Below are positions 1-64,000 of a DNA stretch of 64,000 nucleotides, piece after piece; the stretch's first letter is position 1, and every line of letters begins with the position of its first letter. A model generated the notes under the pieces. That model made no database searches and had not been told where the DNA came from. It saw only the letters and a list, made by a program, of their open reading frames with translations. The stretch is from Thermoclostridium stercorarium subsp. stercorarium DSM 8532 (GTDB lineage: Bacteria > Bacillota > Clostridia > DSM-8532), in NCBI RefSeq assembly GCF_000331995.1, contig NC_020134.1, forward strand, positions 558,001-622,000, read 5' to 3'. Made by a program: the position numbers and the translations under genes.

Positions 1-960
1 AGGATCGATATTGTTTATTTCTATTTCGTTAAAAATATTGATAAACAGCTTTATGTTTTTTGTTGCAGCCTCATTAAGTTTTGAAAATACAATGCCTTTC
101 AGCGCAGGGTTCTGTATATATTTTAACGGGCCGAGAAAACTGTGGCTTAAGTTCCTGCAGTAATCTTTAAGAACGTGGTTGTTAAGATATTCGCTTAGTT
201 CACTGAAACGGTTGTCAAGCAAATACCCATTGATTGAAAAGAGTATGTTGGAAAAATTGTGTTTCTGGCCGGCCAAATCGTCATACATGTTTTCAATGAG
301 CCTGGTGTACCTGTTAAGCCTTATATAAACCCTGCATCTTTGCTCAAATCTGGCTTTACCGCGCAATGACAGAACATATATCAGAAATGTGACAATGAAA
401 AGCTTATAACCGAAATTTGTAAGGTAAATGTTGTACGTACCGGTACCGGAAAGGAACAGCAGCACATTAAAAGCGGCGTTAACCGCTGCGAAAAACAGGA
501 CGTAATAAATACTGACTTTTGTAAGCTTTTTGCTTAATTGGTGTTTTTTAATCAGGGAGGCGGCTGATATAACTATGGCGGTTATAAACAGGGAAACGGC
601 ATTTTTAACAGCCGTTCGGTATAAAATGTTTCCGGGAAACGCATCAATGAATGCCTGCCCTGAAAGCTCGCCGAAAAAAATAATGAGATCGCTTATCGTT
701 GACAATGCGAAAGTTTCGGTGATGCCTAATTTATAAACATAAGACATCCAGAGGGGAAGCAGAAACAGATTTATCGGGTAATAGACATACGGTTCATGCA
801 AAAAGGCGCAGGACCAGAAGCAGATAAGAAAAGCCATGCTAAAAAATTTTAAATTTAAGCGGTATGATTTCCTGACATTTCTTGCATTAAGGTAATTGGC
901 CGCCAGCGCGTGAATTAAAGAGCGGGTAAAAGCCGTAGTGAGCATGTCAAAGGCTAACAT
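1..960 (-). CDS. AgrC-like sensor histidine kinase, N-terminal 320 residues (cut by window start)
   Basis: The frame is open from ATG 960 down to base 1 and has no stop, so the C-terminal ATPase domain lies outside the window. About 200 residues of hydrophobic membrane segments come first, then a cytoplasmic region carrying the H-box QKHNFSN with the likely phospho-acceptor His at about residue 234. This polytopic sensor plus KHNF-type H-box is the pattern of the AgrC/ComD (HPK10) family, which senses peptides in known members. Its start overlaps the end of the LytTR regulator gene by 14 bases, so the two are translationally coupled; an in-frame ATG at 945 would remove the overlap. No agrB or agrD gene is visible here, so the signal is unknown. 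Confidence 0.8.
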   Translation of the reverse strand, partial: MLAFDMLTTAFTRSLIHALAANYLNARNVRKSYRLNLKFFSMAFLICFWSCAFLHEPYVYYPINLFLLPLWMSYVYKLGITETFALSTISDLIIFFGELSGQAFIDAFPGNILYRTAVKNAVSLFITAIVISAASLIKKHQLSKKLTKVSIYYVLFFAAVNAAFNVLLFLSGTGTYNIYLTNFGYKLFIVTFLIYVLSLRGKARFEQRCRVYIRLNRYTRLIENMYDDLAGQKHNFSNILFSINGYLLDNRFSELSEYLNNHVLKDYCRNLSHSFLGPLKYIQNPALKGIVFSKLNEAATKNIKLFINIFNEIEINNIDP

Positions 961-1699
961 GGGACATTAGCTCCTTCCATTTTGATCTCGCTACGTCACA
1001 GATTTTTCCGTCCTCCATGATAACCGAACAGCTTTGTTTGTTTCTGAAAAATCTTTTAATAAACCTGGTGTTTATAATAAAAGAGCGGTGGCATTGGAAA
1101 AATCTGCTGTCAAGCTCTTTTATCAGCTCTCTCATCGTATGGCGGAATGCAATGCAGGTACGATCGGTCAGTACGCAGTAAATAAGACGGCAGCCCGGCC
1201 TGGTCTCAAAATACAGGATGTCGCCGAGACTGACGGTGTGAACACCGTTAATGCCTTTAATAGTAATCTGTTTTCGCAGGGTTAAACCGTTAATTTGTGC
1301 AGATTCTGAAATAATGGTGTCGAGGCATTCCCTAATGCGCTTCTCCAGGTCTTCTTCTTGCTTGAAAATGCAGTCCAGGGCCTTTATTTTATAATTAAAA
1401 ACTTTAAGGCTCAGTTCGGGATGGGATGTTATAATGATAAAATAAGCCATAACGTCGAATTTCCTTATTTGCTTTGCAAGAGTGAGCCCAGTTGAGTTTT
1501 TTTCGTTAAGGACTATATCCAGAAAGTATACATTTACATGACCTATATTGGATTTTGCGAATTCAACAACCTGTTCAAAATTGCTGTGACATAATTTTAC
1601 AGTATAATCCAGATTTTTTTCATTGGCGTATTCGGTTACCATATTCTTCAGAATTACCGCGGTATTGAAATTGTCCTCACAGATTACAAAGTTGAACAT
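947..1699 (-). CDS. LytTR-family response regulator (AgrA-like)
   Basis: The product has 250 residues. An N-terminal receiver domain shows the acidic pair E8-D9, phospho-acceptor D61 in YFLDIVL, T91/S92 and K113. The C-terminal part, about residues 142-247, is a LytTR DNA-binding domain (ILYFETRPGCR, FFQCHRSFIINTRFIKR). It should act in the cytoplasm as a transcription factor phosphorylated by the kinase encoded immediately downstream. The start ATG at 1699 has AAGGATG as a ribosome binding site, and a perfect inverted repeat overlaps that region (1711-1736). Target genes cannot be read from the window; the AT-rich region shared with the divergent gene at 1927 is one possible target. Confidence 0.92.
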   Translation of the reverse strand: MFNFVICEDNFNTAVILKNMVTEYANEKNLDYTVKLCHSNFEQVVEFAKSNIGHVNVYFLDIVLNEKNSTGLTLAKQIRKFDVMAYFIIITSHPELSLKVFNYKIKALDCIFKQEEDLEKRIRECLDTIISESAQINGLTLRKQITIKGINGVHTVSLGDILYFETRPGCRLIYCVLTDRTCIAFRHTMRELIKELDSRFFQCHRSFIINTRFIKRFFRNKQSCSVIMEDGKICDVARSKWKELMSHVSL

Positions 1700-1710
1700 T
1701 ATTAATCATC

Positions 1711-1736
1711 CTTTTATGAAAAATCTTTCATAAAAG
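1711..1736. repeat. Perfect 11-bp inverted repeat over the ribosome binding site of the LytTR regulator
   Basis: CTTTTATGAAA, four spacer bases AATC, then TTTCATAAAAG. Its gene-proximal arm overlaps the ribosome binding site of the minus-strand regulator gene. It could be a dimer operator for autoregulation or an mRNA hairpin that hides the binding site. The repeat is seen directly; the role is inferred. Confidence 0.5.
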
Positions 1737-1926
1737 TATAAATTGTAAAAAATATTCTATAAATAGATAATTTTATAAAAAATAATTATAAATTGATTTT
1801 ATTACATAAATAATAAAATTTCAACTAAAATTTGGACTATAATAATATAAGTGGAAATATGAGATCTGCCAGCGTGCAGCCGGATTCAGCCGCTGCTGAT
1901 GAAACATCCGGGAAAAGGGGAATTCA

Positions 1927-2994
1927 GTGTTTATGATACCTGCTGAACCGAAAGGAAAGACCTCCTTTATTCTGTCCATATTTGTGTTAACCGGCCTGTT
2001 GGTCTGCACCGGCTTTATATTCGAGAATATTTATCCGTCAAGGGATACAAACCGAACCGGGAACAGATATTCCGGTGCAGGAGGATTTCCAACGGCTACA
2101 CCGGGCGGGTTTCCGCAGGCGCAAACACCGGCCGTTGAACCCGCTTTGTCTCTTTCGCCTGCGCCCGTTCAGGCAACTGCGCCGGTTCAACCGGGCCGGC
2201 GGGGAAACGGATTCGAAGCCGAAGCCGTTCCCCGGACACTTGAGGAGTTAAAAAAGACCCTTGAGAAATATATTGCACAGCAGAGCGGAAGATATGGTTT
2301 ATATTTCATTAACCTTGTGACGGGTGAAGAATTCGGAATAAACGACAGGGAGAAATACATTGCGGCAAGCACGACAAAACTGCCTATGAATCTTCTGCTG
2401 TATAAAAAAATAGCGGCCGGTGAAATAGATTTTGATGAGAAACTTGTATATTTGGAGGAGGATTTTGAACCAGGAAGCGGCGTAATTCAGAAATCACCCT
2501 TCGGTACTGAGTACACCGTCCGCGAAACGGCCCGGCTTTCCGTTGTATACAGCGATAATTGTGCAATAAATATGATTATACGCCTGCTTGGAATTGAAAA
2601 TATCAGGCAGTACATGCTGGACATCGGAGGAACGATATATTACGGCCGGGATCACCGTTCCTGTCCGTATGACCTGGCCGTTTATGCGAGGGAACTTTAC
2701 CGCTTTTATCAGGAAAATCCTGAAATTGCGGGAATTTTGATAGAAGATCTGCAGAACACAATGTGGAACGACAGGATTAACAAGCTGCTTCCGAAGGACG
2801 TTAAGGTGGCTCACAAAATAGGAAATTATGAAGGTGTTTATAACGACGTTGGAATTGTTTTTGCCGAAGAACCATACGTACTTGCGGTAATGAGCGAAAA
2901 TGCGGACCAGTCTGTTGCGTCCGACGTTATTGCACAAATATCAAAAAAAATATATGATTATATGGTTACCAGAAACAATCTGAAAAGTAACTAA
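1927..2994 (+). CDS. Exported beta-lactamase-fold serine hydrolase (class A-like)
   Basis: The product has 355 residues. A membrane anchor or signal segment lies at about 11-33, then a Pro/Thr/Gly-rich linker to about residue 105, then a class A beta-lactamase/transpeptidase-like domain. The active-site motifs are S148-T-T-K151 (SxxK) and S209-D-N211. The third motif is H296-K-I-G299 in place of KTG. The domain most resembles the beta-lactamase2 group (serine hydrolases of the penicillin-binding fold), so the substrate could be a peptidoglycan peptide rather than a drug; beta-lactamase activity is not assured. The GTG start at 1927 has AAGGGG six bases before it; ATG 1933 is an alternative. 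The next exported protein follows 36 bases downstream, so the two are probably co-transcribed. Confidence 0.8.
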   Translation: MFMIPAEPKGKTSFILSIFVLTGLLVCTGFIFENIYPSRDTNRTGNRYSGAGGFPTATPGGFPQAQTPAVEPALSLSPAPVQATAPVQPGRRGNGFEAEAVPRTLEELKKTLEKYIAQQSGRYGLYFINLVTGEEFGINDREKYIAASTTKLPMNLLLYKKIAAGEIDFDEKLVYLEEDFEPGSGVIQKSPFGTEYTVRETARLSVVYSDNCAINMIIRLLGIENIRQYMLDIGGTIYYGRDHRSCPYDLAVYARELYRFYQENPEIAGILIEDLQNTMWNDRINKLLPKDVKVAHKIGNYEGVYNDVGIVFAEEPYVLAVMSENADQSVASDVIAQISKKIYDYMVTRNNLKSN

Positions 2995-3030
2995 AGAAAA
3001 GATTTTGATTTTACCGGAGGATTTTCTTAA

Positions 3031-4689
3031 ATGAGGAGAAGAAGAGAAAAAGTCTTAATGCTGATAGTACCGGTAATTTTGCTGATTATATTGATAATTC
3101 TTTACCGTCAGTTTAACAAAAACGGCGGCACGGACGGGAGTATTACGCCTTTTACCACTCCCACTCATGCACCGACCCAGACTCCGACTCCAGCACCTGT
3201 TGCCGAACGGGCGGGAAATCCCAGTGGTGATAAAATAAAGTATCGGATTTATTCGGATACAACTCCGCTTGACAGCTATCAGAGTGCAGACATGATTGTA
3301 TTTGGTGCTCCTGAAACCTACAGTGCGCTGGAGGGTATTACAACCTTCCGCGGTAATCATTACAGGGACGGCGCCGCATACGGAACACGGAAAGTGGTTG
3401 AAAAAAAACTTGAAATTGTCTGGACTTCGGAGGAAATCCCGCTGATAGATCCCCAATGGCCTGGGGTGGGATGGACCGGTCAGCCTCTGATAGTGCATTG
3501 GCCGGAAAAGATCAGAAAGATAATGAATTTGTATCCGGAATATAAGAAAAAGGATTTTGTTGAAGTTATTCAGGCAACCCTCGGAGGGGTTATATATTTT
3601 CTTGATCTTGAAACCGGAAAACCCACACGCCCTTTCATTGATATAGGCTTTCCGATTAAAGGCACGCCACTTGTGGATCCGCGCGGATATCCGGTTTTAT
3701 ATGTAGGCATGGGAATAAATTCGCTGCAGAATGGCAAAACGGGAACATGGAAGTACAGGATTTTCAGCCTGCTTGACAACAGCGAAATTTTCTCGATACC
3801 GGGTATCGACAGCACGGTTCCTCGAAACTGGGGAGCTTTTGATTCTACAGGCCTGGTCCATGCCGGAACCGATACGTTTATCCAGTGCGGGGAAAACGGG
3901 CTTTTGTACAAAATAAAGCTTAATACAGATTTTGATCCCGAAAACGGGAAATTGTCCGTCAGTCCCGAGGTGATTAAGTACAGGTATACACATTTATTCA
4001 GGAATAAAAAAAGCTACGGTATTGAGAATTCCCCCGCATTTTACCGCGACCTGATATTTTTCGCTGATAACGGCGGAATGCTCCAGTGCCTGGACATAAA
4101 TACCCTTAAGCCGAAATGGGCGTTTAATCTCGGTGATGATACCGATGCAACCCCGGTAATTGAGGAAACACCCGACGGTGTATTTCTGTATATCGGGAAT
4201 CAGGTGGATCATCAGAACAGCGGAGGTTATGCTACCGTACGCAAAATAAATGCACTGACCGGTGAACAGATTTGGTCAAGATCGTATAAATGTTATAAGG
4301 ACGAGTTAATTAACGGCGGTGTTTTTTCAGCGGCGGTGGTAGGCACAGGGGATATTTCGGACATGGTCATTTTTAATATTTCCAAAACCGGGACCGAATG
4401 GGGAGGCAAGCTTGTCGCCCTTGACAAAAATACCGGGGAGGAGATATGGGTAAAGGATTTGACCAGTTACGGCTGGTCTTCGCCGGTGGTTTTTTCATCG
4501 GACGACGGCAAAAGTTACATGATTTTCTGTGATTCTGCAGGCAGAATGTTTCTTATTGACCCCAAAACCGGCGAAACTCTTGATACAATTTCGGTGGAAA
4601 GGAATGTCGAGAGCTCACCGGCGATTTACAACAACATGGTGGTGGTGGGCTCATACGCAAGAAAAATTTTTGGAATAAGGATAAGGTGA
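3031..4689 (+). CDS. Exported PQQ-type beta-propeller repeat protein
   Basis: The product has 552 residues. Residues about 7-24 form an N-terminal membrane anchor, followed by a Thr/Pro linker (about 45-60) and a large domain with recurring PQQ/quinoprotein-type blades, for example LVALDKNTGEEIWVKDL and FLIDPKTGETL. Such propellers commonly act as extracytoplasmic scaffolds or binding proteins; nothing here shows an enzyme active site or PQQ binding. The start ATG 3031 follows a GGAGG site. It lies between the beta-lactamase-fold gene and the TIM-barrel gene, with six bases to the latter's start, so it sits mid-operon. The linker style matches the amidase at 17443. Confidence 0.82.
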   Translation: MRRRREKVLMLIVPVILLIILIILYRQFNKNGGTDGSITPFTTPTHAPTQTPTPAPVAERAGNPSGDKIKYRIYSDTTPLDSYQSADMIVFGAPETYSALEGITTFRGNHYRDGAAYGTRKVVEKKLEIVWTSEEIPLIDPQWPGVGWTGQPLIVHWPEKIRKIMNLYPEYKKKDFVEVIQATLGGVIYFLDLETGKPTRPFIDIGFPIKGTPLVDPRGYPVLYVGMGINSLQNGKTGTWKYRIFSLLDNSEIFSIPGIDSTVPRNWGAFDSTGLVHAGTDTFIQCGENGLLYKIKLNTDFDPENGKLSVSPEVIKYRYTHLFRNKKSYGIENSPAFYRDLIFFADNGGMLQCLDINTLKPKWAFNLGDDTDATPVIEETPDGVFLYIGNQVDHQNSGGYATVRKINALTGEQIWSRSYKCYKDELINGGVFSAAVVGTGDISDMVIFNISKTGTEWGGKLVALDKNTGEEIWVKDLTSYGWSSPVVFSSDDGKSYMIFCDSAGRMFLIDPKTGETLDTISVERNVESSPAIYNNMVVVGSYARKIFGIRIR

Positions 4690-4695
4690 TGGAGA

Positions 4696-5565
4696 TTGGA
4701 CAGGATTTGGTTCGGACCTTCCGGAAATTCCAGCAAGTTTTATGAAGACGGATACAAACATTCGTACCAGATGCCGGAATGGCTCAGGAACATGGGCCTC
4801 AATGCATATGAGTACCAATGCAACAAAGGCACGAACATAAAAAAGGAGACGGCCGAAAAAATCGGCGAGGAAGCGAGAAAGGCGGGAATACGGCTAAGCA
4901 TACACGCTCCTTATTATATAAATCTGTCGTCTTCCGAAGAGGAAAAAAGGGAAAACTCAATCCAGTACATTTTGAATACCTGTCGCGTGGCAAAATGGAT
5001 GGGAGCGGACCGGATTGTAATACATCCCGGCTCGGTTGGCAGATTTTCGAGGGAGGAGGCAATGATGAAAGCCCTTCCTGTGCTGGCGGAGGCGGTAAAA
5101 AGGGCCGACGAAGCCGGATTTTCGGACATAACCCTTTGCCCTGAGGTTCTGGGGAAAATGAATAATCTGGGTTCCCTTGAAGAAGTGCTGATAATGTGCA
5201 GGCTGGACGACAGGCTTATTCCGTGCATTGATTTCGGGCATCTCCATGCGAGGACTCTCGGTTCCCTTACCGGTATTGACGATTTTAATGCCGTTTTCGA
5301 TAAAATCGAGAATTCCATAGGTGCCGAAAGAGCCAAGAAAATTCACATACATTTCAGCCGGATTGAGTTTACCCAGGCCGGGGAGAAAAAACACCATACC
5401 ATGGATGATACGGAGTACGGTCCTGATTTCGAGCTTTTAGCGAGGGTTCTTGTGGAAAGGAAAACAGAACCGGTGATAATATGCGAATCAAGGGACAGAA
5501 TGGCTGAAGACGCCGTGATTCTTAAAGGTATATACGAGAGAGTGAAAAACGGTTGTTCCGTATAA
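4696..5565 (+). CDS. Endonuclease IV-like TIM-barrel protein (AP endonuclease family 2)
   Basis: The 289 residues align well with E. coli endonuclease IV (Nfo), which cuts DNA at abasic sites using three zinc ions. Eight of nine metal ligands are matched by position: H70, H109, E149, D178, H181, H218, H233 and E263. The ninth, Asp229 in E. coli, appears to be Lys231 here. The family signatures are also altered: DFGHLH instead of the usual DTCH, and IHIHFSR instead of HLND. The fold is therefore confident but the substrate is not. The start is TTG 4696, with AAGGTGA overlapping the upstream stop codon as its binding site. It is apparently co-transcribed with the propeller gene, an unusual partner for a repair enzyme. 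Confidence 0.7.
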   Translation: MDRIWFGPSGNSSKFYEDGYKHSYQMPEWLRNMGLNAYEYQCNKGTNIKKETAEKIGEEARKAGIRLSIHAPYYINLSSSEEEKRENSIQYILNTCRVAKWMGADRIVIHPGSVGRFSREEAMMKALPVLAEAVKRADEAGFSDITLCPEVLGKMNNLGSLEEVLIMCRLDDRLIPCIDFGHLHARTLGSLTGIDDFNAVFDKIENSIGAERAKKIHIHFSRIEFTQAGEKKHHTMDDTEYGPDFELLARVLVERKTEPVIICESRDRMAEDAVILKGIYERVKNGCSV

Positions 5566-5580
5566 GAATTTCTTTGCCAG

Positions 5581-5612
5581 TTGCATGATTTTAACGGATG
5601 AATTATTATAAT
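5581..5612 (+). promoter_or_regulatory. Possible sigma-A promoter for nfnAB
   Basis: TTGCAT at 5581-5586 and TATTAT at 5604-5609 are 17 bases apart; an overlapping TATAAT at 5607-5612 is 20 bases from the same -35. The leader to the nfnA start is about 50 bases. Confidence 0.35.
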
Positions 5613-5666
5613 ATTAATTATTTTGTGGCTGAGAGCATTGGCATTTTTTATTTGGGAGGTTCAGTG

Positions 5667-7902
<2,236 letters not shown>

Positions 7903-7979
7903 CACAGAAACTGGTAGTTTAATCCTTGGCCGATTCAAACTGATATGCGTTCCGGGTTTTACGCTTTTTCAGAATATTG

Positions 7980-8008
7980 TTGCCTGATTTTTTAGAATAA
8001 TATAATAT
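7980..8008 (+). promoter_or_regulatory. Possible sigma-A promoter for aroQ and the M24 peptidase
   Basis: TTGCCT at 7980-7985 and TAATAT at 8003-8008 have a 17-base spacer; TATAAT at 8001-8006 overlaps it with 15. The 140-base gap before aroQ contains nothing else that I recognise. Confidence 0.35.
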
Positions 8009-8063
8009 ACAAATGTGCCGTAGCTATTAGTAAACTGATTATTTGCCGGTCGGAGTGGTTGTT

Positions 8064-8492
8064 ATGAAGGTTTTGGTAATAAACGGGCCGAATATGAATT
8101 TGCTGGGAAAAAGAGAGCCGGAGATATATGGTTCTGAAACCCTGCAGGATTTGGAAGATTATATCAGAAAAGAAGCCGAAAAATTGAATATTGAAGTGGA
8201 ATTCTTCCAGTCCAACCATGAAGGCGAGATAATTGACAGGATACATCAGGCGATGGGGGAGAAAACCGATGGCATTATAATCAACGCTGGTGCATTCACC
8301 CATTACAGCTATGCGATAAGGGACGCGATAAAGGGAACGGGTGTTAAGGCGATAGAGGTACACATGTCGAATGTGTATAAGAGGGAGGAATTCCGCACAA
8401 AATCGGTTATTGCCCCCGTGTGCGTCGGACAGATCACGGGTTTCGGTTTTGACAGTTATATCGCTGCTCTTTATTTGATGAAAAGGGGTTAA
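8064..8492 (+). CDS. aroQ: Type II 3-dehydroquinate dehydratase
   Basis: The 142-residue product is full length for the small type II enzyme, which converts 3-dehydroquinate to 3-dehydroshikimate in the shikimate pathway. Diagnostic segments are INGPNMNLLGKREPEIYG at the N-terminus with the catalytic tyrosine, IINAGAFTHYSYAIRDAI in the middle, and EVHMSNVYKREEFR with the conserved His/Arg. The ATG at 8064 follows GGAG by eight bases; the in-frame TTG at 8043 has no binding site. The M24 peptidase gene begins three bases after the stop codon, an arrangement common in Firmicutes, where aroQ, pepQ and efp are neighbours. Confidence 0.96.
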   Translation: MKVLVINGPNMNLLGKREPEIYGSETLQDLEDYIRKEAEKLNIEVEFFQSNHEGEIIDRIHQAMGEKTDGIIINAGAFTHYSYAIRDAIKGTGVKAIEVHMSNVYKREEFRTKSVIAPVCVGQITGFGFDSYIAALYLMKRG

Positions 8493-8495
8493 ATT

Positions 8496-9569
8496 ATGAC
8501 TCAAAGGCTGGATTATGTAAGAAAAATCATTGAGGAAGAAGGCCTCGGCGGCTTTCTTATCACAAGCAGACCCAATACTTTTTATTTTACCGGCTTTACC
8601 GGAAGCACGTCGAAATGTCTTGTAACCAGGGAAAAGGCATATATCGTCGTGGATTTCCGTTATACCGCCCAGGCCAGGGAGCAGGTATTTCCGGGAATAG
8701 AAGTTATTGAATATGAAAAAAGTGCAAACGCCACGCTGGACGATCTGTGCCTTAAAGATAATGTCGCCGAACTTGGGATAGAGGGTGACGATGTTACTTA
8801 TTCGGCATACAGGAGTCTGCAGGAAAGTCTGAAAAGCGTAAAATCTTTCAGGGACCTGCAGAATAAGCTGAATGACGCCCGTATCATAAAAGACGGGGCT
8901 GAAATTGAAAAAATCCAAAAGGCCGTTGATATTGCCGACAAGGTTTTCGAGCAGATACTTCAGTTTTTGAAGCCCGGTGTAAAAGAGATGGATATTGCCG
9001 CCGAAATGGAATACCAAATGAAAATGTTCGGAGCGAAAGGCCCGTCCTTTGAAACCATAATCGCGTCCGGACCTCGATCTGCGCTACCTCATGGCGTTGC
9101 CGGCACACGCGAACTGCAAAACGGCGATGCGGTAGTAATGGATTTTGGCGCCGTTTTCGAAGGGTATTGCTCGGATATTACCCGGACGGTTTTTATCGGA
9201 AAGCCGAATGACGAACTTCTGAAAATTTATGATACCGTGCTTAAAGCTCAGCTCGAAGCCATAAATAAAGCCGCAGTCGGAATGAAAGGGAAAGATCTGG
9301 ATAATGTCTCCAGAACCATTATATATCAGGCCGGTTATGAGAAATGTTTCGGACACGGTCTGGGTCATGGTGTGGGCGTGGAAATCCATGAAAAACCGAC
9401 AGTTTCGCCAAGAGGTGAAGAGGAACTGAAAAGCGGCATGGTGTTTACCATAGAGCCCGGAATATACATTGAAGGTTTTGGCGGCGTAAGGATTGAGGAC
9501 ACTGTTCTGCTCACCGACGAGGGATTAAAAATTCTTACAAAATCAACAAAGGATTTGATTGTACTGTAA
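8496..9569 (+). CDS. M24 family Xaa-Pro peptidase
   Basis: The product has 357 residues. The N-terminal creatinase-like domain covers about residues 1-130, and the pita-bread metallopeptidase domain about 135-350. Metal ligands are visible in order: Asp in VVMDFGAVFEGYCSDITRT (two Asp), His in GHGLGHGVGVEIHE, Glu in TIEPGIYIEGFGG and Glu in RIEDTV. These place it with aminopeptidase P and prolidases, cytoplasmic enzymes that cut peptides at proline. Aminopeptidase versus dipeptidase activity cannot be told from sequence alone. It follows aroQ by three bases and precedes efp, as in many Firmicutes. Confidence 0.92.
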   Translation: MTQRLDYVRKIIEEEGLGGFLITSRPNTFYFTGFTGSTSKCLVTREKAYIVVDFRYTAQAREQVFPGIEVIEYEKSANATLDDLCLKDNVAELGIEGDDVTYSAYRSLQESLKSVKSFRDLQNKLNDARIIKDGAEIEKIQKAVDIADKVFEQILQFLKPGVKEMDIAAEMEYQMKMFGAKGPSFETIIASGPRSALPHGVAGTRELQNGDAVVMDFGAVFEGYCSDITRTVFIGKPNDELLKIYDTVLKAQLEAINKAAVGMKGKDLDNVSRTIIYQAGYEKCFGHGLGHGVGVEIHEKPTVSPRGEEELKSGMVFTIEPGIYIEGFGGVRIEDTVLLTDEGLKILTKSTKDLIVL

Positions 9570-9603
9570 AAAATTTAAGTCCTGATAATAAATCAATAGG
9601 TTC

Positions 9604-9635
9604 TTGTCAAAGGTATTATTTTCATTTATTATAAT
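9604..9635 (+). promoter_or_regulatory. Probable sigma-A promoter for efp
   Basis: TTGTCA at 9604-9609 and TATTAT at 9627-9632 have a 17-base spacer; TATAAT at 9630-9635 overlaps with a 20-base spacer. The layout resembles the candidate before nfnA. A leader of about 90 bases follows. Confidence 0.45.
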
Positions 9636-9732
9636 GTGGGAATTGTTGTTTGTATTAAAAGAGTTATTTTTTGGTTAATTAACACATTTTTATATTGTTT
9701 TCGAGATATGGATTGAGAGGGATGGTAAGTAA

Positions 9733-10290
9733 ATGATAAGTGCAGGAGAATTTAAAAACGGTGTTACATTTGAAATGGATGGTCAGGTTTATCAGGTGAT
9801 TGAGTTTCAGCATGTTAAACCTGGAAAGGGTGCAGCATTTGTTCGCACAAAATTGAAGAATCTGATTACAGGTGCGACAATTGAACGTTCATTCAGCCCG
9901 ACCGACAAATTTCCGCGTGCTGAGGTCTCCAAGAGAGATATGCAGTACCTTTACAATGACGGTGAGTTGTATTATTTCATGGATGAGCAGACCTTTGAGC
10001 AAATGCCGCTGAATTCCGAGACCATCGGTGATGCGCTGAAATTTGTCAAGGAAAATACGACATGTAAGGTGGTATTTTTCAAGGATCAGGTCATCGGGGT
10101 TGAACCGCCGATTTTTGTTGAGCTTGAGGTAACACATACCGAGCCCGGTTTCAAGGGTGATACTGCAACAGGCGCTACAAAGCCTGCCATCGTGGAAACA
10201 GGCGCTCAGGTTAAAGTGCCTTTGTTTGTAAACCAGGGCGACATTATCCGTATCGATACTCGTACGGGGGAATATTTGGAAAGAGTTTGA
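9733..10290 (+). CDS. efp: Translation elongation factor P
   Basis: The 185-residue product has the family's usual length: an N-terminal KOW-like domain followed by two OB-fold domains. It binds ribosomes stalled at polyproline stretches and promotes peptide bond formation. The tip loop reads [12 protein letters not shown] with lysine at position 32, the residue that is modified in many bacteria. No modification genes are visible here. The target is plausible locally, since several proteins in this window contain proline-rich linkers. The C-terminal signature [14 protein letters not shown] is present. A strong hairpin terminator follows 15 bases after the stop codon. Confidence 0.98.
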
Positions 10291-10304
10291 TCAGGAATAA
10301 GCTG

Positions 10305-10336
10305 GCCGCCTCAGAAAAGTCTGAGGTGGCTTTTTT
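10305..10336 (+). terminator. Rho-independent terminator after efp
   Basis: GCCGCCTCAGA, loop AAAG, TCTGAGGTGGC (one G-U pair), then six T. It separates efp from the spoIIIA operon. Confidence 0.9.
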
Positions 10337-10344
10337 GTTTATTA

Positions 10345-10374
10345 GTAATATTTGGAGTTCCGGCTGCATAGAAT
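10345..10374 (+). promoter_or_regulatory. Sigma-E-type promoter for the spoIIIA operon
   Basis: GTAATATT at 10345-10352 and CATAGAAT at 10367-10374 are separated by 14 bases. This fits the mother-cell sigma-E pattern (-35 near KMATATT, -10 near CATACANT, 14-base spacer). It lies directly after the efp terminator and about 65 bases before spoIIIAA, whose operon is sigma-E dependent in Bacillus subtilis. Confidence 0.65.
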
Positions 10375-10438
10375 TTTATCAAAACAGGACAACCTTGTGT
10401 TTTCGGCTTTTACGGCGGAAAAACAAAGGAGGTACGCT

Positions 10439-11548
10439 ATGCGGTCGGGAAATGCTGCTGTGAACAAAATCTTTGATGATATTATACCCTTTCTGCCGGA
10501 GAAGGTCCGGCAAGCCGTTTCGTATCTGGATTTGTCCGTTCTTCAGGGGATTGAGGAAATCCGGCTTCGTGCCGGCAAACCGGTGATGCTTTGCTGTTTC
10601 GGAAAGGATTATTTTCTCAGTGAGGCAGGCCATGTGGATAACGAGCCCACAAACTTTGCTCTTACGGTTGGCGACCTCAATGACATGGTTTTCAGAATTT
10701 GCGAAAATTCCTATTATGCATATCAGGACGAAATCAACAAGGGGTTTGTTACCATAAAGGGAGGGCACCGTATAGGTCTTGTCGGTACCCCGGTTGTCGA
10801 AAACGACAGAATTATAAACATACGGGACATTTCATCCCTGAATATACGAATTGCACGGGAAATTATAGGTTTTGGAGACGGAGTTGTAAAAAGCATATTC
10901 AGAAACCGCAGGGATATATATAATACTCTGATAATTTCTCCTCCGGGAATGGGGAAGACCACCCTTCTCCGGGATATTATACGAAGTGTCAGCAGCGGCG
11001 TTGAAAACATTTTTGACGGTCTCAACGTAGGTGTGGTCGACGAACGCAGTGAGATTGCCGCATGCTACAGAGGAGTTCCGCAAAATAATTTGGGTTACCG
11101 GACTGATGTGATTAACGGCATTAACAAGAAAGAGGGAATGGAAATTCTTTTAAGAAGCATGAGCCCAAGGGTAATAGCTGTGGATGAACTGGGAAACCCT
11201 GATGATGTTTATACGGTTCTGAAAGTGATGAATGCCGGTGTTCGCATTTTAGCCACCGCCCACGGCTTTGACGTGGCGAGCCTGAGAAAAAGGGCCGGGT
11301 TTAAGGAATTATTCTCCGCCGGTTGTTTTGAACGTTTTATTGTCATATCTGAGAAAAAAGAATTCCGGTATGAACTTAAAGTGACGGACGGTGAAGGAAA
11401 TGTCATTGGAGTTGATTGCAAAAGCCGTAGGCAGCCTGCTGATTATGGGAAGCTCGACAATGGCAGGCTTTACATACTCCCGCTTTCTGACCGAGAGGAT
11501 AGAATATATTCGCGAAATCCAGTCCTTTTTAATGGAACTGGAAAATGA
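10439..11548 (+). CDS. spoIIIAA: Stage III sporulation protein AA, mother-cell secretion-type ATPase
   Basis: The product has 369 residues. It is an AAA/secretion-superfamily ATPase with Walker A at S167-PPGMGKT-174 and a Walker B-like VIAVDELGNPDD. It is thought to power the SpoIIIA-SpoIIQ channel across the two forespore membranes. The start is ATG 10439, preceded by AAGGAGG at 10426-10432; upstream in-frame codons lack a binding site. The B. subtilis protein has about 307 residues. Here the frame runs on about 48 residues beyond the usual end into spoIIIAB, giving a 149-base out-of-frame overlap. The extra tail is Arg/Asp-rich and does not look like a domain. Confidence 0.93.
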   Translation: MRSGNAAVNKIFDDIIPFLPEKVRQAVSYLDLSVLQGIEEIRLRAGKPVMLCCFGKDYFLSEAGHVDNEPTNFALTVGDLNDMVFRICENSYYAYQDEINKGFVTIKGGHRIGLVGTPVVENDRIINIRDISSLNIRIAREIIGFGDGVVKSIFRNRRDIYNTLIISPPGMGKTTLLRDIIRSVSSGVENIFDGLNVGVVDERSEIAACYRGVPQNNLGYRTDVINGINKKEGMEILLRSMSPRVIAVDELGNPDDVYTVLKVMNAGVRILATAHGFDVASLRKRAGFKELFSAGCFERFIVISEKKEFRYELKVTDGEGNVIGVDCKSRRQPADYGKLDNGRLYILPLSDREDRIYSRNPVLFNGTGK

Positions 11549-11930
11549 AATCCATTACATGGGACGTCCTTTGGGAGAGGCTTTGTCGCAGTATGCGCGA
11601 AACAGGACTTCATCGTTGTCCGAGTTTACCGGGCGCGTTTATGAAATAAGCGTAAACGAAGGGAACGGAATAGATGCAGCGTGGCGGAAAGGAATTGAGG
11701 AATTCAGGAAACGGTGGCCCATGGATCAGGAGGAGTGGAACCTTTTGTCGCAGATGGGCGAGGTTTTGGGAAAAACCGACAGGGCAGGCCAGAGTTCATT
11801 TATAAAAATGATGCGTGAAAAATTCGCGGTACAGGAGAAAAAGGCCGAAGAGGACCGGATCCGCAAGGAAAAGCTCTACCGGGATTTGGGGATACTTGGT
11901 GGGCTTGCGATTGTACTTGTGTTGATATGA
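11400..11930 (+). CDS. spoIIIAB: Stage III sporulation protein AB
   Basis: The product has 176 residues, close to the 171 of B. subtilis. An N-terminal membrane segment (about residues 8-25) and a C-terminal one (about 160-176) enclose a helical cytoplasmic domain related to type II secretion F proteins. It is a membrane component of the mother-cell SpoIIIA complex. The start is uncertain: ATG 11400 matches the family N-terminus best; GTG 11391 is in frame. Both lie inside spoIIIAA. The gene ends four bases before the spoIIIAC region, within a tightly packed operon. Confidence 0.9.
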   Translation: MSLELIAKAVGSLLIMGSSTMAGFTYSRFLTERIEYIREIQSFLMELENEIHYMGRPLGEALSQYARNRTSSLSEFTGRVYEISVNEGNGIDAAWRKGIEEFRKRWPMDQEEWNLLSQMGEVLGKTDRAGQSSFIKMMREKFAVQEKKAEEDRIRKEKLYRDLGILGGLAIVLVLI

Positions 11931-11940
11931 GGGGATGAAT

Positions 11941-12135
11941 ATGAATATTGATTTAATTTTCAGAATAGCTGCAATAGGCATACTGGTCGCCGTGCTTAAC
12001 TCGCTCCTTACAAAATCAGGGCGGGAAGAGCAGGCAATGATGACCACGCTGGCAGGACTGGTTGTAGTGCTGCTGATGGTGGTTAAGGAGATTGCCAATC
12101 TTTTTGATACGGTAAAAGCCCTTTTTGATTTTTAA
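11941..12135 (+). CDS. spoIIIAC: Stage III sporulation protein AC
   Basis: This 64-residue membrane protein is almost entirely two hydrophobic helices joined by a short polar loop (TKSGREEQ). The sequence IDLIFRIAAIGILVAVLN is characteristic of SpoIIIAC. It is an inner component of the SpoIIIA channel complex in the mother-cell membrane. GAGGGG at 11929-11934 is directly against ATG 11935 but six bases from ATG 11941, so I chose 11941. Confidence 0.95.
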   Translation: MNIDLIFRIAAIGILVAVLNSLLTKSGREEQAMMTTLAGLVVVLLMVVKEIANLFDTVKALFDF

Positions 12136-12155
12136 CCGGACGGGGGCATACAGTT

Positions 12156-12539
12156 ATGGAATTAATCAAAATCGGAGTGCTGGGAATTACGTCAGCCATA
12201 TTAATACTGGTTATCAGAAATCAGAGGCCCGAGATAGGTATTCAGATATCTCTTGTTTTCGGCGCAATGGTAATGATTTTTTTGGCTTCAAGGATAAAAG
12301 CCGTCCTGGATCTGATAGAAATTTACGTGGAAAGGGCAAATATTGGCGGTATTTATATTACAACTCTGTTTAAAGTGATTGGAATGGCATATATAACCGA
12401 ATTTGCTGCCGAAAGCTGCAGGGATGCGTCGCAGAACGCTATTGCGTCAAAAATAGAGCTTGCAGGAAGAATTTTGATAATAATAACGGCAATGCCGGTA
12501 ATTACGTCGGTTATGAGCATAATTATCGGATTACTCTGA
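12156..12539 (+). CDS. spoIIIAD: Stage III sporulation protein AD
   Basis: The 127-residue product has three to four hydrophobic segments and belongs to the same small membrane family as SpoIIIAC, which it resembles at its N-terminus (LIKIGVLGITSAILILVI). The motif FAAESCRDASQNAIASKIELAGR-like stretch near residues 83-105 is typical of SpoIIIAD. It forms part of the SpoIIIA transmembrane complex. It sits between spoIIIAC and spoIIIAE in the standard order. Confidence 0.95.
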   Translation: MELIKIGVLGITSAILILVIRNQRPEIGIQISLVFGAMVMIFLASRIKAVLDLIEIYVERANIGGIYITTLFKVIGMAYITEFAAESCRDASQNAIASKIELAGRILIIITAMPVITSVMSIIIGLL

Positions 12540-12571
12540 CGGAATTGGGAGAAGACCGGAGGTACCGGGTA

Positions 12572-13786
12572 ATGAAAAAACGGGTTGGAATTCCACAAAC
12601 AAAACCTTTAAGGATTATATTATGCGTTATGTTTGCATTCATAATTTCCGCAAGTCCTTGTGCGTCAATGGCAGAAGACGCGGAATCAGTAATGGAGGAA
12701 ATTCTTAAAAGCCAGTTGGAGAGCAGCGAAATAAGAAATTTACAGAATAACCTGGAAAAAAGCCTGTCCGATGAAGCAAGAGAGCTTCTGCCTTATTATT
12801 CTGTCAGGCAGCTTATGCAGGAAATCGTTTCGGGAAATGTGCAGGAAAGCATGGAAACACTGCCACAAAAACTTATAAATATTTTCATCGCCGAAATAAA
12901 AAACAGTTTCAGCCTTGTTGTAAAGCTTATTATAGTAGTGTTTCTTTCGGCATTCATAAACAACCTGCAGGGAGCATTCAAGGAAAGCGCTGTCGGTGAA
13001 CTGGCCTATTTCGCATGTTATGCGGCACTGGTGTCCATGCTCGCGCTGGGGTTTCACATGGTGCTTGAATATGCCGGCGAGGTTCTGGACACTATTGACA
13101 GTATTACCGGCTTTGCAATTCCGGCATTGCTTGCGCTGCTGATATCAAGCGGCAATGTCGCCTCAGGAACTGCGCTTAAGCCTGTTTTGCTTTTTGCAAT
13201 ACAGGCAACGGTAAAAGTTTTCAGAAACATATTTTTGCCGCTGTGCCTTATGGCAGGAATTCTGTATATTGTAAGCGGGCTGTCTGAAAAGATCAAGGTT
13301 TCGGGCATGGCTTCGCTGATAAGGCAAATGGTAACATGGGGGCTTGGAGCAATACTTGCGGGTTACAGCTCACTGGTTGTAATACAGGGCGTAACCGGCG
13401 CGGTGATAGACGGGGCGACCGTTAAAACCACAAAAACCGCAATAACCACTTTTATTCCCGTGGCCGGTAAATACATCGCAGACGCCGCTGATACAGTCAT
13501 AAGCTGTGCCCTTGTTGTCAAAAACACCGCCGGCGTCCTTACAATGATAGTAACCCTGGCGGCCTGCTGCATTCCTATTATAAAAATATTTATCATTGTA
13601 CTTATGTACAGATTCACTGCTGCAATTATAGAGCCTTTTGCGGAAGAGCGGTTTTTCGACTGTATTACCGATGTCTCCGACTGTATGAAAGTGGTTCTGG
13701 GAGTAGTGGGCTCTTCTGTTTTCATGTTCCTGCTTTCGGTAGGCGCGTTGCTTGGGGCGGGCGGAATAAGTGGAATGATGCAATAA
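12572..13786 (+). CDS. spoIIIAE: Stage III sporulation protein AE
   Basis: The product has 404 residues, matching the roughly 399 of B. subtilis. A signal-peptide-like segment at about 10-30 is followed by a polar domain (about 35-110) and then seven or so hydrophobic segments. It is the large polytopic membrane component of the SpoIIIA channel. The start is ATG 12572, with GGAGG nine bases upstream; the in-frame TTG at 12545 lacks a site. It is preceded closely by spoIIIAD and followed by spoIIIAF. Confidence 0.95.
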   Translation: MKKRVGIPQTKPLRIILCVMFAFIISASPCASMAEDAESVMEEILKSQLESSEIRNLQNNLEKSLSDEARELLPYYSVRQLMQEIVSGNVQESMETLPQKLINIFIAEIKNSFSLVVKLIIVVFLSAFINNLQGAFKESAVGELAYFACYAALVSMLALGFHMVLEYAGEVLDTIDSITGFAIPALLALLISSGNVASGTALKPVLLFAIQATVKVFRNIFLPLCLMAGILYIVSGLSEKIKVSGMASLIRQMVTWGLGAILAGYSSLVVIQGVTGAVIDGATVKTTKTAITTFIPVAGKYIADAADTVISCALVVKNTAGVLTMIVTLAACCIPIIKIFIIVLMYRFTAAIIEPFAEERFFDCITDVSDCMKVVLGVVGSSVFMFLLSVGALLGAGGISGMMQ

Positions 13787-13808
13787 CGCATTGGAAAAGA
13801 GGGCTTTT

Positions 13809-14360
13809 ATGGACGAAATAAGGAATTGGGTTCTGAACATTGCTGCCATTGCCGTTCTGATGATTATTCTTGATTTATTAATGCCTGAAGGAAAAACGAA
13901 AAGTTTTACCCAGCTCGTGGCCGGATTTGTGGTTATGTTTGCGATGATAAACCCCGTTCTCCGGCTGATAGACAAAGGAGTGCCGGCATCTTACGCAGGC
14001 TGGCAGGATGAATTCTACCTTCTTAATACCCGTTTTAAATACACAACGCGCTATGCAGGCGAGGAGCAGCAAAGACACATACTGGATTTGTACAGGACCC
14101 TGCTTGTTTCCGACATAAAAAACAGGCTTGAAAGCAATAAAAATATATCAGAGGCTGAGGTGGATGTTGTGTTGAATGAAAATCCTTCTTCTGATAGATT
14201 CGGGGAAATAAGAAAACTTTATTTAAACCTGATTGTCAGTGAGCCGGCGGAATTTGACGGCGTGAACCGGCATCTTGCCGGGGAAATCCGAAGGGAACTA
14301 AGACAGGCACTTTCTCTTGACGAGGATAAAATAATAATTCATATCACAAAAAAGAATTGA
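13809..14360 (+). CDS. spoIIIAF: Stage III sporulation protein AF
   Basis: The 183-residue product has two N-terminal membrane helices (about residues 5-25 and 34-50, with the family signature LMPEGKTKSF between them) and a C-terminal soluble domain facing the intermembrane space. It forms ring-like structures with the other SpoIIIA proteins in B. subtilis. I chose ATG 13809, five bases after GAGGG; TTG 13791 is in frame but close to the spoIIIAE stop. Confidence 0.93.
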   Translation: MDEIRNWVLNIAAIAVLMIILDLLMPEGKTKSFTQLVAGFVVMFAMINPVLRLIDKGVPASYAGWQDEFYLLNTRFKYTTRYAGEEQQRHILDLYRTLLVSDIKNRLESNKNISEAEVDVVLNENPSSDRFGEIRKLYLNLIVSEPAEFDGVNRHLAGEIRRELRQALSLDEDKIIIHITKKN

Positions 14361-14369
14361 GGGGTTTTT

Positions 14370-14960
14370 ATGCCAGGCTGGTTTGAAAAACTTAAGGCTT
14401 ATTTTTGGAATAAAAAAGGCGGACGGGGAATAGAAAATTTAGTCATATTCCTAATCCTTGGCGTAATAATTATCATAGTAGCCGGCAGTTTTTTAAGTGA
14501 CGATGACAGCACAAAAAATAAGAAAAAAGAGACTGAGACTGTCGCTGTCGTGTCCAATAGTCCGGAGGATGAACTTCTTGAATTTGAAAAAAGGCTGGCA
14601 GAAATTCTGTCTGAGATAGAAGGAGCGGGAACCGTAAAAGTGATGCTGACGTGGAACTCGGACGGAGAGGTGGTGCATGCGTATAACCAGACCGAAGAAA
14701 GCATGGTGAGAGAGGAATACAGCGGAAATGAAAATTCCGGGAAAACCGATGAAAGAAGACTGCAGAGGGAACTGGCATATATGGACAGCGGCGCGGGGCG
14801 TGTTCCCGTTGTAGTGCAGAAAATTAAACCTGAAGTAAAAGGGGTTGTTGTGGTTGCCGACGGAGCCGACAACGCAAGAGTCCGCCAGGATATCCTGAAC
14901 GCTTTGGAGGCATTGCTGGGGATACCCACGCACAGGATTCAGGTTCTGAAAAGAAAATAA
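14370..14960 (+). CDS. spoIIIAG: Stage III sporulation protein AG
   Basis: The 196-residue product has one membrane segment (about 22-42), a polar linker and a C-terminal ring-building domain of the type II/III secretion fold, ending VRQDILNALEALLGIPTHRIQVL. In B. subtilis SpoIIIAG assembles a large ring in the intermembrane space of the engulfed forespore. ATG 14370 follows GAGGGG by five bases. It starts nine bases after spoIIIAF. Confidence 0.95.
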   Translation: MPGWFEKLKAYFWNKKGGRGIENLVIFLILGVIIIIVAGSFLSDDDSTKNKKKETETVAVVSNSPEDELLEFEKRLAEILSEIEGAGTVKVMLTWNSDGEVVHAYNQTEESMVREEYSGNENSGKTDERRLQRELAYMDSGAGRVPVVVQKIKPEVKGVVVVADGADNARVRQDILNALEALLGIPTHRIQVLKRK

Positions 14961-14999
14961 ATATCATAAAAGAAATAAATTCATAAAAGGGGTGTTAGA

Positions 15000-15569
15000 A
15001 TGAACAAAAAACAGATTTTGGTGATTATTCTTGTAATTGTAATAATAACAGCCGGGGTTATTCAATTTATGTACGGCGAAAAAGGTTATTCATCAAGGAA
15101 TAACGGAGAGGAACGTCTTGGTGAAGCCGTTTATGTGGATAATATAACAGGTGGACAGGTAATAACCGATGGAACCGGTTCCGCGCAGAATACCGGTGAA
15201 AACGGCGGAGCGGAGACCGCAAATGATTATTTCACGCAGGCAAGAATGGAACGGGAAGCAATAAGAAGCAGGCGGAAAGAGGAGCTAAAGGAACTTACCA
15301 GCGGTAATGTGAGCGAAGAAGTAAGCGCCCGCGCCCAGCAGGAGTACCTGGATCTGATTAAAAGAGCCGAAATAGAGGCGACAATTGAATCTTTAATAAA
15401 ACAAAGAGGAATTGAGGACGTGGTTGTTATTTTCGGCTCCACCGGCACAGTAGACCTCGTTGTCAAGGCAGAAAGCCTGTCTCAGAGCGAAACGGCCCAA
15501 ATTTCCGACATTGTAATGAGACATGCAGGAGTTGAAATGAAGGACATACATATAAAAAACATGAAGTAG
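15000..15569 (+). CDS. spoIIIAH: Stage III sporulation protein AH
   Basis: The 189-residue product has an N-terminal membrane segment (about 5-22), a flexible Gly/Asn-rich linker and a C-terminal domain (about 75-189) of the YscJ/FliF ring-building family. In B. subtilis it binds forespore SpoIIQ and helps build the engulfment channel. No spoIIQ homologue is visible here; many clostridia use a LytM-type substitute elsewhere. The gene closes the eight-gene operon and is followed by a hairpin at 15584-15603. Confidence 0.95.
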   Translation: MNKKQILVIILVIVIITAGVIQFMYGEKGYSSRNNGEERLGEAVYVDNITGGQVITDGTGSAQNTGENGGAETANDYFTQARMEREAIRSRRKEELKELTSGNVSEEVSARAQQEYLDLIKRAEIEATIESLIKQRGIEDVVVIFGSTGTVDLVVKAESLSQSETAQISDIVMRHAGVEMKDIHIKNMK

Positions 15570-15583
15570 CCTCAAAGTCACAC

Positions 15584-15606
15584 GGGCAGGTAAAAACCTG
15601 CCCTTT
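15584..15606 (+). terminator. Probable terminator between spoIIIAH and rpsT
   Basis: GGGCAGG, loop TAAAAA, CCTGCCC, then TTT. It sits between the two convergent genes. The T-run is short, so efficiency is uncertain. Confidence 0.55.
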
Positions 15607-15631
15607 AAGCACGCCCTTGTCAAATTTCCAA

Positions 15632-15922
15632 TCAGTTATTGGCAACCTGCGCAGTTTTTGCAACCTGTGCGGCATAAAAGGCTTTCATAAGCTGTGACTT
15701 TTTCCTGGAGGCTTTATTTTTATGAATTAAATTTTTTGCAGCCGCTTTATCCAGTTTCTTTATTGCAATTCTCAGAAGCTGTTCAGTGTTAGGGCTGTTA
15801 TTCGCAAGAGCTTCATTAAAACGGCGTATCGCTGTTTTAAGTTCTGAGCGTTTTGCTTTGTTACGTGCGGTTCTTACTTTAATTTTTCTGAGCCTTTTAA
15901 TCGCGGACTTTGTATTAGGCAT
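15632..15922 (-). CDS. rpsT: 30S ribosomal protein S20
   Basis: The 96-residue basic product has the family signature PNTKSAIKRLRKIKVRTARN at its start and long helices rich in Lys/Arg. It binds 16S rRNA in the small subunit. ATG 15922 follows GGGAGGTGAAATA on the minus strand. The gene is convergent with spoIIIAH and divergent from gpr; in B. subtilis rpsT and gpr are also divergent neighbours. Confidence 0.97.
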   Translation of the reverse strand: MPNTKSAIKRLRKIKVRTARNKAKRSELKTAIRRFNEALANNSPNTEQLLRIAIKKLDKAAAKNLIHKNKASRKKSQLMKAFYAAQVAKTAQVANN

Positions 15923-16257
15923 TATTTCACCTCCCAGCACCAACTCAATGTATAACCAGGCTTAATATGGCCTCCTGCTATGTTTATCTGAACAATTACA
16001 AATAAATATTATGAAATCCCGCCACTAAATGGAAAGATTTCATGTATAATGTGCCATCCGTGGTCATAATGTGGCACTTTGATATGATAGCACGAAGATT
16101 TGCTTTTGGCAAGCATTTTTTAATTTTTGCGGGAGCAAATTGTGCAATCTTTTTTTGGGAGCTGATAAAAAAGCGCGCTGAATATATGGCCGCAAAATGC
16201 AGAGAATATGAATGCCGGAATTTGAATTTAAAATTTCACGTTGCGGAGGTAATTAGC
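15923..16257. other. Intergenic region between rpsT and gpr
   Basis: These 335 bases hold the 5' regions of two divergent genes. ATG 16042 opens a frame that joins gpr, but it lacks a binding site and its 72 codons look unlike a protein domain. TATAAT at 16045-16050 has no matching -35. Short arms GTGCCA and TGGCAC at about 16052-16078 form a weak inverted repeat. I cannot name a forespore promoter with confidence. Confidence 0.4.
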
Positions 16258-17286
16258 ATGGGTATAGAAGAACTGACAAGGGATCAATTCAAGGGAGTCC
16301 GCACCGACCTTGCTTTGGAAGTGCATGAGAAAAACCAGGAAAATATACGCCGTTCCGGAACTGCAACGACCTATCCGTATGCGGAAGGCGTGGAAGTCAC
16401 TGAAGACGGGAACAAGGATATTCATGTCACAAGGGTAAGGATTACATCGCCCGCCGGTGAAAAGAATATCGGCAAACCAATGGGTAATTATATTACTCTG
16501 GATGTGCCGAGATTAAAGGAAAACGACCGTGATTTGTACGAGATGACCTGTCGTGCTGTGGCTTTTGAGCTTCAGCAGCTGTTGAAGCTGAAAGAAAATG
16601 ACACTGTTCTTGTGGTAGGATTGGGAAACTGGAATATAACTCCCGATGCGCTGGGGCCGAAAGTTGTTTCATATCTGATGGTTACAAGGCATTTACATGA
16701 ATACCTTCCCGAACAGATAGACGACGGGGTAAGGCCGGTATGCGCAATTGCGCCCGGGGTTTTAGGGTTAACGGGAATAGAAACCAGTGATATCGTACAG
16801 GGAGTAGTGAATCAGGTTAGGCCTGCGTTGGTGATCGCGATAGATTCTTTGGCGTCGCGAAAGATGAACCGTATTAATACGACGATACAAATAGCAGATA
16901 CCGGAATTTCACCGGGTTCAGGCGTCGGAAACAGAAGAGGGGAACTGTCTGAAAAAACGCTTGGTGTGCCTGTTATAGCCATTGGCGTTCCGACAGTTGT
17001 GGATGCCGCAACAATGGCCAATGATACCATTGAACTTGTTATAGACAGTCTGATGGCCCAGTCGGATAAAGGTTCGGATTTTTACAGAATGCTGAAGGAA
17101 ATGGATCAGAATGAAAAATATGACCTGATCCGTGAGGTTCTTGAGCCTTATGGCGGAAATCTGGTTGTAACCCCCAAGGAAATGGATGAAGTGATAGATC
17201 GCGTGTCCAAGGTTATTGCCAACGGAATAAACCTGGCCCTTCACAGGAATATCGGATTTGACGATATTGACAGGTATTTGCAGTAA
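16258..17286 (+). CDS. gpr: Germination protease (spore protease GPR)
   Basis: The product has 342 residues (B. subtilis 368). It is the zymogen-type aspartic-like protease that degrades small acid-soluble spore proteins at germination. Recognisable segments are RTDLALEVHE near the N-terminus, where autoprocessing occurs in the family, and the central VVGLGNWNITPDALGPKV. ATG 16258 is eight bases after GGAGG. A likely substrate, the SASP at 32622-32834, is in the same window and contains the KYEIAS-type cleavage region. Forespore control (sigma-F or sigma-G) is expected from the family but not proved by the upstream sequence. Confidence 0.97.
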   Translation: MGIEELTRDQFKGVRTDLALEVHEKNQENIRRSGTATTYPYAEGVEVTEDGNKDIHVTRVRITSPAGEKNIGKPMGNYITLDVPRLKENDRDLYEMTCRAVAFELQQLLKLKENDTVLVVGLGNWNITPDALGPKVVSYLMVTRHLHEYLPEQIDDGVRPVCAIAPGVLGLTGIETSDIVQGVVNQVRPALVIAIDSLASRKMNRINTTIQIADTGISPGSGVGNRRGELSEKTLGVPVIAIGVPTVVDAATMANDTIELVIDSLMAQSDKGSDFYRMLKEMDQNEKYDLIREVLEPYGGNLVVTPKEMDEVIDRVSKVIANGINLALHRNIGFDDIDRYLQ

Positions 17287-17322
17287 CTGGCAATAAATCA
17301 AAACCGGCGATTGGGACTTTCG

Positions 17323-17351
17323 GAATTATAAATTTTATAGTAACATATTAT
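17323..17351 (+). promoter_or_regulatory. Weak sigma-E-like promoter before the amidase gene
   Basis: GAATTAT at 17323-17329 and CATATTAT at 17344-17351 are 14 bases apart, as in sigma-E promoters. The -35 matches poorly. It would suit a CwlD-like amidase. Confidence 0.25.
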
Positions 17352-17442
17352 ATTATACCGAAACGTAATAATGGGATACGATACGTTTTTCCGGCGTTTG
17401 AAGCAGGTAGACGAACGGTATTGATTACAAAATGAGGCTGAT

Positions 17443-18375
17443 ATGAATATGGATTTGAAATATAGAAAAAACCGCAAATGGTATGTGGAAGTATATCCTA
17501 AACGCAGGAGATTGCGCCTGAAAAATCCGTCAAGATTTTTTGCCGTGCTTCTGTTGTCTTTTCTGATTCTTATTGCTGTTTACGTAATCCTCGGCGGTGG
17601 CTTCAGAACTGTAAGGGCAGTGATGTCAGCAATCGCTCCTACGCCTTCTCCAACGACTACACTGGCGCCCACCCCCACCCCAACCCCGACTCCTGTGCCG
17701 GTGCCTTCTCCTACACCCCTGCCGCCCGGAAAGGAACTGCGGGATGTAATAGTATGCATAGATCCGGGCCATGGAGGGCGTGATCCCGGAACAACATCGC
17801 CATACGATGATACATTGTATGAGAAGGACATAGTTCTGGATATGGGGCTGAGGCTGAGAGACAAACTTGAAAATGCCGGTGTGAAGGTTATAATGACAAG
17901 GGAGGAGGACAAGGAACTCAGCAGCTACTGGAAGGAAGATGTATGGGCAAGGCCGAGAATTGCGAATGAAGCAGGCGCGACGTTCTTTGTGAGCATACAT
18001 GTAAATGCCTTCGATACAAAGGATAAGAACTTTTATATTTATAACGGAACCGAGATATATCATTACGGAAAGACTCATGGCGAATTTACCAGTGAACAGT
18101 TCGCCCGAATTATGGCCGAGGAGGTAGACGCCGTAACAGATACACAGTTTAACGGCATTGCAGTTGCCGATCTTGGTGTATTACGCCTTTCGGAAATGCC
18201 GGCACTGCTTATCGAAACGGCGTACATTACAAACAGGGAAGACAGCGAACGGCTTAAATCCGATGAATTCAGAGAAAACATGGCTCAGGGGATTTTCAAC
18301 GGAACGATACGGATTCTGGAAACAATGGGAGCCTTTAAGGAAGACGGAATATACAAAATACTGGTGGACCGGTAA
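17443..18375 (+). CDS. Membrane-anchored N-acetylmuramoyl-L-alanine amidase (Amidase_3)
   Basis: The product has 310 residues. A basic cytoplasmic N-terminus is followed by a membrane anchor at about 32-52, a Pro/Thr repeat linker at about 65-95, and an Amidase_3 domain at about 100-295. Zinc ligands and the catalytic Glu are visible: CIDPGHGGRDPG (His), TLYEKDIVLD (Glu), VSIHVNAF (His) and ALLIETAYITN (Glu). It would cut the amide bond between muramic acid and L-alanine on the outer face of the membrane. CwlD, the sporulation cortex amidase, is the closest functional candidate given the neighbouring gpr, but vegetative amidases share the domain. Confidence 0.9.
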   Translation: MNMDLKYRKNRKWYVEVYPKRRRLRLKNPSRFFAVLLLSFLILIAVYVILGGGFRTVRAVMSAIAPTPSPTTTLAPTPTPTPTPVPVPSPTPLPPGKELRDVIVCIDPGHGGRDPGTTSPYDDTLYEKDIVLDMGLRLRDKLENAGVKVIMTREEDKELSSYWKEDVWARPRIANEAGATFFVSIHVNAFDTKDKNFYIYNGTEIYHYGKTHGEFTSEQFARIMAEEVDAVTDTQFNGIAVADLGVLRLSEMPALLIETAYITNREDSERLKSDEFRENMAQGIFNGTIRILETMGAFKEDGIYKILVDR

Positions 18376-18390
18376 GGTGAGGGTGCGGAC

Positions 18391-20367
18391 ATGGACGAAA
18401 AAGTAGTCAGAATTAAAGAACTGGTAAACAGGCTTAATGAAGCGTCTAAAGCATATTACCAGGAAAATCGGGAGATAATGTCCAATTACGAGTATGACAA
18501 ACTGTATGATGAACTTGTGGAACTGGAAAAGGAAACGGGCATAGTCCTTTCAAACAGCCCTACGGTGAAAGTCGGATATGAGCTGCTCAGCAGTCTGCCG
18601 AAAGAAGCGCATGAGCAGCCCATGCTTTCTTTGGACAAGACAAAAGACGTTAATGCGTTGGTGGAATGGCTCGGCGACAAAAAGGGAATACTGTCGTGGA
18701 AACTTGACGGTCTTACCATTGTGCTTACATATTCCAACGGTGAGCTTATTAAAGCGGTAACCCGCGGCAACGGTGAAGTGGGAGAAGTGGTTACCAACAA
18801 TGCGAAGGTGTTTAGGAATTTGCCCATCAGAATTTCCTATAAAGGAAATCTTGTGCTGAGAGGGGAAGCTGTTATCAGATATTCGGACTTTGAAAAAATC
18901 AACAGGGAAATTGAAAATGTGGACGCAAAATATAAGAATCCGAGAAATTTATGCAGCGGCTCGGTCAGGCAGCTCAATAACAGAATAACCGCCGAAAGGA
19001 ATGTATATTTTTTTGCCTTTCAGATTGTAAAGGTTGACGAGCCGGAAATAGGAAAATTCAGGAGCAGACAGTTGAACTGGCTTAAAAGCCAGGGCTTTGA
19101 TGTGGTGGAATTTAAGGAAGTGGACTCATCAAACCTGGAACAGACCGTTAAATGGTTCTCCGAACAGGTTGTAAAAAACGATTTTCCTGCCGACGGTCTG
19201 GTGCTTGCGTATGATGATGTGGAATACGGGCGTTCCCTTGGCACAACGGCCAAATTCCCTAGAGACTCCATTGCTTTTAAGTGGCAGGATGAGGTAGCCG
19301 AAACCAGGCTGATAAAAATTGAATGGAGCGCCTCACGGACAGGGCTGATTAATCCAATTGCGATTTTTGAACCGGTGGAGCTTGAGGGGACAACGGTAAA
19401 ACGAGCCAGTGTACATAACATCAGTGTTATGGAATCGCTGGAACTTGGAATTGGAGATACGATAGGCGTATACAAGGCAAATATGATAATTCCTCAGATA
19501 GCGTACAACTTAACAAAAAGCGGAAATATTGAAATTCCGGAACACTGTCCTGTATGCGGCGGGCAGACACAAATCAGGCAGGAAAACGGAGTAAAGTTCC
19601 TATATTGCACCAACGGCGAATGCCCGGCAAAACATATAAAGTCGCTTGTGCATTTTGTCAGCAGGGATGCGATGGGAATTGACGGGCTTTCCGAAGCCAC
19701 GATAGAAAAATTTGTTGAAAAAGGATTTATTAAGGATTATGCGGACATTTTCAGGCTGGAAAGATTCAGAAACGAAATAGTGAAAATGGAAGGATTCGGG
19801 GAGAAGTCGTACAGCAATTTGATAAGTTCAATCAACAAGGCCCGGAAAACCAATGCCGTCCGTCTCCTTTACAGTATGGGCATACCCGGTATCGGCCTTT
19901 CCAATGCCAAACGCATTGCGGGTTATTTCAATCATGAGTGGGGCCGTATTGAAAACGCAACGTTTGAGGAGTTAATCAATATTGATGGAATTGGCGATAT
20001 TATGGCCCGGGATTTTGTTGCCTTTTTTAAAAACGAAAGAAACAGGGAACGAATCAGGGAGCTTATGGCCGAAATTGAGCTGGAGAAGGAAACGGCGTCT
20101 GATAAAAGCCAGATATTCAGGGATATTACCTTTGTTATTACAGGGTCGGTCAATCATTTTAAGAACCGTGCGGAATTGAAAAAGGTGATAGAAGAGAGGG
20201 GAGGCAGGGTAACCGAGTCGGTTACGTCAAACACCAATTATCTTATAAATAATGATATAAATTCAACTTCAGCAAAAAATAAAAAAGCAAAGGAATTGGG
20301 GATTCCGATTATAACCGAGGAACAGTTCCTGGAATGGCTTAATGATGGAGTTATTCCCGGCGAATAG
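18391..20367 (+). CDS. ligA: Divergent NAD-dependent DNA ligase
   Basis: The 658 residues have full LigA architecture: Ia domain (YYxxxxxxxSNYEYDKLY), adenylation domain with K104-LDG, OB fold, four-Cys zinc finger (CPVCGG...CTNGECP), helix-hairpin-helix repeats and a C-terminal BRCT domain (about 585-655). It seals DNA nicks using NAD+. Several motifs differ from typical LigA: WKLDGLTIVL for KIDGLA, TRGNG for TRGDG, and NLCSGSVRQL for NAAAGSLRQL. No pcrA or gatCAB, the usual neighbours of the main ligA, is here. It may therefore be a second or lineage-specific ligase. It starts 15 bases after the amidase gene. Confidence 0.9.
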   Translation: MDEKVVRIKELVNRLNEASKAYYQENREIMSNYEYDKLYDELVELEKETGIVLSNSPTVKVGYELLSSLPKEAHEQPMLSLDKTKDVNALVEWLGDKKGILSWKLDGLTIVLTYSNGELIKAVTRGNGEVGEVVTNNAKVFRNLPIRISYKGNLVLRGEAVIRYSDFEKINREIENVDAKYKNPRNLCSGSVRQLNNRITAERNVYFFAFQIVKVDEPEIGKFRSRQLNWLKSQGFDVVEFKEVDSSNLEQTVKWFSEQVVKNDFPADGLVLAYDDVEYGRSLGTTAKFPRDSIAFKWQDEVAETRLIKIEWSASRTGLINPIAIFEPVELEGTTVKRASVHNISVMESLELGIGDTIGVYKANMIIPQIAYNLTKSGNIEIPEHCPVCGGQTQIRQENGVKFLYCTNGECPAKHIKSLVHFVSRDAMGIDGLSEATIEKFVEKGFIKDYADIFRLERFRNEIVKMEGFGEKSYSNLISSINKARKTNAVRLLYSMGIPGIGLSNAKRIAGYFNHEWGRIENATFEELINIDGIGDIMARDFVAFFKNERNRERIRELMAEIELEKETASDKSQIFRDITFVITGSVNHFKNRAELKKVIEERGGRVTESVTSNTNYLINNDINSTSAKNKKAKELGIPIITEEQFLEWLNDGVIPGE

Positions 20368-20420
20368 AATTTTTGTGCAATTTCCACCATCAGATATGAA
20401 TTTTCTCTCTATATATTACA

Positions 20421-20450
20421 TTGCTAAATAATATTGTTGCTTTATATAAT
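20421..20450 (+). promoter_or_regulatory. Probable sigma-A promoter for the 20570 gene
   Basis: TTGCTA at 20421-20426 and TATAAT at 20445-20450 are separated by 18 bases in an AT-rich gap. A perfect inverted repeat follows at the predicted start site. Confidence 0.5.
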
Positions 20451-20453
20451 ATA

Positions 20454-20472
20454 TTTGTATATTTTATACAAA
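20454..20472. repeat. Perfect 8-bp inverted repeat downstream of a -10 box (operator candidate)
   Basis: TTTGTATA, TTT, TATACAAA, beginning four bases after the TATAAT. The position over the likely +1 is typical of repressor operators. The binding protein is unknown. Confidence 0.45.
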
Positions 20473-20569
20473 GTAAAGATAAAATATCGGGTGAAATTTG
20501 GCTAAAGACGTTTATAATATTATTTTTATGGCAATAATCGGCAATGTAATATATTGGAGAGGAAAGGCC

Positions 20570-20842
20570 ATGAAAAAGGAGTATGATTTTTTACCCGAAT
20601 ATAAAGCCGAAAGGCTGAGCCTGATATATACGCTGCATGCAATTTCGCACCTTTCAAAAGATGAGATAGAGTTATTAAAAACTTTACGCCGGGATCTTTC
20701 CCTTTTGGACAAAGTGACCGAAAATAACGGCGAAGTTTTTCCGAAAATACAGAAAATACTTTCTCATTTCAATTTAAATTCAATTCAGGAAGTAATAGAA
20801 ACGGTGGAGAGTTATAATTTATTTGAGCTGTGCAATTTCTGA
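20570..20842 (+). CDS. Small protein of unknown function (90 aa)
   Basis: I do not recognise this protein. It is 90 residues, charged and predicted helical, with no signal peptide or membrane segment and a Leu-rich middle (IELLKTLRRDLSLLDKV). ATG 20570 follows GGAGAGGAAAGG, a good binding site, which is the main reason to believe the gene. A promoter and an inverted repeat lie upstream. It precedes the DUF881 pair by about 210 bases, so co-transcription is possible but not shown. Confidence 0.65.
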   Translation: MKKEYDFLPEYKAERLSLIYTLHAISHLSKDEIELLKTLRRDLSLLDKVTENNGEVFPKIQKILSHFNLNSIQEVIETVESYNLFELCNF

Positions 20843-21055
20843 GGAATCATGACCGCAGCGGCGTGTTTTATCTTTCCCGGCAAGACGTTTCAAAATGTAC
20901 CTGTTGGGAAAGTATTGTATATGGAGGCAAAAATACTTACAATATAATCATAACCCCTGGCTTTGTTTGCAGCGGGGAAGCGATCAGCTTTTCTTTTTGC
21001 GAAAGAACCGTCATAAGTTTTGTTAAAGGTTTTACGGAAAGGGAGGAGAGATATA
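20843..21055. other. Intergenic region before the DUF881 pair
   Basis: These 213 bases contain AAGTATT at 20910-20916 with its complement AATACTT at 20932-20938, followed by TATAAT at 20943-20948 that lacks a good -35 at normal spacing. A frame across it has no binding site. A weak promoter for 21056 may lie here. Confidence 0.35.
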
Positions 21056-21778
21056 ATGCACAAAACAAAAGGGGTTCTGTTTGTAGTATTCCTCCTTTTC
21101 GGCATGATAATAACAATGCAGTTCAGAACCATATTATTGGCTCAGCAGCAGAGTTCTTCGGGGCAGACATCTGTTCAGACCCTTTCTTATGAACTGGAAC
21201 AGGCGAAAAGTGAGGGCATAAAGCTGCTGGAAGAACTGCAGAGGCTGGAGAAGGAAAAAAATGAAATAATAAGGCAGCTCAGTAATGACGGAAATCCGAT
21301 AATTAATGAGCTGTTGAACAGAAAAAATGAACTTATGGTAATTAACGGCCTTACCGATGTAAAGGGCAGCGGCATTGTCATTACGTTAAACGACGCGCCT
21401 GCAAGGGGAGAAATTGATCCAAGCCAGTTAATTATCCACGATATGGACATCGTTCAGATATTAAACGTGTTAAGGGCTGCGGGAGCCCAGGCCATATCGA
21501 TAAATGACGAACGCATTATAGCTACCAGCAAGCATTTCTGTGTTGGACCTACAATACTCATTAACAATAAACGGTATCCGGTCCCTTATGTAATTAAGGC
21601 AATCGGCGATCCCAACGGGTTGTATAATGCCGTTGAGCAGAGTGAAGCGGTGGTAATTATGAAAATATATAACATACAGGTGGATGTACGCAAGGAAAAC
21701 GAAATTTTGATACCTGGATATAAAATATATGGAAGTATTGACGATATGATATCCGGGCTGGAGGTTGTGGAGAAATGA
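21056..21778 (+). CDS. DUF881 family membrane-anchored coiled-coil protein, copy 1
   Basis: The product has 240 residues. A signal-anchor at about 5-24 is followed by a coiled coil (about 42-80) and the DUF881 domain (about 95-235) with GSGIVITLNDAP, LRAAGAQAISINDERI and PYVIKAIGDP. The family includes B. subtilis YlxW/YlxX, extracytoplasmic proteins of unknown function next to division genes. ATG 21056 follows GGGAGGAGA. The stop overlaps the start of the second copy (ATGA), so the two are translationally coupled and probably form a complex. Confidence 0.9.
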   Translation: MHKTKGVLFVVFLLFGMIITMQFRTILLAQQQSSSGQTSVQTLSYELEQAKSEGIKLLEELQRLEKEKNEIIRQLSNDGNPIINELLNRKNELMVINGLTDVKGSGIVITLNDAPARGEIDPSQLIIHDMDIVQILNVLRAAGAQAISINDERIIATSKHFCVGPTILINNKRYPVPYVIKAIGDPNGLYNAVEQSEAVVIMKIYNIQVDVRKENEILIPGYKIYGSIDDMISGLEVVEK

Positions 21779-22470
21779 AGTTTTTCAGAGAAGCGGCTTT
21801 AACCGTTGTTTGCCTTGTACTGGGGATAATGGTTGCAATGCAGTACAGGAGCGTTAAAATAAACAATACAATGGCTGTGTATGAACAGCAACGTGTTAAT
21901 GATCTTATAACCGACCTTTTGCGCGAGCAGGAGAACAACAAGCAACTGCAGAAAAGAATAGATGAACTTCAAAAAGACCTGGAAAACCTTCGTACCGGGA
22001 CAAACAGTGAAAATGAAACAATACAGAAATTAAAAAAGGAGAACGAGAAGCTGGAAATTCTTGCAGGATTGAAGACGGTTAAGGGAAAAGGCTTAATAAT
22101 AACCCTTGAAAGCATGGATAATACCCCTATAGACGATTACAGCATACTGTCCGTTCTGAACGAATTAAGGGCAGCCGACGTTCAGGCTCTTTCGGTAAAT
22201 GATGAAAGGATTATTGCCACAAGCGAGGTAAGGCGGGTGGGAAGTTACATGGTGGTTAACGGCAGAAAGTTATTGCCGCCTTATGTTATAAAAGCCATTG
22301 CCGATCCGCAGAAACTTGAAAACTCCCTTACCGTTATGGCGGGTGTTGTTGATATGCTAAAGTATTACAATATAAAAGTTGACATCAAGAAAGATGATAA
22401 TATAATCATACCGGCAGTCCGCAATGACGGTACGGTGCTGCGCTATGACCTCCTGACTCCGGTTGACTGA
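21775..22470 (+). CDS. DUF881 family membrane-anchored coiled-coil protein, copy 2
   Basis: The product has 231 residues and the same layout as copy 1: signal-anchor (about 5-22), coiled coil (about 35-95) and DUF881 domain with KGLIITLESMD, LRAADVQALSVNDERI and PYVIKAIADP. The two copies are clear paralogues. Its ATG overlaps the TGA of copy 1. In other Firmicutes such genes sit beside divIB/ftsQ; that context is absent here. The transcript may end at the multi-helix structure at 22528-22620. Confidence 0.9.
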   Translation: MKFFREAALTVVCLVLGIMVAMQYRSVKINNTMAVYEQQRVNDLITDLLREQENNKQLQKRIDELQKDLENLRTGTNSENETIQKLKKENEKLEILAGLKTVKGKGLIITLESMDNTPIDDYSILSVLNELRAADVQALSVNDERIIATSEVRRVGSYMVVNGRKLLPPYVIKAIADPQKLENSLTVMAGVVDMLKYYNIKVDIKKDDNIIIPAVRNDGTVLRYDLLTPVD

Positions 22471-22527
22471 CAAATAGGCAGGTAATTATTTTATAAACAA
22501 ATCTATATATATATTAATAGGAATTTC

Positions 22528-22620
22528 AAAGAGCAATAAGAAAGGATTGTTGTTTTACAGACAAAATCCGTTCGGATTCTTAGGCAGCCTAAGGGCTGCG
22601 TAAGAAGATTGCTCTTTTTT
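22528..22620 (+). ncRNA. Candidate structured RNA: multi-helix element ending in a U-run
   Basis: An outer helix pairs AAAGAGCAAT (22528-22537) with ATTGCTCTTT (22608-22617), running into seven T. Inside, one hairpin is CTTA-G-GCAGCC-TAAG-GGCTGC-G-TAAG (22579-22604). A second is either GGATT...AATCC (22544-22569) or AATCCG-TT-CGGATT (22565-22578), which exclude each other. It could be the terminator of the DUF881 operon, a leader attenuator of the deacetylase gene that starts 17 bases later, or a small RNA. I cannot match it to a known family. Confidence 0.45.
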
Positions 22621-22636
22621 TATTGGGTAAAAAGGT

Positions 22637-23566
22637 ATGAACAGGAAAATTGCGCTTTTCATAATAACTCCGGTTATTTTAACGGTTTTACTGACAACAG
22701 CTTATGTATTTCAAGCAAATTCACTGAGGAAGGCAGGAAACAAGACTCTTTTTCAGCTAAGTTTCAGTGACCTTGATTTTGACAATGAAATCACCTCTCT
22801 GTCAGAAAACGGTTTACCTGTGTCCGCTGTTTATGAAGTTGCGGGCAGTGATGAATTTAACCGCGTCCGAAGCTGGGGGATTGTACGTGCCAAAAACAAT
22901 GAAACCCCGAAGGCCGATCCGGGAGCCCCCGAGCTTTTGAAAAAATATAACGGCATTTATATAGCCGACACGGATAAACCGGTGATTTACCTTACCTTCG
23001 ACGAGGGGTATGAGGCGGGGTATACCGCCGGTATCCTTGACTGTTTAAAAAAACACAATGTTAACGCAATTTTTTTCATAACCGGCCCATATCTTAACAA
23101 ACATGAAGACCTGGTCAGGAGAATGGTGGAAGAAGGACATGCGGTGGGAAACCATACGGTAAGTCATCCCAGCCTTCCCACCCTCAGTGATGAAAAAATA
23201 AAGAAAGAAGTGGCGGAGCTTGACAGGGTATTTTATGAAAAATTCAAAAAGCATATGATTTTCCTCAGGCCGCCGCGGGGCGAGTATAGTGAGCGATCCT
23301 TAAAAGTTACTTCGGAGATGGGATATATAAATGTGTTCTGGAGTTTTGCCTACAAGGATTGGGACAGGAACAGCCAGAAAGGCTGGGAGCACGCTTATAA
23401 CAATGTCATGTCCAACCTTCATAACGGTGCTATATTGCTTCTTCATGCCGTCTCCAGTGACAATGCCCAGGCCCTTGAACATATAATTACCGATGCGAGG
23501 AAAAAAGGGTATGAGTTCGGAGATGTATTTGAACTCATTAAAATAGCGCGGGGTGAAACCGAATGA
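22637..23566 (+). CDS. PdaA-like polysaccharide deacetylase
   Basis: The product has 309 residues, with an N-terminal signal-anchor (about 5-25) and a NodB homology domain (about 115-300). Motifs include IYLTFDEGYEAGY (TFDEG form typical of PdaA/CwlD partners), HAVGNHTVSHPSLP with the metal histidines, LRPPRGEYS and AILLLHAVS. PdaA de-N-acetylates muramic acid during muramic-delta-lactam formation in the spore cortex, acting on cwlD amidase products. The neighbours yqfC and yqfD are sporulation genes and the CwlD-like amidase is 4 kb upstream, supporting a cortex role. The end overlaps yqfC by four bases. The binding site AAAGG is close to the ATG, so translation may be modest or regulated. 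Confidence 0.88.
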   Translation: MNRKIALFIITPVILTVLLTTAYVFQANSLRKAGNKTLFQLSFSDLDFDNEITSLSENGLPVSAVYEVAGSDEFNRVRSWGIVRAKNNETPKADPGAPELLKKYNGIYIADTDKPVIYLTFDEGYEAGYTAGILDCLKKHNVNAIFFITGPYLNKHEDLVRRMVEEGHAVGNHTVSHPSLPTLSDEKIKKEVAELDRVFYEKFKKHMIFLRPPRGEYSERSLKVTSEMGYINVFWSFAYKDWDRNSQKGWEHAYNNVMSNLHNGAILLLHAVSSDNAQALEHIITDARKKGYEFGDVFELIKIARGETE

Positions 23567-23874
23567 AAAAAAGAAAAGGCGGTAAAACGGCAAAAAAAAA
23601 GAAAGAAGCCGATACCGTGAAGGAGAAAGTGGCAAGAATGCTGGAGATACCGGAGGAAGTTGTTTCCGACCGGCCAAAGGTAACGACGGTTGGCAGAAAG
23701 GAAGTTTTTATCGAGAATTACCGCGGCATTATTGAGTTTACAAGCAAAATTGTAAAAATTAATTCAAATTACGGGATTATTACAATTACAGGCAAAAATA
23801 TGAGAATCAGGGAGATCACGAACGAGGACATTATCATAACCGGTGATATAGACAATATAGATTATGTGGTTTAA
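23563..23874 (+). CDS. yqfC: Sporulation protein YqfC
   Basis: The 103-residue basic product starts with a Lys-rich stretch and has the YabP/YqfC family domain (IENYRGIIEFTSKIVKIN, GIITITGKNMRIREI). In B. subtilis yqfC is a mother-cell sigma-E gene of unknown mechanism and is always followed by yqfD, as here. Its ATG overlaps the stop of the deacetylase gene. Confidence 0.95.
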   Translation: MKKRKGGKTAKKKKEADTVKEKVARMLEIPEEVVSDRPKVTTVGRKEVFIENYRGIIEFTSKIVKINSNYGIITITGKNMRIREITNEDIIITGDIDNIDYVV

Positions 23875-23919
23875 GTACCGGGAATAAAAACGCGATAAAG
23901 CACGGTTCATGGAGGTTGT

Positions 23920-25113
23920 ATGTTCCTTATTCGGTTATGGCATTATTTAAAAGGGTATGTTATTATTATTGTAAGCGGGCTTTCGGTTGAAAAGTTTATA
24001 AACATCTGCACCCGAAGGCAGATTTTGTTGTGGGATATTGAAAGACTCAGCCCGACCGAAGTCATTATGAAAATGAGCATACGGGGCTTTAAGAATGCGC
24101 GGTCTGCCGCCAGAAAGTCCCGGTGCCGGGTGCGGATTAAAGCCAAAAAAGGTTTACCGTATATTATATGGAGATATAAGAAAAGAAAGGGATTTGTTGC
24201 CGGGTTAATTGTTTTTGCTGTATTGATATACCTGATGACTTCGATTATCTGGTCGGTTGAAATTACCGGAAACTACAACCTGAGCAGAGAGACGTTGATG
24301 CAGCAGCTGAATGAAATGGGGATATTCAGGGGTGCAACAAAAAGATCGATAAACCCGAAACATGTGGCGGACAAACTGATGCTGAACAACAGGGGACTGG
24401 CCTGGGTGGGGGTTGAATTAAAGGGGACGAAACTTATTATATCCGTAAGGGAAGGCATTGAACCCCCGCGTGTTGTGCCTATGGACCAGCCCTGTAATGT
24501 GGTGGCGGAAAGAGACGGAATAGTTATTTCGGTCAGGGCTAAAAACGGTTTGGAAAAGGTTAAGGAAGGAGACACGGTAAAAAAAGGGCAGGTTCTTATT
24601 TCAGGAGTGATGGAAAGCAAAAATCCGGAAGCGGGCACAAGGTACGTTCATGCAATGGGTGAGGTTTTGGCCCGTACTTGGTACGAAGTGAAAGTGGATG
24701 TACCAGAGAAAAAAATTAACAGAATAAGGACGGGTCACGAGTGGAACAAATACAGTATGTATTTTCTTGATTTTAAAATCAGGCTTCCTTCGGGAAATAA
24801 CCCGTTTGAGTTATATGAAAAGGACATTGTGGATAAGGCTCCCGTTATAATGAACCATTTTAAGTTTCCGTTGGGCCTGATAATAGAAAAACATTACGAA
24901 CTGAAGGAGGAAGAGGAATTCCTTGATAAGGAGGAGGCAAGGAGACTGGCCGAAAAAACGGCAATGGATAAAGTATCCGAAATTTTGCCTGCGGACGCTG
25001 AAATAGTTGACCGGCAGATGGAGATTTTTACTTCCGACGGAAAGGAATATTTGCTGGTCACTGTTGAATGTACGGAAAATATAGCAATGCAACAGGAAAT
25101 TGGAGGGAATTAA
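23920..25113 (+). CDS. yqfD: Sporulation protein YqfD
   Basis: The product has 397 residues. It has a short cytoplasmic N-terminal domain (about 1-85), a membrane segment near 92-112 and a large exported domain, in the family resembling SpoIV-type proteins required for sporulation. Typical stretches are VEITGNYNLSRETLMQQL and GLAWVGVELKGTKLIISV. The ATG follows GGAGG. The stop TAA shares one base with the phoH start (TAATG), so translation is coupled. Confidence 0.94.
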   Translation: MFLIRLWHYLKGYVIIIVSGLSVEKFINICTRRQILLWDIERLSPTEVIMKMSIRGFKNARSAARKSRCRVRIKAKKGLPYIIWRYKKRKGFVAGLIVFAVLIYLMTSIIWSVEITGNYNLSRETLMQQLNEMGIFRGATKRSINPKHVADKLMLNNRGLAWVGVELKGTKLIISVREGIEPPRVVPMDQPCNVVAERDGIVISVRAKNGLEKVKEGDTVKKGQVLISGVMESKNPEAGTRYVHAMGEVLARTWYEVKVDVPEKKINRIRTGHEWNKYSMYFLDFKIRLPSGNNPFELYEKDIVDKAPVIMNHFKFPLGLIIEKHYELKEEEEFLDKEEARRLAEKTAMDKVSEILPADAEIVDRQMEIFTSDGKEYLLVTVECTENIAMQQEIGGN

Positions 25114-26102
25114 TGGAAGCAGTCATAGAAAAAAATATTGAGATACCTGATATTGAGACCGAAATGAACCTGTTCGGGCAATTTGATCAGAATATACGTA
25201 TTATAGAAGACACACTGGATGTGAAAATTACCAACAGAGAAAACGAGGTCAAAATATCGGGTTTTGAATCCAGAGTTGATCAGGCTCTGGAGGTAATTCA
25301 AAAACTTTTGGAACTGATCAAGCACGGCGAGACAATAACAGCCCAGAATGTGAAATATCTGTTGTCAATCAACGGAGAAAATATTGACGAAACTGACGGT
25401 CTGCCACTGGATCTTGTCTGTATTACTGCACGGGGCAAACCAATTAAATCTAAAACATATGGACAGAAAAGGTATATTGAGGCAATAAAAAGAAACACCA
25501 TAGTTTTTGGTATAGGGCCGGCAGGTACCGGGAAAACATTTCTGGCGGTGGCAATGGCGGTAAAAGCCTTTCGTGAAAAAGCTGTAAGCAGGATAATTCT
25601 GACCCGCCCGGCTGTTGAGGCGGGTGAAAGGCTTGGCTTTTTGCCGGGAGACTTGCAGAACAAGGTGGACCCGTATCTGAGGCCTTTATATGATGCATTG
25701 TATCAGATAATGGGACCTGAGGCATATATGACCAATATGGAGAAAGGCATTATAGAGGTGGCACCGTTGGCATATATGCGTGGCCGTACACTGGATGATT
25801 CGTTTATTATTCTTGACGAGGCTCAGAATACCACCCCTGAGCAGATGAAGATGTTTTTAACCAGAATTGGTATGGGTTCGAAGGCCGTTGTAACCGGTGA
25901 CATCACGCAGATAGATCTTCCCAGGGGCAAAAAATCCGGGCTTGTGGAGGTACAAAAAATACTACAGGGTGTCGAAGGCATTGAATTTGTCTACTTAACG
26001 GGGCGGGACGTCGTAAGGCATGAACTGGTTCAGAGAATTATTGATGCGTATGAACAGTATGAAAACCGTGTCCGGGAAGAACAGGAAAAGGAGAAAGAAT
26101 AG
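25113..26102 (+). CDS. phoH: PhoH-family P-loop ATPase (YbeZ)
   Basis: The product has 329 residues: an N-terminal KH-like RNA-binding region (about 10-75), then the PhoH NTPase core with Walker A GPAGTGKT near 135-142 and Walker B FIILDEAQNTT. The family is linked to RNA metabolism and often sits next to ybeY, as in this operon. ATG 25113 follows GGAGGG by seven bases; an earlier in-frame start at 25068 would lie inside yqfD. Confidence 0.95.
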   Translation: MEAVIEKNIEIPDIETEMNLFGQFDQNIRIIEDTLDVKITNRENEVKISGFESRVDQALEVIQKLLELIKHGETITAQNVKYLLSINGENIDETDGLPLDLVCITARGKPIKSKTYGQKRYIEAIKRNTIVFGIGPAGTGKTFLAVAMAVKAFREKAVSRIILTRPAVEAGERLGFLPGDLQNKVDPYLRPLYDALYQIMGPEAYMTNMEKGIIEVAPLAYMRGRTLDDSFIILDEAQNTTPEQMKMFLTRIGMGSKAVVTGDITQIDLPRGKKSGLVEVQKILQGVEGIEFVYLTGRDVVRHELVQRIIDAYEQYENRVREEQEKEKE

Positions 26103-26134
26103 GGCTGCACGGGCTTTTTGCAGGGTGAAAGGTT

Positions 26135-28384
26135 GTGAATGGCATGGCTGAAAAGAAAAAGAATGATAAGGAAAGATATCAAAAGATAGGACAAGTCTTG
26201 AAAAACAACACATTTCAGCGCATACTGATCGGCGCTGTTTCGCTTGTTCTGGTTTTTATCATGATATCCGAGGGTGCGGCTCCAAGAAAGTACAAGCTTA
26301 CCCTCGGAATGGCTTCGGGGTTTGACATACGTGCTCCAAGGGATATAGAGAATACCATGAAAACAGAAGAGCTCGCCCTGGAGCGGGTGAAGGAAATACC
26401 TCCGGTTATTAAGGAACTGGAGCTGGCCAATACACAGATGCTGGGTAATATATACGAATTTTTTGATTCTCTTGATAATCTGAGGTCAAAAATTATTCCG
26501 GTAATGGAATCGGGCAATGAACATGGGCTTTCGGAACTTCTGGAACGGGAAAATGTCAGTGTGGAAAATCCGATTCTTGCGAAATTGCCCGAAGAGCTTC
26601 AGGAATATCTTTTCAGGCGCGATTCACAGGCCGATATCAGGCAGCTAAAAGATTTTCTGGTTAAACAGATAATGCCCGATATAACCACTACGGTGATAAC
26701 GGAGGAAAATCTTTCAGAAGTACTTCAGAATTTTACTGCCGAAATTGAGGAAAAAGTCGCTTCGTTTGAAATGCAGCAGGTCGCGAAGTATATTCTTTCA
26801 GGCGTGCTTGTACCCAACAGCATGGTGGATGAGGCAGCGACCGAAAAACAGAAAAATGATTTCATTGAAGCCTATAAACTTGAAAATCCTGTAATGATAT
26901 ACAAAAACGAAAGATTTATCAGAAAGGAAGACATTGTAACAGCCGATAAGCTTGATGTGGCAAGAAGGCTTGGTCTTCTTGACGAAGAAAACCGACCGGA
27001 CTACCTTTTCCTTGTAGCAGTGTTTTGTATCCTATTAATGCTTTGGATTATTCTTGCGCTGTTTTTGAGACATTTTGCGAGAAAGACCTTTGAGAGCCGA
27101 AATGAACTGATGTTTATTGCCAGTGTCATTGTACTGACCGTGTTTCTGGCTTTCATGTCAAAGGAGTTTATTCCCGAATATCAGTCTTATATCACGTTGG
27201 GCTTTATCGCACCGGTTTTGACTGTGGTTTTCCTTAACATACAGATTGCCGTCATGGTTAATCTGATTACCACGCTGGCGGTATCGCTGATGTTCAGGGA
27301 TAACTTCACTTTTCTGATTATGTTTGCCATAAGTGGTACGATAGCCGCCTTTCTTTCGGCAAATGCAAATCAGAGGAGAAAAATATCACTGACGGGGCTT
27401 GTTACGGGTACGGTTAATATTCTGGTGGTGGCTTGTATAGGAATGATGGAAAAAAAGGAATGGATCTCCATCCTTTATGAGGGCGGAATTTCCTTCATAA
27501 ACGGAATCCTTTCGGTTATACTTGCAATTGGAATATTACCGTTTTTTGAAGGAATCTTTAATATGATTACTCCGCTGAAACTTCTGGAACTGGCCGATCC
27601 GAATCATCCGCTTCTGAAACGTCTGTTATTGGAAGCGCCAGGAACATATCACCACAGTCTGATGGTTGGTAATCTGGCCGAAGCCGCCGTAAGGCAAATA
27701 GGCGGTAATGCGTTACTCGCAAGGGTTGGTGCGTATTTCCATGACGTGGGTAAACTGAAAAGGCCGAACTTTTTCAAGGAAAATCAGATGTCGGAAAACC
27801 CGCATGACAGAATAACGCCAAATTTAAGCACACTTGTAATAACTTCCCATACAAAAGACGGCGAGCAGCTTGCAATAAAATATAAACTTCCGAAGGCAAT
27901 ACGTGATATAATAGTACAGCATCACGGTTCAACACTGGTGGCCTATTTTTACCACAAGGCCAAGCAGTCTGAAAAGGGGACCGAGGTAAAGGAAAGCAAT
28001 TTCAGGTATGAAGGCCCGAAACCACAGTCAAGGGAGGCCGCTGTTGTGCTTCTGGCCGATTCGGTGGAAGCTGCGGTCCGGTCCTTGCCCGATAAGACAA
28101 AGGGCAAGATCGAGGGCTTGATCAGGAAAATTATTAAGGATAAACTGGATGACGGACAGTTGGATAACTGTGATTTGACGCTGAAGGATTTGAATGAAAT
28201 TGCGAATGCGTTCATGACGGTACTGAGCGGGTTCTTCCATGAAAGAACAGAATATCCGGAACTTGAGAAGAAAACCACATTGAACGAACTGGACGAAATC
28301 AGTAAAATTATGGATGATAAAAAGGAGAAGGAAAATGAAAGTGGTAATCCAAAACAAACTGAAGAAGAGATACCTTCCGATTAA
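26135..28384 (+). CDS. yqfF: YqfF/PgpH-type membrane HD phosphohydrolase
   Basis: The product has 749 residues: one N-terminal membrane helix (about 25-45), an extracytoplasmic 7TMR-HDED domain (about 50-290), seven membrane helices (about 290-475) and a cytoplasmic HD domain with H536-D537 in YFHDVGKLKRP, HHSLMVGNLAE and IVQHHGSTL. Listeria PgpH of this architecture degrades cyclic di-AMP; the activity here is inferred. The GTG 26135 has AAAGG very close; ATG 26144 is an alternative. The last 50 bases overlap ybeY. Position between phoH and ybeY is conserved across Firmicutes. Confidence 0.93.
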   Translation: MNGMAEKKKNDKERYQKIGQVLKNNTFQRILIGAVSLVLVFIMISEGAAPRKYKLTLGMASGFDIRAPRDIENTMKTEELALERVKEIPPVIKELELANTQMLGNIYEFFDSLDNLRSKIIPVMESGNEHGLSELLERENVSVENPILAKLPEELQEYLFRRDSQADIRQLKDFLVKQIMPDITTTVITEENLSEVLQNFTAEIEEKVASFEMQQVAKYILSGVLVPNSMVDEAATEKQKNDFIEAYKLENPVMIYKNERFIRKEDIVTADKLDVARRLGLLDEENRPDYLFLVAVFCILLMLWIILALFLRHFARKTFESRNELMFIASVIVLTVFLAFMSKEFIPEYQSYITLGFIAPVLTVVFLNIQIAVMVNLITTLAVSLMFRDNFTFLIMFAISGTIAAFLSANANQRRKISLTGLVTGTVNILVVACIGMMEKKEWISILYEGGISFINGILSVILAIGILPFFEGIFNMITPLKLLELADPNHPLLKRLLLEAPGTYHHSLMVGNLAEAAVRQIGGNALLARVGAYFHDVGKLKRPNFFKENQMSENPHDRITPNLSTLVITSHTKDGEQLAIKYKLPKAIRDIIVQHHGSTLVAYFYHKAKQSEKGTEVKESNFRYEGPKPQSREAAVVLLADSVEAAVRSLPDKTKGKIEGLIRKIIKDKLDDGQLDNCDLTLKDLNEIANAFMTVLSGFFHERTEYPELEKKTTLNELDEISKIMDDKKEKENESGNPKQTEEEIPSD

Positions 28385-28823
28385 GCATATCAGGGCACTT
28401 GTTACGACAGCGGCGGAAGCGGTACTGGCGGCTGAGAAGGTGGAATTTCCCGTTCTTGTTTCGGTCCTTCTTGTTGAAAATGACGAGATTAGAAGAATAA
28501 ACGCCGAATACAGGAAAAAAGACAGTGTGACCGATGTTCTTTCATTTCCGATGCTTGATATGGAGGACGGCTCATTTATTACCGAACCTACCGAAATAGA
28601 CATGGATGACGGGAAGCTTTTTCTCGGCGACATTGTAATATCGGTTCCGAGAGCTATTGAACAGGCTGAAAACTACGGACATTCGGTTGAAAGGGAGCTG
28701 GCGTTTTTGACTGTTCACGGTGTTTTACATCTGCTGGGCTATGATCATAATATACCTGAAAGGGAAGAAAAAATGAAAAAACGGCAGGAAGAAATTCTGG
28801 AGTCAATCGGCCTGCCAAGATGA
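28335..28823 (+). CDS. ybeY: Endoribonuclease YbeY
   Basis: The 162-residue product is a single-domain metal-dependent RNase for 16S rRNA maturation and quality control. The zinc motif HGVLHLLGYDH begins at H128, and DVLSFPMLD is the family's second hallmark. ATG 28335 follows AAAAGGAGAAGG and lies within the last 50 bases of the HD gene in another frame. The dgkA gene follows 16 bases later, giving the usual phoH-yqfF-ybeY-dgkA order. Confidence 0.96.
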   Translation: MKVVIQNKLKKRYLPIKHIRALVTTAAEAVLAAEKVEFPVLVSVLLVENDEIRRINAEYRKKDSVTDVLSFPMLDMEDGSFITEPTEIDMDDGKLFLGDIVISVPRAIEQAENYGHSVERELAFLTVHGVLHLLGYDHNIPEREEKMKKRQEEILESIGLPR

Positions 28824-28839
28824 AAAATCGGGGAAAGGT

Positions 28840-29220
28840 ATGAAAAGCAGAACGTTGAGGGATAGTTTCAAGTACGCCGGTCAGGGGATAAAAGAGGCAT
28901 TTGTCAGTGAAAGAAATTTTAAAATTCACTGTTTCGCAACTTTGCTGGTATGTATTTTCGGATTTTTTTTCAGGCTTCCGCTGGAAAAATGGCTTGCATT
29001 AATTTTTGCGATAGGTTTCGTGCTTGTATGCGAGCTTGTGAACACCGCCGGCGAAGTTTTGGTGGACATGATAACAAAGGAATATTCGGCCGAGGCTAAA
29101 AAAGTTAAGGACCTTCTGGCAGGTGCCGTTCTGATATCGGCGGTTACCGCGTTTGTGGCAGGTATTTTGGTTTTTATTGAGCCGGTGGTTAAATTCATTA
29201 CAGACATTTTTCATTTTTAA
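28840..29220 (+). CDS. dgkA: Undecaprenol/diacylglycerol kinase
   Basis: The 126-residue membrane protein has three membrane helices and the family motif CELVNTAGEVLVD, where Glu residues bind Mg-ATP. Gram-positive members phosphorylate undecaprenol, recycling the lipid carrier for cell-wall synthesis, rather than diacylglycerol. The usual Ile after NTA is Gly here, a minor change. It is part of the ybeY operon. Confidence 0.95.
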   Translation: MKSRTLRDSFKYAGQGIKEAFVSERNFKIHCFATLLVCIFGFFFRLPLEKWLALIFAIGFVLVCELVNTAGEVLVDMITKEYSAEAKKVKDLLAGAVLISAVTAFVAGILVFIEPVVKFITDIFHF

Positions 29221-29234
29221 TGAAGGAGTAGGGA

Positions 29235-29900
29235 ATGTTTAGGGGAAATTTGTCAGATTACCTGTTGATGGTGCCAGTTTTGCTTATTTCATTAACAGTG
29301 CATGAGTTTGCTCATGGTTATACGGCGTATCGTCTGGGGGATCCGACTGCAAAAAACGAAGGGAGGCTTAGTTTAAATCCCTTCAGGCATCTCGATCCCA
29401 TAGGTACGATAATGATGATTGTTGCAAGGATTGGCTGGGCAAAACCCGTACCGATAAACCCCGCTTATTTTAGGGACAGAAAAAGGGGAACAATGCTGGT
29501 TAGTTTCGCCGGGCCGCTTTCCAACCTGGCGATGGCGTTTATAGGGGTTTTTCTGTACAAGATAACTTATGTTATAAGCTACAGCAGCATAATTGCGGGA
29601 GATGCCTTTGCGACGTATTTCATGAGCTTTTTGTTATTGTTTTTTACCGTTAATATTAACCTGGCTATATTTAACCTGCTGCCTGTACCGCCTTTGGACG
29701 GGTCAAAAATTCTTTACGGTGTTCTGCCTTATGATAAGTACTTCCGGTATATGCAGTATGAAAGGTATGTAGGAATGATTTTTCTTGTCATAGTTCTGGC
29801 CTTTCCTTCGGCGTTAAGCACGGTTATTTCTTTTTTCACCCAGCCAATTGCCAAAAGCATGATCTGGTGTGTGGATCTTATTATCGGACTTTTTCTGTGA
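29235..29900 (+). CDS. Site-2-protease family membrane metallopeptidase (M50)
   Basis: The 221-residue protein has about five membrane helices. The zinc motif H23-EFA-H27 lies in the first or second helix, and the third ligand region NLLPVPPLDGSKIL near residue 140 has the NxxPxxPxDG form. This is the YwhC-like minimal M50 branch with no PDZ domain. It would cut substrates within the membrane; the substrate is unknown. It lies between dgkA and scpA with short gaps, so it is part of the operon. Confidence 0.92.
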   Translation: MFRGNLSDYLLMVPVLLISLTVHEFAHGYTAYRLGDPTAKNEGRLSLNPFRHLDPIGTIMMIVARIGWAKPVPINPAYFRDRKRGTMLVSFAGPLSNLAMAFIGVFLYKITYVISYSSIIAGDAFATYFMSFLLLFFTVNINLAIFNLLPVPPLDGSKILYGVLPYDKYFRYMQYERYVGMIFLVIVLAFPSALSTVISFFTQPIAKSMIWCVDLIIGLFL

Positions 29901-29909
29901 GGGGTGTTT

Positions 29910-30677
29910 ATGGGATTTGAGCATACAGCTTCGCCCGCCGACGTATGCACTATTAAACTGAAGAATTTTGAAGGGCCTCTGGATCTGCTTTTTTACCTTA
30001 TAGAGAAAAACCAGATTAATATTTATGATATTCCAATAGTGGAAATAACCGACCAGTATATGGAATATCTTTTTGCGATGCAGCAGATGGATCTTGAAAT
30101 AGCCAGTGAATTTCTTGTAATGGCGGCAACACTTCTGCATATAAAGTCAAAACTCCTGCTGCCGTCCAGGAAGGAGGAAGAGCAGGAGGAAGAAGATCCA
30201 CGGGAGGAGCTGGTTGTTAAACTTGTGGAATACAAAAGAATAAAAGAGTTTGCAGAGATACTGAAAGAAAGGGAACAAATCTGGAGCAGGGTTTATTATA
30301 AACTCCCCGAAGCCCTTCCGGAATCAGTTTTTGAAGAAATACTGGATGTATCGCCGCTGATGCTGAAGGAATGTTATCTGAAATGCATGCAGAATTATTA
30401 TGAAAGGCAGAACGACGTTACACATAAAATGGAAAGAATTTTAAGGCGGGAACAGGTCTCGCTGAGACTCAAGATAAAGGAATTGCTGGCAAGATTGAAA
30501 CGGGGTGTTAAACTTTGTTTTTCCCAGTTATATAATTTAAAGCATATGTCCCGTATTGAAGTGGCGACAGGTTTTCTTGCCACTTTGGAAGTTGCGAAAA
30601 TGGGCAGGGCCACCATTTATCAGAAGGAAGAGTTTGGTGAGATTTATATAGAGCCTAAAGTACAAAGGAAGGGATAA
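29910..30677 (+). CDS. scpA: Segregation and condensation protein A
   Basis: The 255-residue kleisin links SMC heads and binds ScpB to form the condensin complex on DNA. The N-terminal signature IKLKNFEGPLDLLFYLIEKN and an acidic central linker (KEEEQEEEDPREE) are visible, with a winged-helix C-terminus. ATG 29910 follows GAGGGG by five bases; GTG 29904 overlaps that site. scpB follows eight bases after the stop. Confidence 0.96.
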   Translation: MGFEHTASPADVCTIKLKNFEGPLDLLFYLIEKNQINIYDIPIVEITDQYMEYLFAMQQMDLEIASEFLVMAATLLHIKSKLLLPSRKEEEQEEEDPREELVVKLVEYKRIKEFAEILKEREQIWSRVYYKLPEALPESVFEEILDVSPLMLKECYLKCMQNYYERQNDVTHKMERILRREQVSLRLKIKELLARLKRGVKLCFSQLYNLKHMSRIEVATGFLATLEVAKMGRATIYQKEEFGEIYIEPKVQRKG

Positions 30678-30685
30678 ACAGCGGT

Positions 30686-31237
30686 ATGGATGATTTAAGG
30701 GAAATTGAAGCCGTACTGGAAGCTGTATTGTTTGCTGCGGGTGATTCGGTCCCGCTGGAAAAGCTGTCTGAAATTATAGGTCAGGATAAAAAAACCACTG
30801 CGGGCATACTGTCCGGCATGGAATTAAAGTATAAAAACTCAAACAGGGGAATCATGCTAAGGCAGCTGGGCTCGAATTATCAGTTGTGCACAAAACCGGA
30901 ATATGAAGAATACATAGCGTATTTGGGCACCGGAAGGAAAAAACAGGGACTGTCTCAAGCGGCCTATGAAGTACTTGCAATAATTGCCTATCACCAGCCG
31001 GTAACGAAAGCTTATGTGGAACAGGTACGCGGGGTGAATTCCGACAATGTGATTGCAACCCTTTTAGAAAAGAATTTAATATGCGAAATAGGAAGGCAGG
31101 AAGGGCCGGGAAGGCCGAAACTGTACGGTACCACGGAGGAGTTCCTCCGGGTGTTCGGTTTCAGCTCCCTTAATGACCTTCCCAAGTTAAGCATGAATGA
31201 AATTCAGGTTGTAATGAATGACGTGCCCGTGGATTAG
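30686..31237 (+). CDS. scpB: Segregation and condensation protein B
   Basis: The 183-residue product consists of two winged-helix domains and partners ScpA in the SMC complex. Typical features are IEAVLEAVLFAAGDSVPLEKL at the start (two segments joined here), QAAYEVLAIIAYHQPVT in the middle and GRPKLYGTTEEFLRVFG. The gene ends the operon; a 214-base gap with possible RNA structure follows. Confidence 0.96.
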   Translation: MDDLREIEAVLEAVLFAAGDSVPLEKLSEIIGQDKKTTAGILSGMELKYKNSNRGIMLRQLGSNYQLCTKPEYEEYIAYLGTGRKKQGLSQAAYEVLAIIAYHQPVTKAYVEQVRGVNSDNVIATLLEKNLICEIGRQEGPGRPKLYGTTEEFLRVFGFSSLNDLPKLSMNEIQVVMNDVPVD

Positions 31238-31451
31238 CGGGTTATAAGCTTACGCATCCAGATATGAATGCGACATTCCCGGGAACGGGCTTAGAGCGTG
31301 TATCTGGGCGGCAAAGCTCACAACCGGCGGTACAAATCTGTATTGCGACAGGGATTAGGAATCGGGATTAATATGGATAAAGCGTTAGATTAAGGAAATT
31401 TTGGGTATATAAAGTGTATTGAACGGATAAAATAACCGGGAGGTGGGAAAA
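31238..31451 (+). other. Intergenic region with nested inverted repeats after scpB
   Basis: CCAGATA (31258-31264) can pair with TATCTGG (31301-31307). Inside are GAATG-CGA-CATTC (31266-31278) and CCCG-GGAA-CGGG (31278-31289), a GNRA-type loop. ATCTGT...ACAGGGAT lies further on at about 31336-31354. No T-run follows the outer helix. It is not a protein gene; whether it is a leader RNA or chance is open. Confidence 0.3.
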
Positions 31452-31994
31452 ATGTACCTCCCGGTTGTTTTTTGCATTATTGCGCTTATAATTGTTGCGC
31501 TTTTTATGAGTTTAAGAATATCCATAGAATTTACGGCCGGAAGTGAAGGAATAAGCTATACCGTCAAAGGAATTGTGTTTAAATATATAAAAATTCTTGA
31601 AATAAAAAGCAATTCAGAAAAAAAAAGAAAAAAGACGAAAGGCGGCGAAAAAAAACGTGGAAGGATTCTGGGGATTATTCGTACGGCAATGAGGAAAAAA
31701 AACGGCAAGGCGGTCCATATAGAAAAATTTTCTCTTACGGGTACGTTTTCTGTTGATGATGCGGCTGCGAACGCAATTCTTTATGGGGGTTTCATTATTC
31801 TGTGGCAGTTTGCCGTCCTTTTTCTTTCGGAACATTTCACTTTCGAACATCAGAATTATGCTTTTTATCCTGATTTTCAGAATGATAAAACTGAATTCAT
31901 ATTTCAGATAATTTTCCGTGTGGTCATATTTAAAGCATTGCTTCTGTTGGCACGATACTGGCTGGAATCAAAAATTAACAATAAAACTGAATAG
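31452..31994 (+). CDS. DUF2953 family membrane protein
   Basis: The 180-residue product has an N-terminal membrane helix (about 2-22), a strongly basic Lys-rich segment (about 55-80) and further hydrophobic stretches near 105-130 and 160-172. This matches the DUF2953 family, small sporulation-associated proteins of unknown function commonly placed just before ytfJ, as here. ATG 31452 follows GGGAGG by eight bases; GTG 31443 is in frame but falls in that site. Confidence 0.82.
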   Translation: MYLPVVFCIIALIIVALFMSLRISIEFTAGSEGISYTVKGIVFKYIKILEIKSNSEKKRKKTKGGEKKRGRILGIIRTAMRKKNGKAVHIEKFSLTGTFSVDDAAANAILYGGFIILWQFAVLFLSEHFTFEHQNYAFYPDFQNDKTEFIFQIIFRVVIFKALLLLARYWLESKINNKTE

Positions 31995-32051
31995 TTTAAA
32001 CCAATATTGTAAAGGATAAACAGTGAGTTAAACATTCAGGGAGGTGAAAAA

Positions 32052-32501
32052 ATGGGAACGCATCCAATAGATGAATTAATGAAAACCGCCATGGAAAGCA
32101 TCCGTGATATGGTGGATGTCAATACTATTGTAGGGGATGCCGTACAGACTGCAGACGATACAGTCATCATTCCGGTTTCCCGTGTGACGTTCGGATTTGC
32201 AGCAGGCGGCGGAGACTATCAGGGACAGAACGATTCCAAGTCCGATTCCGATAATAACGGCTTCCCTTTTGCAGGAGGCAGCGGCGCAGGAGTAAAAATA
32301 CACCCTGTTGCTTTTCTTGTGGTGGGTAAAAATAATACGATTAAGCTTTTACCTGTTGAACATAATACAACAATAGATCGTTTTATGGATTTCATATCAA
32401 GCATGCTGGATAAAATTGTGCCCGTTATTATGAACAAAAAAGAAGAGGAAGAAAAAAACAAAAACAAGAAAGAAGAAAAAAAGCAGCAGGAACCTTTTTA
32501 A
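32052..32501 (+). CDS. gerW: Spore protein YtfJ/GerW
   Basis: The 149-residue product contains the GerW domain with Gly-rich FAAGGGDYQGQN and GGSGAGVKIHPVAFLVV stretches and a Lys/Glu-rich tail. In B. subtilis YtfJ is a forespore-made protein needed for normal germination with some nutrients. ATG 32052 follows GGGAGGTG. The stop codon lies in the loop of a hairpin at 32481-32514. Confidence 0.95.
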   Translation: MGTHPIDELMKTAMESIRDMVDVNTIVGDAVQTADDTVIIPVSRVTFGFAAGGGDYQGQNDSKSDSDNNGFPFAGGSGAGVKIHPVAFLVVGKNNTIKLLPVEHNTTIDRFMDFISSMLDKIVPVIMNKKEEEEKNKNKKEEKKQQEPF

Positions 32502-32514
32502 GTTCCTGCTGCTT
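32481..32514. terminator. Bidirectional hairpin terminator between gerW and the SASP gene
   Basis: AAGCAGCAGGAAC and GTTCCTGCTGCTT form a 13-bp perfect stem around the gerW stop codon. The T-run is on the minus strand, so it terminates the SASP transcript best, and may also end gerW. Confidence 0.7.
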
Positions 32515-32621
32515 TATGTCGGCTATGGGCTTGGTCGGTGCAAGTCTGCATTATGGCCTCATAGCGGGAATTATCGGTCGGTGACAGGGACGTATATTGT
32601 TGCTGCAAAGAATGTTATTCT

Positions 32622-32834
32622 TTATTGCTGCTTGTTGTTAACGTCATACTGAGGATACTGGTTTCCGGTGTAGCTCTCAAAAACTTTCTTAACTATATTA
32701 CCACCTATTGTTCCTGCTTCTCTTGAAGTCAGGTCACCGTTGTAACCCTGTTTGAGGTTGATACCTAACTGGCTTGCAATTTCGTATTTCATGTTTTCAA
32801 AAGCTGTTCTGCTTCTTGAATTGTTTCTTGCCAT
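32622..32834 (-). CDS. Alpha/beta-type small acid-soluble spore protein (SASP)
   Basis: The 70-residue product has the SASP signatures FENMKYEIASQLGI and NGDLTSREAGTIGGNIVKK. Such proteins coat forespore DNA, protect it and are later degraded to amino acids by GPR, whose cleavage site is in the EIA region; gpr is at 16258. ATG 32834 is 11 bases after AGGAGG. Family members are made in the forespore under sigma-G; a CATAATA -10 candidate lies upstream. Confidence 0.96.
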   Translation of the reverse strand: MARNNSRSRTAFENMKYEIASQLGINLKQGYNGDLTSREAGTIGGNIVKKVFESYTGNQYPQYDVNNKQQ

Positions 32835-32858
32835 CTTCTTTTTCACCTCCTCACTACC

Positions 32859-32865
32859 TATTATG
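32859..32865 (-). promoter_or_regulatory. Possible sigma-G -10 element for the SASP gene
   Basis: CATAATA on the minus strand matches the sigma-G -10 consensus. The -35 at normal spacing (CTCATA) is poor and the leader would be short. Confidence 0.35.
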
Positions 32866-33019
32866 GCTTAAAGTAAGTTTAATATGAGTAGTAAGTTATG
32901 GTGCATTTGGCTTACATTTAAAAAAGTTTCACAAAAAATTTCAATATTAATTTTGTATATAAAATATTCCTCAAAATTATTAAAAATAAAACAAAATTCG
33001 ATTGTCACTTTATATCATT

Positions 33020-33049
33020 TTGTTGTATTCCGATATTTAGTATGATAAT
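33020..33049 (+). promoter_or_regulatory. Possible sigma-A promoter of the flagellar operon
   Basis: TTGTTG at 33020-33025 and GATAAT at 33044-33049 have an 18-base spacer, 70 bases before flgB. Confidence 0.35.
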
Positions 33050-33117
33050 ATATCTGATAGAAAATTTATATGTACACGTCTTTTTAACGGAAGAGAAGGT
33101 ATTAAGGGGTGAGCTGC

Positions 33118-33498
33118 TTGGTAACTAAATTGCTTTTTGCAGACACTCGCATAGAGAAAGCATTGGATGTCGCGTGGAAGCGCAATGAGATCATCTCGGA
33201 GAATATTGCTAATGTTGACACACCCGGATATAAAAGAAAAGACGTGCAGTTTGAAAATTATCTCAATTCTGAGTTAAAACATGGCAGCATTTCAAATTTT
33301 AACTCAAAACTTTCAAACAATGACGGTATCAGGGTGGTTTATGATAACATCAATTACAGTTACCGCCTTGACGGTAATAATGTGGATATTGAAAGAGAAA
33401 TGGCTATTATGGCTGAGAACACGATAAGGTACTATACCCTTATTAATCGAATCAGCAGTCAGTTCAACAAGATACGCACAATTATAAAAGGAGGATAA
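33118..33498 (+). CDS. flgB: Flagellar basal-body rod protein FlgB
   Basis: The 126-residue product is a proximal rod protein with the conserved N-terminal segment RNEIISENIANVDTPGYKRKD and the coiled C-terminus typical of axial proteins. It is exported through the flagellar type III apparatus and joins the rod. TTG 33118 is eight bases after AAGGGG; GTG 33109 overlaps that site. It is the first gene of an operon that runs to flhB. Confidence 0.95.
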   Translation: MVTKLLFADTRIEKALDVAWKRNEIISENIANVDTPGYKRKDVQFENYLNSELKHGSISNFNSKLSNNDGIRVVYDNINYSYRLDGNNVDIEREMAIMAENTIRYYTLINRISSQFNKIRTIIKGG

Positions 33499-33504
33499 TG
33501 TAAA

Positions 33505-33954
33505 ATGGGTTACTTCAGTGCGCTGCATGCAAGTGCTTCTGCGTTGACGGCGCAGAGGTTGAGAATGGATATTATTTCAGAAAATATAGCCAATGCCAAT
33601 ACCACACGGACCGAGGACGCAACTCCATACAGAAGAAAAACCGTCATTTTTGAAGCCATGAACGGGAACATGCCGTTTTCTACATATCTGTCGGAGGCCG
33701 GCAGTAAACTGTCAGGAAGCAGTGCCGGTGGTGTACGTGTGGCTGCGATTGTGGAAGATCAGTCTCCATTTAAAAGTGTTTATGATCCCGGTCATCCTGA
33801 TGCGGATGAAAACGGGATGGTTCAGATGCCCAATGTGGATGTCGTTACCGAAATGGTAAACTTAATATCCGCTTCAAGAGCCTATGAGGCAAATATCACT
33901 TCGATAAACACAACCAAATCCATGGCACTGAAAGCACTTGAAATAGGTAAATGA
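33505..33954 (+). CDS. flgC: Flagellar basal-body rod protein FlgC
   Basis: The 149-residue rod protein has the axial N-terminal motif RLRMDIISENIANANTTRTED and the C-terminal NVDVVTEMVNLISASRAYEANIT. It assembles with FlgB and FliE in the proximal rod. It starts six bases after flgB, with a GGAGG site in the preceding gene's end. Confidence 0.97.
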   Translation: MGYFSALHASASALTAQRLRMDIISENIANANTTRTEDATPYRRKTVIFEAMNGNMPFSTYLSEAGSKLSGSSAGGVRVAAIVEDQSPFKSVYDPGHPDADENGMVQMPNVDVVTEMVNLISASRAYEANITSINTTKSMALKALEIGK

Positions 33955-33991
33955 TAACAGGCGGTTAAAAACGAATAAGGAGAGGTAAGAA

Positions 33992-34291
33992 ATGAACGTT
34001 TCAGCAGTATCGTCCGTTATGGACAACATGTCTGTAAATAACGCTTTGAATAAAGTGGCAGAGAAAGAGAGTATAAGTTTTCGGGATATGTTGATGAATG
34101 AAATTTACAGAGTAAGTGAACTGGAAAAGGAGGCTGATGCCATTACCTCGGATTTTATTTCGGGGAAAACCGATAATATTCACTCTGTGTTAATTGCGGC
34201 CGAAAAGGCATCCATCGCATTGCAGTTAATGATAGAAATACGAAACAAGGTAATTGACGCTTATAACGAAATTATGAGGATGCAGGTCTGA
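33992..34291 (+). CDS. fliE: Flagellar hook-basal body protein FliE
   Basis: The 99-residue product has the FliE C-terminal signature DNIHSVLIAAEKASIALQLM. It links the MS ring to the rod. The gene follows flgC in the conserved order. Confidence 0.96.
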   Translation: MNVSAVSSVMDNMSVNNALNKVAEKESISFRDMLMNEIYRVSELEKEADAITSDFISGKTDNIHSVLIAAEKASIALQLMIEIRNKVIDAYNEIMRMQV

Positions 34292-34351
34292 TTATGGTTT
34301 TGTTAGATTATATATCAACAAAAGAAAAGGCCGCTGTGGAGGGAAGAAAGC

Positions 34352-35929
34352 ATGCCGGAAGGGTTAGTCAGTCTGTGGAACAAAATCAAAGACTACTGGA
34401 ATGATTTGGATAAAAGTCAGAAAACTCGTATATTCATAACGGCGGGAATTATAACAGCAGCAGTAGTGGTAACGCTGTTTTTTGTTTTGAGGACGGAGTA
34501 TGTGCCGCTTCTTGAAAGCGGAAATGAGTATGATTTGAAAGCAATTGTGCAATATCTTGATTCCCATGGGATAAAGTACAAAAAAGGCGAGAATCAGATA
34601 TATGTCGACAGCCGGAAAAAACAGGACATTGAGTTTGACCTGGCGAGTGAGGCAGGGCTTTTAAGTCCTGATGTTATTTTCGACAAGAGCTGGTCAAAAC
34701 TGTCTCTTACCGTTACAGAGGAAGACAAGGAAAAACTCTGGAAACAGTTTGAGGAAAACAACCTTGTATATAAACTGAAAAAATTTGAAAATGTCGTTGA
34801 CGCGTCGGTACAGTATACAAAGCCTGAGAAAACATACTGGGCTTACAAGGGAGAATCCGGCGACAAAGGTTCTGCTTTTGTGGCATTAAAAACAAAAGCG
34901 CCGCTGACGGCTGAACAGATAGAGGCGGCTGCCAGGGTGGTAGCGGCTTCAATTGGAATTCCGAAGGAGAACATAACCATTGTCGATGAAAATTTAAACC
35001 CGCTGAATATTAATCGGGACAGTGATATGTACAATGCAAATACCCAGGAAGAGCTAAGACGGCAAAGGGAGCTTGAACTTGAGCAGAAGGTGTACAATCA
35101 TTTTAAAATCGGTATAGCGCAGAATGCCTTTTTTGACACAATGAGTGTTACCGTCAGTGCAAAGCTGGACTTTGACGTGCTGAACAGCACTGAAATACAA
35201 TACAGCGCCCCTGACAGCGATGGCGAAGGTTTCATTAAAACAAGGGAAACCCTGGAGGAAAAATCTGAAGGCAGTCAGTCGGGGGCCGCACCCGGAATTG
35301 ATTCAAATCCCGGAACGGCCACATACCAGATTGGATCGGGAGGCACTTCTTCGTATAAAAAAGAACATAACATCGAAGAGCGCATATATAACGAAAAACA
35401 GATTGAAAGCAAAAAAGCCCTTGGAAAACTTGTGCCCGAAGAGACAACCGCCACTATAACGCTGTGGTACGGTCACAGGGTTGAAAATGCCGATGCGCTT
35501 ACCAGTGATTTTATTGAACAGATCAAGCAGGATGCAGGGTATGCTATGGGAATTCCCACGAGCAATATTTCAGTCAGTATACAAAAACTTGCTCCTGAAG
35601 TGGTTGCAGATATTGAATCCAATGGATTCAATAACTTTGTTGAGAAATACGGTCTTTACGTATTAATGGCAATTCTGCTTGGTATCATGGCTTTACTGAT
35701 GATACCGAAAGGCAGGAAAGCTGCCGAGCAGGAGGTTCCGCTGGCACTTGATGAGGCTGCGCTTGCGGGAGCGGAGCTTGCTGTGGAGGATACCGGAAAA
35801 CAGAGGTTGCCCGAGATAGATTTTGAAGAAAAAGACGAGCTGAAACGCCAGATTCAGAGGTATGTGGAGGCGAAACCCGAAGCAGTTGCCCAGGTGCTAA
35901 GGAACTGGCTTGCTGAAGATTGGGATTGA
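34352..35929 (+). CDS. fliF: Flagellar MS-ring protein FliF
   Basis: The 525-residue product has membrane helices at about 25-45 and 440-460 flanking a large extracytoplasmic domain made of ring-building motifs (about 50-220) and a variable Gly/Ser-rich part. The C-terminal tail (about 490-525) binds FliG. It forms the base on which the switch and export apparatus are built. The ATG follows GGAGGG. Confidence 0.97.
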   Translation: MPEGLVSLWNKIKDYWNDLDKSQKTRIFITAGIITAAVVVTLFFVLRTEYVPLLESGNEYDLKAIVQYLDSHGIKYKKGENQIYVDSRKKQDIEFDLASEAGLLSPDVIFDKSWSKLSLTVTEEDKEKLWKQFEENNLVYKLKKFENVVDASVQYTKPEKTYWAYKGESGDKGSAFVALKTKAPLTAEQIEAAARVVAASIGIPKENITIVDENLNPLNINRDSDMYNANTQEELRRQRELELEQKVYNHFKIGIAQNAFFDTMSVTVSAKLDFDVLNSTEIQYSAPDSDGEGFIKTRETLEEKSEGSQSGAAPGIDSNPGTATYQIGSGGTSSYKKEHNIEERIYNEKQIESKKALGKLVPEETTATITLWYGHRVENADALTSDFIEQIKQDAGYAMGIPTSNISVSIQKLAPEVVADIESNGFNNFVEKYGLYVLMAILLGIMALLMIPKGRKAAEQEVPLALDEAALAGAELAVEDTGKQRLPEIDFEEKDELKRQIQRYVEAKPEAVAQVLRNWLAEDWD

Positions 35930-35943
35930 GGGGGTGAAAAAAT

Positions 35944-36966
35944 ATGGCAGTTGGAAACAGTAGCACAAAAGAATATTCAGGAAGAGAAAAAGCTGCAATG
36001 TTACTGATTACTCTCGGTCCTGAATTATCATCAAAAATTTTTAAACATCTTAATGAGGATGAAATTGAGCAGCTGACTTTGGAAATAGCCAACATACGAA
36101 GTGTTTCGCCTCATGACAGGGAAAAGGTTCTGGAGGAATTTTATCAGATTTGCCTGGCCCAGGATTACATCGCCGAAGGCGGTATCGGATATGCGAAGGA
36201 TGTTCTGGAAAAGGCTCTGGGCACTGAAAAGGCAATGGAAATTATCAATAAACTCACCGTTTCGCTGCAGGTGCGTCCCTTCGATTTTGTCAGAAAGGCT
36301 GATCCTTCCCAGATTATTAATTTTATACAGAATGAACATCCTCAGACAATTGCCCTGATACTGACATATTTAAAGCCTCAGCAGGCTGCGGCCGTTCTTT
36401 CGTCACTGCCGCAGGAGAAGCAGGCCGATGTAGCAAAGCGCATAGCGCAAATGGACAGAACTTCGCCGGAGATTATTAAAGAAGTGGAAAGGGTGCTTGA
36501 AAAGAAGCTGTCGTCGCTTGTAACGGAGGACTACACGGCGACAGGCGGTCTGCAGGCAATAGTGGATATACTGAATTCGGTGGATCGCGGTACCGAAAAG
36601 TATATTATGGAGACTTTGGAAATAGAAGACGCCGAACTGGCGGAAGAAATAAGAAAAAGAATGTTTGTGTTCGAGGATATTTTGCAGCTTGATAACCGTT
36701 CAATACAGCGCTTCCTGCGAGAGGTGGACAATTATCAGCTTGCCGTTGCATTAAAGGGCGCAACCGAGGAAGTACAGAATGTCATTTTCAGCAATATGTC
36801 CAAGCGCATGGCAGAAATGATCAAAGAAGATATGGAATATATGGGGCCTGTGCGTCTTAAGGACGTGGAAGAGGCACAGCAGAAAATTGTCAATATTATA
36901 CGTAAACTTGAAGACGCAGGTGAAATTATAATTTCAAGAGGCGGAGGAGACGAAATAATTGTATAG
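35944..36966 (+). CDS. fliG: Flagellar motor switch protein FliG
   Basis: The 340-residue product has all three FliG domains. The C-terminal domain carries charged residues along the torque helix (FVFEDILQLDNRSIQRFLREV). It couples the stator ion flow to rotor turning and binds FliF and FliM. Its end overlaps fliH by eight bases. Confidence 0.97.
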   Translation: MAVGNSSTKEYSGREKAAMLLITLGPELSSKIFKHLNEDEIEQLTLEIANIRSVSPHDREKVLEEFYQICLAQDYIAEGGIGYAKDVLEKALGTEKAMEIINKLTVSLQVRPFDFVRKADPSQIINFIQNEHPQTIALILTYLKPQQAAAVLSSLPQEKQADVAKRIAQMDRTSPEIIKEVERVLEKKLSSLVTEDYTATGGLQAIVDILNSVDRGTEKYIMETLEIEDAELAEEIRKRMFVFEDILQLDNRSIQRFLREVDNYQLAVALKGATEEVQNVIFSNMSKRMAEMIKEDMEYMGPVRLKDVEEAQQKIVNIIRKLEDAGEIIISRGGGDEIIV

Positions 36967-37717
36967 CGGCAGGAATGTACTTAAAGGCTACAGGATAAAT
37001 ATTGGCACACCCTATCAGATAGAAGTGAAACCAAAGGAGGAGGCGGCAGCGAAAACAGAAGAAGACACCGCTGCTGCCGAGGAAAAGCCTTTGGTTGATG
37101 AAATTCTTCAGAATGCCCGCATGGAAGCTGAGAAAATAGTAAACAATGCCAAAATTAAGGCAGAGGAAATTTTAAATTCAGCGAATGAAAAAGTCGCGGC
37201 AATTGTCAGCGAAGCCGAAGAAAAGGCAAGGCAAGAAGGTTATAAACAGGGAGAAGCTCTTGCAAGACAGCATTATCAGAGATTGATTGACGAAGCGGAA
37301 GAAATAAAACGAAAAGCTAAGGAGATTCATGACAGTACCATTTTGGGTATGGAAAGCGAAATTGTTGAGTTAATAATCCAGATAACGAAAAAGATTATAG
37401 GAACCGAGCTTTCCCAAAACAGGGACGTAATTGTAGGTCTGATTCGAAATGCCGTTTCGGCAGCTTCGCTTGCAGATACGGTATTAATTCATGTAAGCGA
37501 CGAGGATTACGACTATGTGGTTGAAAATAAAGACAGGCTTTTTGAAGGAATTAAGGGAGTGGAAAATTTTGAAATAATCAAGGATAATTCCCTTAAAAAA
37601 GGGGAATGCTTTGTCGACACAGGAATGGGAATTGTGGACAGCAGCATAGAAACCCAGATTGATGCCGCCGAAAGCACTCTGAGGGATTTGCTTGGCGGAA
37701 CTGACGAAAAAAAATAA
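36959..37717 (+). CDS. fliH: Flagellar export apparatus regulator FliH
   Basis: The 252-residue product has an Ala/Glu-rich coiled coil (about 30-125) followed by a V-ATPase E-subunit-like domain, as in FliH. It holds the FliI ATPase in check and at the export gate. Start TTG 36959 lies inside fliG, with GGAGGAG about nine bases before it. The fliI start lies 40 bases after its stop. Confidence 0.9.
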   Translation: MYSGRNVLKGYRINIGTPYQIEVKPKEEAAAKTEEDTAAAEEKPLVDEILQNARMEAEKIVNNAKIKAEEILNSANEKVAAIVSEAEEKARQEGYKQGEALARQHYQRLIDEAEEIKRKAKEIHDSTILGMESEIVELIIQITKKIIGTELSQNRDVIVGLIRNAVSAASLADTVLIHVSDEDYDYVVENKDRLFEGIKGVENFEIIKDNSLKKGECFVDTGMGIVDSSIETQIDAAESTLRDLLGGTDEKK

Positions 37718-37757
37718 CAGTTACAAAAGAAGAAAATTAATCAGTTCAGAGGATACC

Positions 37758-39083
37758 ATGGAAGTTCAGGTCAATTTGGAAAAATACAAAAAGGTTCTTA
37801 CCGACAAACGTTTTGTCAGTTTCAAAGGCCAGGTTACAAAAGTTGTGGGCCTGACAATTGAATCAAAGGGGCCTGAAAGCCGGGTAGGCGAACTTTGCCG
37901 TATCGTAAATCCCAGAACAAAACTGGAAGTTCTCGCTGAAGTCGTGGGATTCCGTGACAATCACGTCCTATTGATGCCCCTTGGAGAAATGACCGGAATT
38001 GGCCCGGGAAGTGAGGTTATTGCAACAGGAACGGAATTAAAGGTCAGGGTTGGGCATGGCCTGCTTGGAAGAGTTTTGGACGGGCTTGGCAATCCAATCG
38101 ACGGGAAAGGCAATATCCCCGCCGAAGGGTTCTATCCGGTGGATAATATACCTCCCCATCCGTTAACAAGACCAAGAATAAAAGAAGTACTCCCCCTTGG
38201 CGTTAAATGCATAGACAGCATGCTGACGCTGGGCAAGGGGCAGAGGATGGGTATTTTTGCAGGCAGCGGCGTAGGCAAAAGCACATTAATCGGAATGATC
38301 GCGCGCAATACGAAAGCCGATATAATTGTCATCGGCTTAATCGGCGAACGTGGCAGGGAAGTGAGGGATTTTCTTGAAAGGGATCTCACTGAGGAAGGGC
38401 TTAAACGTTCGGTTGTTGTCGTGGCAACGTCAGATCAGCCTGCTCTGATAAGAAAAAAGGGCGCAATGGTAGCCACCGCAATCGCGGAATATTTCCGTGA
38501 CTGTGGTTATGACGTTCTGTTGCTTATGGATTCACTGACCCGTTTTTCAATGGCCCAGCGTGAAATAGGCCTTGCGATAGGCGAACCTCCCGTATCAAGG
38601 GGATATACGCCTTCGGTGTTCTCTGTAATGCCCAAATTACTGGAACGTTCGGGAACATCGGATAAGGGGTCAATAACCGGATTATATACTGTGCTGGTGG
38701 ACGGCGATGATATGACCGAACCGGTAACCGACACTGCAAGAAGTATTCTGGACGGACATGTGGTTTTGTCAAGGCAACTGGCCCATAAAAACCACTATCC
38801 CGCCATTGACGTGCTTGGAAGCATCAGCCGTGTAATGAGTGACATTGTCACGGACGAGCATAAAAAAATAGCGGGTGAAATCCGAAAAAACCTGGCGGTC
38901 TACAGAGAAGCCGAAGACCTTATAAATGTGGGTGCCTATGTAAAGGGGAGCAATCCAGAGATTGACAGGGCAATTTCGGTAATTGGAAATATAAATGCCT
39001 TTCTTACGCAGAGTGTGAATGAAAAGTTTGATTTTGAAGAAACTCTGGAATTAATGAAAAAAGCACTGGAGGTTAACGGGTAA
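37758..39083 (+). CDS. fliI: Flagellum-specific ATPase FliI
   Basis: The 441-residue product is related to the F1 beta subunit and powers protein export. Walker A is A168-GSGVGKS-175; Walker B is VLLLMDSLTRF. I chose ATG 37758, preceded by AGAGGA, which gives the usual length; in-frame TTG 37692 would lie inside fliH. The stop overlaps the fliJ start (TAATG). Confidence 0.96.
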   Translation: MEVQVNLEKYKKVLTDKRFVSFKGQVTKVVGLTIESKGPESRVGELCRIVNPRTKLEVLAEVVGFRDNHVLLMPLGEMTGIGPGSEVIATGTELKVRVGHGLLGRVLDGLGNPIDGKGNIPAEGFYPVDNIPPHPLTRPRIKEVLPLGVKCIDSMLTLGKGQRMGIFAGSGVGKSTLIGMIARNTKADIIVIGLIGERGREVRDFLERDLTEEGLKRSVVVVATSDQPALIRKKGAMVATAIAEYFRDCGYDVLLLMDSLTRFSMAQREIGLAIGEPPVSRGYTPSVFSVMPKLLERSGTSDKGSITGLYTVLVDGDDMTEPVTDTARSILDGHVVLSRQLAHKNHYPAIDVLGSISRVMSDIVTDEHKKIAGEIRKNLAVYREAEDLINVGAYVKGSNPEIDRAISVIGNINAFLTQSVNEKFDFEETLELMKKALEVNG

Positions 39084-39538
39084 TGGCCCGGTTCAGTTTC
39101 AGGCTTCAGCCGTTTTTAAATCTTAAAGAGATGATGGAAAAAAACATTAAGAACGAATTGGGCATTGCTGTTCAGAAATACCAGCAGCAACTGCTGGTGC
39201 TCTCTGAAATCAGGGAGGAAATTGACATTCAGCAGCAGGAATTCAGAAAGGAAGGAATTTCACTAACCACGCCTTTAAAGCTGAGGCAGAGGATGGAATA
39301 TATTAAGGTGGTCCAGAACAGGGAAAAAGTACAAATCGAGAGGGTTAATGAAGAAAAGAGAAATGTCGATAAAATTAGAAAAAGATTAATGGAAACAATG
39401 AAAGAAAAAAAGATCCTTGAAAAGCTTAAAGAAAGGCAATTGGATGAGTTTAAAAAGGAACAGGAGAAAAAGCAGCAATTGCTTGTTGATGAAATTGTTA
39501 GTTTTAAAGAAACTGTAACACCACAAAATGAGGCATAG
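39083..39538 (+). CDS. fliJ: Flagellar export protein FliJ
   Basis: The 151-residue product is almost entirely a charged coiled coil with an N-terminal FRLQPFLNLKE-type motif, as in FliJ, the export chaperone escort and FliI stalk protein. It overlaps fliI by one base and precedes the ylxF-like gene. Confidence 0.94.
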   Translation: MARFSFRLQPFLNLKEMMEKNIKNELGIAVQKYQQQLLVLSEIREEIDIQQQEFRKEGISLTTPLKLRQRMEYIKVVQNREKVQIERVNEEKRNVDKIRKRLMETMKEKKILEKLKERQLDEFKKEQEKKQQLLVDEIVSFKETVTPQNEA

Positions 39539-39548
39539 GGGATAGACC

Positions 39549-40370
39549 ATGGCTGAAATTAGGGCTTTAACACCAAGGACAAAAAAGGGCAACGGAAAGG
39601 ATGTGAAATCTGCAGTCCTGGACGGATTACTGACCATATTGGTGTCAATAGTTATAGTTCTGCTTATTTTCGGAGGAACTTTTTACTATCTTCTGAAAAA
39701 TAATATAGGCGGACTTGGGGAATACTTCAGGCCCAGCATTGAAAGAATACCGGTTTTGAAACATGCTCTGCCACCGCTGCCTGAAAGTGAGGATCCCGAT
39801 GATCCGAGACATTTGACCCAGAGGGAGCTTATAGAAAAGTATGATGAACTTCGTAGGACAAACAAAGAGCTGACAAAACAGCTGGAAGACGCCCAAAAAC
39901 GCATAAACGAACTGGAAAGTGAAAAGGAAAAATGGACCTCGATGGCGGATGAAGCTCAGGAAATTCTTGAAAAAAATGAGGGTACTTCAAAGAAGATACT
40001 TGAACAACTGGAACAGCTGGAAACCCAGAAAAAGGAACTGGACAGGCTTATAGCAATGGGCAATCCGGAAGGTTTTGCGGAATATTATGAAAAAATGAAT
40101 CCTGAAAACGCAAGGGAACTTTACCAGGAAATCGTTAAGCAGCAGGTGGCCGAAGAAAACTATAGAAATCTTGCAGTACCATATACTCAAATGGAACCTG
40201 AAAATGCAGCCGCAATATTAACTGAGCTCGGACAGAAAGACATGGAACTTGTGGTTAACTTAATGGAAACGATGAAAAATGACGTAAAAGCCGAAATTAT
40301 TGAAAACATGGATCCCAAGTTCGCAGCCGAACTTATGAAAGCGATAGCCGATAAAAAAATTTCAAGATAA
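39549..40370 (+). CDS. YlxF/MotE-like flagellar membrane protein
   Basis: The 273-residue product has a membrane helix at about 28-50, a long coiled coil (about 95-165) and a C-terminal MgtE N-domain-like helical repeat (about 175-270). This is the layout of YlxF (MotE family), which sits between fliJ and fliK in Bacillus. It may be a stator or export chaperone; function here is inferred from position. Confidence 0.85.
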   Translation: MAEIRALTPRTKKGNGKDVKSAVLDGLLTILVSIVIVLLIFGGTFYYLLKNNIGGLGEYFRPSIERIPVLKHALPPLPESEDPDDPRHLTQRELIEKYDELRRTNKELTKQLEDAQKRINELESEKEKWTSMADEAQEILEKNEGTSKKILEQLEQLETQKKELDRLIAMGNPEGFAEYYEKMNPENARELYQEIVKQQVAEENYRNLAVPYTQMEPENAAAILTELGQKDMELVVNLMETMKNDVKAEIIENMDPKFAAELMKAIADKKISR

Positions 40371-40405
40371 CAAAAAAGCGGTAAATATTGAAAGGAGGTG
40401 AAAAA

Positions 40406-41836
40406 ATGGTGACGGTAAGCGGTATTTTGCTGTCTGCTGACAACCGGCAGAATTTGGTGAAATCCGCCCGGGAAAAGACTTCAGGGGAAGGTTTTTATGA
40501 TTTCCTGAGCAAAAGCATGGCTGCCGTCGATAGTGCCGGAAAAGCGGGTAAGGACAGAACTCTGCCCTTGTCTTCATCGGGGATGCAACGCAAAGTAAAG
40601 TATGAAACTGTGGCTTCAGACGGTGTAAAGTCTGGCACCGGTGCTTTTGAAAAATGCGTGGACAAGCTTTCGGAAATCCCTGTTGCAGATGCGAAGGATT
40701 TGGAAAAGGAATCGGAGGGACTGCTGTATTTAATCGAAGAAATAATTGCAGTTCTCAATAAGCTCACGCTTTTCTTCGAGAATGTGGAACCTGACAAGGC
40801 AGCCGGTACGGTATCGTTCCCCGCCGAGATTGAACTGGCTTTAAGCAGAAAAATCACCGAACTGATTAACGTGATGAATAACACCACCGATGTAAGTGTA
40901 AAAGAAAATCTTGAGAACCTGGTAAACGAGCTTGGACAGATTCTTTTAGGGAATAATGTCACCGTAATAACCGAAAGCGCTGATTCGGCCGCAGCCGGGC
41001 AGACAGAAGAGCTTATTGCCCAAATGCTCAATGAAGCTGAAAATTTAAAAGCAGAAATTATTGCCCGAACGACGGTAAATGACGGCATGAATCCGGAAAG
41101 CGGTGAAACTAATCTGTCCGACGGCGATATTGATGTTCAGGAATCCGTTGAAACCAGCGCTCCCGAACAGGATAACAGCAAAGATCAGAATCCCGAAAAC
41201 CGATTGAAGGAAAAACACGAAAGCAGGAAGGTTTCCACAGAGGACAGTGTAACCGCTTATGGCAGATTACGCCTGAACGCGGCTCAGGTACAGAATGATT
41301 TTGGCCGTGTTGCCGAGAACCAAAGCTTACAGAACGAGCAGATGAGTGAATTAAAATATGTACCATCTGAAAAGTTCAGCATTATTAATAAGGAAAACAT
41401 AATACATCAGGTGGCCGAAAAAGTTAAGGTACTTACAACGTCGGATCGTTCCGAAATGGTGATTCAGCTAAAGCCTGAAAGCCTTGGCAGAATTCAGCTG
41501 CAGGTTATCCATGAACGCGGTGAGATAATAGCGAAATTTTTGGCTGAAAGCGAACAGGTAAAGGCAATTCTGGAAAGTAACATGCAGATGCTAAGGGATG
41601 CTTTGGAGAAAAGCGGAGTGGACATTCAGAGTCTGTCGGTATCGGTAGGACAGCAGTACGACAGAAATGACGGGAATGACCGAAATGATTACAGAAACCG
41701 TCACGTTCAGGGCGGCTTAAGGGTATTTTACGAAGAGCAGCCTGTATCCGCCGATATGCTCAATACATACCAGCATACCGGATTATCTGATGATTTGTAC
41801 GGATATGCGGGATCGGAAATTAACCTCATTGCGTAA
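40406..41836 (+). CDS. fliK: Flagellar hook-length control protein FliK
   Basis: The 476-residue product has a long, low-conservation N-terminal region with acidic stretches and a conserved C-terminal domain (about 335-430): MVIQLKPESLGRIQLQV. It acts as the molecular ruler and switches export specificity through FlhB. ATG 40406 follows AAAGGAGGTG. Confidence 0.92.
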   Translation: MVTVSGILLSADNRQNLVKSAREKTSGEGFYDFLSKSMAAVDSAGKAGKDRTLPLSSSGMQRKVKYETVASDGVKSGTGAFEKCVDKLSEIPVADAKDLEKESEGLLYLIEEIIAVLNKLTLFFENVEPDKAAGTVSFPAEIELALSRKITELINVMNNTTDVSVKENLENLVNELGQILLGNNVTVITESADSAAAGQTEELIAQMLNEAENLKAEIIARTTVNDGMNPESGETNLSDGDIDVQESVETSAPEQDNSKDQNPENRLKEKHESRKVSTEDSVTAYGRLRLNAAQVQNDFGRVAENQSLQNEQMSELKYVPSEKFSIINKENIIHQVAEKVKVLTTSDRSEMVIQLKPESLGRIQLQVIHERGEIIAKFLAESEQVKAILESNMQMLRDALEKSGVDIQSLSVSVGQQYDRNDGNDRNDYRNRHVQGGLRVFYEEQPVSADMLNTYQHTGLSDDLYGYAGSEINLIA

Positions 41837-41853
41837 GGGAAAGGAGGGATGTT

Positions 41854-42867
41854 ATGGCAGAAGTTAGCTCAATCAGACAGGCCAACATTGAAGAAATTAT
41901 TAATTCGAACAACAGCAGTTCCACCCGTGAAGTATCCGACGAACTGGGAAAGGACGCTTTTCTTAAACTTCTCATTACGCAGCTTAAATACCAAAACCCG
42001 CTGGAACCGATGGAAGATCAGGATTTTATAGCTCAGATTGCTCAGTTCAGCGCTCTTGAACAGATGCAGAACCTGAACCAGTCTTTTTCCTATTCAATGG
42101 GCTTTTCGCTGCTGGGAAAATATATTACCGCAACGGTGACTGATGAAAGCACCGGACAGGTGAGGTATGTAAGCGGTGAAGTAACATCGGTAAAATCCCA
42201 GGCGGGAAAGGTTTACCTTGTAGTGGGCGATTATGATGTTCCGCTGGATAATATAACGTATGTGTCTCGAAATCCGAATGAATACGGAGATGTGGAACTG
42301 GAGAAGTATAACGCCTATTTGGGGATGCTGAGCACCGTAAAAACTGTACTTGTTAACGGCGATGATCCGTATGAACTTGAAGGCATTGTGGCGAGAATAG
42401 AAAAAGACACGGACGGCGTTTACGCAACCCTTGATGAAGTGATTCTCAGCGTTACCGATATTGATAAAGGGGCATATGAAAGCGAAGAGGCTTACCTTAA
42501 CGGAATGAAGGGAAAAACAGTTAAGTTTACCGCAAAGGATGCGCAAACCGGCCAGAAAATAAAGCTTGAAGGCATACTCAGGGAAGGCGTAAAAGATGAA
42601 AACAATGGCTGTTACCACGTTATACTCGATAACGTGCGTGTCGCGGTGAAGGATATTTTGTCCACCGAGAAGGTGGATCTGGTTTCACCCGAACAGCAGC
42701 TCCTGAAACAAATTCTTGAGACCTTAAGATCGGTGGAATCAAAACTGCCGAATGAATCAGCCGAAAATGGAGATAATGGTGAAAATGTCTCGGGCGAATC
42801 TGCCGTGAGCGGGCCGGAAGGTGAATTACCTGAAGAAACAGGTGAAACGGGAGGCGCCGGGCTATGA
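41854..42867 (+). CDS. flgD: Flagellar hook capping protein FlgD (extended)
   Basis: The 337-residue product has the FlgD N-terminal signature DAFLKLLITQLKYQNPLEP and FIAQIAQFSALEQMQNL. It caps the growing hook. It is much longer than B. subtilis FlgD (about 140 residues): a beta-rich middle and an acidic Gly/Glu/Ser-rich tail follow. The end overlaps the next gene by four bases (ATGA). Confidence 0.92.
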   Translation: MAEVSSIRQANIEEIINSNNSSSTREVSDELGKDAFLKLLITQLKYQNPLEPMEDQDFIAQIAQFSALEQMQNLNQSFSYSMGFSLLGKYITATVTDESTGQVRYVSGEVTSVKSQAGKVYLVVGDYDVPLDNITYVSRNPNEYGDVELEKYNAYLGMLSTVKTVLVNGDDPYELEGIVARIEKDTDGVYATLDEVILSVTDIDKGAYESEEAYLNGMKGKTVKFTAKDAQTGQKIKLEGILREGVKDENNGCYHVILDNVRVAVKDILSTEKVDLVSPEQQLLKQILETLRSVESKLPNESAENGDNGENVSGESAVSGPEGELPEETGETGGAGL

Positions 42868-43244
42868 TTTATAACAACAGGCCTGTTCAGGGTATACCTT
42901 CACTGACATCTTCGGGTGAAATACGTAAAAACCCAAATTTACAGACAGCGGGAAATTTTCATGACATTCTCAATGAAAGCCTGAACGGCGGCATAAAAAT
43001 TTCAAAGCATGCGCAGATGCGTATGCAAATGAGAAATTTGCACCTTACCGAGGCCCAGCGGGAAAAACTTGCAAAAGCAGTAGACAAAGCTGATGCAAAA
43101 GGTGTCAGGGATACGCTGGTAGTAATGGATCAGATGGCTTTTGTGGTGAATGTGAGGAACAGGACGGTAATAACCGCATTAAACAGCAGTGAAATGAGGG
43201 AAAATGTATTCACCAATATTGACGGAGCCGTATTTACCGATTAA
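42864..43244 (+). CDS. Flagellar operon protein (TIGR02530 family)
   Basis: The 126-residue product carries the family core FKHAQMRMQMRNLHLTEAQ-like segment and the AFVVNVRNRTVITAL ending. Members are found between flgD and flgE in Firmicutes; the function is unknown. It is translationally coupled to flgD. Confidence 0.9.
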   Translation: MIYNNRPVQGIPSLTSSGEIRKNPNLQTAGNFHDILNESLNGGIKISKHAQMRMQMRNLHLTEAQREKLAKAVDKADAKGVRDTLVVMDQMAFVVNVRNRTVITALNSSEMRENVFTNIDGAVFTD

Positions 43245-43257
43245 TTTGTGTCTTCAT

Positions 43258-43285
43258 TAACATTTAGCTACAAAATAACCGATAT
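43258..43285 (+). promoter_or_regulatory. Sigma-D (sigma-28)-like promoter before flgE
   Basis: TAAC at 43258-43261 and ACCGATAT at 43278-43285 are 16 bases apart, close to the flagellar sigma consensus TAAA-N15-GCCGATAT. It lies in the only gap over 100 bases in this part of the operon. Confidence 0.45.
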
Positions 43286-43300
43286 ATAGAATAAAAGGTT

Positions 43301-43358
43301 CTGAAACAGCCGGACCCGACGAGGGAGGCTGGCCGTTTCGGACTGACAGAAGAAACGG
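43301..43358 (+). promoter_or_regulatory. Competing hairpins in the flgE leader
   Basis: CTGAAACAGCC (43301-43311) pairs with GGCCGTTTCGG (43331-43341) with one mismatch and one G-U. CCGTTTC (43333-43339) can instead pair with GAAACGG (43352-43358), just before the flgE binding site GGGAGG. Confidence 0.4.
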
Positions 43359-43379
43359 GAACCTTGGGAGGGATTCATT

Positions 43380-44783
43380 ATGATGCGTTCGATGTTTTCA
43401 AGCGTATCAGGCTTGAAAGCTCACCAGACGAAAATGGATGTAATTGGTAATAACATTGCCAATGTAAATACAGTCGCTTTTAAAGCCAGCCGGGTTACCT
43501 TCGCCGAAATATTCGCCCAGACGGTTTCCGGAGCAAGTGCGCCGGACCCGGATACCGGCAGAGGAGGAACAAATCCGGTTCAGATTGGTCTTGGAATGAA
43601 TGTGAATTCAATAGATACGCTTATGACACGTGGAAGCCTGCAGCGTACCGATAATCCCACGGATTTGTCGATTGACGGTGAAGGTTTCTTTATAGTACGA
43701 AACGGCAATGAGGGTACGTATATGTTTACCCGTGCAGGCAATTTTACAATTGACAAACTCGGAAACCTTGTTACCGCAGATGGTTTAAACGTACTGGGCT
43801 GGCAGAAATACACCGTGGATGACAACGGAAACTATATTTTTGATACCGAGGAAGAACTCACTCCGATAAACCTTTATGAAGACGAATACAACCTGAATAA
43901 ACGGGTGCTTGCCGCAAAGGCTACAACCCAGGCGGTACTGGCAGGGAACCTCGATGCTACGAATACCACCATAAACTCAAACAATGGCCAGATAATTGAC
44001 ACCAACGGAGACCAAATTCCCGAAGACGGGGAAGGCAAAAACTACGATGCGCATTTTATAGTTCCTTTATCGGTGTACGATGCCCTCGGAAATGAATACA
44101 AACTGAATATAAGTTTTTGGAAGACCTATGTGGACACAAGCGGCAGTTCACCTCAGACCATATGGTATTACAGGATCTCGGCATCCGGAGCAGGTTTTGG
44201 TGACAGCGGCGGCGACAGCGCAGCTTCCGGATATATAAAATTCGACAGCAAAGGAAAAATTATAACCGATGACAGTAATTACAGCGTTACTCCTCAAATA
44301 AAAGTTACGCCTGATCCAAGCGTCGGAACCGATTCCTTTACTTTTGAGCTCAACCTGGGAAAACTTACGATGTACGCTACCGACAGTTCCGTAAAACCCA
44401 CTCAGGTAGACGGTTATCCGCCGGGGACGCTGGAAGCTTTCAGCATAGGTTCCGACGGTGTGATTGTCGGAGTATACAGCAATGGAAAACAACAGCCTTT
44501 GGGAATGGTGGCAATTGCGGTATTTGACAATGCCGCAGGCCTGCAAAGAATGGGAAACAACCTGTTTATTGCCACGTCAAACTCCGGTGATTTCACAAGA
44601 GCACTGAAACCCGGTACCGAAGGCGCAGGAAGCCTGAATCCCGGAACACTGGAGATGTCGAACGTGGATCTGGCCCAGGAATTTACCGAAATGATTATAA
44701 CTCAGCGTGGCTTCCAGGCAAACAGCAGGGTTATAACAGCTTCGGACGAAATGCTTCAGGAACTGGCCAATCTGAAGAGGTAA
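43380..44783 (+). CDS. flgE: Flagellar hook protein FlgE
   Basis: The 467-residue product has the axial N-terminus FSSVSGLKAHQTKMDVIGNN, a variable exposed middle, and the C-terminal FTEMIITQRGFQANSRVI motif. It forms the hook. ATG 43380 (a second ATG follows directly) is preceded by GGGAGG. A sigma-28-like promoter and competing hairpins lie upstream, suggesting extra control of this high-copy protein. Confidence 0.96.
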   Translation: MMRSMFSSVSGLKAHQTKMDVIGNNIANVNTVAFKASRVTFAEIFAQTVSGASAPDPDTGRGGTNPVQIGLGMNVNSIDTLMTRGSLQRTDNPTDLSIDGEGFFIVRNGNEGTYMFTRAGNFTIDKLGNLVTADGLNVLGWQKYTVDDNGNYIFDTEEELTPINLYEDEYNLNKRVLAAKATTQAVLAGNLDATNTTINSNNGQIIDTNGDQIPEDGEGKNYDAHFIVPLSVYDALGNEYKLNISFWKTYVDTSGSSPQTIWYYRISASGAGFGDSGGDSAASGYIKFDSKGKIITDDSNYSVTPQIKVTPDPSVGTDSFTFELNLGKLTMYATDSSVKPTQVDGYPPGTLEAFSIGSDGVIVGVYSNGKQQPLGMVAIAVFDNAAGLQRMGNNLFIATSNSGDFTRALKPGTEGAGSLNPGTLEMSNVDLAQEFTEMIITQRGFQANSRVITASDEMLQELANLKR

Positions 44784-44874
44784 ATCCTTACATACTGACG
44801 GGTAACGGAAAACCGGCATGGAACTCCGGTTTCCGTTACCGTACAGGATATTTGATACTGGGCTGGTGATTATT

Positions 44875-45096
44875 GTGATTGAAGTTACCCGGCTTAATAA
44901 TAAAGCGTTTATACTGAACTGTGAGTGGATTGAAACAGTCGAGGCAACCCCGGATACCGTGATTACGCTTACGAACGGCAGAAAGTATGTTGTTGCCGAA
45001 AAGGTTGAAGAGGTTGTCCGGAAAGTGATAGAATATAAAAGGAAAATTATGTTTCGTGATGTTAGTGATATTGTCGTAACAGACGTTGACAAGTAA
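44875..45096 (+). CDS. flbD: FlbD/SwrD family flagellar protein
   Basis: The 73-residue product (IEVTRLNNKAFILN...IETVEATPDTVITLTNGRK) belongs to the small FlbD family; in B. subtilis SwrD raises flagellar motor torque. Start GTG 44875 fits the family N-terminus but has a weak binding site; the in-frame upstream ATG 44818 is less likely. Confidence 0.9.
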   Translation: MIEVTRLNNKAFILNCEWIETVEATPDTVITLTNGRKYVVAEKVEEVVRKVIEYKRKIMFRDVSDIVVTDVDK

Positions 45097-45118
45097 TCTT
45101 TCATAAGGGGTGTACCGA

Positions 45119-45637
45119 TTGGAAAAGAAGGGCGTATATACCGTTTTACTGTCAATAATTGCTGTGCTTTCTCTGGCGTTGGCAGTTTTGATAATTTTTT
45201 TGTTTATATCATATCCCAATATGAAAAATCAGAAAGCCACTGTAGTCAGTACCGAAATCAGCGACCGGTATGTTGCTGATGACGAACTGGCTGAGTTTAA
45301 ATTATTTGGCGGCGAGGAAAAGGTGTTTGCGTTAAAGGACGAACCCGATCGTCCGGATTCTATCGCGCTGGTTTCCATCTCGATCAAATGCGATGTGGGT
45401 GAGAAACGCAAGAATGAAGAAAGGATCAATAACCTGATCTCGCTGTATAAAAGTGAACTTGAGCAGGCTGTGGGAGACTATTTTGCAAATATAACCTATA
45501 CCGAAGCAAAAGCTCCTGAATTCCGCTCCAAAGCAAGAGAAGAACTTATGGAGATTTTCAATAATATTCTGAACGAGAATAAGCAGGCCAAGCAGAAAAT
45601 AATATACAAGGTTACGCTGAATATTCTTCCACAGTAA
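45119..45637 (+). CDS. fliL: Flagellar basal-body protein FliL
   Basis: The 172-residue product has one membrane helix near the N-terminus (about 8-32) and a periplasm-side-type FliL domain to the end. It associates with the stator units. TTG 45119 is eight bases after AAGGGG; GTG 45110 overlaps the site. Confidence 0.93.
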   Translation: MEKKGVYTVLLSIIAVLSLALAVLIIFLFISYPNMKNQKATVVSTEISDRYVADDELAEFKLFGGEEKVFALKDEPDRPDSIALVSISIKCDVGEKRKNEERINNLISLYKSELEQAVGDYFANITYTEAKAPEFRSKAREELMEIFNNILNENKQAKQKIIYKVTLNILPQ

Positions 45638-45670
45638 GACAGGCTTTAACCGCCAAAAGGAGGTAGTAGT

Positions 45671-46660
45671 TTGGGGGACATATTATCCCAGAGCGAAATA
45701 GACGATTTATTGGCACAGCTGATTGCCGGTGAAATAAATGCCAATGAACTTAAAAACAATAAACAGGAAAAGAAAGTTAAAAAGCATGATTTTAAACGTC
45801 CAAGCAAGTTCGCAAAGGAACATTTGCGTACATTGCAGATTATACAGGAGAACTATGCCAGGCTGATAACCAACTTTCTTTCGGGATATTTGAGAACGTT
45901 GGTTCAGATTGACGTAATATCCATGGAAGCGGTGCAGTTCTCTGAATTTACAAACTCCATAGCAAATCCGGCAGTTCTGGCTATTATAAATTTTAATCCG
46001 CTGCCCGGCAATATTATCCTTGATATATCTCCTGTGCTCGCCTATGCGCTTATAGAAAGAGTGCTTGGTGGCAAAGGCGGTAACAAGATTGAAAAAGTTC
46101 GTGGTTTTACCGAAATAGAAATCGCGATACTCATGAGGATAATATCCCAGATGCTGACATATATGCGGGAACCGTGGGAAAACGTCGTGGAAGTGCACCC
46201 TACTCTCAGCGTTATTGAGACCAACGCACAGTTTGTTCAGATAATAAATCCCACTGAAATGGTAGCCCTTGCAACGTTTAATGTAAAAGTCGGCGAAGTG
46301 GAAGGATTTATGAACCTTTGCATACCGCATATGGTAATGGAGCCGGTGATGGACAAGCTGAGCACGAAAATATGGTTTTCAATAATAGAAAAGGAAACCG
46401 ATGAAGAAACCAAACTGTCCATTGAGAAAAAGGTAGAGCAAACCCAAATTCCCGTAACTGCGGTTCTTGGCAGAACCACCCTTACTGTAGCTGAGTTTCT
46501 GGAATTACAGGTGGGAGACGTTTTACAGCTGGATACACGTGTAGATGGGGATATTCAGGTGCTGGTAGGTCCTTTGCATAAATTTAACGGTAAACCCGGG
46601 GTTAAAAACAAGAAGATTGCAGTTAAAGTGACCGGGGTAGTCAGAAGGGAGGACGAATAA
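45671..46660 (+). CDS. fliM: Flagellar motor switch protein FliM
   Basis: The 329-residue product begins with the CheY-P-binding helix ILSQSEIDDLLAQL, then the CheC-like middle domain and a C-terminal SpoA domain (about 250-325) that joins FliN/FliY. TTG 45671 is preceded by AAGGAGG. The fliY start follows immediately after the stop. Confidence 0.97.
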   Translation: MGDILSQSEIDDLLAQLIAGEINANELKNNKQEKKVKKHDFKRPSKFAKEHLRTLQIIQENYARLITNFLSGYLRTLVQIDVISMEAVQFSEFTNSIANPAVLAIINFNPLPGNIILDISPVLAYALIERVLGGKGGNKIEKVRGFTEIEIAILMRIISQMLTYMREPWENVVEVHPTLSVIETNAQFVQIINPTEMVALATFNVKVGEVEGFMNLCIPHMVMEPVMDKLSTKIWFSIIEKETDEETKLSIEKKVEQTQIPVTAVLGRTTLTVAEFLELQVGDVLQLDTRVDGDIQVLVGPLHKFNGKPGVKNKKIAVKVTGVVRREDE

Positions 46661-47821
46661 ATGGGAGACATGCTTTCCCAGGCTGAGATTGATGCGCTGC
46701 TGAGCGGTACGTTTGACATTGGTGATGATACTGACTCTAACTATGATAATAACAAAATGGGAAACATACTCACCGCCGAAGAAATTGATGCTTTGGGTGA
46801 GATTGGAAATATAAGTATGGGGACCTCAGCGACCACGCTTTATATGTTGCTGGGACAAAAGGTGACAATAACAACTCCGAAAGTTTCGGTTACAACGTGG
46901 GAGCAGCTTTCAAAGCAATATCCTGAGCCTTATGTTGCGGTAAAAATAAAGTATACTGACGGCATAATAGGAGATAATCTGCTGATTATAAAAGAACATG
47001 ATGTAAGGGTTATTACCGACCTTATGATGGGCGGTAACGGAATAGTGGATGACAGTACCGAAATAACCGATTTGCACCTCAGCGCCATAAGTGAGGCAAT
47101 GAATCAGATGATTGGCTCTGCTGCGACATCGTTGTCGTCAATGTTTCACAAAAGAGTGGAGATTTCGCCACCCGAATCGTTACTGGTACATTTTGCAGAG
47201 GACATTGACAAAATCCGTTTTGACAAAAAGCAGGAAGTGGTAATGGTAGGTTTTACTTTAAAAGTCGGTGATCTGATTGACAGTTCAATGATGCAGTTAT
47301 TGCCCATTGAGTTTGCAAAGGAAATGGTTGCTAATCTTATAAATACACAGATTGGTAACCGGGAGGTGAAAACAATAAAATCGGAACAGAATACAACAGG
47401 AGCTGGTGCTTCGCGTGCGGTTCAGCAGGAAACTTACACTATGCAGCAAACCCACGACGCACAACAAAACAATTATTATGCTTCACCCGGCACGAAGCAG
47501 TCGGATGAACCGATTGTAAACGTGAGACCTGCGGAGTTTCAGTCTTTTGATTCAGGGCCGATGCAGGTTGGGTCGCAGAACATCAGTCTGCTGATGGATG
47601 TGCCACTTCAGATTACGGTTGAACTGGGCAGAACCACGAAGACAATCAAGGAAATACTTGAATTTGGTCAGGGAACGATTATTGAACTGGACAAGCTGTC
47701 GGGTGAACCGGTAGATATACTTGTTAACGGTAAAAATATTGCAAAAGGTGAAGTAGTTGTTATAGATGAAAGCTTCGGTGTAAGAATTACCGATATAGTT
47801 CATCCGTCAAAAAGGCTTTAA
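46661..47821 (+). CDS. fliY: Flagellar motor switch phosphatase FliY
   Basis: The 386-residue product has an N-terminal CheY-binding-like peptide (MLSQAEIDALLSG), a CheC-type phosphatase domain with both active-site motifs (E...GNISMG...P and SEAMNQM...P), a Gln/Asn-rich linker (about 240-290) and a C-terminal FliN-like SpoA domain. It should dephosphorylate CheY-P at the motor. The ATG directly follows the fliM stop. Confidence 0.95.
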   Translation: MGDMLSQAEIDALLSGTFDIGDDTDSNYDNNKMGNILTAEEIDALGEIGNISMGTSATTLYMLLGQKVTITTPKVSVTTWEQLSKQYPEPYVAVKIKYTDGIIGDNLLIIKEHDVRVITDLMMGGNGIVDDSTEITDLHLSAISEAMNQMIGSAATSLSSMFHKRVEISPPESLLVHFAEDIDKIRFDKKQEVVMVGFTLKVGDLIDSSMMQLLPIEFAKEMVANLINTQIGNREVKTIKSEQNTTGAGASRAVQQETYTMQQTHDAQQNNYYASPGTKQSDEPIVNVRPAEFQSFDSGPMQVGSQNISLLMDVPLQITVELGRTTKTIKEILEFGQGTIIELDKLSGEPVDILVNGKNIAKGEVVVIDESFGVRITDIVHPSKRL

Positions 47822-47830
47822 AAGATTGAA

Positions 47831-47852
47831 TTTATTTGATTTTGCAAATAAA
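47831..47852 (+). other. Hairpin between fliY and cheY
   Basis: TTTATTTG, loop ATTTTG, CAAATAAA, in an AT-rich 74-base gap. It lacks a T-run and may be a processing site or chance. Confidence 0.3.
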
Positions 47853-47895
47853 ATATTATTGACTGTTTAAATATTGCAAGGAGAGGATTCAGGGT

Positions 47896-48255
47896 ATGGC
47901 TAATATACTGATCGTGGATGATGCGGCTTTTATGAGAATGATGATTAAGGACATACTTGTGAAGAACGGCTACAATGTGGTTGGTGAAGCTGAAAACGGT
48001 TTAAAGGCAGTTGAAAAATATAAAGAGCTTTCGCCCGACTTGGTGATTATGGATATTACCATGCCTGAAATGGACGGTATTCAGGCTGTTAAACAAATCA
48101 AGAAGATTAATGCCGATGCAAAGATAATCATGTGTTCCGCCATGGGACAACAGGCTATGGTAATAGAATCAATTCAGGCAGGAGCACGGGATTTTATCGT
48201 AAAACCTTTCCAGGCCGACAGGGTATTGGAGGCAGTCAAAAAGGTTGTTGGATAG
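47896..48255 (+). CDS. cheY: Chemotaxis response regulator CheY
   Basis: The 119-residue single receiver domain has D8-D9, phospho-acceptor D53, S81 and K103 in place. Phosphorylated CheY binds FliM/FliY to set rotation. It lies within the flagellar operon as in B. subtilis; no cheA or other che genes are in the window. The ATG follows AAGGAGAGG. Confidence 0.96.
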   Translation: MANILIVDDAAFMRMMIKDILVKNGYNVVGEAENGLKAVEKYKELSPDLVIMDITMPEMDGIQAVKQIKKINADAKIIMCSAMGQQAMVIESIQAGARDFIVKPFQADRVLEAVKKVVG

Positions 48256-48266
48256 GATAATTAAAA

Positions 48267-48800
48267 ATGAGTGAATTGCTGTATTTGCCAGTATGCTTAT
48301 CATCGGGCGGCATACAGGAGAATACCCGCAGTGCAGGTCAGATGCTTGAACTGTTAGGTATTTTCCTTATATTTTGCTGTGTGCTTTATCTTGCCTATGT
48401 GGCCTCGCGCTATATAGGCAAAAAGTTTTCTGTTGCCGGAAAATCAAAATATATAAAAGTTGTAGACAGAGTAAGTTTTGGACTGGACAAACATTTGGTT
48501 CTTGTAAAAGTGGGGAAGGAACATTTCCTGTTTTTATTGGGCAAAAAGGATTTTCAGACGGTGGCCAAAGTGGAGATTGATGACGAAACTGCTGAAAAAG
48601 AGCAGGATAATGAAGAAAAAGAAACGGCTTTTAATTTCCGTGAGATTTTTGACAAATATGTCGGCAAAGATTTGAAAAAAACAAGGACGGGTCCCCAAAA
48701 CAGTCAGAAAGAAGAAACTCCCGACAGAAATGAAACAATGAGGGAGAATATAGAGAGACTTAGAAAAATGCAGGAAAAAAGCTTCGATAAGGAAGTTTAA
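48267..48800 (+). CDS. fliO: Flagellar biosynthetic protein FliO
   Basis: The 177-residue product has one membrane helix (about 28-50) and a cytoplasmic domain with VVDRVSFGLDKHLVLVKVG, then a charged tail. FliO helps assemble the FliP export core. It follows cheY in the usual order. Sequence similarity in this family is low, so position supports the call. Confidence 0.9.
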   Translation: MSELLYLPVCLSSGGIQENTRSAGQMLELLGIFLIFCCVLYLAYVASRYIGKKFSVAGKSKYIKVVDRVSFGLDKHLVLVKVGKEHFLFLLGKKDFQTVAKVEIDDETAEKEQDNEEKETAFNFREIFDKYVGKDLKKTRTGPQNSQKEETPDRNETMRENIERLRKMQEKSFDKEV

Positions 48801-48806
48801 GGTGTT

Positions 48807-49583
48807 ATGTGCGTAAAAGGGAAAAAACTGTTTTTTTCGGTACTGGTAATATTGCTTTTAACAACTGTTTTTAATATTAATTCAAACGCGCAGCCTGGAA
48901 TAACCATTTCAAATGATGGAATTACCATAACTGCTTCCGATAATCCGGAAGATGTTACGGACAGCATAAAGCTGTTGCTTTTTCTGACGGTACTGTCGGT
49001 ACTTCCGTCAATAATAATAATGATGACATCCTTTACAAGGATTATTGTCGTGCTTTCTTTTTTAAGAAACGCAATGGGAACTCAGCAGATGCCGCCTAAT
49101 CAGGTCCTTATCGGTTTGGCTCTGTTTCTCACCTTTTTTATTATGTCGCCGGTTCTGAGTGATTTGAATGAACAGGCGCTAAAACCTTTGTCGGAAAATG
49201 AAATAACTTTGGAAGAGGCGATTGACAAAGCATCTTATATCATGAAGGATTTTATGCTGAATAAGGCCAAGGTGAGGGAAAAGGATCTGGCGCTGTTTGC
49301 CAACATCGCCCGGATAGAGGAGCCCGAAAACCTGATGGATTTACCGATGAAGGTAGTTATTCCGGCATTTATGATTAGTGAGCTGACTACGGCGTTCAAA
49401 ATGGGGTTTATGCTGTACATACCTTTTCTTGTAATTGACATGGTGGTTGCAAGTACGTTGATGTCAATGGGAATGATGATGCTTCCGCCGGTAATGATCT
49501 CGCTGCCCTTTAAGATATTGCTGTTTTTACTGGTGGATGGCTGGAATCTCGTGATAGGAACTATTGTCCAATCTTTCGGATAA
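48807..49583 (+). CDS. fliP: Flagellar export gate protein FliP
   Basis: The 258-residue product has a signal peptide-like N-terminus, then four membrane helices and the family signatures MMTSFTRIIVVLSFLRNA and GFMLYIPFLVIDMVVAS. It forms the pore of the export gate with FliQ and FliR. Confidence 0.97.
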   Translation: MCVKGKKLFFSVLVILLLTTVFNINSNAQPGITISNDGITITASDNPEDVTDSIKLLLFLTVLSVLPSIIIMMTSFTRIIVVLSFLRNAMGTQQMPPNQVLIGLALFLTFFIMSPVLSDLNEQALKPLSENEITLEEAIDKASYIMKDFMLNKAKVREKDLALFANIARIEEPENLMDLPMKVVIPAFMISELTTAFKMGFMLYIPFLVIDMVVASTLMSMGMMMLPPVMISLPFKILLFLLVDGWNLVIGTIVQSFG

Positions 49584-49638
49584 CGGGATCCGACACAGAG
49601 AGGGCGAAGTTCCGGGTTTCGCATGACGGAGGTTTGCT

Positions 49639-49908
49639 ATGGAACAGCTGGTTTTGGACCTTGCAAGGGATGCGGTGCTGGTTATAATCAAATTGTGTGC
49701 ACCCCTTTTAGGAGTGGCTTTAATAGTTGGTTTGGCAATAAGCATATTCCAGGCTACAACTCAAATTCAGGAACAGACTCTTTCCTTTGTTCCTAAAATT
49801 CTGGCCGTTTTCCTTTCCCTGTTTATATTTGGTTCATGGCTTATGACCACTTTAAAGGAATTTACGTTAAGGATCTATGAGAATATATTAAGATTTATAT
49901 ACTATTAG
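49639..49908 (+). CDS. fliQ: Flagellar export gate protein FliQ
   Basis: The 89-residue product has two membrane helices and the family motif GLAISIFQATTQIQEQTLSF. It is part of the FliPQR gate. The ATG follows a GGAGG site. Confidence 0.97.
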   Translation: MEQLVLDLARDAVLVIIKLCAPLLGVALIVGLAISIFQATTQIQEQTLSFVPKILAVFLSLFIFGSWLMTTLKEFTLRIYENILRFIYY

Positions 49909-49949
49909 GCTATTGTTGATTACCGACTGACGATTGCAGGGAGACCGGT

Positions 49950-50735
49950 ATGGATTTTGATGCATTGCTCGATTTATGGGATGTTTTTTTATTGATATTT
50001 GTCCGTGTTACCGGCTTGTTTGTTGTATCTCCGATTTTCGGCAGAAGGGATATACCGGCTTATTATAAAATCGGTTTTTCTTTTTTGCTTGCGATTGTTA
50101 TTTCCAGTGCAATACCGATGCCCGATTTGGGGCAATATTCCAGTTTATTGTCTTTCTTTCTGCTGGTAATAAAGGAATTTCTTATAGGCCTGATATTGGG
50201 TTATATATCATACCTGATTACAACTTCAATATATTTTGCAGGTCAGATTATCGACATGCATATGGGCTTTGGCATGGTCAATGTCTTTGATCCGCTGACG
50301 AATATCCAGATACCCGTCACCGCAAATTTTTATTATATTCTGGCGACTCTTATGATGCTTGCGATAGACGGACATCACCTTCTTATTTATACACTGTGTG
50401 AAAGCTTCACACTGTTTCCGATAGGGAGTAAAATTGTTATCGGACAGTCACTGGTGGATTTTGCGGCAGATATCATTACATCGGTGTTTTCAGTGGGCTT
50501 TAAAATTGCCGCTCCGATAACTGCAGCACTGTTGATAACAGACATGGCGCTGGGAATTATAGCGAAAGCCGTCCCTCAGGTTAACGTTTTTATTGTCGGA
50601 CTGCCGCTGAAAATACTCGTGGGTTTTTTTGTAATTACCGTCACAATTGCGGCATTCAGGAGTGTCGTCCATGTACTGATGGGCGGTATGCAGGACGAGA
50701 TTGTGAAATTTCTGGGAATTATAAGGGGTGAATGA
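49950..50735 (+). CDS. fliR: Flagellar export gate protein FliR
   Basis: The 261-residue product is a polytopic membrane protein with about six helices and the FliR-type GQIIDMHMGFGMVNVFDP stretch. It completes the FliPQR gate and contacts FlhB, encoded next with a six-base gap. Confidence 0.96.
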   Translation: MDFDALLDLWDVFLLIFVRVTGLFVVSPIFGRRDIPAYYKIGFSFLLAIVISSAIPMPDLGQYSSLLSFFLLVIKEFLIGLILGYISYLITTSIYFAGQIIDMHMGFGMVNVFDPLTNIQIPVTANFYYILATLMMLAIDGHHLLIYTLCESFTLFPIGSKIVIGQSLVDFAADIITSVFSVGFKIAAPITAALLITDMALGIIAKAVPQVNVFIVGLPLKILVGFFVITVTIAAFRSVVHVLMGGMQDEIVKFLGIIRGE

Positions 50736-50741
50736 GTTTTT

Positions 50742-51890
50742 TTGAGATCCGCCGGTAGTAAAAAATTTACAGCACAATTCAGTAAAAGCAGAGTGCCGAT
50801 AAGAGTCAACTTACAGCTTTTTGCCGACAGTCAGAAAACCGAGAAGGCAACTCCGAAAAGAAGGAAGGATGCCCGAAAAAAAGGTCAGGTTCTGTACAGC
50901 AGGGAGATTTCTTCCGCTCTGGTCTTACTGTTTGTGTTTCTCACAATCAAGGCGCTGAAAGAATTTATATACAATCAGACATCGGCGCTTTTCAGGGCAA
51001 GCATGAATTTGGCGATAAATTTCAATGCAAGCTCCATTAATGAAATAATGGGGCTTTTGGGTTTAACCATGCTGCAGCTGCTTAAAATTGTCGGCCCGTT
51101 TTTTGCGGTGTCGTTGGTTGCCGGTGTTGGTTCAAGTTATGCCCAGGTCGGTTCGCTGTTTACCACGGAACCGCTGAAGCCCAAACTCAGCAGGATAAAT
51201 CCGATTAACGGGGTAAAGAGAATTTTTTCATTAAGAGGGTTAATTGAACTTTTAAAGGCGATATTAAAAATAATTATAATTGGCGTTGTGGCGTGGAAAA
51301 GCATTCAGGCTGAGACAAATAACATTGCAAGGCTTATGAATCTGGATTTGCTGCAGGCGGCGGGTTATATTGTGTCCACATCGATAAACGTCGCGATCAA
51401 GATTTGTCTGTGCATGGTTGCGATAGCGGTGCTGGATTTTCTGTATCAGTGGTGGCAGTATGAGCGGGATTTGAGAATGACAAAGCAGGAGGTTAAGGAA
51501 GAATACAAGGAAACCGAAGGAAATCCTGAAACAAAACAAAGGATACGCAGTAAAATGCGGGAAATTTCAACCCGCAGAATGTTAAGTGAAGTACCGAAAG
51601 CTGATGTGGTAATCACAAACCCCACCCATTATGCCGTGGCAATTCTGTACGATGCCGACAAAGCGCCAGCGCCTGTCGTAATCGCGAAGGGACAGGACTA
51701 TATTGCGATGCGTATTAAGGAAGTGGCAAAGGAACACGGTGTGGAAATAGTTGAAAACAGGGAAGTGGCGCAGGCACTGTATAAAAACGTGGAAATAGGG
51801 CAGCAGATACCGCCTGAACTGTACCAGGCCGTGGCTGAAATCCTTGCTTTTGTATACAGATTAAAAGGCAAAGCTCCTGCTCAGGCATAA
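50742..51890 (+). CDS. flhB: Flagellar export switch protein FlhB
   Basis: The 382-residue product has four membrane helices and a cytoplasmic domain with the self-cleaving motif N293-PTH. Cleavage there changes substrate specificity from hook to filament proteins. The N-terminus is uncertain: TTG 50742 has AGGGG about 13 bases upstream, while GTG 50793 starts nearer the conserved LQLFADSQKTEKATPKRR. It is the last flagellar gene in the window; flhA, flhF and flhG, which usually follow, are not here. Confidence 0.94.
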   Translation: MRSAGSKKFTAQFSKSRVPIRVNLQLFADSQKTEKATPKRRKDARKKGQVLYSREISSALVLLFVFLTIKALKEFIYNQTSALFRASMNLAINFNASSINEIMGLLGLTMLQLLKIVGPFFAVSLVAGVGSSYAQVGSLFTTEPLKPKLSRINPINGVKRIFSLRGLIELLKAILKIIIIGVVAWKSIQAETNNIARLMNLDLLQAAGYIVSTSINVAIKICLCMVAIAVLDFLYQWWQYERDLRMTKQEVKEEYKETEGNPETKQRIRSKMREISTRRMLSEVPKADVVITNPTHYAVAILYDADKAPAPVVIAKGQDYIAMRIKEVAKEHGVEIVENREVAQALYKNVEIGQQIPPELYQAVAEILAFVYRLKGKAPAQA

Positions 51891-51946
51891 TTTTTTACAT
51901 ATCCGGTTAATATCGGGGCAGAAGGCGATGTTTAAATCCTGCGCGT

Positions 51947-51971
51947 GATAGCTTTTGTTGCAAAGGCTATC
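51947..51971. other. Hairpin between flhB and the radical SAM gene
   Basis: GATAGCTTTTG, loop TTG, CAAAGGCTATC: an 11-bp stem with one G-U. No T-run follows on either strand, so I do not call it a terminator. Confidence 0.35.
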
Positions 51972-52038
51972 TGAAAAACACGGTGGTTATAAATAAACAG
52001 TAAGGAATTGGGCGGGAAAATTTAAAAGGAGAATGATG

Positions 52039-53742
52039 ATGAAAACATTGCTTGTGGCGATAAATTCCCAGTTTGTCCATACAAATCTGGCTGTTTTGTA
52101 CTTAAAGGCTGCATGCAGTGGCATTGGGAATACCGAAATACTGGAATTTACGGTAAACGAGCCGATAAACCGCATATATTCAAGGATCATATCCGAAAAT
52201 CCCGACGTTGTATGCTTTTCGTGCTATATCTGGAATATAGAGGTTGTTTCAAAACTTAGTGATGATCTTAAAAAAGCCATGCCCGGTATTATTATAATTG
52301 CGGGAGGGCCTGAAGTAAGCTTTGAGAACGGGGGATTGCTTGCCGAAAACAGGAATGTGGACTATATCATCGCAGGGGAGGGCGAAGAAAAGCTCCCGTG
52401 GCTTCTGAATTTGATTAAGGACGGCAGAACGCCGGGACCGGAGGAAATTCAGTGGCTTAAAAGTTATTCCGAAATAAAAAATCTTGAAAACTTGCGTTTG
52501 CCCTACACAATGATAGAGAAGGGCTCATTGAAAAACAGGATAGCGTATATAGAAGCATCACGCGGATGTCCGTTCAGGTGTGCCTACTGCATATCATCGG
52601 TTACAAAAGGGGTACGGTATTTTCCGCTGGAAAAAGTTTATGAGGCAATTGAAATATTGTCGGAAAGCGGCTCTGAAATCATAAAGTTTGTCGACAGGAC
52701 GTTTAACTGCAATGAGGAAAGGGCGCTGAATATCTGGCAATATATCCTTAAATTCAGGGATAAAGGGATGGTTTTTCATTTTGAAATTGATCCCGGCCTT
52801 TTAACCGATGACATGCTTAAATGCCTTGAAAAAATGCCGGAAGGCCTGGTTCAGGTTGAGGCGGGAATTCAGTCGGTGCACCGGAACACCCTTTCCGCCG
52901 TTCAAAGGCCCGACAATACTGAAAAAGCCTTTGATGCCTTAAAGCGGCTTATATTTTTTGGAAATATTCATGTCCATGTGGATTTGATAGCGGGTCTTCC
53001 CTATGAAAGTTATGGGAATTTCAGAATTTCGTTTAACCGGGTTTATTCCCTGTTTGCTCACCGGTTTCAGCTGGGCTTTTTAAAACTTCTGAGGGGATCG
53101 GAACTGAAAAACAGGGCGGAACGGTTCGGAATCTGCTACCGAAGTTATCCTCCTTACGAGATTATTGGCAACAGCTATATTTCGCCTGCGGAGCTTGTCA
53201 GACTTAAGGATATTGAAGAATGCCTGGAGCTTTTTTATAACTCCGGCAGGTTTATGTTAACAATGAAAATACTTTATTATGCACTGGGTGAACCCTTCGC
53301 ATTTTACGAAAAACTTTCCTCTTATATGAGGCAAAAGGGCTATCTTGACAGGTCAGTCGGCGCAGGTGAGCTTTATTGGATTTTGTATGATTACGTAAAG
53401 CAGGAATACCCTTTTATTGCCAATGATATTGCCGAAAGTTTGAGATATGATTATCTGAGCTCGATGAAAAGGCCGACTCTTCCCGAGTTCCTGCAAAAAA
53501 ATGATTACAGCCTCAGGAAAGAAAAAGAGAAGCTGATAAGTCAGCATCAGAACCGTCTTAAAGACATGCTTCCAAGGCTTAAGTTCAAATCGCTGAACGA
53601 GATTTGGCATCAGATTTACATTTCAGAATTCAAGTTTGAAAATAAATCGGAATTCCTGCCAAACGGACTTATGGTTTTTGATTTCGGGGACATTTCACCG
53701 GTTACGGGGCTGGCGAAATCATATCCTTTAGGAATGGAATGA
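52039..53742 (+). CDS. B12-binding/radical SAM protein with DUF4080
   Basis: The 567-residue product has an N-terminal cobalamin-binding-like Rossmann domain (about 1-140; GPEVSFEN, IIAGEGEE), a radical SAM domain with C177-xxx-C181-xx-C184 (ASRGCPFRCAYC) and a C-terminal DUF4080 region. The family resembles B12-dependent methyltransferase-type radical SAM enzymes, but its substrate is unknown. ATG 52039 is seven bases after AAGGAG; ATGs at 52033 and 52036 are less well spaced or out of frame. It sits just beyond the flagellar operon and precedes xpaC. Confidence 0.85.
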   Translation: MKTLLVAINSQFVHTNLAVLYLKAACSGIGNTEILEFTVNEPINRIYSRIISENPDVVCFSCYIWNIEVVSKLSDDLKKAMPGIIIIAGGPEVSFENGGLLAENRNVDYIIAGEGEEKLPWLLNLIKDGRTPGPEEIQWLKSYSEIKNLENLRLPYTMIEKGSLKNRIAYIEASRGCPFRCAYCISSVTKGVRYFPLEKVYEAIEILSESGSEIIKFVDRTFNCNEERALNIWQYILKFRDKGMVFHFEIDPGLLTDDMLKCLEKMPEGLVQVEAGIQSVHRNTLSAVQRPDNTEKAFDALKRLIFFGNIHVHVDLIAGLPYESYGNFRISFNRVYSLFAHRFQLGFLKLLRGSELKNRAERFGICYRSYPPYEIIGNSYISPAELVRLKDIEECLELFYNSGRFMLTMKILYYALGEPFAFYEKLSSYMRQKGYLDRSVGAGELYWILYDYVKQEYPFIANDIAESLRYDYLSSMKRPTLPEFLQKNDYSLRKEKEKLISQHQNRLKDMLPRLKFKSLNEIWHQIYISEFKFENKSEFLPNGLMVFDFGDISPVTGLAKSYPLGME

Positions 53743-53767
53743 CTCAGGTGCAAATAAAGATTTCGTG

Positions 53768-53776
53768 TGGTATAAT
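53768..53776 (+). promoter_or_regulatory. Probable extended -10 promoter for xpaC-telA
   Basis: TGG followed by TATAAT is an extended -10 element (TGnTATAAT); no good -35 is present. It starts a leader of about 190 bases with nothing else recognised. Confidence 0.45.
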
Positions 53777-53974
53777 ATAAATGATATCTGCGGAAAAGTA
53801 GTCCAAATACTGATATTATGCGGGAAAAAGCCAGATTTTTATTTGCTGAGTTCGGTAACGCTGCATACTTATCAAAATAATTGGCGTATTATATATTGCA
53901 AAGTTGAAATGTTGATTACTGCTCATTTGAATTTTGCATTATAAAAAATTCCGGAAGGATATGGAGATGTAAGG

Positions 53975-54643
53975 ATGAAGGCATTAAGATTTATACTTTC
54001 TACGATCATCAGTTTAACCTTTTTGGCCCTTTTTCTGGAAGGATTTCACAGTTCCCTGCCTGCCGCAATATTGGCCGGGGGGCTGTCTTTTCTCGGCGGC
54101 ATGCTGATGTTTTCGCCCGACCGGAAGACTAAGGAGACGAAAAAAACACAGCTTAAGCCCCCTAAAAACAGGAAAAAGGTGATACCCGCTCCCGGAGACG
54201 ATGAATTTGTCTGTGAAGGAGTCACCAGAGGCGAACTTAAGAGAATTGTACGCGAAGGCAAGGAGCAGGTAAACAGGATTGAAGAGACAGGTCTTAAGAT
54301 AATGAACCACACGGTAAGGGTTGATGTTCTGGAAATATGCTCAATTGCCAATGACATTTTTGACAATTTCCTGAAAGATCCGAGAGACATCAAGGAATCC
54401 CGCCGCTTTTTACTGTATTACCTTGACACCACCGAACGGATTGTTTCCAAGTATTATGAACTGAGCAACACGTCTTATCTTTCCGATGAAGCAAAAAAAA
54501 CGCTGAAGGATGTGGAAAGTACGCTGGTACTGATTAAGGATTCCTTCAGAAATCATCTCAAAAAACTTACCGAAAATGATGTATTGGATCTTGAAGCCGA
54601 GATCAGAGTATTGCAAAATACAATAAAAAGAGAAGGAATTTAA
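53975..54643 (+). CDS. xpaC: XpaC-like membrane protein
   Basis: The 222-residue product has two N-terminal membrane helices (about 5-22 and 28-46), a basic linker, and a helical C-terminal domain (about 75-222), the XpaC pattern. XpaC was linked to 5-bromo-4-chloroindolyl phosphate hydrolysis in B. subtilis, but its real role is unclear. It is paired with telA 28 bases downstream, an arrangement found in many Firmicutes. Confidence 0.88.
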   Translation: MKALRFILSTIISLTFLALFLEGFHSSLPAAILAGGLSFLGGMLMFSPDRKTKETKKTQLKPPKNRKKVIPAPGDDEFVCEGVTRGELKRIVREGKEQVNRIEETGLKIMNHTVRVDVLEICSIANDIFDNFLKDPRDIKESRRFLLYYLDTTERIVSKYYELSNTSYLSDEAKKTLKDVESTLVLIKDSFRNHLKKLTENDVLDLEAEIRVLQNTIKREGI

Positions 54644-54671
54644 ATAAAAATTTCTTGAGGAGGAAATAAAT

Positions 54672-55784
54672 ATGGAGACGGTGACAAATTCGCTGACAAA
54701 CACAAATACGCAGGCGCAGGAACAGGTTCTTGACGAGATGAAAATATGGCAGTCGCTTACACCTGAAGAACAGCAGCGGGTTACGGAGATAAAGAATGCG
54801 ATTGACATTACCGATTCCCAGGCTATTTTGCAATACGGTGTACAGGCCCAGAGCAATATTTCAAGCTTTTCCGATACCGTCCTTTCCCAGATACGGGCTA
54901 AGGACAGCGGGCGCGTAGGGGATATACTGACCGAACTAATGGCGAAAGTCAATGAGCTTAATGTGGACAGCCTCAGCCAGAATGACGGTCTTTTCGGCAG
55001 GATGTTCGGCGGGGTTAAATCAAGGGCCAAGAAATTCATAGGTCAATATGAAAAAATAAGCGTTCATATAGACAGAATAATAAATGAACTGGAAAAGGCA
55101 AGGATGCAGCTTTTAAAAGATATCGCCCTGCTTGACGGGCTTTACGAAAAGAATATTGAATACATGCGCGAGCTGGACGTTTATATTCTTGCCGGTTCGC
55201 TGAAACTCTCGGAAATAAATGACAAGATAATTCCCGAGTTAAAGAAAAAGGCGGAGGAAAGCGGTGATCCGGCAGATGCACAGAGAGTTAAGGATATGTT
55301 AAGCCTTGCCAACCGTTTCGAGAAAAAGCTTCACGACCTGAAACTGAGCAGGATGATTGCAATACAAACGGCTCCGCAGATACGCCTGATCCAAAGCAAT
55401 GATCAGGTGCTGGTGGAAAAAATTCAGAGCTCGATTCTGAATACAATACCGCTGTGGAAGAATCAGATAATCATTGCGATTACGCTGTTCAGGCAGGAAA
55501 AGGCATTGAAGCTTCAGAGCGAGGTTAACCGCACGACCAACGAACTGCTGACCAAGAATTCCGAACTTCTGAAAACAAATTCTATTGAAGTGGCAAAAGA
55601 ATCCGAAAAGGGTATAGTCGAGCTCGAAACGCTTAAAAAAGTGAACAGGGATTTAATCGAGACAATTGAGGAAACCCTCAGAATTCAGAAGGAAGGCCGC
55701 GAGAAACGCATGCAGGTGGAAGCCGAGCTCAAGAATATGGAAAACGAGCTCAAGCAGAAACTGATGGAAGTAAAGGACATATAA
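54672..55784 (+). CDS. telA: TelA family toxic-anion-resistance protein
   Basis: The 370-residue product is mostly long helices, has no membrane segment and ends in a coiled coil (about 325-368). It matches the TelA/KlaA family, associated with tellurite and other envelope stresses, by an unknown mechanism. The partner xpaC gene precedes it. ATG 54672 follows GAGGAGG. A strong hairpin terminator follows the stop codon by four bases. Confidence 0.93.
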   Translation: METVTNSLTNTNTQAQEQVLDEMKIWQSLTPEEQQRVTEIKNAIDITDSQAILQYGVQAQSNISSFSDTVLSQIRAKDSGRVGDILTELMAKVNELNVDSLSQNDGLFGRMFGGVKSRAKKFIGQYEKISVHIDRIINELEKARMQLLKDIALLDGLYEKNIEYMRELDVYILAGSLKLSEINDKIIPELKKKAEESGDPADAQRVKDMLSLANRFEKKLHDLKLSRMIAIQTAPQIRLIQSNDQVLVEKIQSSILNTIPLWKNQIIIAITLFRQEKALKLQSEVNRTTNELLTKNSELLKTNSIEVAKESEKGIVELETLKKVNRDLIETIEETLRIQKEGREKRMQVEAELKNMENELKQKLMEVKDI

Positions 55785-55788
55785 TGAA

Positions 55789-55825
55789 AATGCCCCCTGC
55801 GGACATAATGCAGGAGGCATTTTTT
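55789..55825. terminator. Terminator after telA, shared with the convergent ABC operon
   Basis: AATGCCCCCTGC and GCAGGAGGCATT (one mismatch) around GGACATAAT, followed by five T on the plus strand. It lies between convergent genes. Confidence 0.8.
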
Positions 55826-55828
55826 AGT

Positions 55829-56509
55829 TCATTTTTTAACCATTTTTTTAATAATTTTATTGCGCTCGATTAAAAATACGGTGTTGCATTTCTGTGCTAT
55901 GTTATTGTCAGGGGTGGCGATAATTACCGTGGTTCCCTGCGAGTTTATTTTCCTGAAAATGTCAATAACATTATTTTCATTCTCCATGTCCAGCGATGCG
56001 GTGGGTTCATCCGCCAAAATCACCAAAGGCCTGCTTATGATTGCTCTCGCTATTGCAACACGCTGGCATTCCCCGCCGGACAATTCCGACGGGAATTTCA
56101 TGAGTTTATCCTTTATGCCGAGTAATCGTGAGACTCTCTCAACTTCGCACTCTATTTCATCCCTGCTTTTGTTCAGGTATTTCAACGGCAGGGAAATGTT
56201 GTAGGCTACATTGTATTCTTTGATTAATCCGTAATCCTGTCTCACAAAAGCTATGTTCCTTCGCCTCAACAAATTTAGATTCCGGGCTTTTCGAAAATCC
56301 ACAAGGGTGCCGTTAAATATATAACTGCCGCTGTCCGGAACATCCAGGAAACCCAATATATTCAGCAATGTTGTTTTTCCCGAACCGCTTCTTCCCATAA
56401 TACCCACAAAATCACCGTGTGCAATCTCCAGACCGGCACCGTTGAAAACCTCAGTTGCGTGATACTTTGTTTTATACCTTTTCACCAGATTTTCGCATTT
56501 GATTATCAT
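55829..56509 (-). CDS. ABC transporter ATPase with a Pro at the H-loop
   Basis: The 226-residue MacB/LolD-type ATPase has Walker A G39-RSGSGKT-46, Q-loop Q91, signature LSGGE (143-147) and Walker B VILADE with E168. The H-loop histidine, usually in a T-H-D triplet, is replaced by P200 (IATPD). The change is seen directly in the sequence. In other ABC ATPases this His is needed for hydrolysis, so activity may be low, or the transporter may work with altered cycling. It is the third gene of the minus-strand operon, two bases after the larger permease, and ends near the telA terminator. Confidence 0.9.
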   Translation of the reverse strand: MIIKCENLVKRYKTKYHATEVFNGAGLEIAHGDFVGIMGRSGSGKTTLLNILGFLDVPDSGSYIFNGTLVDFRKARNLNLLRRRNIAFVRQDYGLIKEYNVAYNISLPLKYLNKSRDEIECEVERVSRLLGIKDKLMKFPSELSGGECQRVAIARAIISRPLVILADEPTASLDMENENNVIDIFRKINSQGTTVIIATPDNNIAQKCNTVFLIERNKIIKKMVKK

Positions 56510-56511
56510 TT

Positions 56512-57765
56512 TTACCCTTCTCTCCTTAGTAGCTTGTCTATCGTGGCATGTTTGCCGAAGCTGCAGGCAGCCGTCACCGAAACAAGAATCAGTGATATGC
56601 AGGCTGCAGTTAGGAATATGAAAGGGTCAAAGATTCCAAACAGTATTTCAAGTAGCAGTAAAGATAATATCAGTGAACATCCCGAAGGAATCAAAAATTC
56701 ACGCAGTATAATCAAGTACAGGTCTTTTTTTTCTGCACCGCACAGGAGGTGCACGGCCAGAAAATTAATGTTTTTTTCTATAAAAACTTTGACAAGCGCA
56801 TACAGCGATATAACAAGAAGCAGGGCCGTTACGGCAGTGAAGCATAGCAGTAAAACTATGATTTCCCGTACAGTCATGTTGAATATACTGTCAGCAAATT
56901 TTTGTCCTATCAAAACATATGAATTATTTTTCAGCCCCACTTTTTTTTCAATTCTGGCGATTTCCTCAGACACGGTTTTTAAATCATACTCGGATTTAAT
57001 AATTCCGCCGTTTTTCATCAGGTATTTATATATGAATGCCCGTTTTTCGCTTTCGGTTTGGGGCGGCCGGTTAATTCTGAATGACGGCAATATGATGTAT
57101 CTGTCCAGGTAAAAAATTCTGCCCTGACTTATTGCTATGCTGCTTCCTTTTTGCAAAAACCCTACCACTTCACATCTTATATTTCCGTAAACATTATAGG
57201 TATCTATCAGGTCCCCAATTTTAAAGATGCCTTTGTAGGAACTTCCCAAAAGAACCGGAAGGACGGAATCTTTTTCGTATAAAAAATCTTCTGAGTTGAG
57301 CATCCTTCCGCTTTCAAGCCTGATATTAAAGTCGCTGAACACATTTTCAGACAAATGCAGTGCCTTAATGCAACTTAATTCCAGACTGTTTCCATCCGCC
57401 GATATCTTGGCTGAGGGCTGCGGACGGCCATGTTCATACCCGCTTACGAAAATTTCATCCCCTTCAAATTTTGGAATATAGATATTGGTTGTATCAATTT
57501 CATAGTATTCAAAGCACGGACTGTTTGAAATTTCTTTATTGAACTCTGAAAGGAGCTGAAAGCCGATTTTATTTTCAAAAAGCTCATTTTCCTTTTCTCC
57601 CAGGAAATTGTCAGTCAGTCTGTATATATTGTGATTTGAAAAGTCCTTAATGTTATTGAACGACGGGACAGACACATATATGTAAAATGAGAGTAACTCT
57701 GCAATAATCAGAAAGACGGTTAACTGCACTGTAAAGAAAACATAAAACAATTTCTTCATGTCCAT
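56512..57765 (-). CDS. ABC transporter permease, MacB/FtsX type (417 aa)
   Basis: The product has the full FtsX-type topology: an N-terminal helix (about 8-30), a large extracytoplasmic domain (about 31-285), then three C-terminal helices (about 290-315, 350-370, 375-400). Such permeases export peptides, lipids or lipoproteins, or act as mechanotransmission devices, without a known substrate here. The gene lies between the smaller permease and the ATPase with gaps of six and two bases. A second ATG at 57759 is better spaced from AGGGG. Confidence 0.85.
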   Translation of the reverse strand: MDMKKLFYVFFTVQLTVFLIIAELLSFYIYVSVPSFNNIKDFSNHNIYRLTDNFLGEKENELFENKIGFQLLSEFNKEISNSPCFEYYEIDTTNIYIPKFEGDEIFVSGYEHGRPQPSAKISADGNSLELSCIKALHLSENVFSDFNIRLESGRMLNSEDFLYEKDSVLPVLLGSSYKGIFKIGDLIDTYNVYGNIRCEVVGFLQKGSSIAISQGRIFYLDRYIILPSFRINRPPQTESEKRAFIYKYLMKNGGIIKSEYDLKTVSEEIARIEKKVGLKNNSYVLIGQKFADSIFNMTVREIIVLLLCFTAVTALLLVISLYALVKVFIEKNINFLAVHLLCGAEKKDLYLIILREFLIPSGCSLILSLLLLEILFGIFDPFIFLTAACISLILVSVTAACSFGKHATIDKLLRREG

Positions 57766-57771
57766 GCACCC

Positions 57772-58644
57772 CTATAGAACCAATCCCATCATGACAACAA
57801 TAGCCGTAAAAATAGCCGGAAGTATTGTTTTGACATATTCGCGGAATATTTCCCCGGCTATCTGCCCCCTGCTCATGCCAATTATATTCATAACGTCAGG
57901 CAGTTTTTTATGTGAGTAGAACCAGAAATATGTAAAGAATAGACAGGACAATAAAAATGATGTTAAGATACACATTAAAATTATAAGATCTGGTATATCG
58001 CCGAAAAATATATTGATTATGCCGTAATTATCCAAATTGATAACATTTATGCCATCTTTAAGCTCCTCTATGGATTTGTTTACAACATCACCGGATATTC
58101 CGTCCAGGTAAAACAGCCCGGCCTCATTGTCAACCTCTGAAAGGCTGTCAAGATTGATATATATGGTATAATCCAGTAATGAACATCCGGTTCCGGCTAT
58201 ACCGATAACCTCGTACGGGTGGCCGCCGATGTCTATAAAGAAACCGCCGTTTTTTTCATACACCCTGTCTTTTTGCTTAACACCGACTACGGCTATGTGC
58301 TTGTTGCTGTAAAAATCGTTTTCGTTAAAAAACCTTCCTTCCATAACGGGAGGAGCATCTATGTCTCCTTTCACCAGAACCCCGCGTAAATCTTCAAGAC
58401 GGCTCAGTTCCTTGTATAGGATCGTGCCGGCCATACATTTTGAATATATCTTTTTAATATCATCAAATGTGCCTGTTTTTTTATTCAATGTAAAGGCCTG
58501 CCTGTGTGAACTGTAATAGCCTCTGTTCAGCTTGTTCATTTCGCTGAGTTTACCGCTGATTCTAACCACTGCGGCAACTGACAGAAAGAAAACTACGATG
58601 CTTATATTCAGTGCAATGTCGGCGAACAAAAATTTCCTTTTCAT
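57772..58644 (-). CDS. Smaller MacB/FtsX-type permease half (290 aa)
   Basis: The product has an N-terminal helix (about 8-28), an extracytoplasmic domain and two hydrophobic segments (about 222-248 and 268-290) before it stops. The expected fourth helix, seen in the 417-residue partner, is missing. ATG 58644 is seven bases after AGGGAG; a longer in-frame start at 58797 would read into the promoter. It is the first gene of the operon. The two permeases likely form an unequal pair with the ATPase. Confidence 0.8.
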   Translation of the reverse strand: MKRKFLFADIALNISIVVFFLSVAAVVRISGKLSEMNKLNRGYYSSHRQAFTLNKKTGTFDDIKKIYSKCMAGTILYKELSRLEDLRGVLVKGDIDAPPVMEGRFFNENDFYSNKHIAVVGVKQKDRVYEKNGGFFIDIGGHPYEVIGIAGTGCSLLDYTIYINLDSLSEVDNEAGLFYLDGISGDVVNKSIEELKDGINVINLDNYGIINIFFGDIPDLIILMCILTSFLLSCLFFTYFWFYSHKKLPDVMNIIGMSRGQIAGEIFREYVKTILPAIFTAIVVMMGLVL

Positions 58645-58686
58645 AGCCGAACTCCCTGTATATATTATCCGTGAATACTGTTTATG

Positions 58687-58715
58687 AGTATAGTTTAAAA
58701 CTTTTGTACGTTCAA
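58687..58715 (-). promoter_or_regulatory. Sigma-A promoter of the ABC operon
   Basis: On the minus strand, TTGAAC (58710-58715) and TATACT (58687-58692) have a 17-base spacer. It is about 40 bases upstream of the smaller permease gene's start. Confidence 0.7.
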
Positions 58716-58790
58716 GTTTGTCATGTAAATATAATTCGTAAACTTTATGAAATACTGGCCGCTGAAAGCTGAAATAGTGCTTGAAGCGGC

Positions 58791-58820
58791 TTGACATTTA
58801 TTAAAAAATTCATGTATAAT
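58791..58820 (+). promoter_or_regulatory. Sigma-A promoter of ileS
   Basis: TTGACA (58791-58796) and TATAAT (58815-58820) have an 18-base spacer, just before the T-box leader. Confidence 0.85.
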
Positions 58821-58839
58821 ATGGTTCAAAATAGGGTAA

Positions 58840-59080
58840 AAAGCAATGACCGGAACGAGTAAGCAGGAAGATCCTTACAGAGAGCAAAGGTCAGGTGGAA
58901 GCTTTGCAGGTTATTCCGGCTGAAAATCCTCCGGTAGCTTCAAGCTGAAACCGCAAGGGAGTAGGTGAGACGGCAGGGGCCGTTATCCCCCGCACAAGTG
59001 ACAGGCGTTTATGCCTGTAATTTGGGTGGTACCGCGTAGGTTTTTATGCCTTTCGTCCCATAAGGATGAAAGGTTTTTTT
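58840..59080 (+). promoter_or_regulatory. T-box riboswitch of ileS
   Basis: The T-box consensus GGGTGGTACCGCG is at 59024-59036; UGGU would pair with the ACCA end expected of an A-discriminator tRNA such as tRNA-Ile. Stem I elements AGAGAG and GGTGGAA are at about 58880-58900. The terminator is CCTTTCGTCC, CATAA, GGATGAAAGG followed by seven T (59049-59080). Uncharged tRNA would favour the antiterminator. I could not place the specifier codon with certainty. Confidence 0.95.
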
Positions 59081-59167
59081 AATATAGACCGGAATTGGCG
59101 CGGGTTTTACCCACAGTTTGCAAACCTGTTGAATTTAAGAAAATTTCAGATAAATGGAGGAATGAAA

Positions 59168-61927
59168 GTGGATTACGGACAGACACTCAATTTACCGAAA
59201 ACCGATTTTCCGATGCGGGCGAATTTGCCCCAGAAAGAACCCGAAATAATGAAAAGCTGGTATGAAAACGACATTTACAACAAACGCCTGAAAAGAAATG
59301 AAGGGCATCCCAAATTCGTTCTGCACGACGGGCCGCCTTACGCAAACGGTGATATCCACCTTGGGACCGCGTTAAACAAGGTATTGAAGGATATCATCGT
59401 ACGGTACTATGACATGAAAGGTTATTACGCCCCGTATGTGCCCGGGTGGGATACTCACGGGCTGCCTACCGAAAACAGGGCTATAGACGAACTGGGGCTC
59501 AACCGTCACGAGGTGGGGCCGGTTAAATTCAGAACGGCGTGCGAAGGTATCGCCAGGAAATACATTGACATTCAGAGGGAATCATTCAAGAGACTCGGGG
59601 TTGTCGGCGACTGGGAACACCCGTATATAACCCTGCTTCCGCAATTTGAAGCAAAGCAGATAGAAGTATTCGGCAAGATGGCCGAACGCGGATGCATTTA
59701 TAAAGGGCTCCGGCCGGTTTACTGGTGTCCGTGCTGCGAAACCGCGCTTGCTGAAGCCGAAATTGAGTATATGGAGGAAAAAAACCAGTCCATTTATGTT
59801 AAGTTTGCGTTAAAGGATGACAAAGGAAAACTTAAGGGAATTGTGGACAGCCTTGACAACACATATATTGTCATCTGGACCACCACCACATGGACACTTC
59901 CCGGCAACGTGGCCATTGCGGTGAACCCGGATTTTGTTTATGCGGTTATAAAAGCCGGGAATGAAAACTATATAATGGCAAAGGAACTTGCCGAAGCTAC
60001 AATGAAAGTGGCGGGTATAGAAAATTACAGCATAATCGGCGAGCTTACCGGTGCCGAAATGGAATATATGGTATGCCGGCATCCGTTCCTTGACAGGGAT
60101 TCTCTCGTAATTACGGGAGATCACGTTACCCTTGACGCCGGTACCGGATGTGTCCATACCGCTCCCGGTCACGGTGTTGAAGACTTTGAAGTGTGCAGGA
60201 AGTACGAGGGACTGAAAGTAATTGTTCCCGTGGACGGAAAAGGCGTTTTAACCGAAGAGGCGGGGCAGTTTGCAGGTTTGACGTATAAACAGGCGAACAA
60301 GGAAATCTTTAAGCACCTTAAGGAAACAGGGGCATTATTCGCAGATCAGGTTATTGAGCACCAGTATCCGCACTGCTGGAGATGCAAACAGCCAATTCTT
60401 TTCCGTGCGACCGAACAGTGGTTTATTTCGGTCGAAAGCTTCAAAAAAGAAGCTCTTGAAGCAATCAAGCAGGTAAGGTGGATCCCCGAGTGGGGCGAAG
60501 AACGCATATCCAAAATGGTCGCAGAGCGGAACGACTGGTGTATATCACGCCAGAGAATGTGGGGCGTGCCCATTCCGATTTTCTACTGCACTGCATGTGG
60601 CAAGGAACTGATTAACAGTGAGACGATTGAAGCGGTGAAGACTTTGTTTGAAAAGGAAGGCTCAACCGCGTGGTTTGAAAAGGACGCGTCCGAAATACTG
60701 CCTGCCCATATCAAATGTTCGTGCGGCAACGGCACGTTCCGAAAGGAAACCGACATAATGGACGTATGGTTTGATTCGGGATCATCCCATGCCGCCGTTC
60801 TGGAGACCAATCCACAGCTTTCATGGCCTGCCGACATGTATCTTGAAGGCAGCGACCAGCATCGCGGATGGTTCCAGTCATCACTGCTGACTGCGGTTGC
60901 AACAAAAGGAATGGCTCCGTATAAGCAGGTTTTAACCCACGGTTATGTGGTTGACGGACAGGGAAGGAAAATGTCAAAATCCCTTGGAAACGGAATAGAT
61001 CCGATGGATATAGTCAACCAGTACGGAGCTGACATTTTAAGGCTCTGGGTTGCTTCTTCAGACTATAAAACCGATATACGCATATCGAACGACATTATAA
61101 AACAACTGGCGGAAAATTACAGAAAAATACGCAATACTGCAAGGTTTATCCTGGGCAATATTTCGGATTTCGATCCTGAAACAATGATGGTGCCCTATAA
61201 TGAAATGGAAGAGATTGACAAATGGGCGTTAATGCGCCTGAACGGTTTAATAAGGAAAGTGGAAGACGCATTTTCCCAGTACGAATTCCACAGTTTCACC
61301 CATAACGTCCATAATTTCTGCGTTGTGGATATGAGCAATTTCTACCTTGACGTGCTGAAGGACAGACTGTATGTTTCCAGTCCCGATGACAAGAAACGCA
61401 GATCCGCACAGACGGCAATGTACATTATTCTGGATTCGCTGGTAAGATTACTCGCCCCCATATTGGCTTTCACGAGTGAGGAGATTTGGAAGTACCTCCC
61501 CCACAGGAAGGGCGATAATCCTGAAAGCATCCAGCTGAACAGCTGGCCGGTTGTGAATCCTGAATATGACAATCCCGGGCTTGAACAGAAATGGAACAGG
61601 CTTATTGAAATACGGGATGATGTATTGAAGGCGCTGGAGAACGCAAGAAATGAAAAGGTTATCGGTGCATCCCTCGAAGCTGAAGTGCGCCTTAAGGCGT
61701 CGGGCGATGACTATAAATTCCTGCAGGAAAACAGGGACCTTCTGTCCATGATATTCATTGTTTCAAATACGGTTGTTGAGGAGGATCCGAAGGCCCAGAA
61801 TATCGAAATCACAATCGTAAGGGCGGAAGGCGAAAAATGTGAGCGCTGCTGGGTATACAGTCCTACGGTTGGAAAAAATGAAAAATATCCCACACTTTGC
61901 AGCCGTTGCGCTGAAATACTCGGATAA
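59168..61927 (+). CDS. ileS: Isoleucyl-tRNA synthetase
   Basis: The 919-residue class I synthetase charges tRNA-Ile. The HIGH motif is HLGT at 64-67, the KMSKS motif is K601-MSKS, the editing domain has GDHVTLDAGTGCVHTAPGHG-type residues and a C-terminal zinc site (CERCW...CSRCAEIL). GTG 59168 is seven bases after GGAGG; ATG 59162 is only one base away and ATG 59066 is far upstream, just after the terminator. Expression is set by the T-box leader. Confidence 0.98.
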   Translation: MDYGQTLNLPKTDFPMRANLPQKEPEIMKSWYENDIYNKRLKRNEGHPKFVLHDGPPYANGDIHLGTALNKVLKDIIVRYYDMKGYYAPYVPGWDTHGLPTENRAIDELGLNRHEVGPVKFRTACEGIARKYIDIQRESFKRLGVVGDWEHPYITLLPQFEAKQIEVFGKMAERGCIYKGLRPVYWCPCCETALAEAEIEYMEEKNQSIYVKFALKDDKGKLKGIVDSLDNTYIVIWTTTTWTLPGNVAIAVNPDFVYAVIKAGNENYIMAKELAEATMKVAGIENYSIIGELTGAEMEYMVCRHPFLDRDSLVITGDHVTLDAGTGCVHTAPGHGVEDFEVCRKYEGLKVIVPVDGKGVLTEEAGQFAGLTYKQANKEIFKHLKETGALFADQVIEHQYPHCWRCKQPILFRATEQWFISVESFKKEALEAIKQVRWIPEWGEERISKMVAERNDWCISRQRMWGVPIPIFYCTACGKELINSETIEAVKTLFEKEGSTAWFEKDASEILPAHIKCSCGNGTFRKETDIMDVWFDSGSSHAAVLETNPQLSWPADMYLEGSDQHRGWFQSSLLTAVATKGMAPYKQVLTHGYVVDGQGRKMSKSLGNGIDPMDIVNQYGADILRLWVASSDYKTDIRISNDIIKQLAENYRKIRNTARFILGNISDFDPETMMVPYNEMEEIDKWALMRLNGLIRKVEDAFSQYEFHSFTHNVHNFCVVDMSNFYLDVLKDRLYVSSPDDKKRRSAQTAMYIILDSLVRLLAPILAFTSEEIWKYLPHRKGDNPESIQLNSWPVVNPEYDNPGLEQKWNRLIEIRDDVLKALENARNEKVIGASLEAEVRLKASGDDYKFLQENRDLLSMIFIVSNTVVEEDPKAQNIEITIVRAEGEKCERCWVYSPTVGKNEKYPTLCSRCAEILG

Positions 61928-62011
61928 TGGCGAAATAACTTTAGACCGGGATAACGGAACGTTGTCCCGGTTTTAATGATGTCCCGCTGAGAAATATAAG
62001 GAGTGTGTGGC

Positions 62012-63058
62012 ATGGATACGGTTACTTTGGTCAAACAGCTTTGCGATTTGAATGCACCGGTTGGGAGCGAGCATCTGGCAGCAGAGAAGTTAAAGTCCCT
62101 TTTCGAGCCGTATTGCGATGAAGTTTATGTGGATGATTTCTTTAACGTAACAGGATACAAAAAAGGAACTTCGGATAAACCGGGGAAAATTATCATCACC
62201 GCCCATTATGATCAGATAGGAATGATCGTGTCCGGGTTTGAAAAGGGAGGATTTTTAAGGATATCCAATCTCGGAGGTGTGGATACAAAAGCCCTGCTTG
62301 CCCGTGAGGTGATTGTTCACGGCAGGGAAGAAGTTTACGGTGTTATAGGCGCAAAGCCACCGCATCTTTTAAAGGATGACGAAACAAATAAAAATGTGAG
62401 CATAAACGAACTTTTTATCGACACGGGCTACACGGATGATGTTATAAAGCAAAAGGTTTCGGTAGGCGATCCCGTAACGGTCGTCGCCTCGGTGGCTGAA
62501 ATGAAGAACCGGTGTGTGGCCGGCAGAAGCCTTGACAACCGCGCAGGGGTGGCGGCACTTGTGTTAATCCTTAAGGAACTGAGGAATATAAAGCATCCGA
62601 ATGATATATATGTAATAGCGACTGTTCAGGAAGAAACAGGGCTTTTGGGAGCGGTTGCCTCGTCGTATTCCCTGGAACCGGACCTGGCGGTGGTTATTGA
62701 CGTATGCCATGGAGACATGCCCGATGCCGACAAATCCCAGTGTTTTCCCCTGAATAAAGGAGTTCCGGTGGGTGTCGGCCCTGCATTTCACAGTGAGTAT
62801 ACCGTTGCCTTGTTTGAAACCGCCAGAAGGGAACGGATACCTACACAGCGCTGCATAGAGCCCGGAAACCCGGGCACCGAAGCATGGGCCATTCAGGTAT
62901 CCCGGACCGGTGTTCCGACGGTTGAGGTGGGAATACCTCTGAGGTACATGCATACAACCGCCGAGCTGATTTCATTGCAGGATTTGGAAAATGCGGCCGT
63001 ACTTGTGGCAAGGTATGTTTCGGGGGATATATTGAAAAAAAGCGAAGAGTTTGAATAG
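62012..63058 (+). CDS. M42 family metallopeptidase, copy 1
   Basis: The 348-residue product has the M42 two-zinc core: AHYDQIG (His, Asp), SLDNRAG (Asp), TVQEETG (catalytic Glu pair) and VIDVCHG (Asp). In the first motif Glu is replaced by Gln (HYDQ rather than HMDE). Family members are cytoplasmic aminopeptidases, often multimeric; the substrate is unknown. ATG 62012 is eight bases after AAGGAG. A paralogue follows 60 bases later. Confidence 0.9.
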   Translation: MDTVTLVKQLCDLNAPVGSEHLAAEKLKSLFEPYCDEVYVDDFFNVTGYKKGTSDKPGKIIITAHYDQIGMIVSGFEKGGFLRISNLGGVDTKALLAREVIVHGREEVYGVIGAKPPHLLKDDETNKNVSINELFIDTGYTDDVIKQKVSVGDPVTVVASVAEMKNRCVAGRSLDNRAGVAALVLILKELRNIKHPNDIYVIATVQEETGLLGAVASSYSLEPDLAVVIDVCHGDMPDADKSQCFPLNKGVPVGVGPAFHSEYTVALFETARRERIPTQRCIEPGNPGTEAWAIQVSRTGVPTVEVGIPLRYMHTTAELISLQDLENAAVLVARYVSGDILKKSEEFE

Positions 63059-63118
63059 ATATCGGGTTCGCAAAACATTAAAAGCATGGAATAAGGCTAC
63101 CGGAAGGGGTATTTTGAT

Positions 63119-64000
63119 ATGAGACAAAAACTTGCCGAACTTACATGGCTTGACGGCATATCAGGAAATGAGCAGAACGTACGCAATTTTATAATACAAA
63201 ACCTTCCCGACAAATCGCTGAAGTATTATGTGGACAATATCGGAAACCTGATTGTAAAAGGCAGAAGCAATGGGAACTGCAATCTGAGGGTAATGGTTGC
63301 CGCGCATATGGACGAAGTGGGTTTTATGGTCAATTATATAACCGACGACGGAAAACTTAAATTTTCCCCCGTCGGCGGCGTGGATAGCCGTATTCTGATT
63401 GGTCAGCATGTGCGTGTGGGAAAGGATAAAATTCCGGGCGTAATCGGGTATAAGTCCATCCATTTGCAGGACAAAAGCGAAAGGGAGAGCGTCGTAAAAA
63501 TCAAAAGCCTTTATATAGACATAGCCGCAAAGGACAGGGAAAATGCGCAGGAGCTTGTCAGCACCGGCGATTACGTCGCCTTTGCCTCAGAGCCTGTTTT
63601 TTTCGGCGACGGAAAAATAAAGGCGAAGGCACTGGACGACAGAGCGGGATGCGCGGTAATTATGGAACTTCTGAAGGAAACCTGGCCGTTTGAATTGTAT
63701 GCGTGTTTTACTGTGCAGGAAGAAATAGGGCTTAGAGGGGCACTTGTCGCGGCAAACAGGGTTAAGCCCGATATCGGCATTGTGCTTGAGGGAACAACCT
63801 GTGCTGACGTCCCGAAGGTAAAGGAGCATGAAACGTCGACGGTAATGGGAAAGGGACCGTCAATAAGCTTTGCCGACAGGACTTCTCTGGCCGACAGAGA
63901 GCTTTTTAATCACTTTATAAATACCGCTGAAAAGGAAGGCATTCGATATCAGATTAAAAACACGGTGTCCGGCGGAAATGACGCTGGAAGAATACAGACA
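63119..64000 (+). CDS. M42 family metallopeptidase, copy 2 (cut by window end)
   Basis: The frame is open for 294 codons to the last base. Motifs AAHMDEVGFMV, LDDRAG, TVQEEIG and VLEGTTCAD are the standard M42 metal and catalytic residues, and the C-terminus is missing. It is a paralogue of copy 1, in a likely operon with it. ATG 63119 is nine bases after GGAAGGGG. Confidence 0.9.
   Translation, partial: MRQKLAELTWLDGISGNEQNVRNFIIQNLPDKSLKYYVDNIGNLIVKGRSNGNCNLRVMVAAHMDEVGFMVNYITDDGKLKFSPVGGVDSRILIGQHVRVGKDKIPGVIGYKSIHLQDKSERESVVKIKSLYIDIAAKDRENAQELVSTGDYVAFASEPVFFGDGKIKAKALDDRAGCAVIMELLKETWPFELYACFTVQEEIGLRGALVAANRVKPDIGIVLEGTTCADVPKVKEHETSTVMGKGPSISFADRTSLADRELFNHFINTAEKEGIRYQIKNTVSGGNDAGRIQT

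Follow-up and report, generated by a model that had tools for sequence, protein, structure and literature searches.

We analyzed a window of 64,000 nucleotides from Thermoclostridium stercorarium subsp. stercorarium DSM 8532, in which a folded element lies in front of pdaA, the gene for a delta-lactam-biosynthetic de-N-acetylase (Table 1). Close behind pdaA follow, in order, yqfC, yqfD, phoH and the gene for a 7TM-HD protein. Upstream of the element are two DUF881 genes, which end at 22470, about 145 bases before the run of seven T that closes the element. According to published studies, pdaA of C. difficile is a sigma-G gene and yqfC-yqfD a sigma-E operon (PMC3789822), and yqfCD of B. subtilis is under sigma-E control (PMC517825). 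There is also an RNA-seq study of what is probably T. stercorarium (PMC4102724), and the available part of its text contains no mention of sRNA, ncRNA, small RNA, riboswitch or intergenic.

Table 1. Features of the pdaA leader and the genes behind it (positions in the window)
Feature	Position	Strand	Basis
Promoter-like block (GTAATTA ... TATATATA)	22482-22517	+	Directly upstream of the element; position kept in relatives
TAGGAAT, conserved leader start (probable transcription start region)	22518-22524	+	Sequence conservation
Outer helix P1, 5' strand (AAAGAGCAAT)	22528-22537	+	Fold, pair probabilities
Arm P2 of three-way junction (GAA.GGATT / AATCC.TTC)	22540-22573	+	Fold; 2 of 8 counted pairs changed on both sides in relatives
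Arm P3 of three-way junction	22577-22606	+	Fold; 8 of 9 counted pairs changed on both sides in relatives
Outer helix P1, 3' strand (ATTGCTCTTT)	22608-22617	+	Fold
Seven-T run (terminator U-tract)	22615-22621	+	Sequence
pdaA, delta-lactam-biosynthetic de-N-acetylase	22637-23566	+	TIGR02884, 307.5 bits (cut-off 298); PF01522
yqfC, sporulation gene	23563-23874	+	TIGR02856 above cut-off
yqfD, sporulation gene	23920-25113	+	TIGR02876 above cut-off

An earlier note on this DNA had described a 10-bp outer helix round two inner hairpins, running into seven T, and both the sequence and the fold bear this out. P1, with its 10 bp, encloses arms P2 and P3, and its last three pairs are made with T of the seven-T run. 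The segment 22518-22620 has a fold energy of -39.5 kcal/mol, compared with -19.85 kcal/mol (SD 3.05) for 200 shuffles, none of which folded as well (z = -6.44); the wider span 22500-22640 gave z = -5.44. A stable hairpin thus stands immediately before the U run, as looked for in an intrinsic terminator. The deacetylase gene is adjacent, as the same note had it, but the distance is 15 bases from the end of the T run to the ATG rather than the 17 given there. Some folds pair TAGGAA with the T run and bases beyond it; the columns that vary in L010 and L011 lose a pair in that arrangement, and we gave it no weight.

Elsewhere in the window, only three T-run hairpins are listed that stand no more than 20 bases from an open reading frame start on their own strand: at 10331, where the gene start judged by eye is about 100 bases further on, at 14365, where the stem has five pairs, and at 59041, within a T-box. 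This T-box leader (RF00230) lies at 58837-59063 on the forward strand and scores 124.2 bits against a threshold of 93.

Comparison with Rfam, proposed in the earlier note, placed the element in no Rfam 15 family: neither the window leader nor 10 related loci matched at the gathering threshold. Permissive matches in the window leader were far below threshold, and the only match in L052 was a chance-like one to SNORD15. The element does not look like a repeat or mobile element, as this is the only full copy in the genome, and the six other DNA matches are fragments of 14 to 31 bases with E values of 0.05 or worse. A covariance model run against 32 genomes of the family returned 12 matches with E values up to 1. 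Five had E values below 0.01, all at pdaA and one per genome, and two weaker ones (in G016 and G012) were also at pdaA; the three-way junction of G007 was missed in this search and found only in a smaller one. The other five matches (E = 0.27 to 0.84) lie elsewhere than pdaA. The one among these five that we read, at about 1501-1607 of L061 (C1:2915807-2915913 of the window's own genome; E = 0.3), shows a short resemblance (AGCAAT ... ATTGCTTTTTTT) and was taken for a chance match. In a limited literature collection, covering titles and the beginnings of abstracts, nothing concerned this leader.

We compared the leader across the family set of 32 genomes, 26 of which have a PdaA match at an E value of 1e-60 or better. 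Six genomes had no match at this cut-off and were left out (G005, G010, G011, G020, G029 and G030); in G010 and G029 pdaA is in fragments. Leaders could be read in all 26, on the pdaA contig in 25 and on a second contig in G012, and with the named record L048, which may overlap the genomes of the set, they make 27. In every one of the 27, pdaA is preceded by a hairpin with a run of five to seven T behind it. Its form varies: eight leaders from three genera have the three-way junction (four in g1, the genus of the window, three in g4 and one in g5), the three g6 leaders have a single long hairpin, and eleven g2 leaders, four g7 leaders and L048 have a short hairpin, with a loop of 3 to 9 bases in the 15 measured. 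The two strand anchors are separated by 17 to 22 bases in g2 and g7 and by up to 126 in L015. In all 11 leaders of g1, g4, g5 and g6, hereafter the close leaders, the T run is exactly seven and ends 12 to 16 bases before the start codon. The other 16 have a T run of five or six; those of g7 and several of g2 either have 47 to 132 bases between this run and the called start codon or have an uncertain start.

The strength of the fold differs among these forms. Six other three-way-junction leaders (L015 not included) gave z scores of -2.8 to -4.7, with 3 of 200 shuffles folding as well for L057 and 1 of 200 for L018. Two short hairpins, those of L030 and L031, gave -3.1 and -2.3. The g6 folds were barely above chance (z = -1.3 to -1.9; 7 to 16 of 200 shuffles as good). 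Outside the family, the three loci compared closely have the same gene order (L033, L035 and L036), and the T runs near pdaA are preceded there by weak stems (6 to 9 pairs, with one or two G-C) or by none; L036 also has a 15-pair hairpin with six T further upstream.

Covariation, which the earlier note had suggested as a check, was found in the eight three-way-junction leaders. When these were aligned, 90.9% of cells pair, and 10 of 24 pairs are changed on both sides, compared with 4.8 (SD 1.3) in shuffles; none of 500 shuffles reached as many, and slid controls gave at most 5. Because this alignment was built to fit the structure, the count is biased towards it. Eight of the ten pairs are in P3 and two in P2. 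Further pair types showed no excess in the same leaders (15 compared with 14.8 in shuffles; 282 of 500 as high). The four g1 leaders alone gave weak covariation: 2 pairs compared with 0.6, a count reached by 34 of 500 shuffles, and a covariation score reached by 205 of 500. P1 is nearly invariant in the eight leaders: five of seven pairs never vary and none is changed on both sides, so covariation in P1 rests on the more distant plain hairpins. Its fourth pair is C-G in g1, g4 and g5, A-U in L014, and U-A or U-G in g2 and g7; in L012 it is broken (A and G), and in L016 P1 pairs in a shifted register. The U run had been read earlier as a sign of termination, and a structure before the deacetylase gene that is kept in relatives with compensatory changes lends support to that reading.

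Upstream of the element, the motif G[GT][AC]ATT stands 34 to 36 bases ahead of TAGG in 22 of the 27 leaders, with an AT-rich, -10-like stretch between them (for L008 and L023 the spacing was measured by hand to the first TAGG). This block is missing or different in five leaders, L019 to L022 and L025, which are all four g7 leaders and L022. TAGG itself is here in 23 leaders, the 22 anchored ones and L031, where it lies three bases on, and is absent from the four g7 leaders; TAGGAAT is invariant in a six-leader alignment. We think that the block is a promoter, possibly of sigma-E type, but searches for sister sites in the window's own genome found none: the pattern CATWTT...ATANAAT...AATAGGA had no match, and ATATANNNTNNTAGGA matched only the pdaA leader site (the reversed control pattern matched 6 times). 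Most g2 and g7 leaders (e.g., L020, L025, L027 to L031 and L034) have a GCCTGTCC-like stretch in the spacer of the block, which was not seen in L022, L024 or L032. A perfect TTGACA-16-TATAAT sequence also occurs at 22379-22406 on the forward strand, inside the second DUF881 gene. The corresponding site matches at 11, 10 and 10 of 12 positions in L009, L010 and L015 but is not among the sites listed for L011, L013 and L018. The sequence lies within coding DNA and was set aside.

The earlier note had further proposed a switch in which AATCC (22565-22569) pairs exclusively with one of two partners, and had seen in this a route to control of the deacetylase gene. Two copies of GGATT, at 22544-22548 and 22574-22578, are indeed possible partners for the segment. 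However, the second pairing has a probability of 0.000 to 0.001 in an RNA that reaches the end of the T run, rising to 0.33 to 0.43 only in an RNA that ends before P3. Of the four g1 leaders, that of the window alone carries the second GGATT in full; L009 has GGTT, with four pairs possible, and L010 and L011 have neither. The position of the element makes control of pdaA plausible, but the exclusive pairing as its means finds no support. Forbidding the outer helix cost 5.6 to 10.7 kcal/mol in all seven leaders tested, and no alternative partner recurred across them. As long as the 3' strand of P1 is still to be made, the 5' strand of this helix is predicted to be unpaired in three leaders (L008, L010 and L011) and unpaired except at its last bases in three more (L013, L015 and L018); in L009 it pairs with the 5' strand of P3. 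Because the second pairing is rare, loss of the outer helix is costly and the 5' strand is mostly free, the terminator is, as modeled, the default fold, and no conserved RNA-only alternative is visible. Any regulation there may be would thus have to depend on a trans-acting factor, on the state that the polymerase is in, or on translation.

A short open reading frame runs through the arms (22550-22603, forward strand), and its start is aligned in all four g1 leaders (TTG, GTG, TTG and ATG), five codons before Asn-Pro-Phe. A leader-peptide attenuator would call for a conserved short frame with regulatory codons; here the start is not kept in g4, g2 or g7, and the codons are not conserved. The frame is probably a by-product of arm P2.

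Taken together, these observations suggest that the element is probably a conserved, lineage-specific intrinsic terminator in the pdaA leader, in the position of an attenuator, that limits transcription of pdaA-yqfC-yqfD-phoH. What can be read from the sequence is the fold and how it is conserved with compensatory changes, together with the T run and its position just before the gene in the 11 close leaders. In those close leaders, the 12 to 16 bases behind the T run leave no room for an ordinary promoter, which would place the terminator in the leader; transcription of pdaA from any start further upstream has to run through the hairpin. Polymerase would start at the promoter-like block and make an RNA of about 100 bases, in which arms P2 and P3 would fold first and the outer helix would then close at the T run. 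This closure would release a share of the polymerases, so that termination in the cell would be partial and only read-through transcripts would get to pdaA. The genes behind it would presumably form a single transcription unit, held at a low or conditional level.

Termination of this kind could also be regulated, with a trans factor (an RNA-binding protein, a modified polymerase or a ribosome on the leader open reading frame) permitting read-through at a stage of sporulation. The site, kept across the family between a promoter-like block and sporulation genes, is suggestive in this respect, as are the g1 start codons, which follow GAAAGG at the same place in all four leaders, so that the 5' strand of P1 would lie under a ribosome initiating there. 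On the other hand, no conserved antiterminator was found in the leaders, and the frame is not kept: the ATG of L018 is AAG in L057 (both g4), and the short hairpins of g2 and g7 have no room for it. Its first codons vary freely, the start lies near the ribosome-binding stretch, and Asn-Pro-Phe is already dictated by P2. We therefore regard this special case as tentative. A developmental form of it can also be imagined. In this family pdaA, which belongs to the sigma-G genes of C. difficile, stands in a row with yqfCD, genes under sigma-E there (sigma-G acting in the forespore, sigma-E in the mother cell); the terminator, passed at a single stage only or by a single polymerase form or factor, would set when or how much PdaA is made. 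We consider this doubtful.

The commonest cause of a hairpin with a T run is a terminator after a gene, and the element might simply end transcription of the DUF881 genes and lie near pdaA by chance. The distance from DUF881 would allow this, and most leaders have no other strong hairpin listed in the stretch from DUF881 to pdaA. The conserved promoter-like block, however, falls between DUF881 and the hairpin, and the short spacing from T run to start codon in all 11 close leaders also speaks against it. In addition, two of the three g6 leaders, L012 and L014, have a separate GC-rich hairpin of 9 to 11 bp (loop 42; GCCGGGCTT / AAGCCCGGC) with six T, which L016 lacks. It follows DUF881 and precedes the -10-like stretch, its end overlapping the -35-like part, and may be where the DUF881 transcript really stops. 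An ordinary DUF881 terminator is thus unlikely. It is likewise improbable that the element is an independent small RNA, about 100 bases long, with a promoter and terminator of its own: the block, the structured body and the U-tract would make a complete unit, but the body varies freely in sequence and length, and the five covariance-model matches below 0.01 all stand at pdaA, once per genome. A riboswitch or other ligand-binding leader, which a three-way junction followed by an expression-platform-like T run could recall, is very improbable, given that no loop or junction sequence is kept across genera, a plain hairpin replaces the arms in g2, g6 and g7, and neither an Rfam match nor a conserved alternative fold was found.

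Should termination in the leader prove real, expression of a cortex-modifying enzyme and of the sporulation genes beside it would pass, in this bacterial family, an RNA checkpoint that is unrecorded in Rfam 15. As a constitutive attenuator only, it would be ordinary; as a developmental one, it would add to the synthesis of the spore cortex a control point at the RNA level that has not been described. The natural series at one site, from three-way junction to long hairpin to short hairpin, also offers a way to ask what terminator stems tolerate.

Among known systems, T-boxes are a class of leader RNA with a terminator, a likeness that the pdaA leader shares, although Rfam finds a T-box in the window only at the site given above. 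Many premature terminators and attenuators in 5' untranslated regions have been described in E. coli (PMC7815308). As in leader attenuators, a probable terminator has a promoter-like block before it and the first gene of a likely operon behind it; unlike in them, no conserved leader peptide, ligand pocket or antiterminator was found in the pdaA leader. The likeness to an intrinsic (Rho-independent) terminator is that the stem is followed directly by seven U. The pdaA leader terminator, which is not in Rfam 15, is nevertheless unusual: its stem encloses, in eight leaders, a three-way junction of about 60 to 120 bases instead of a short loop, and the element precedes a gene rather than following it.
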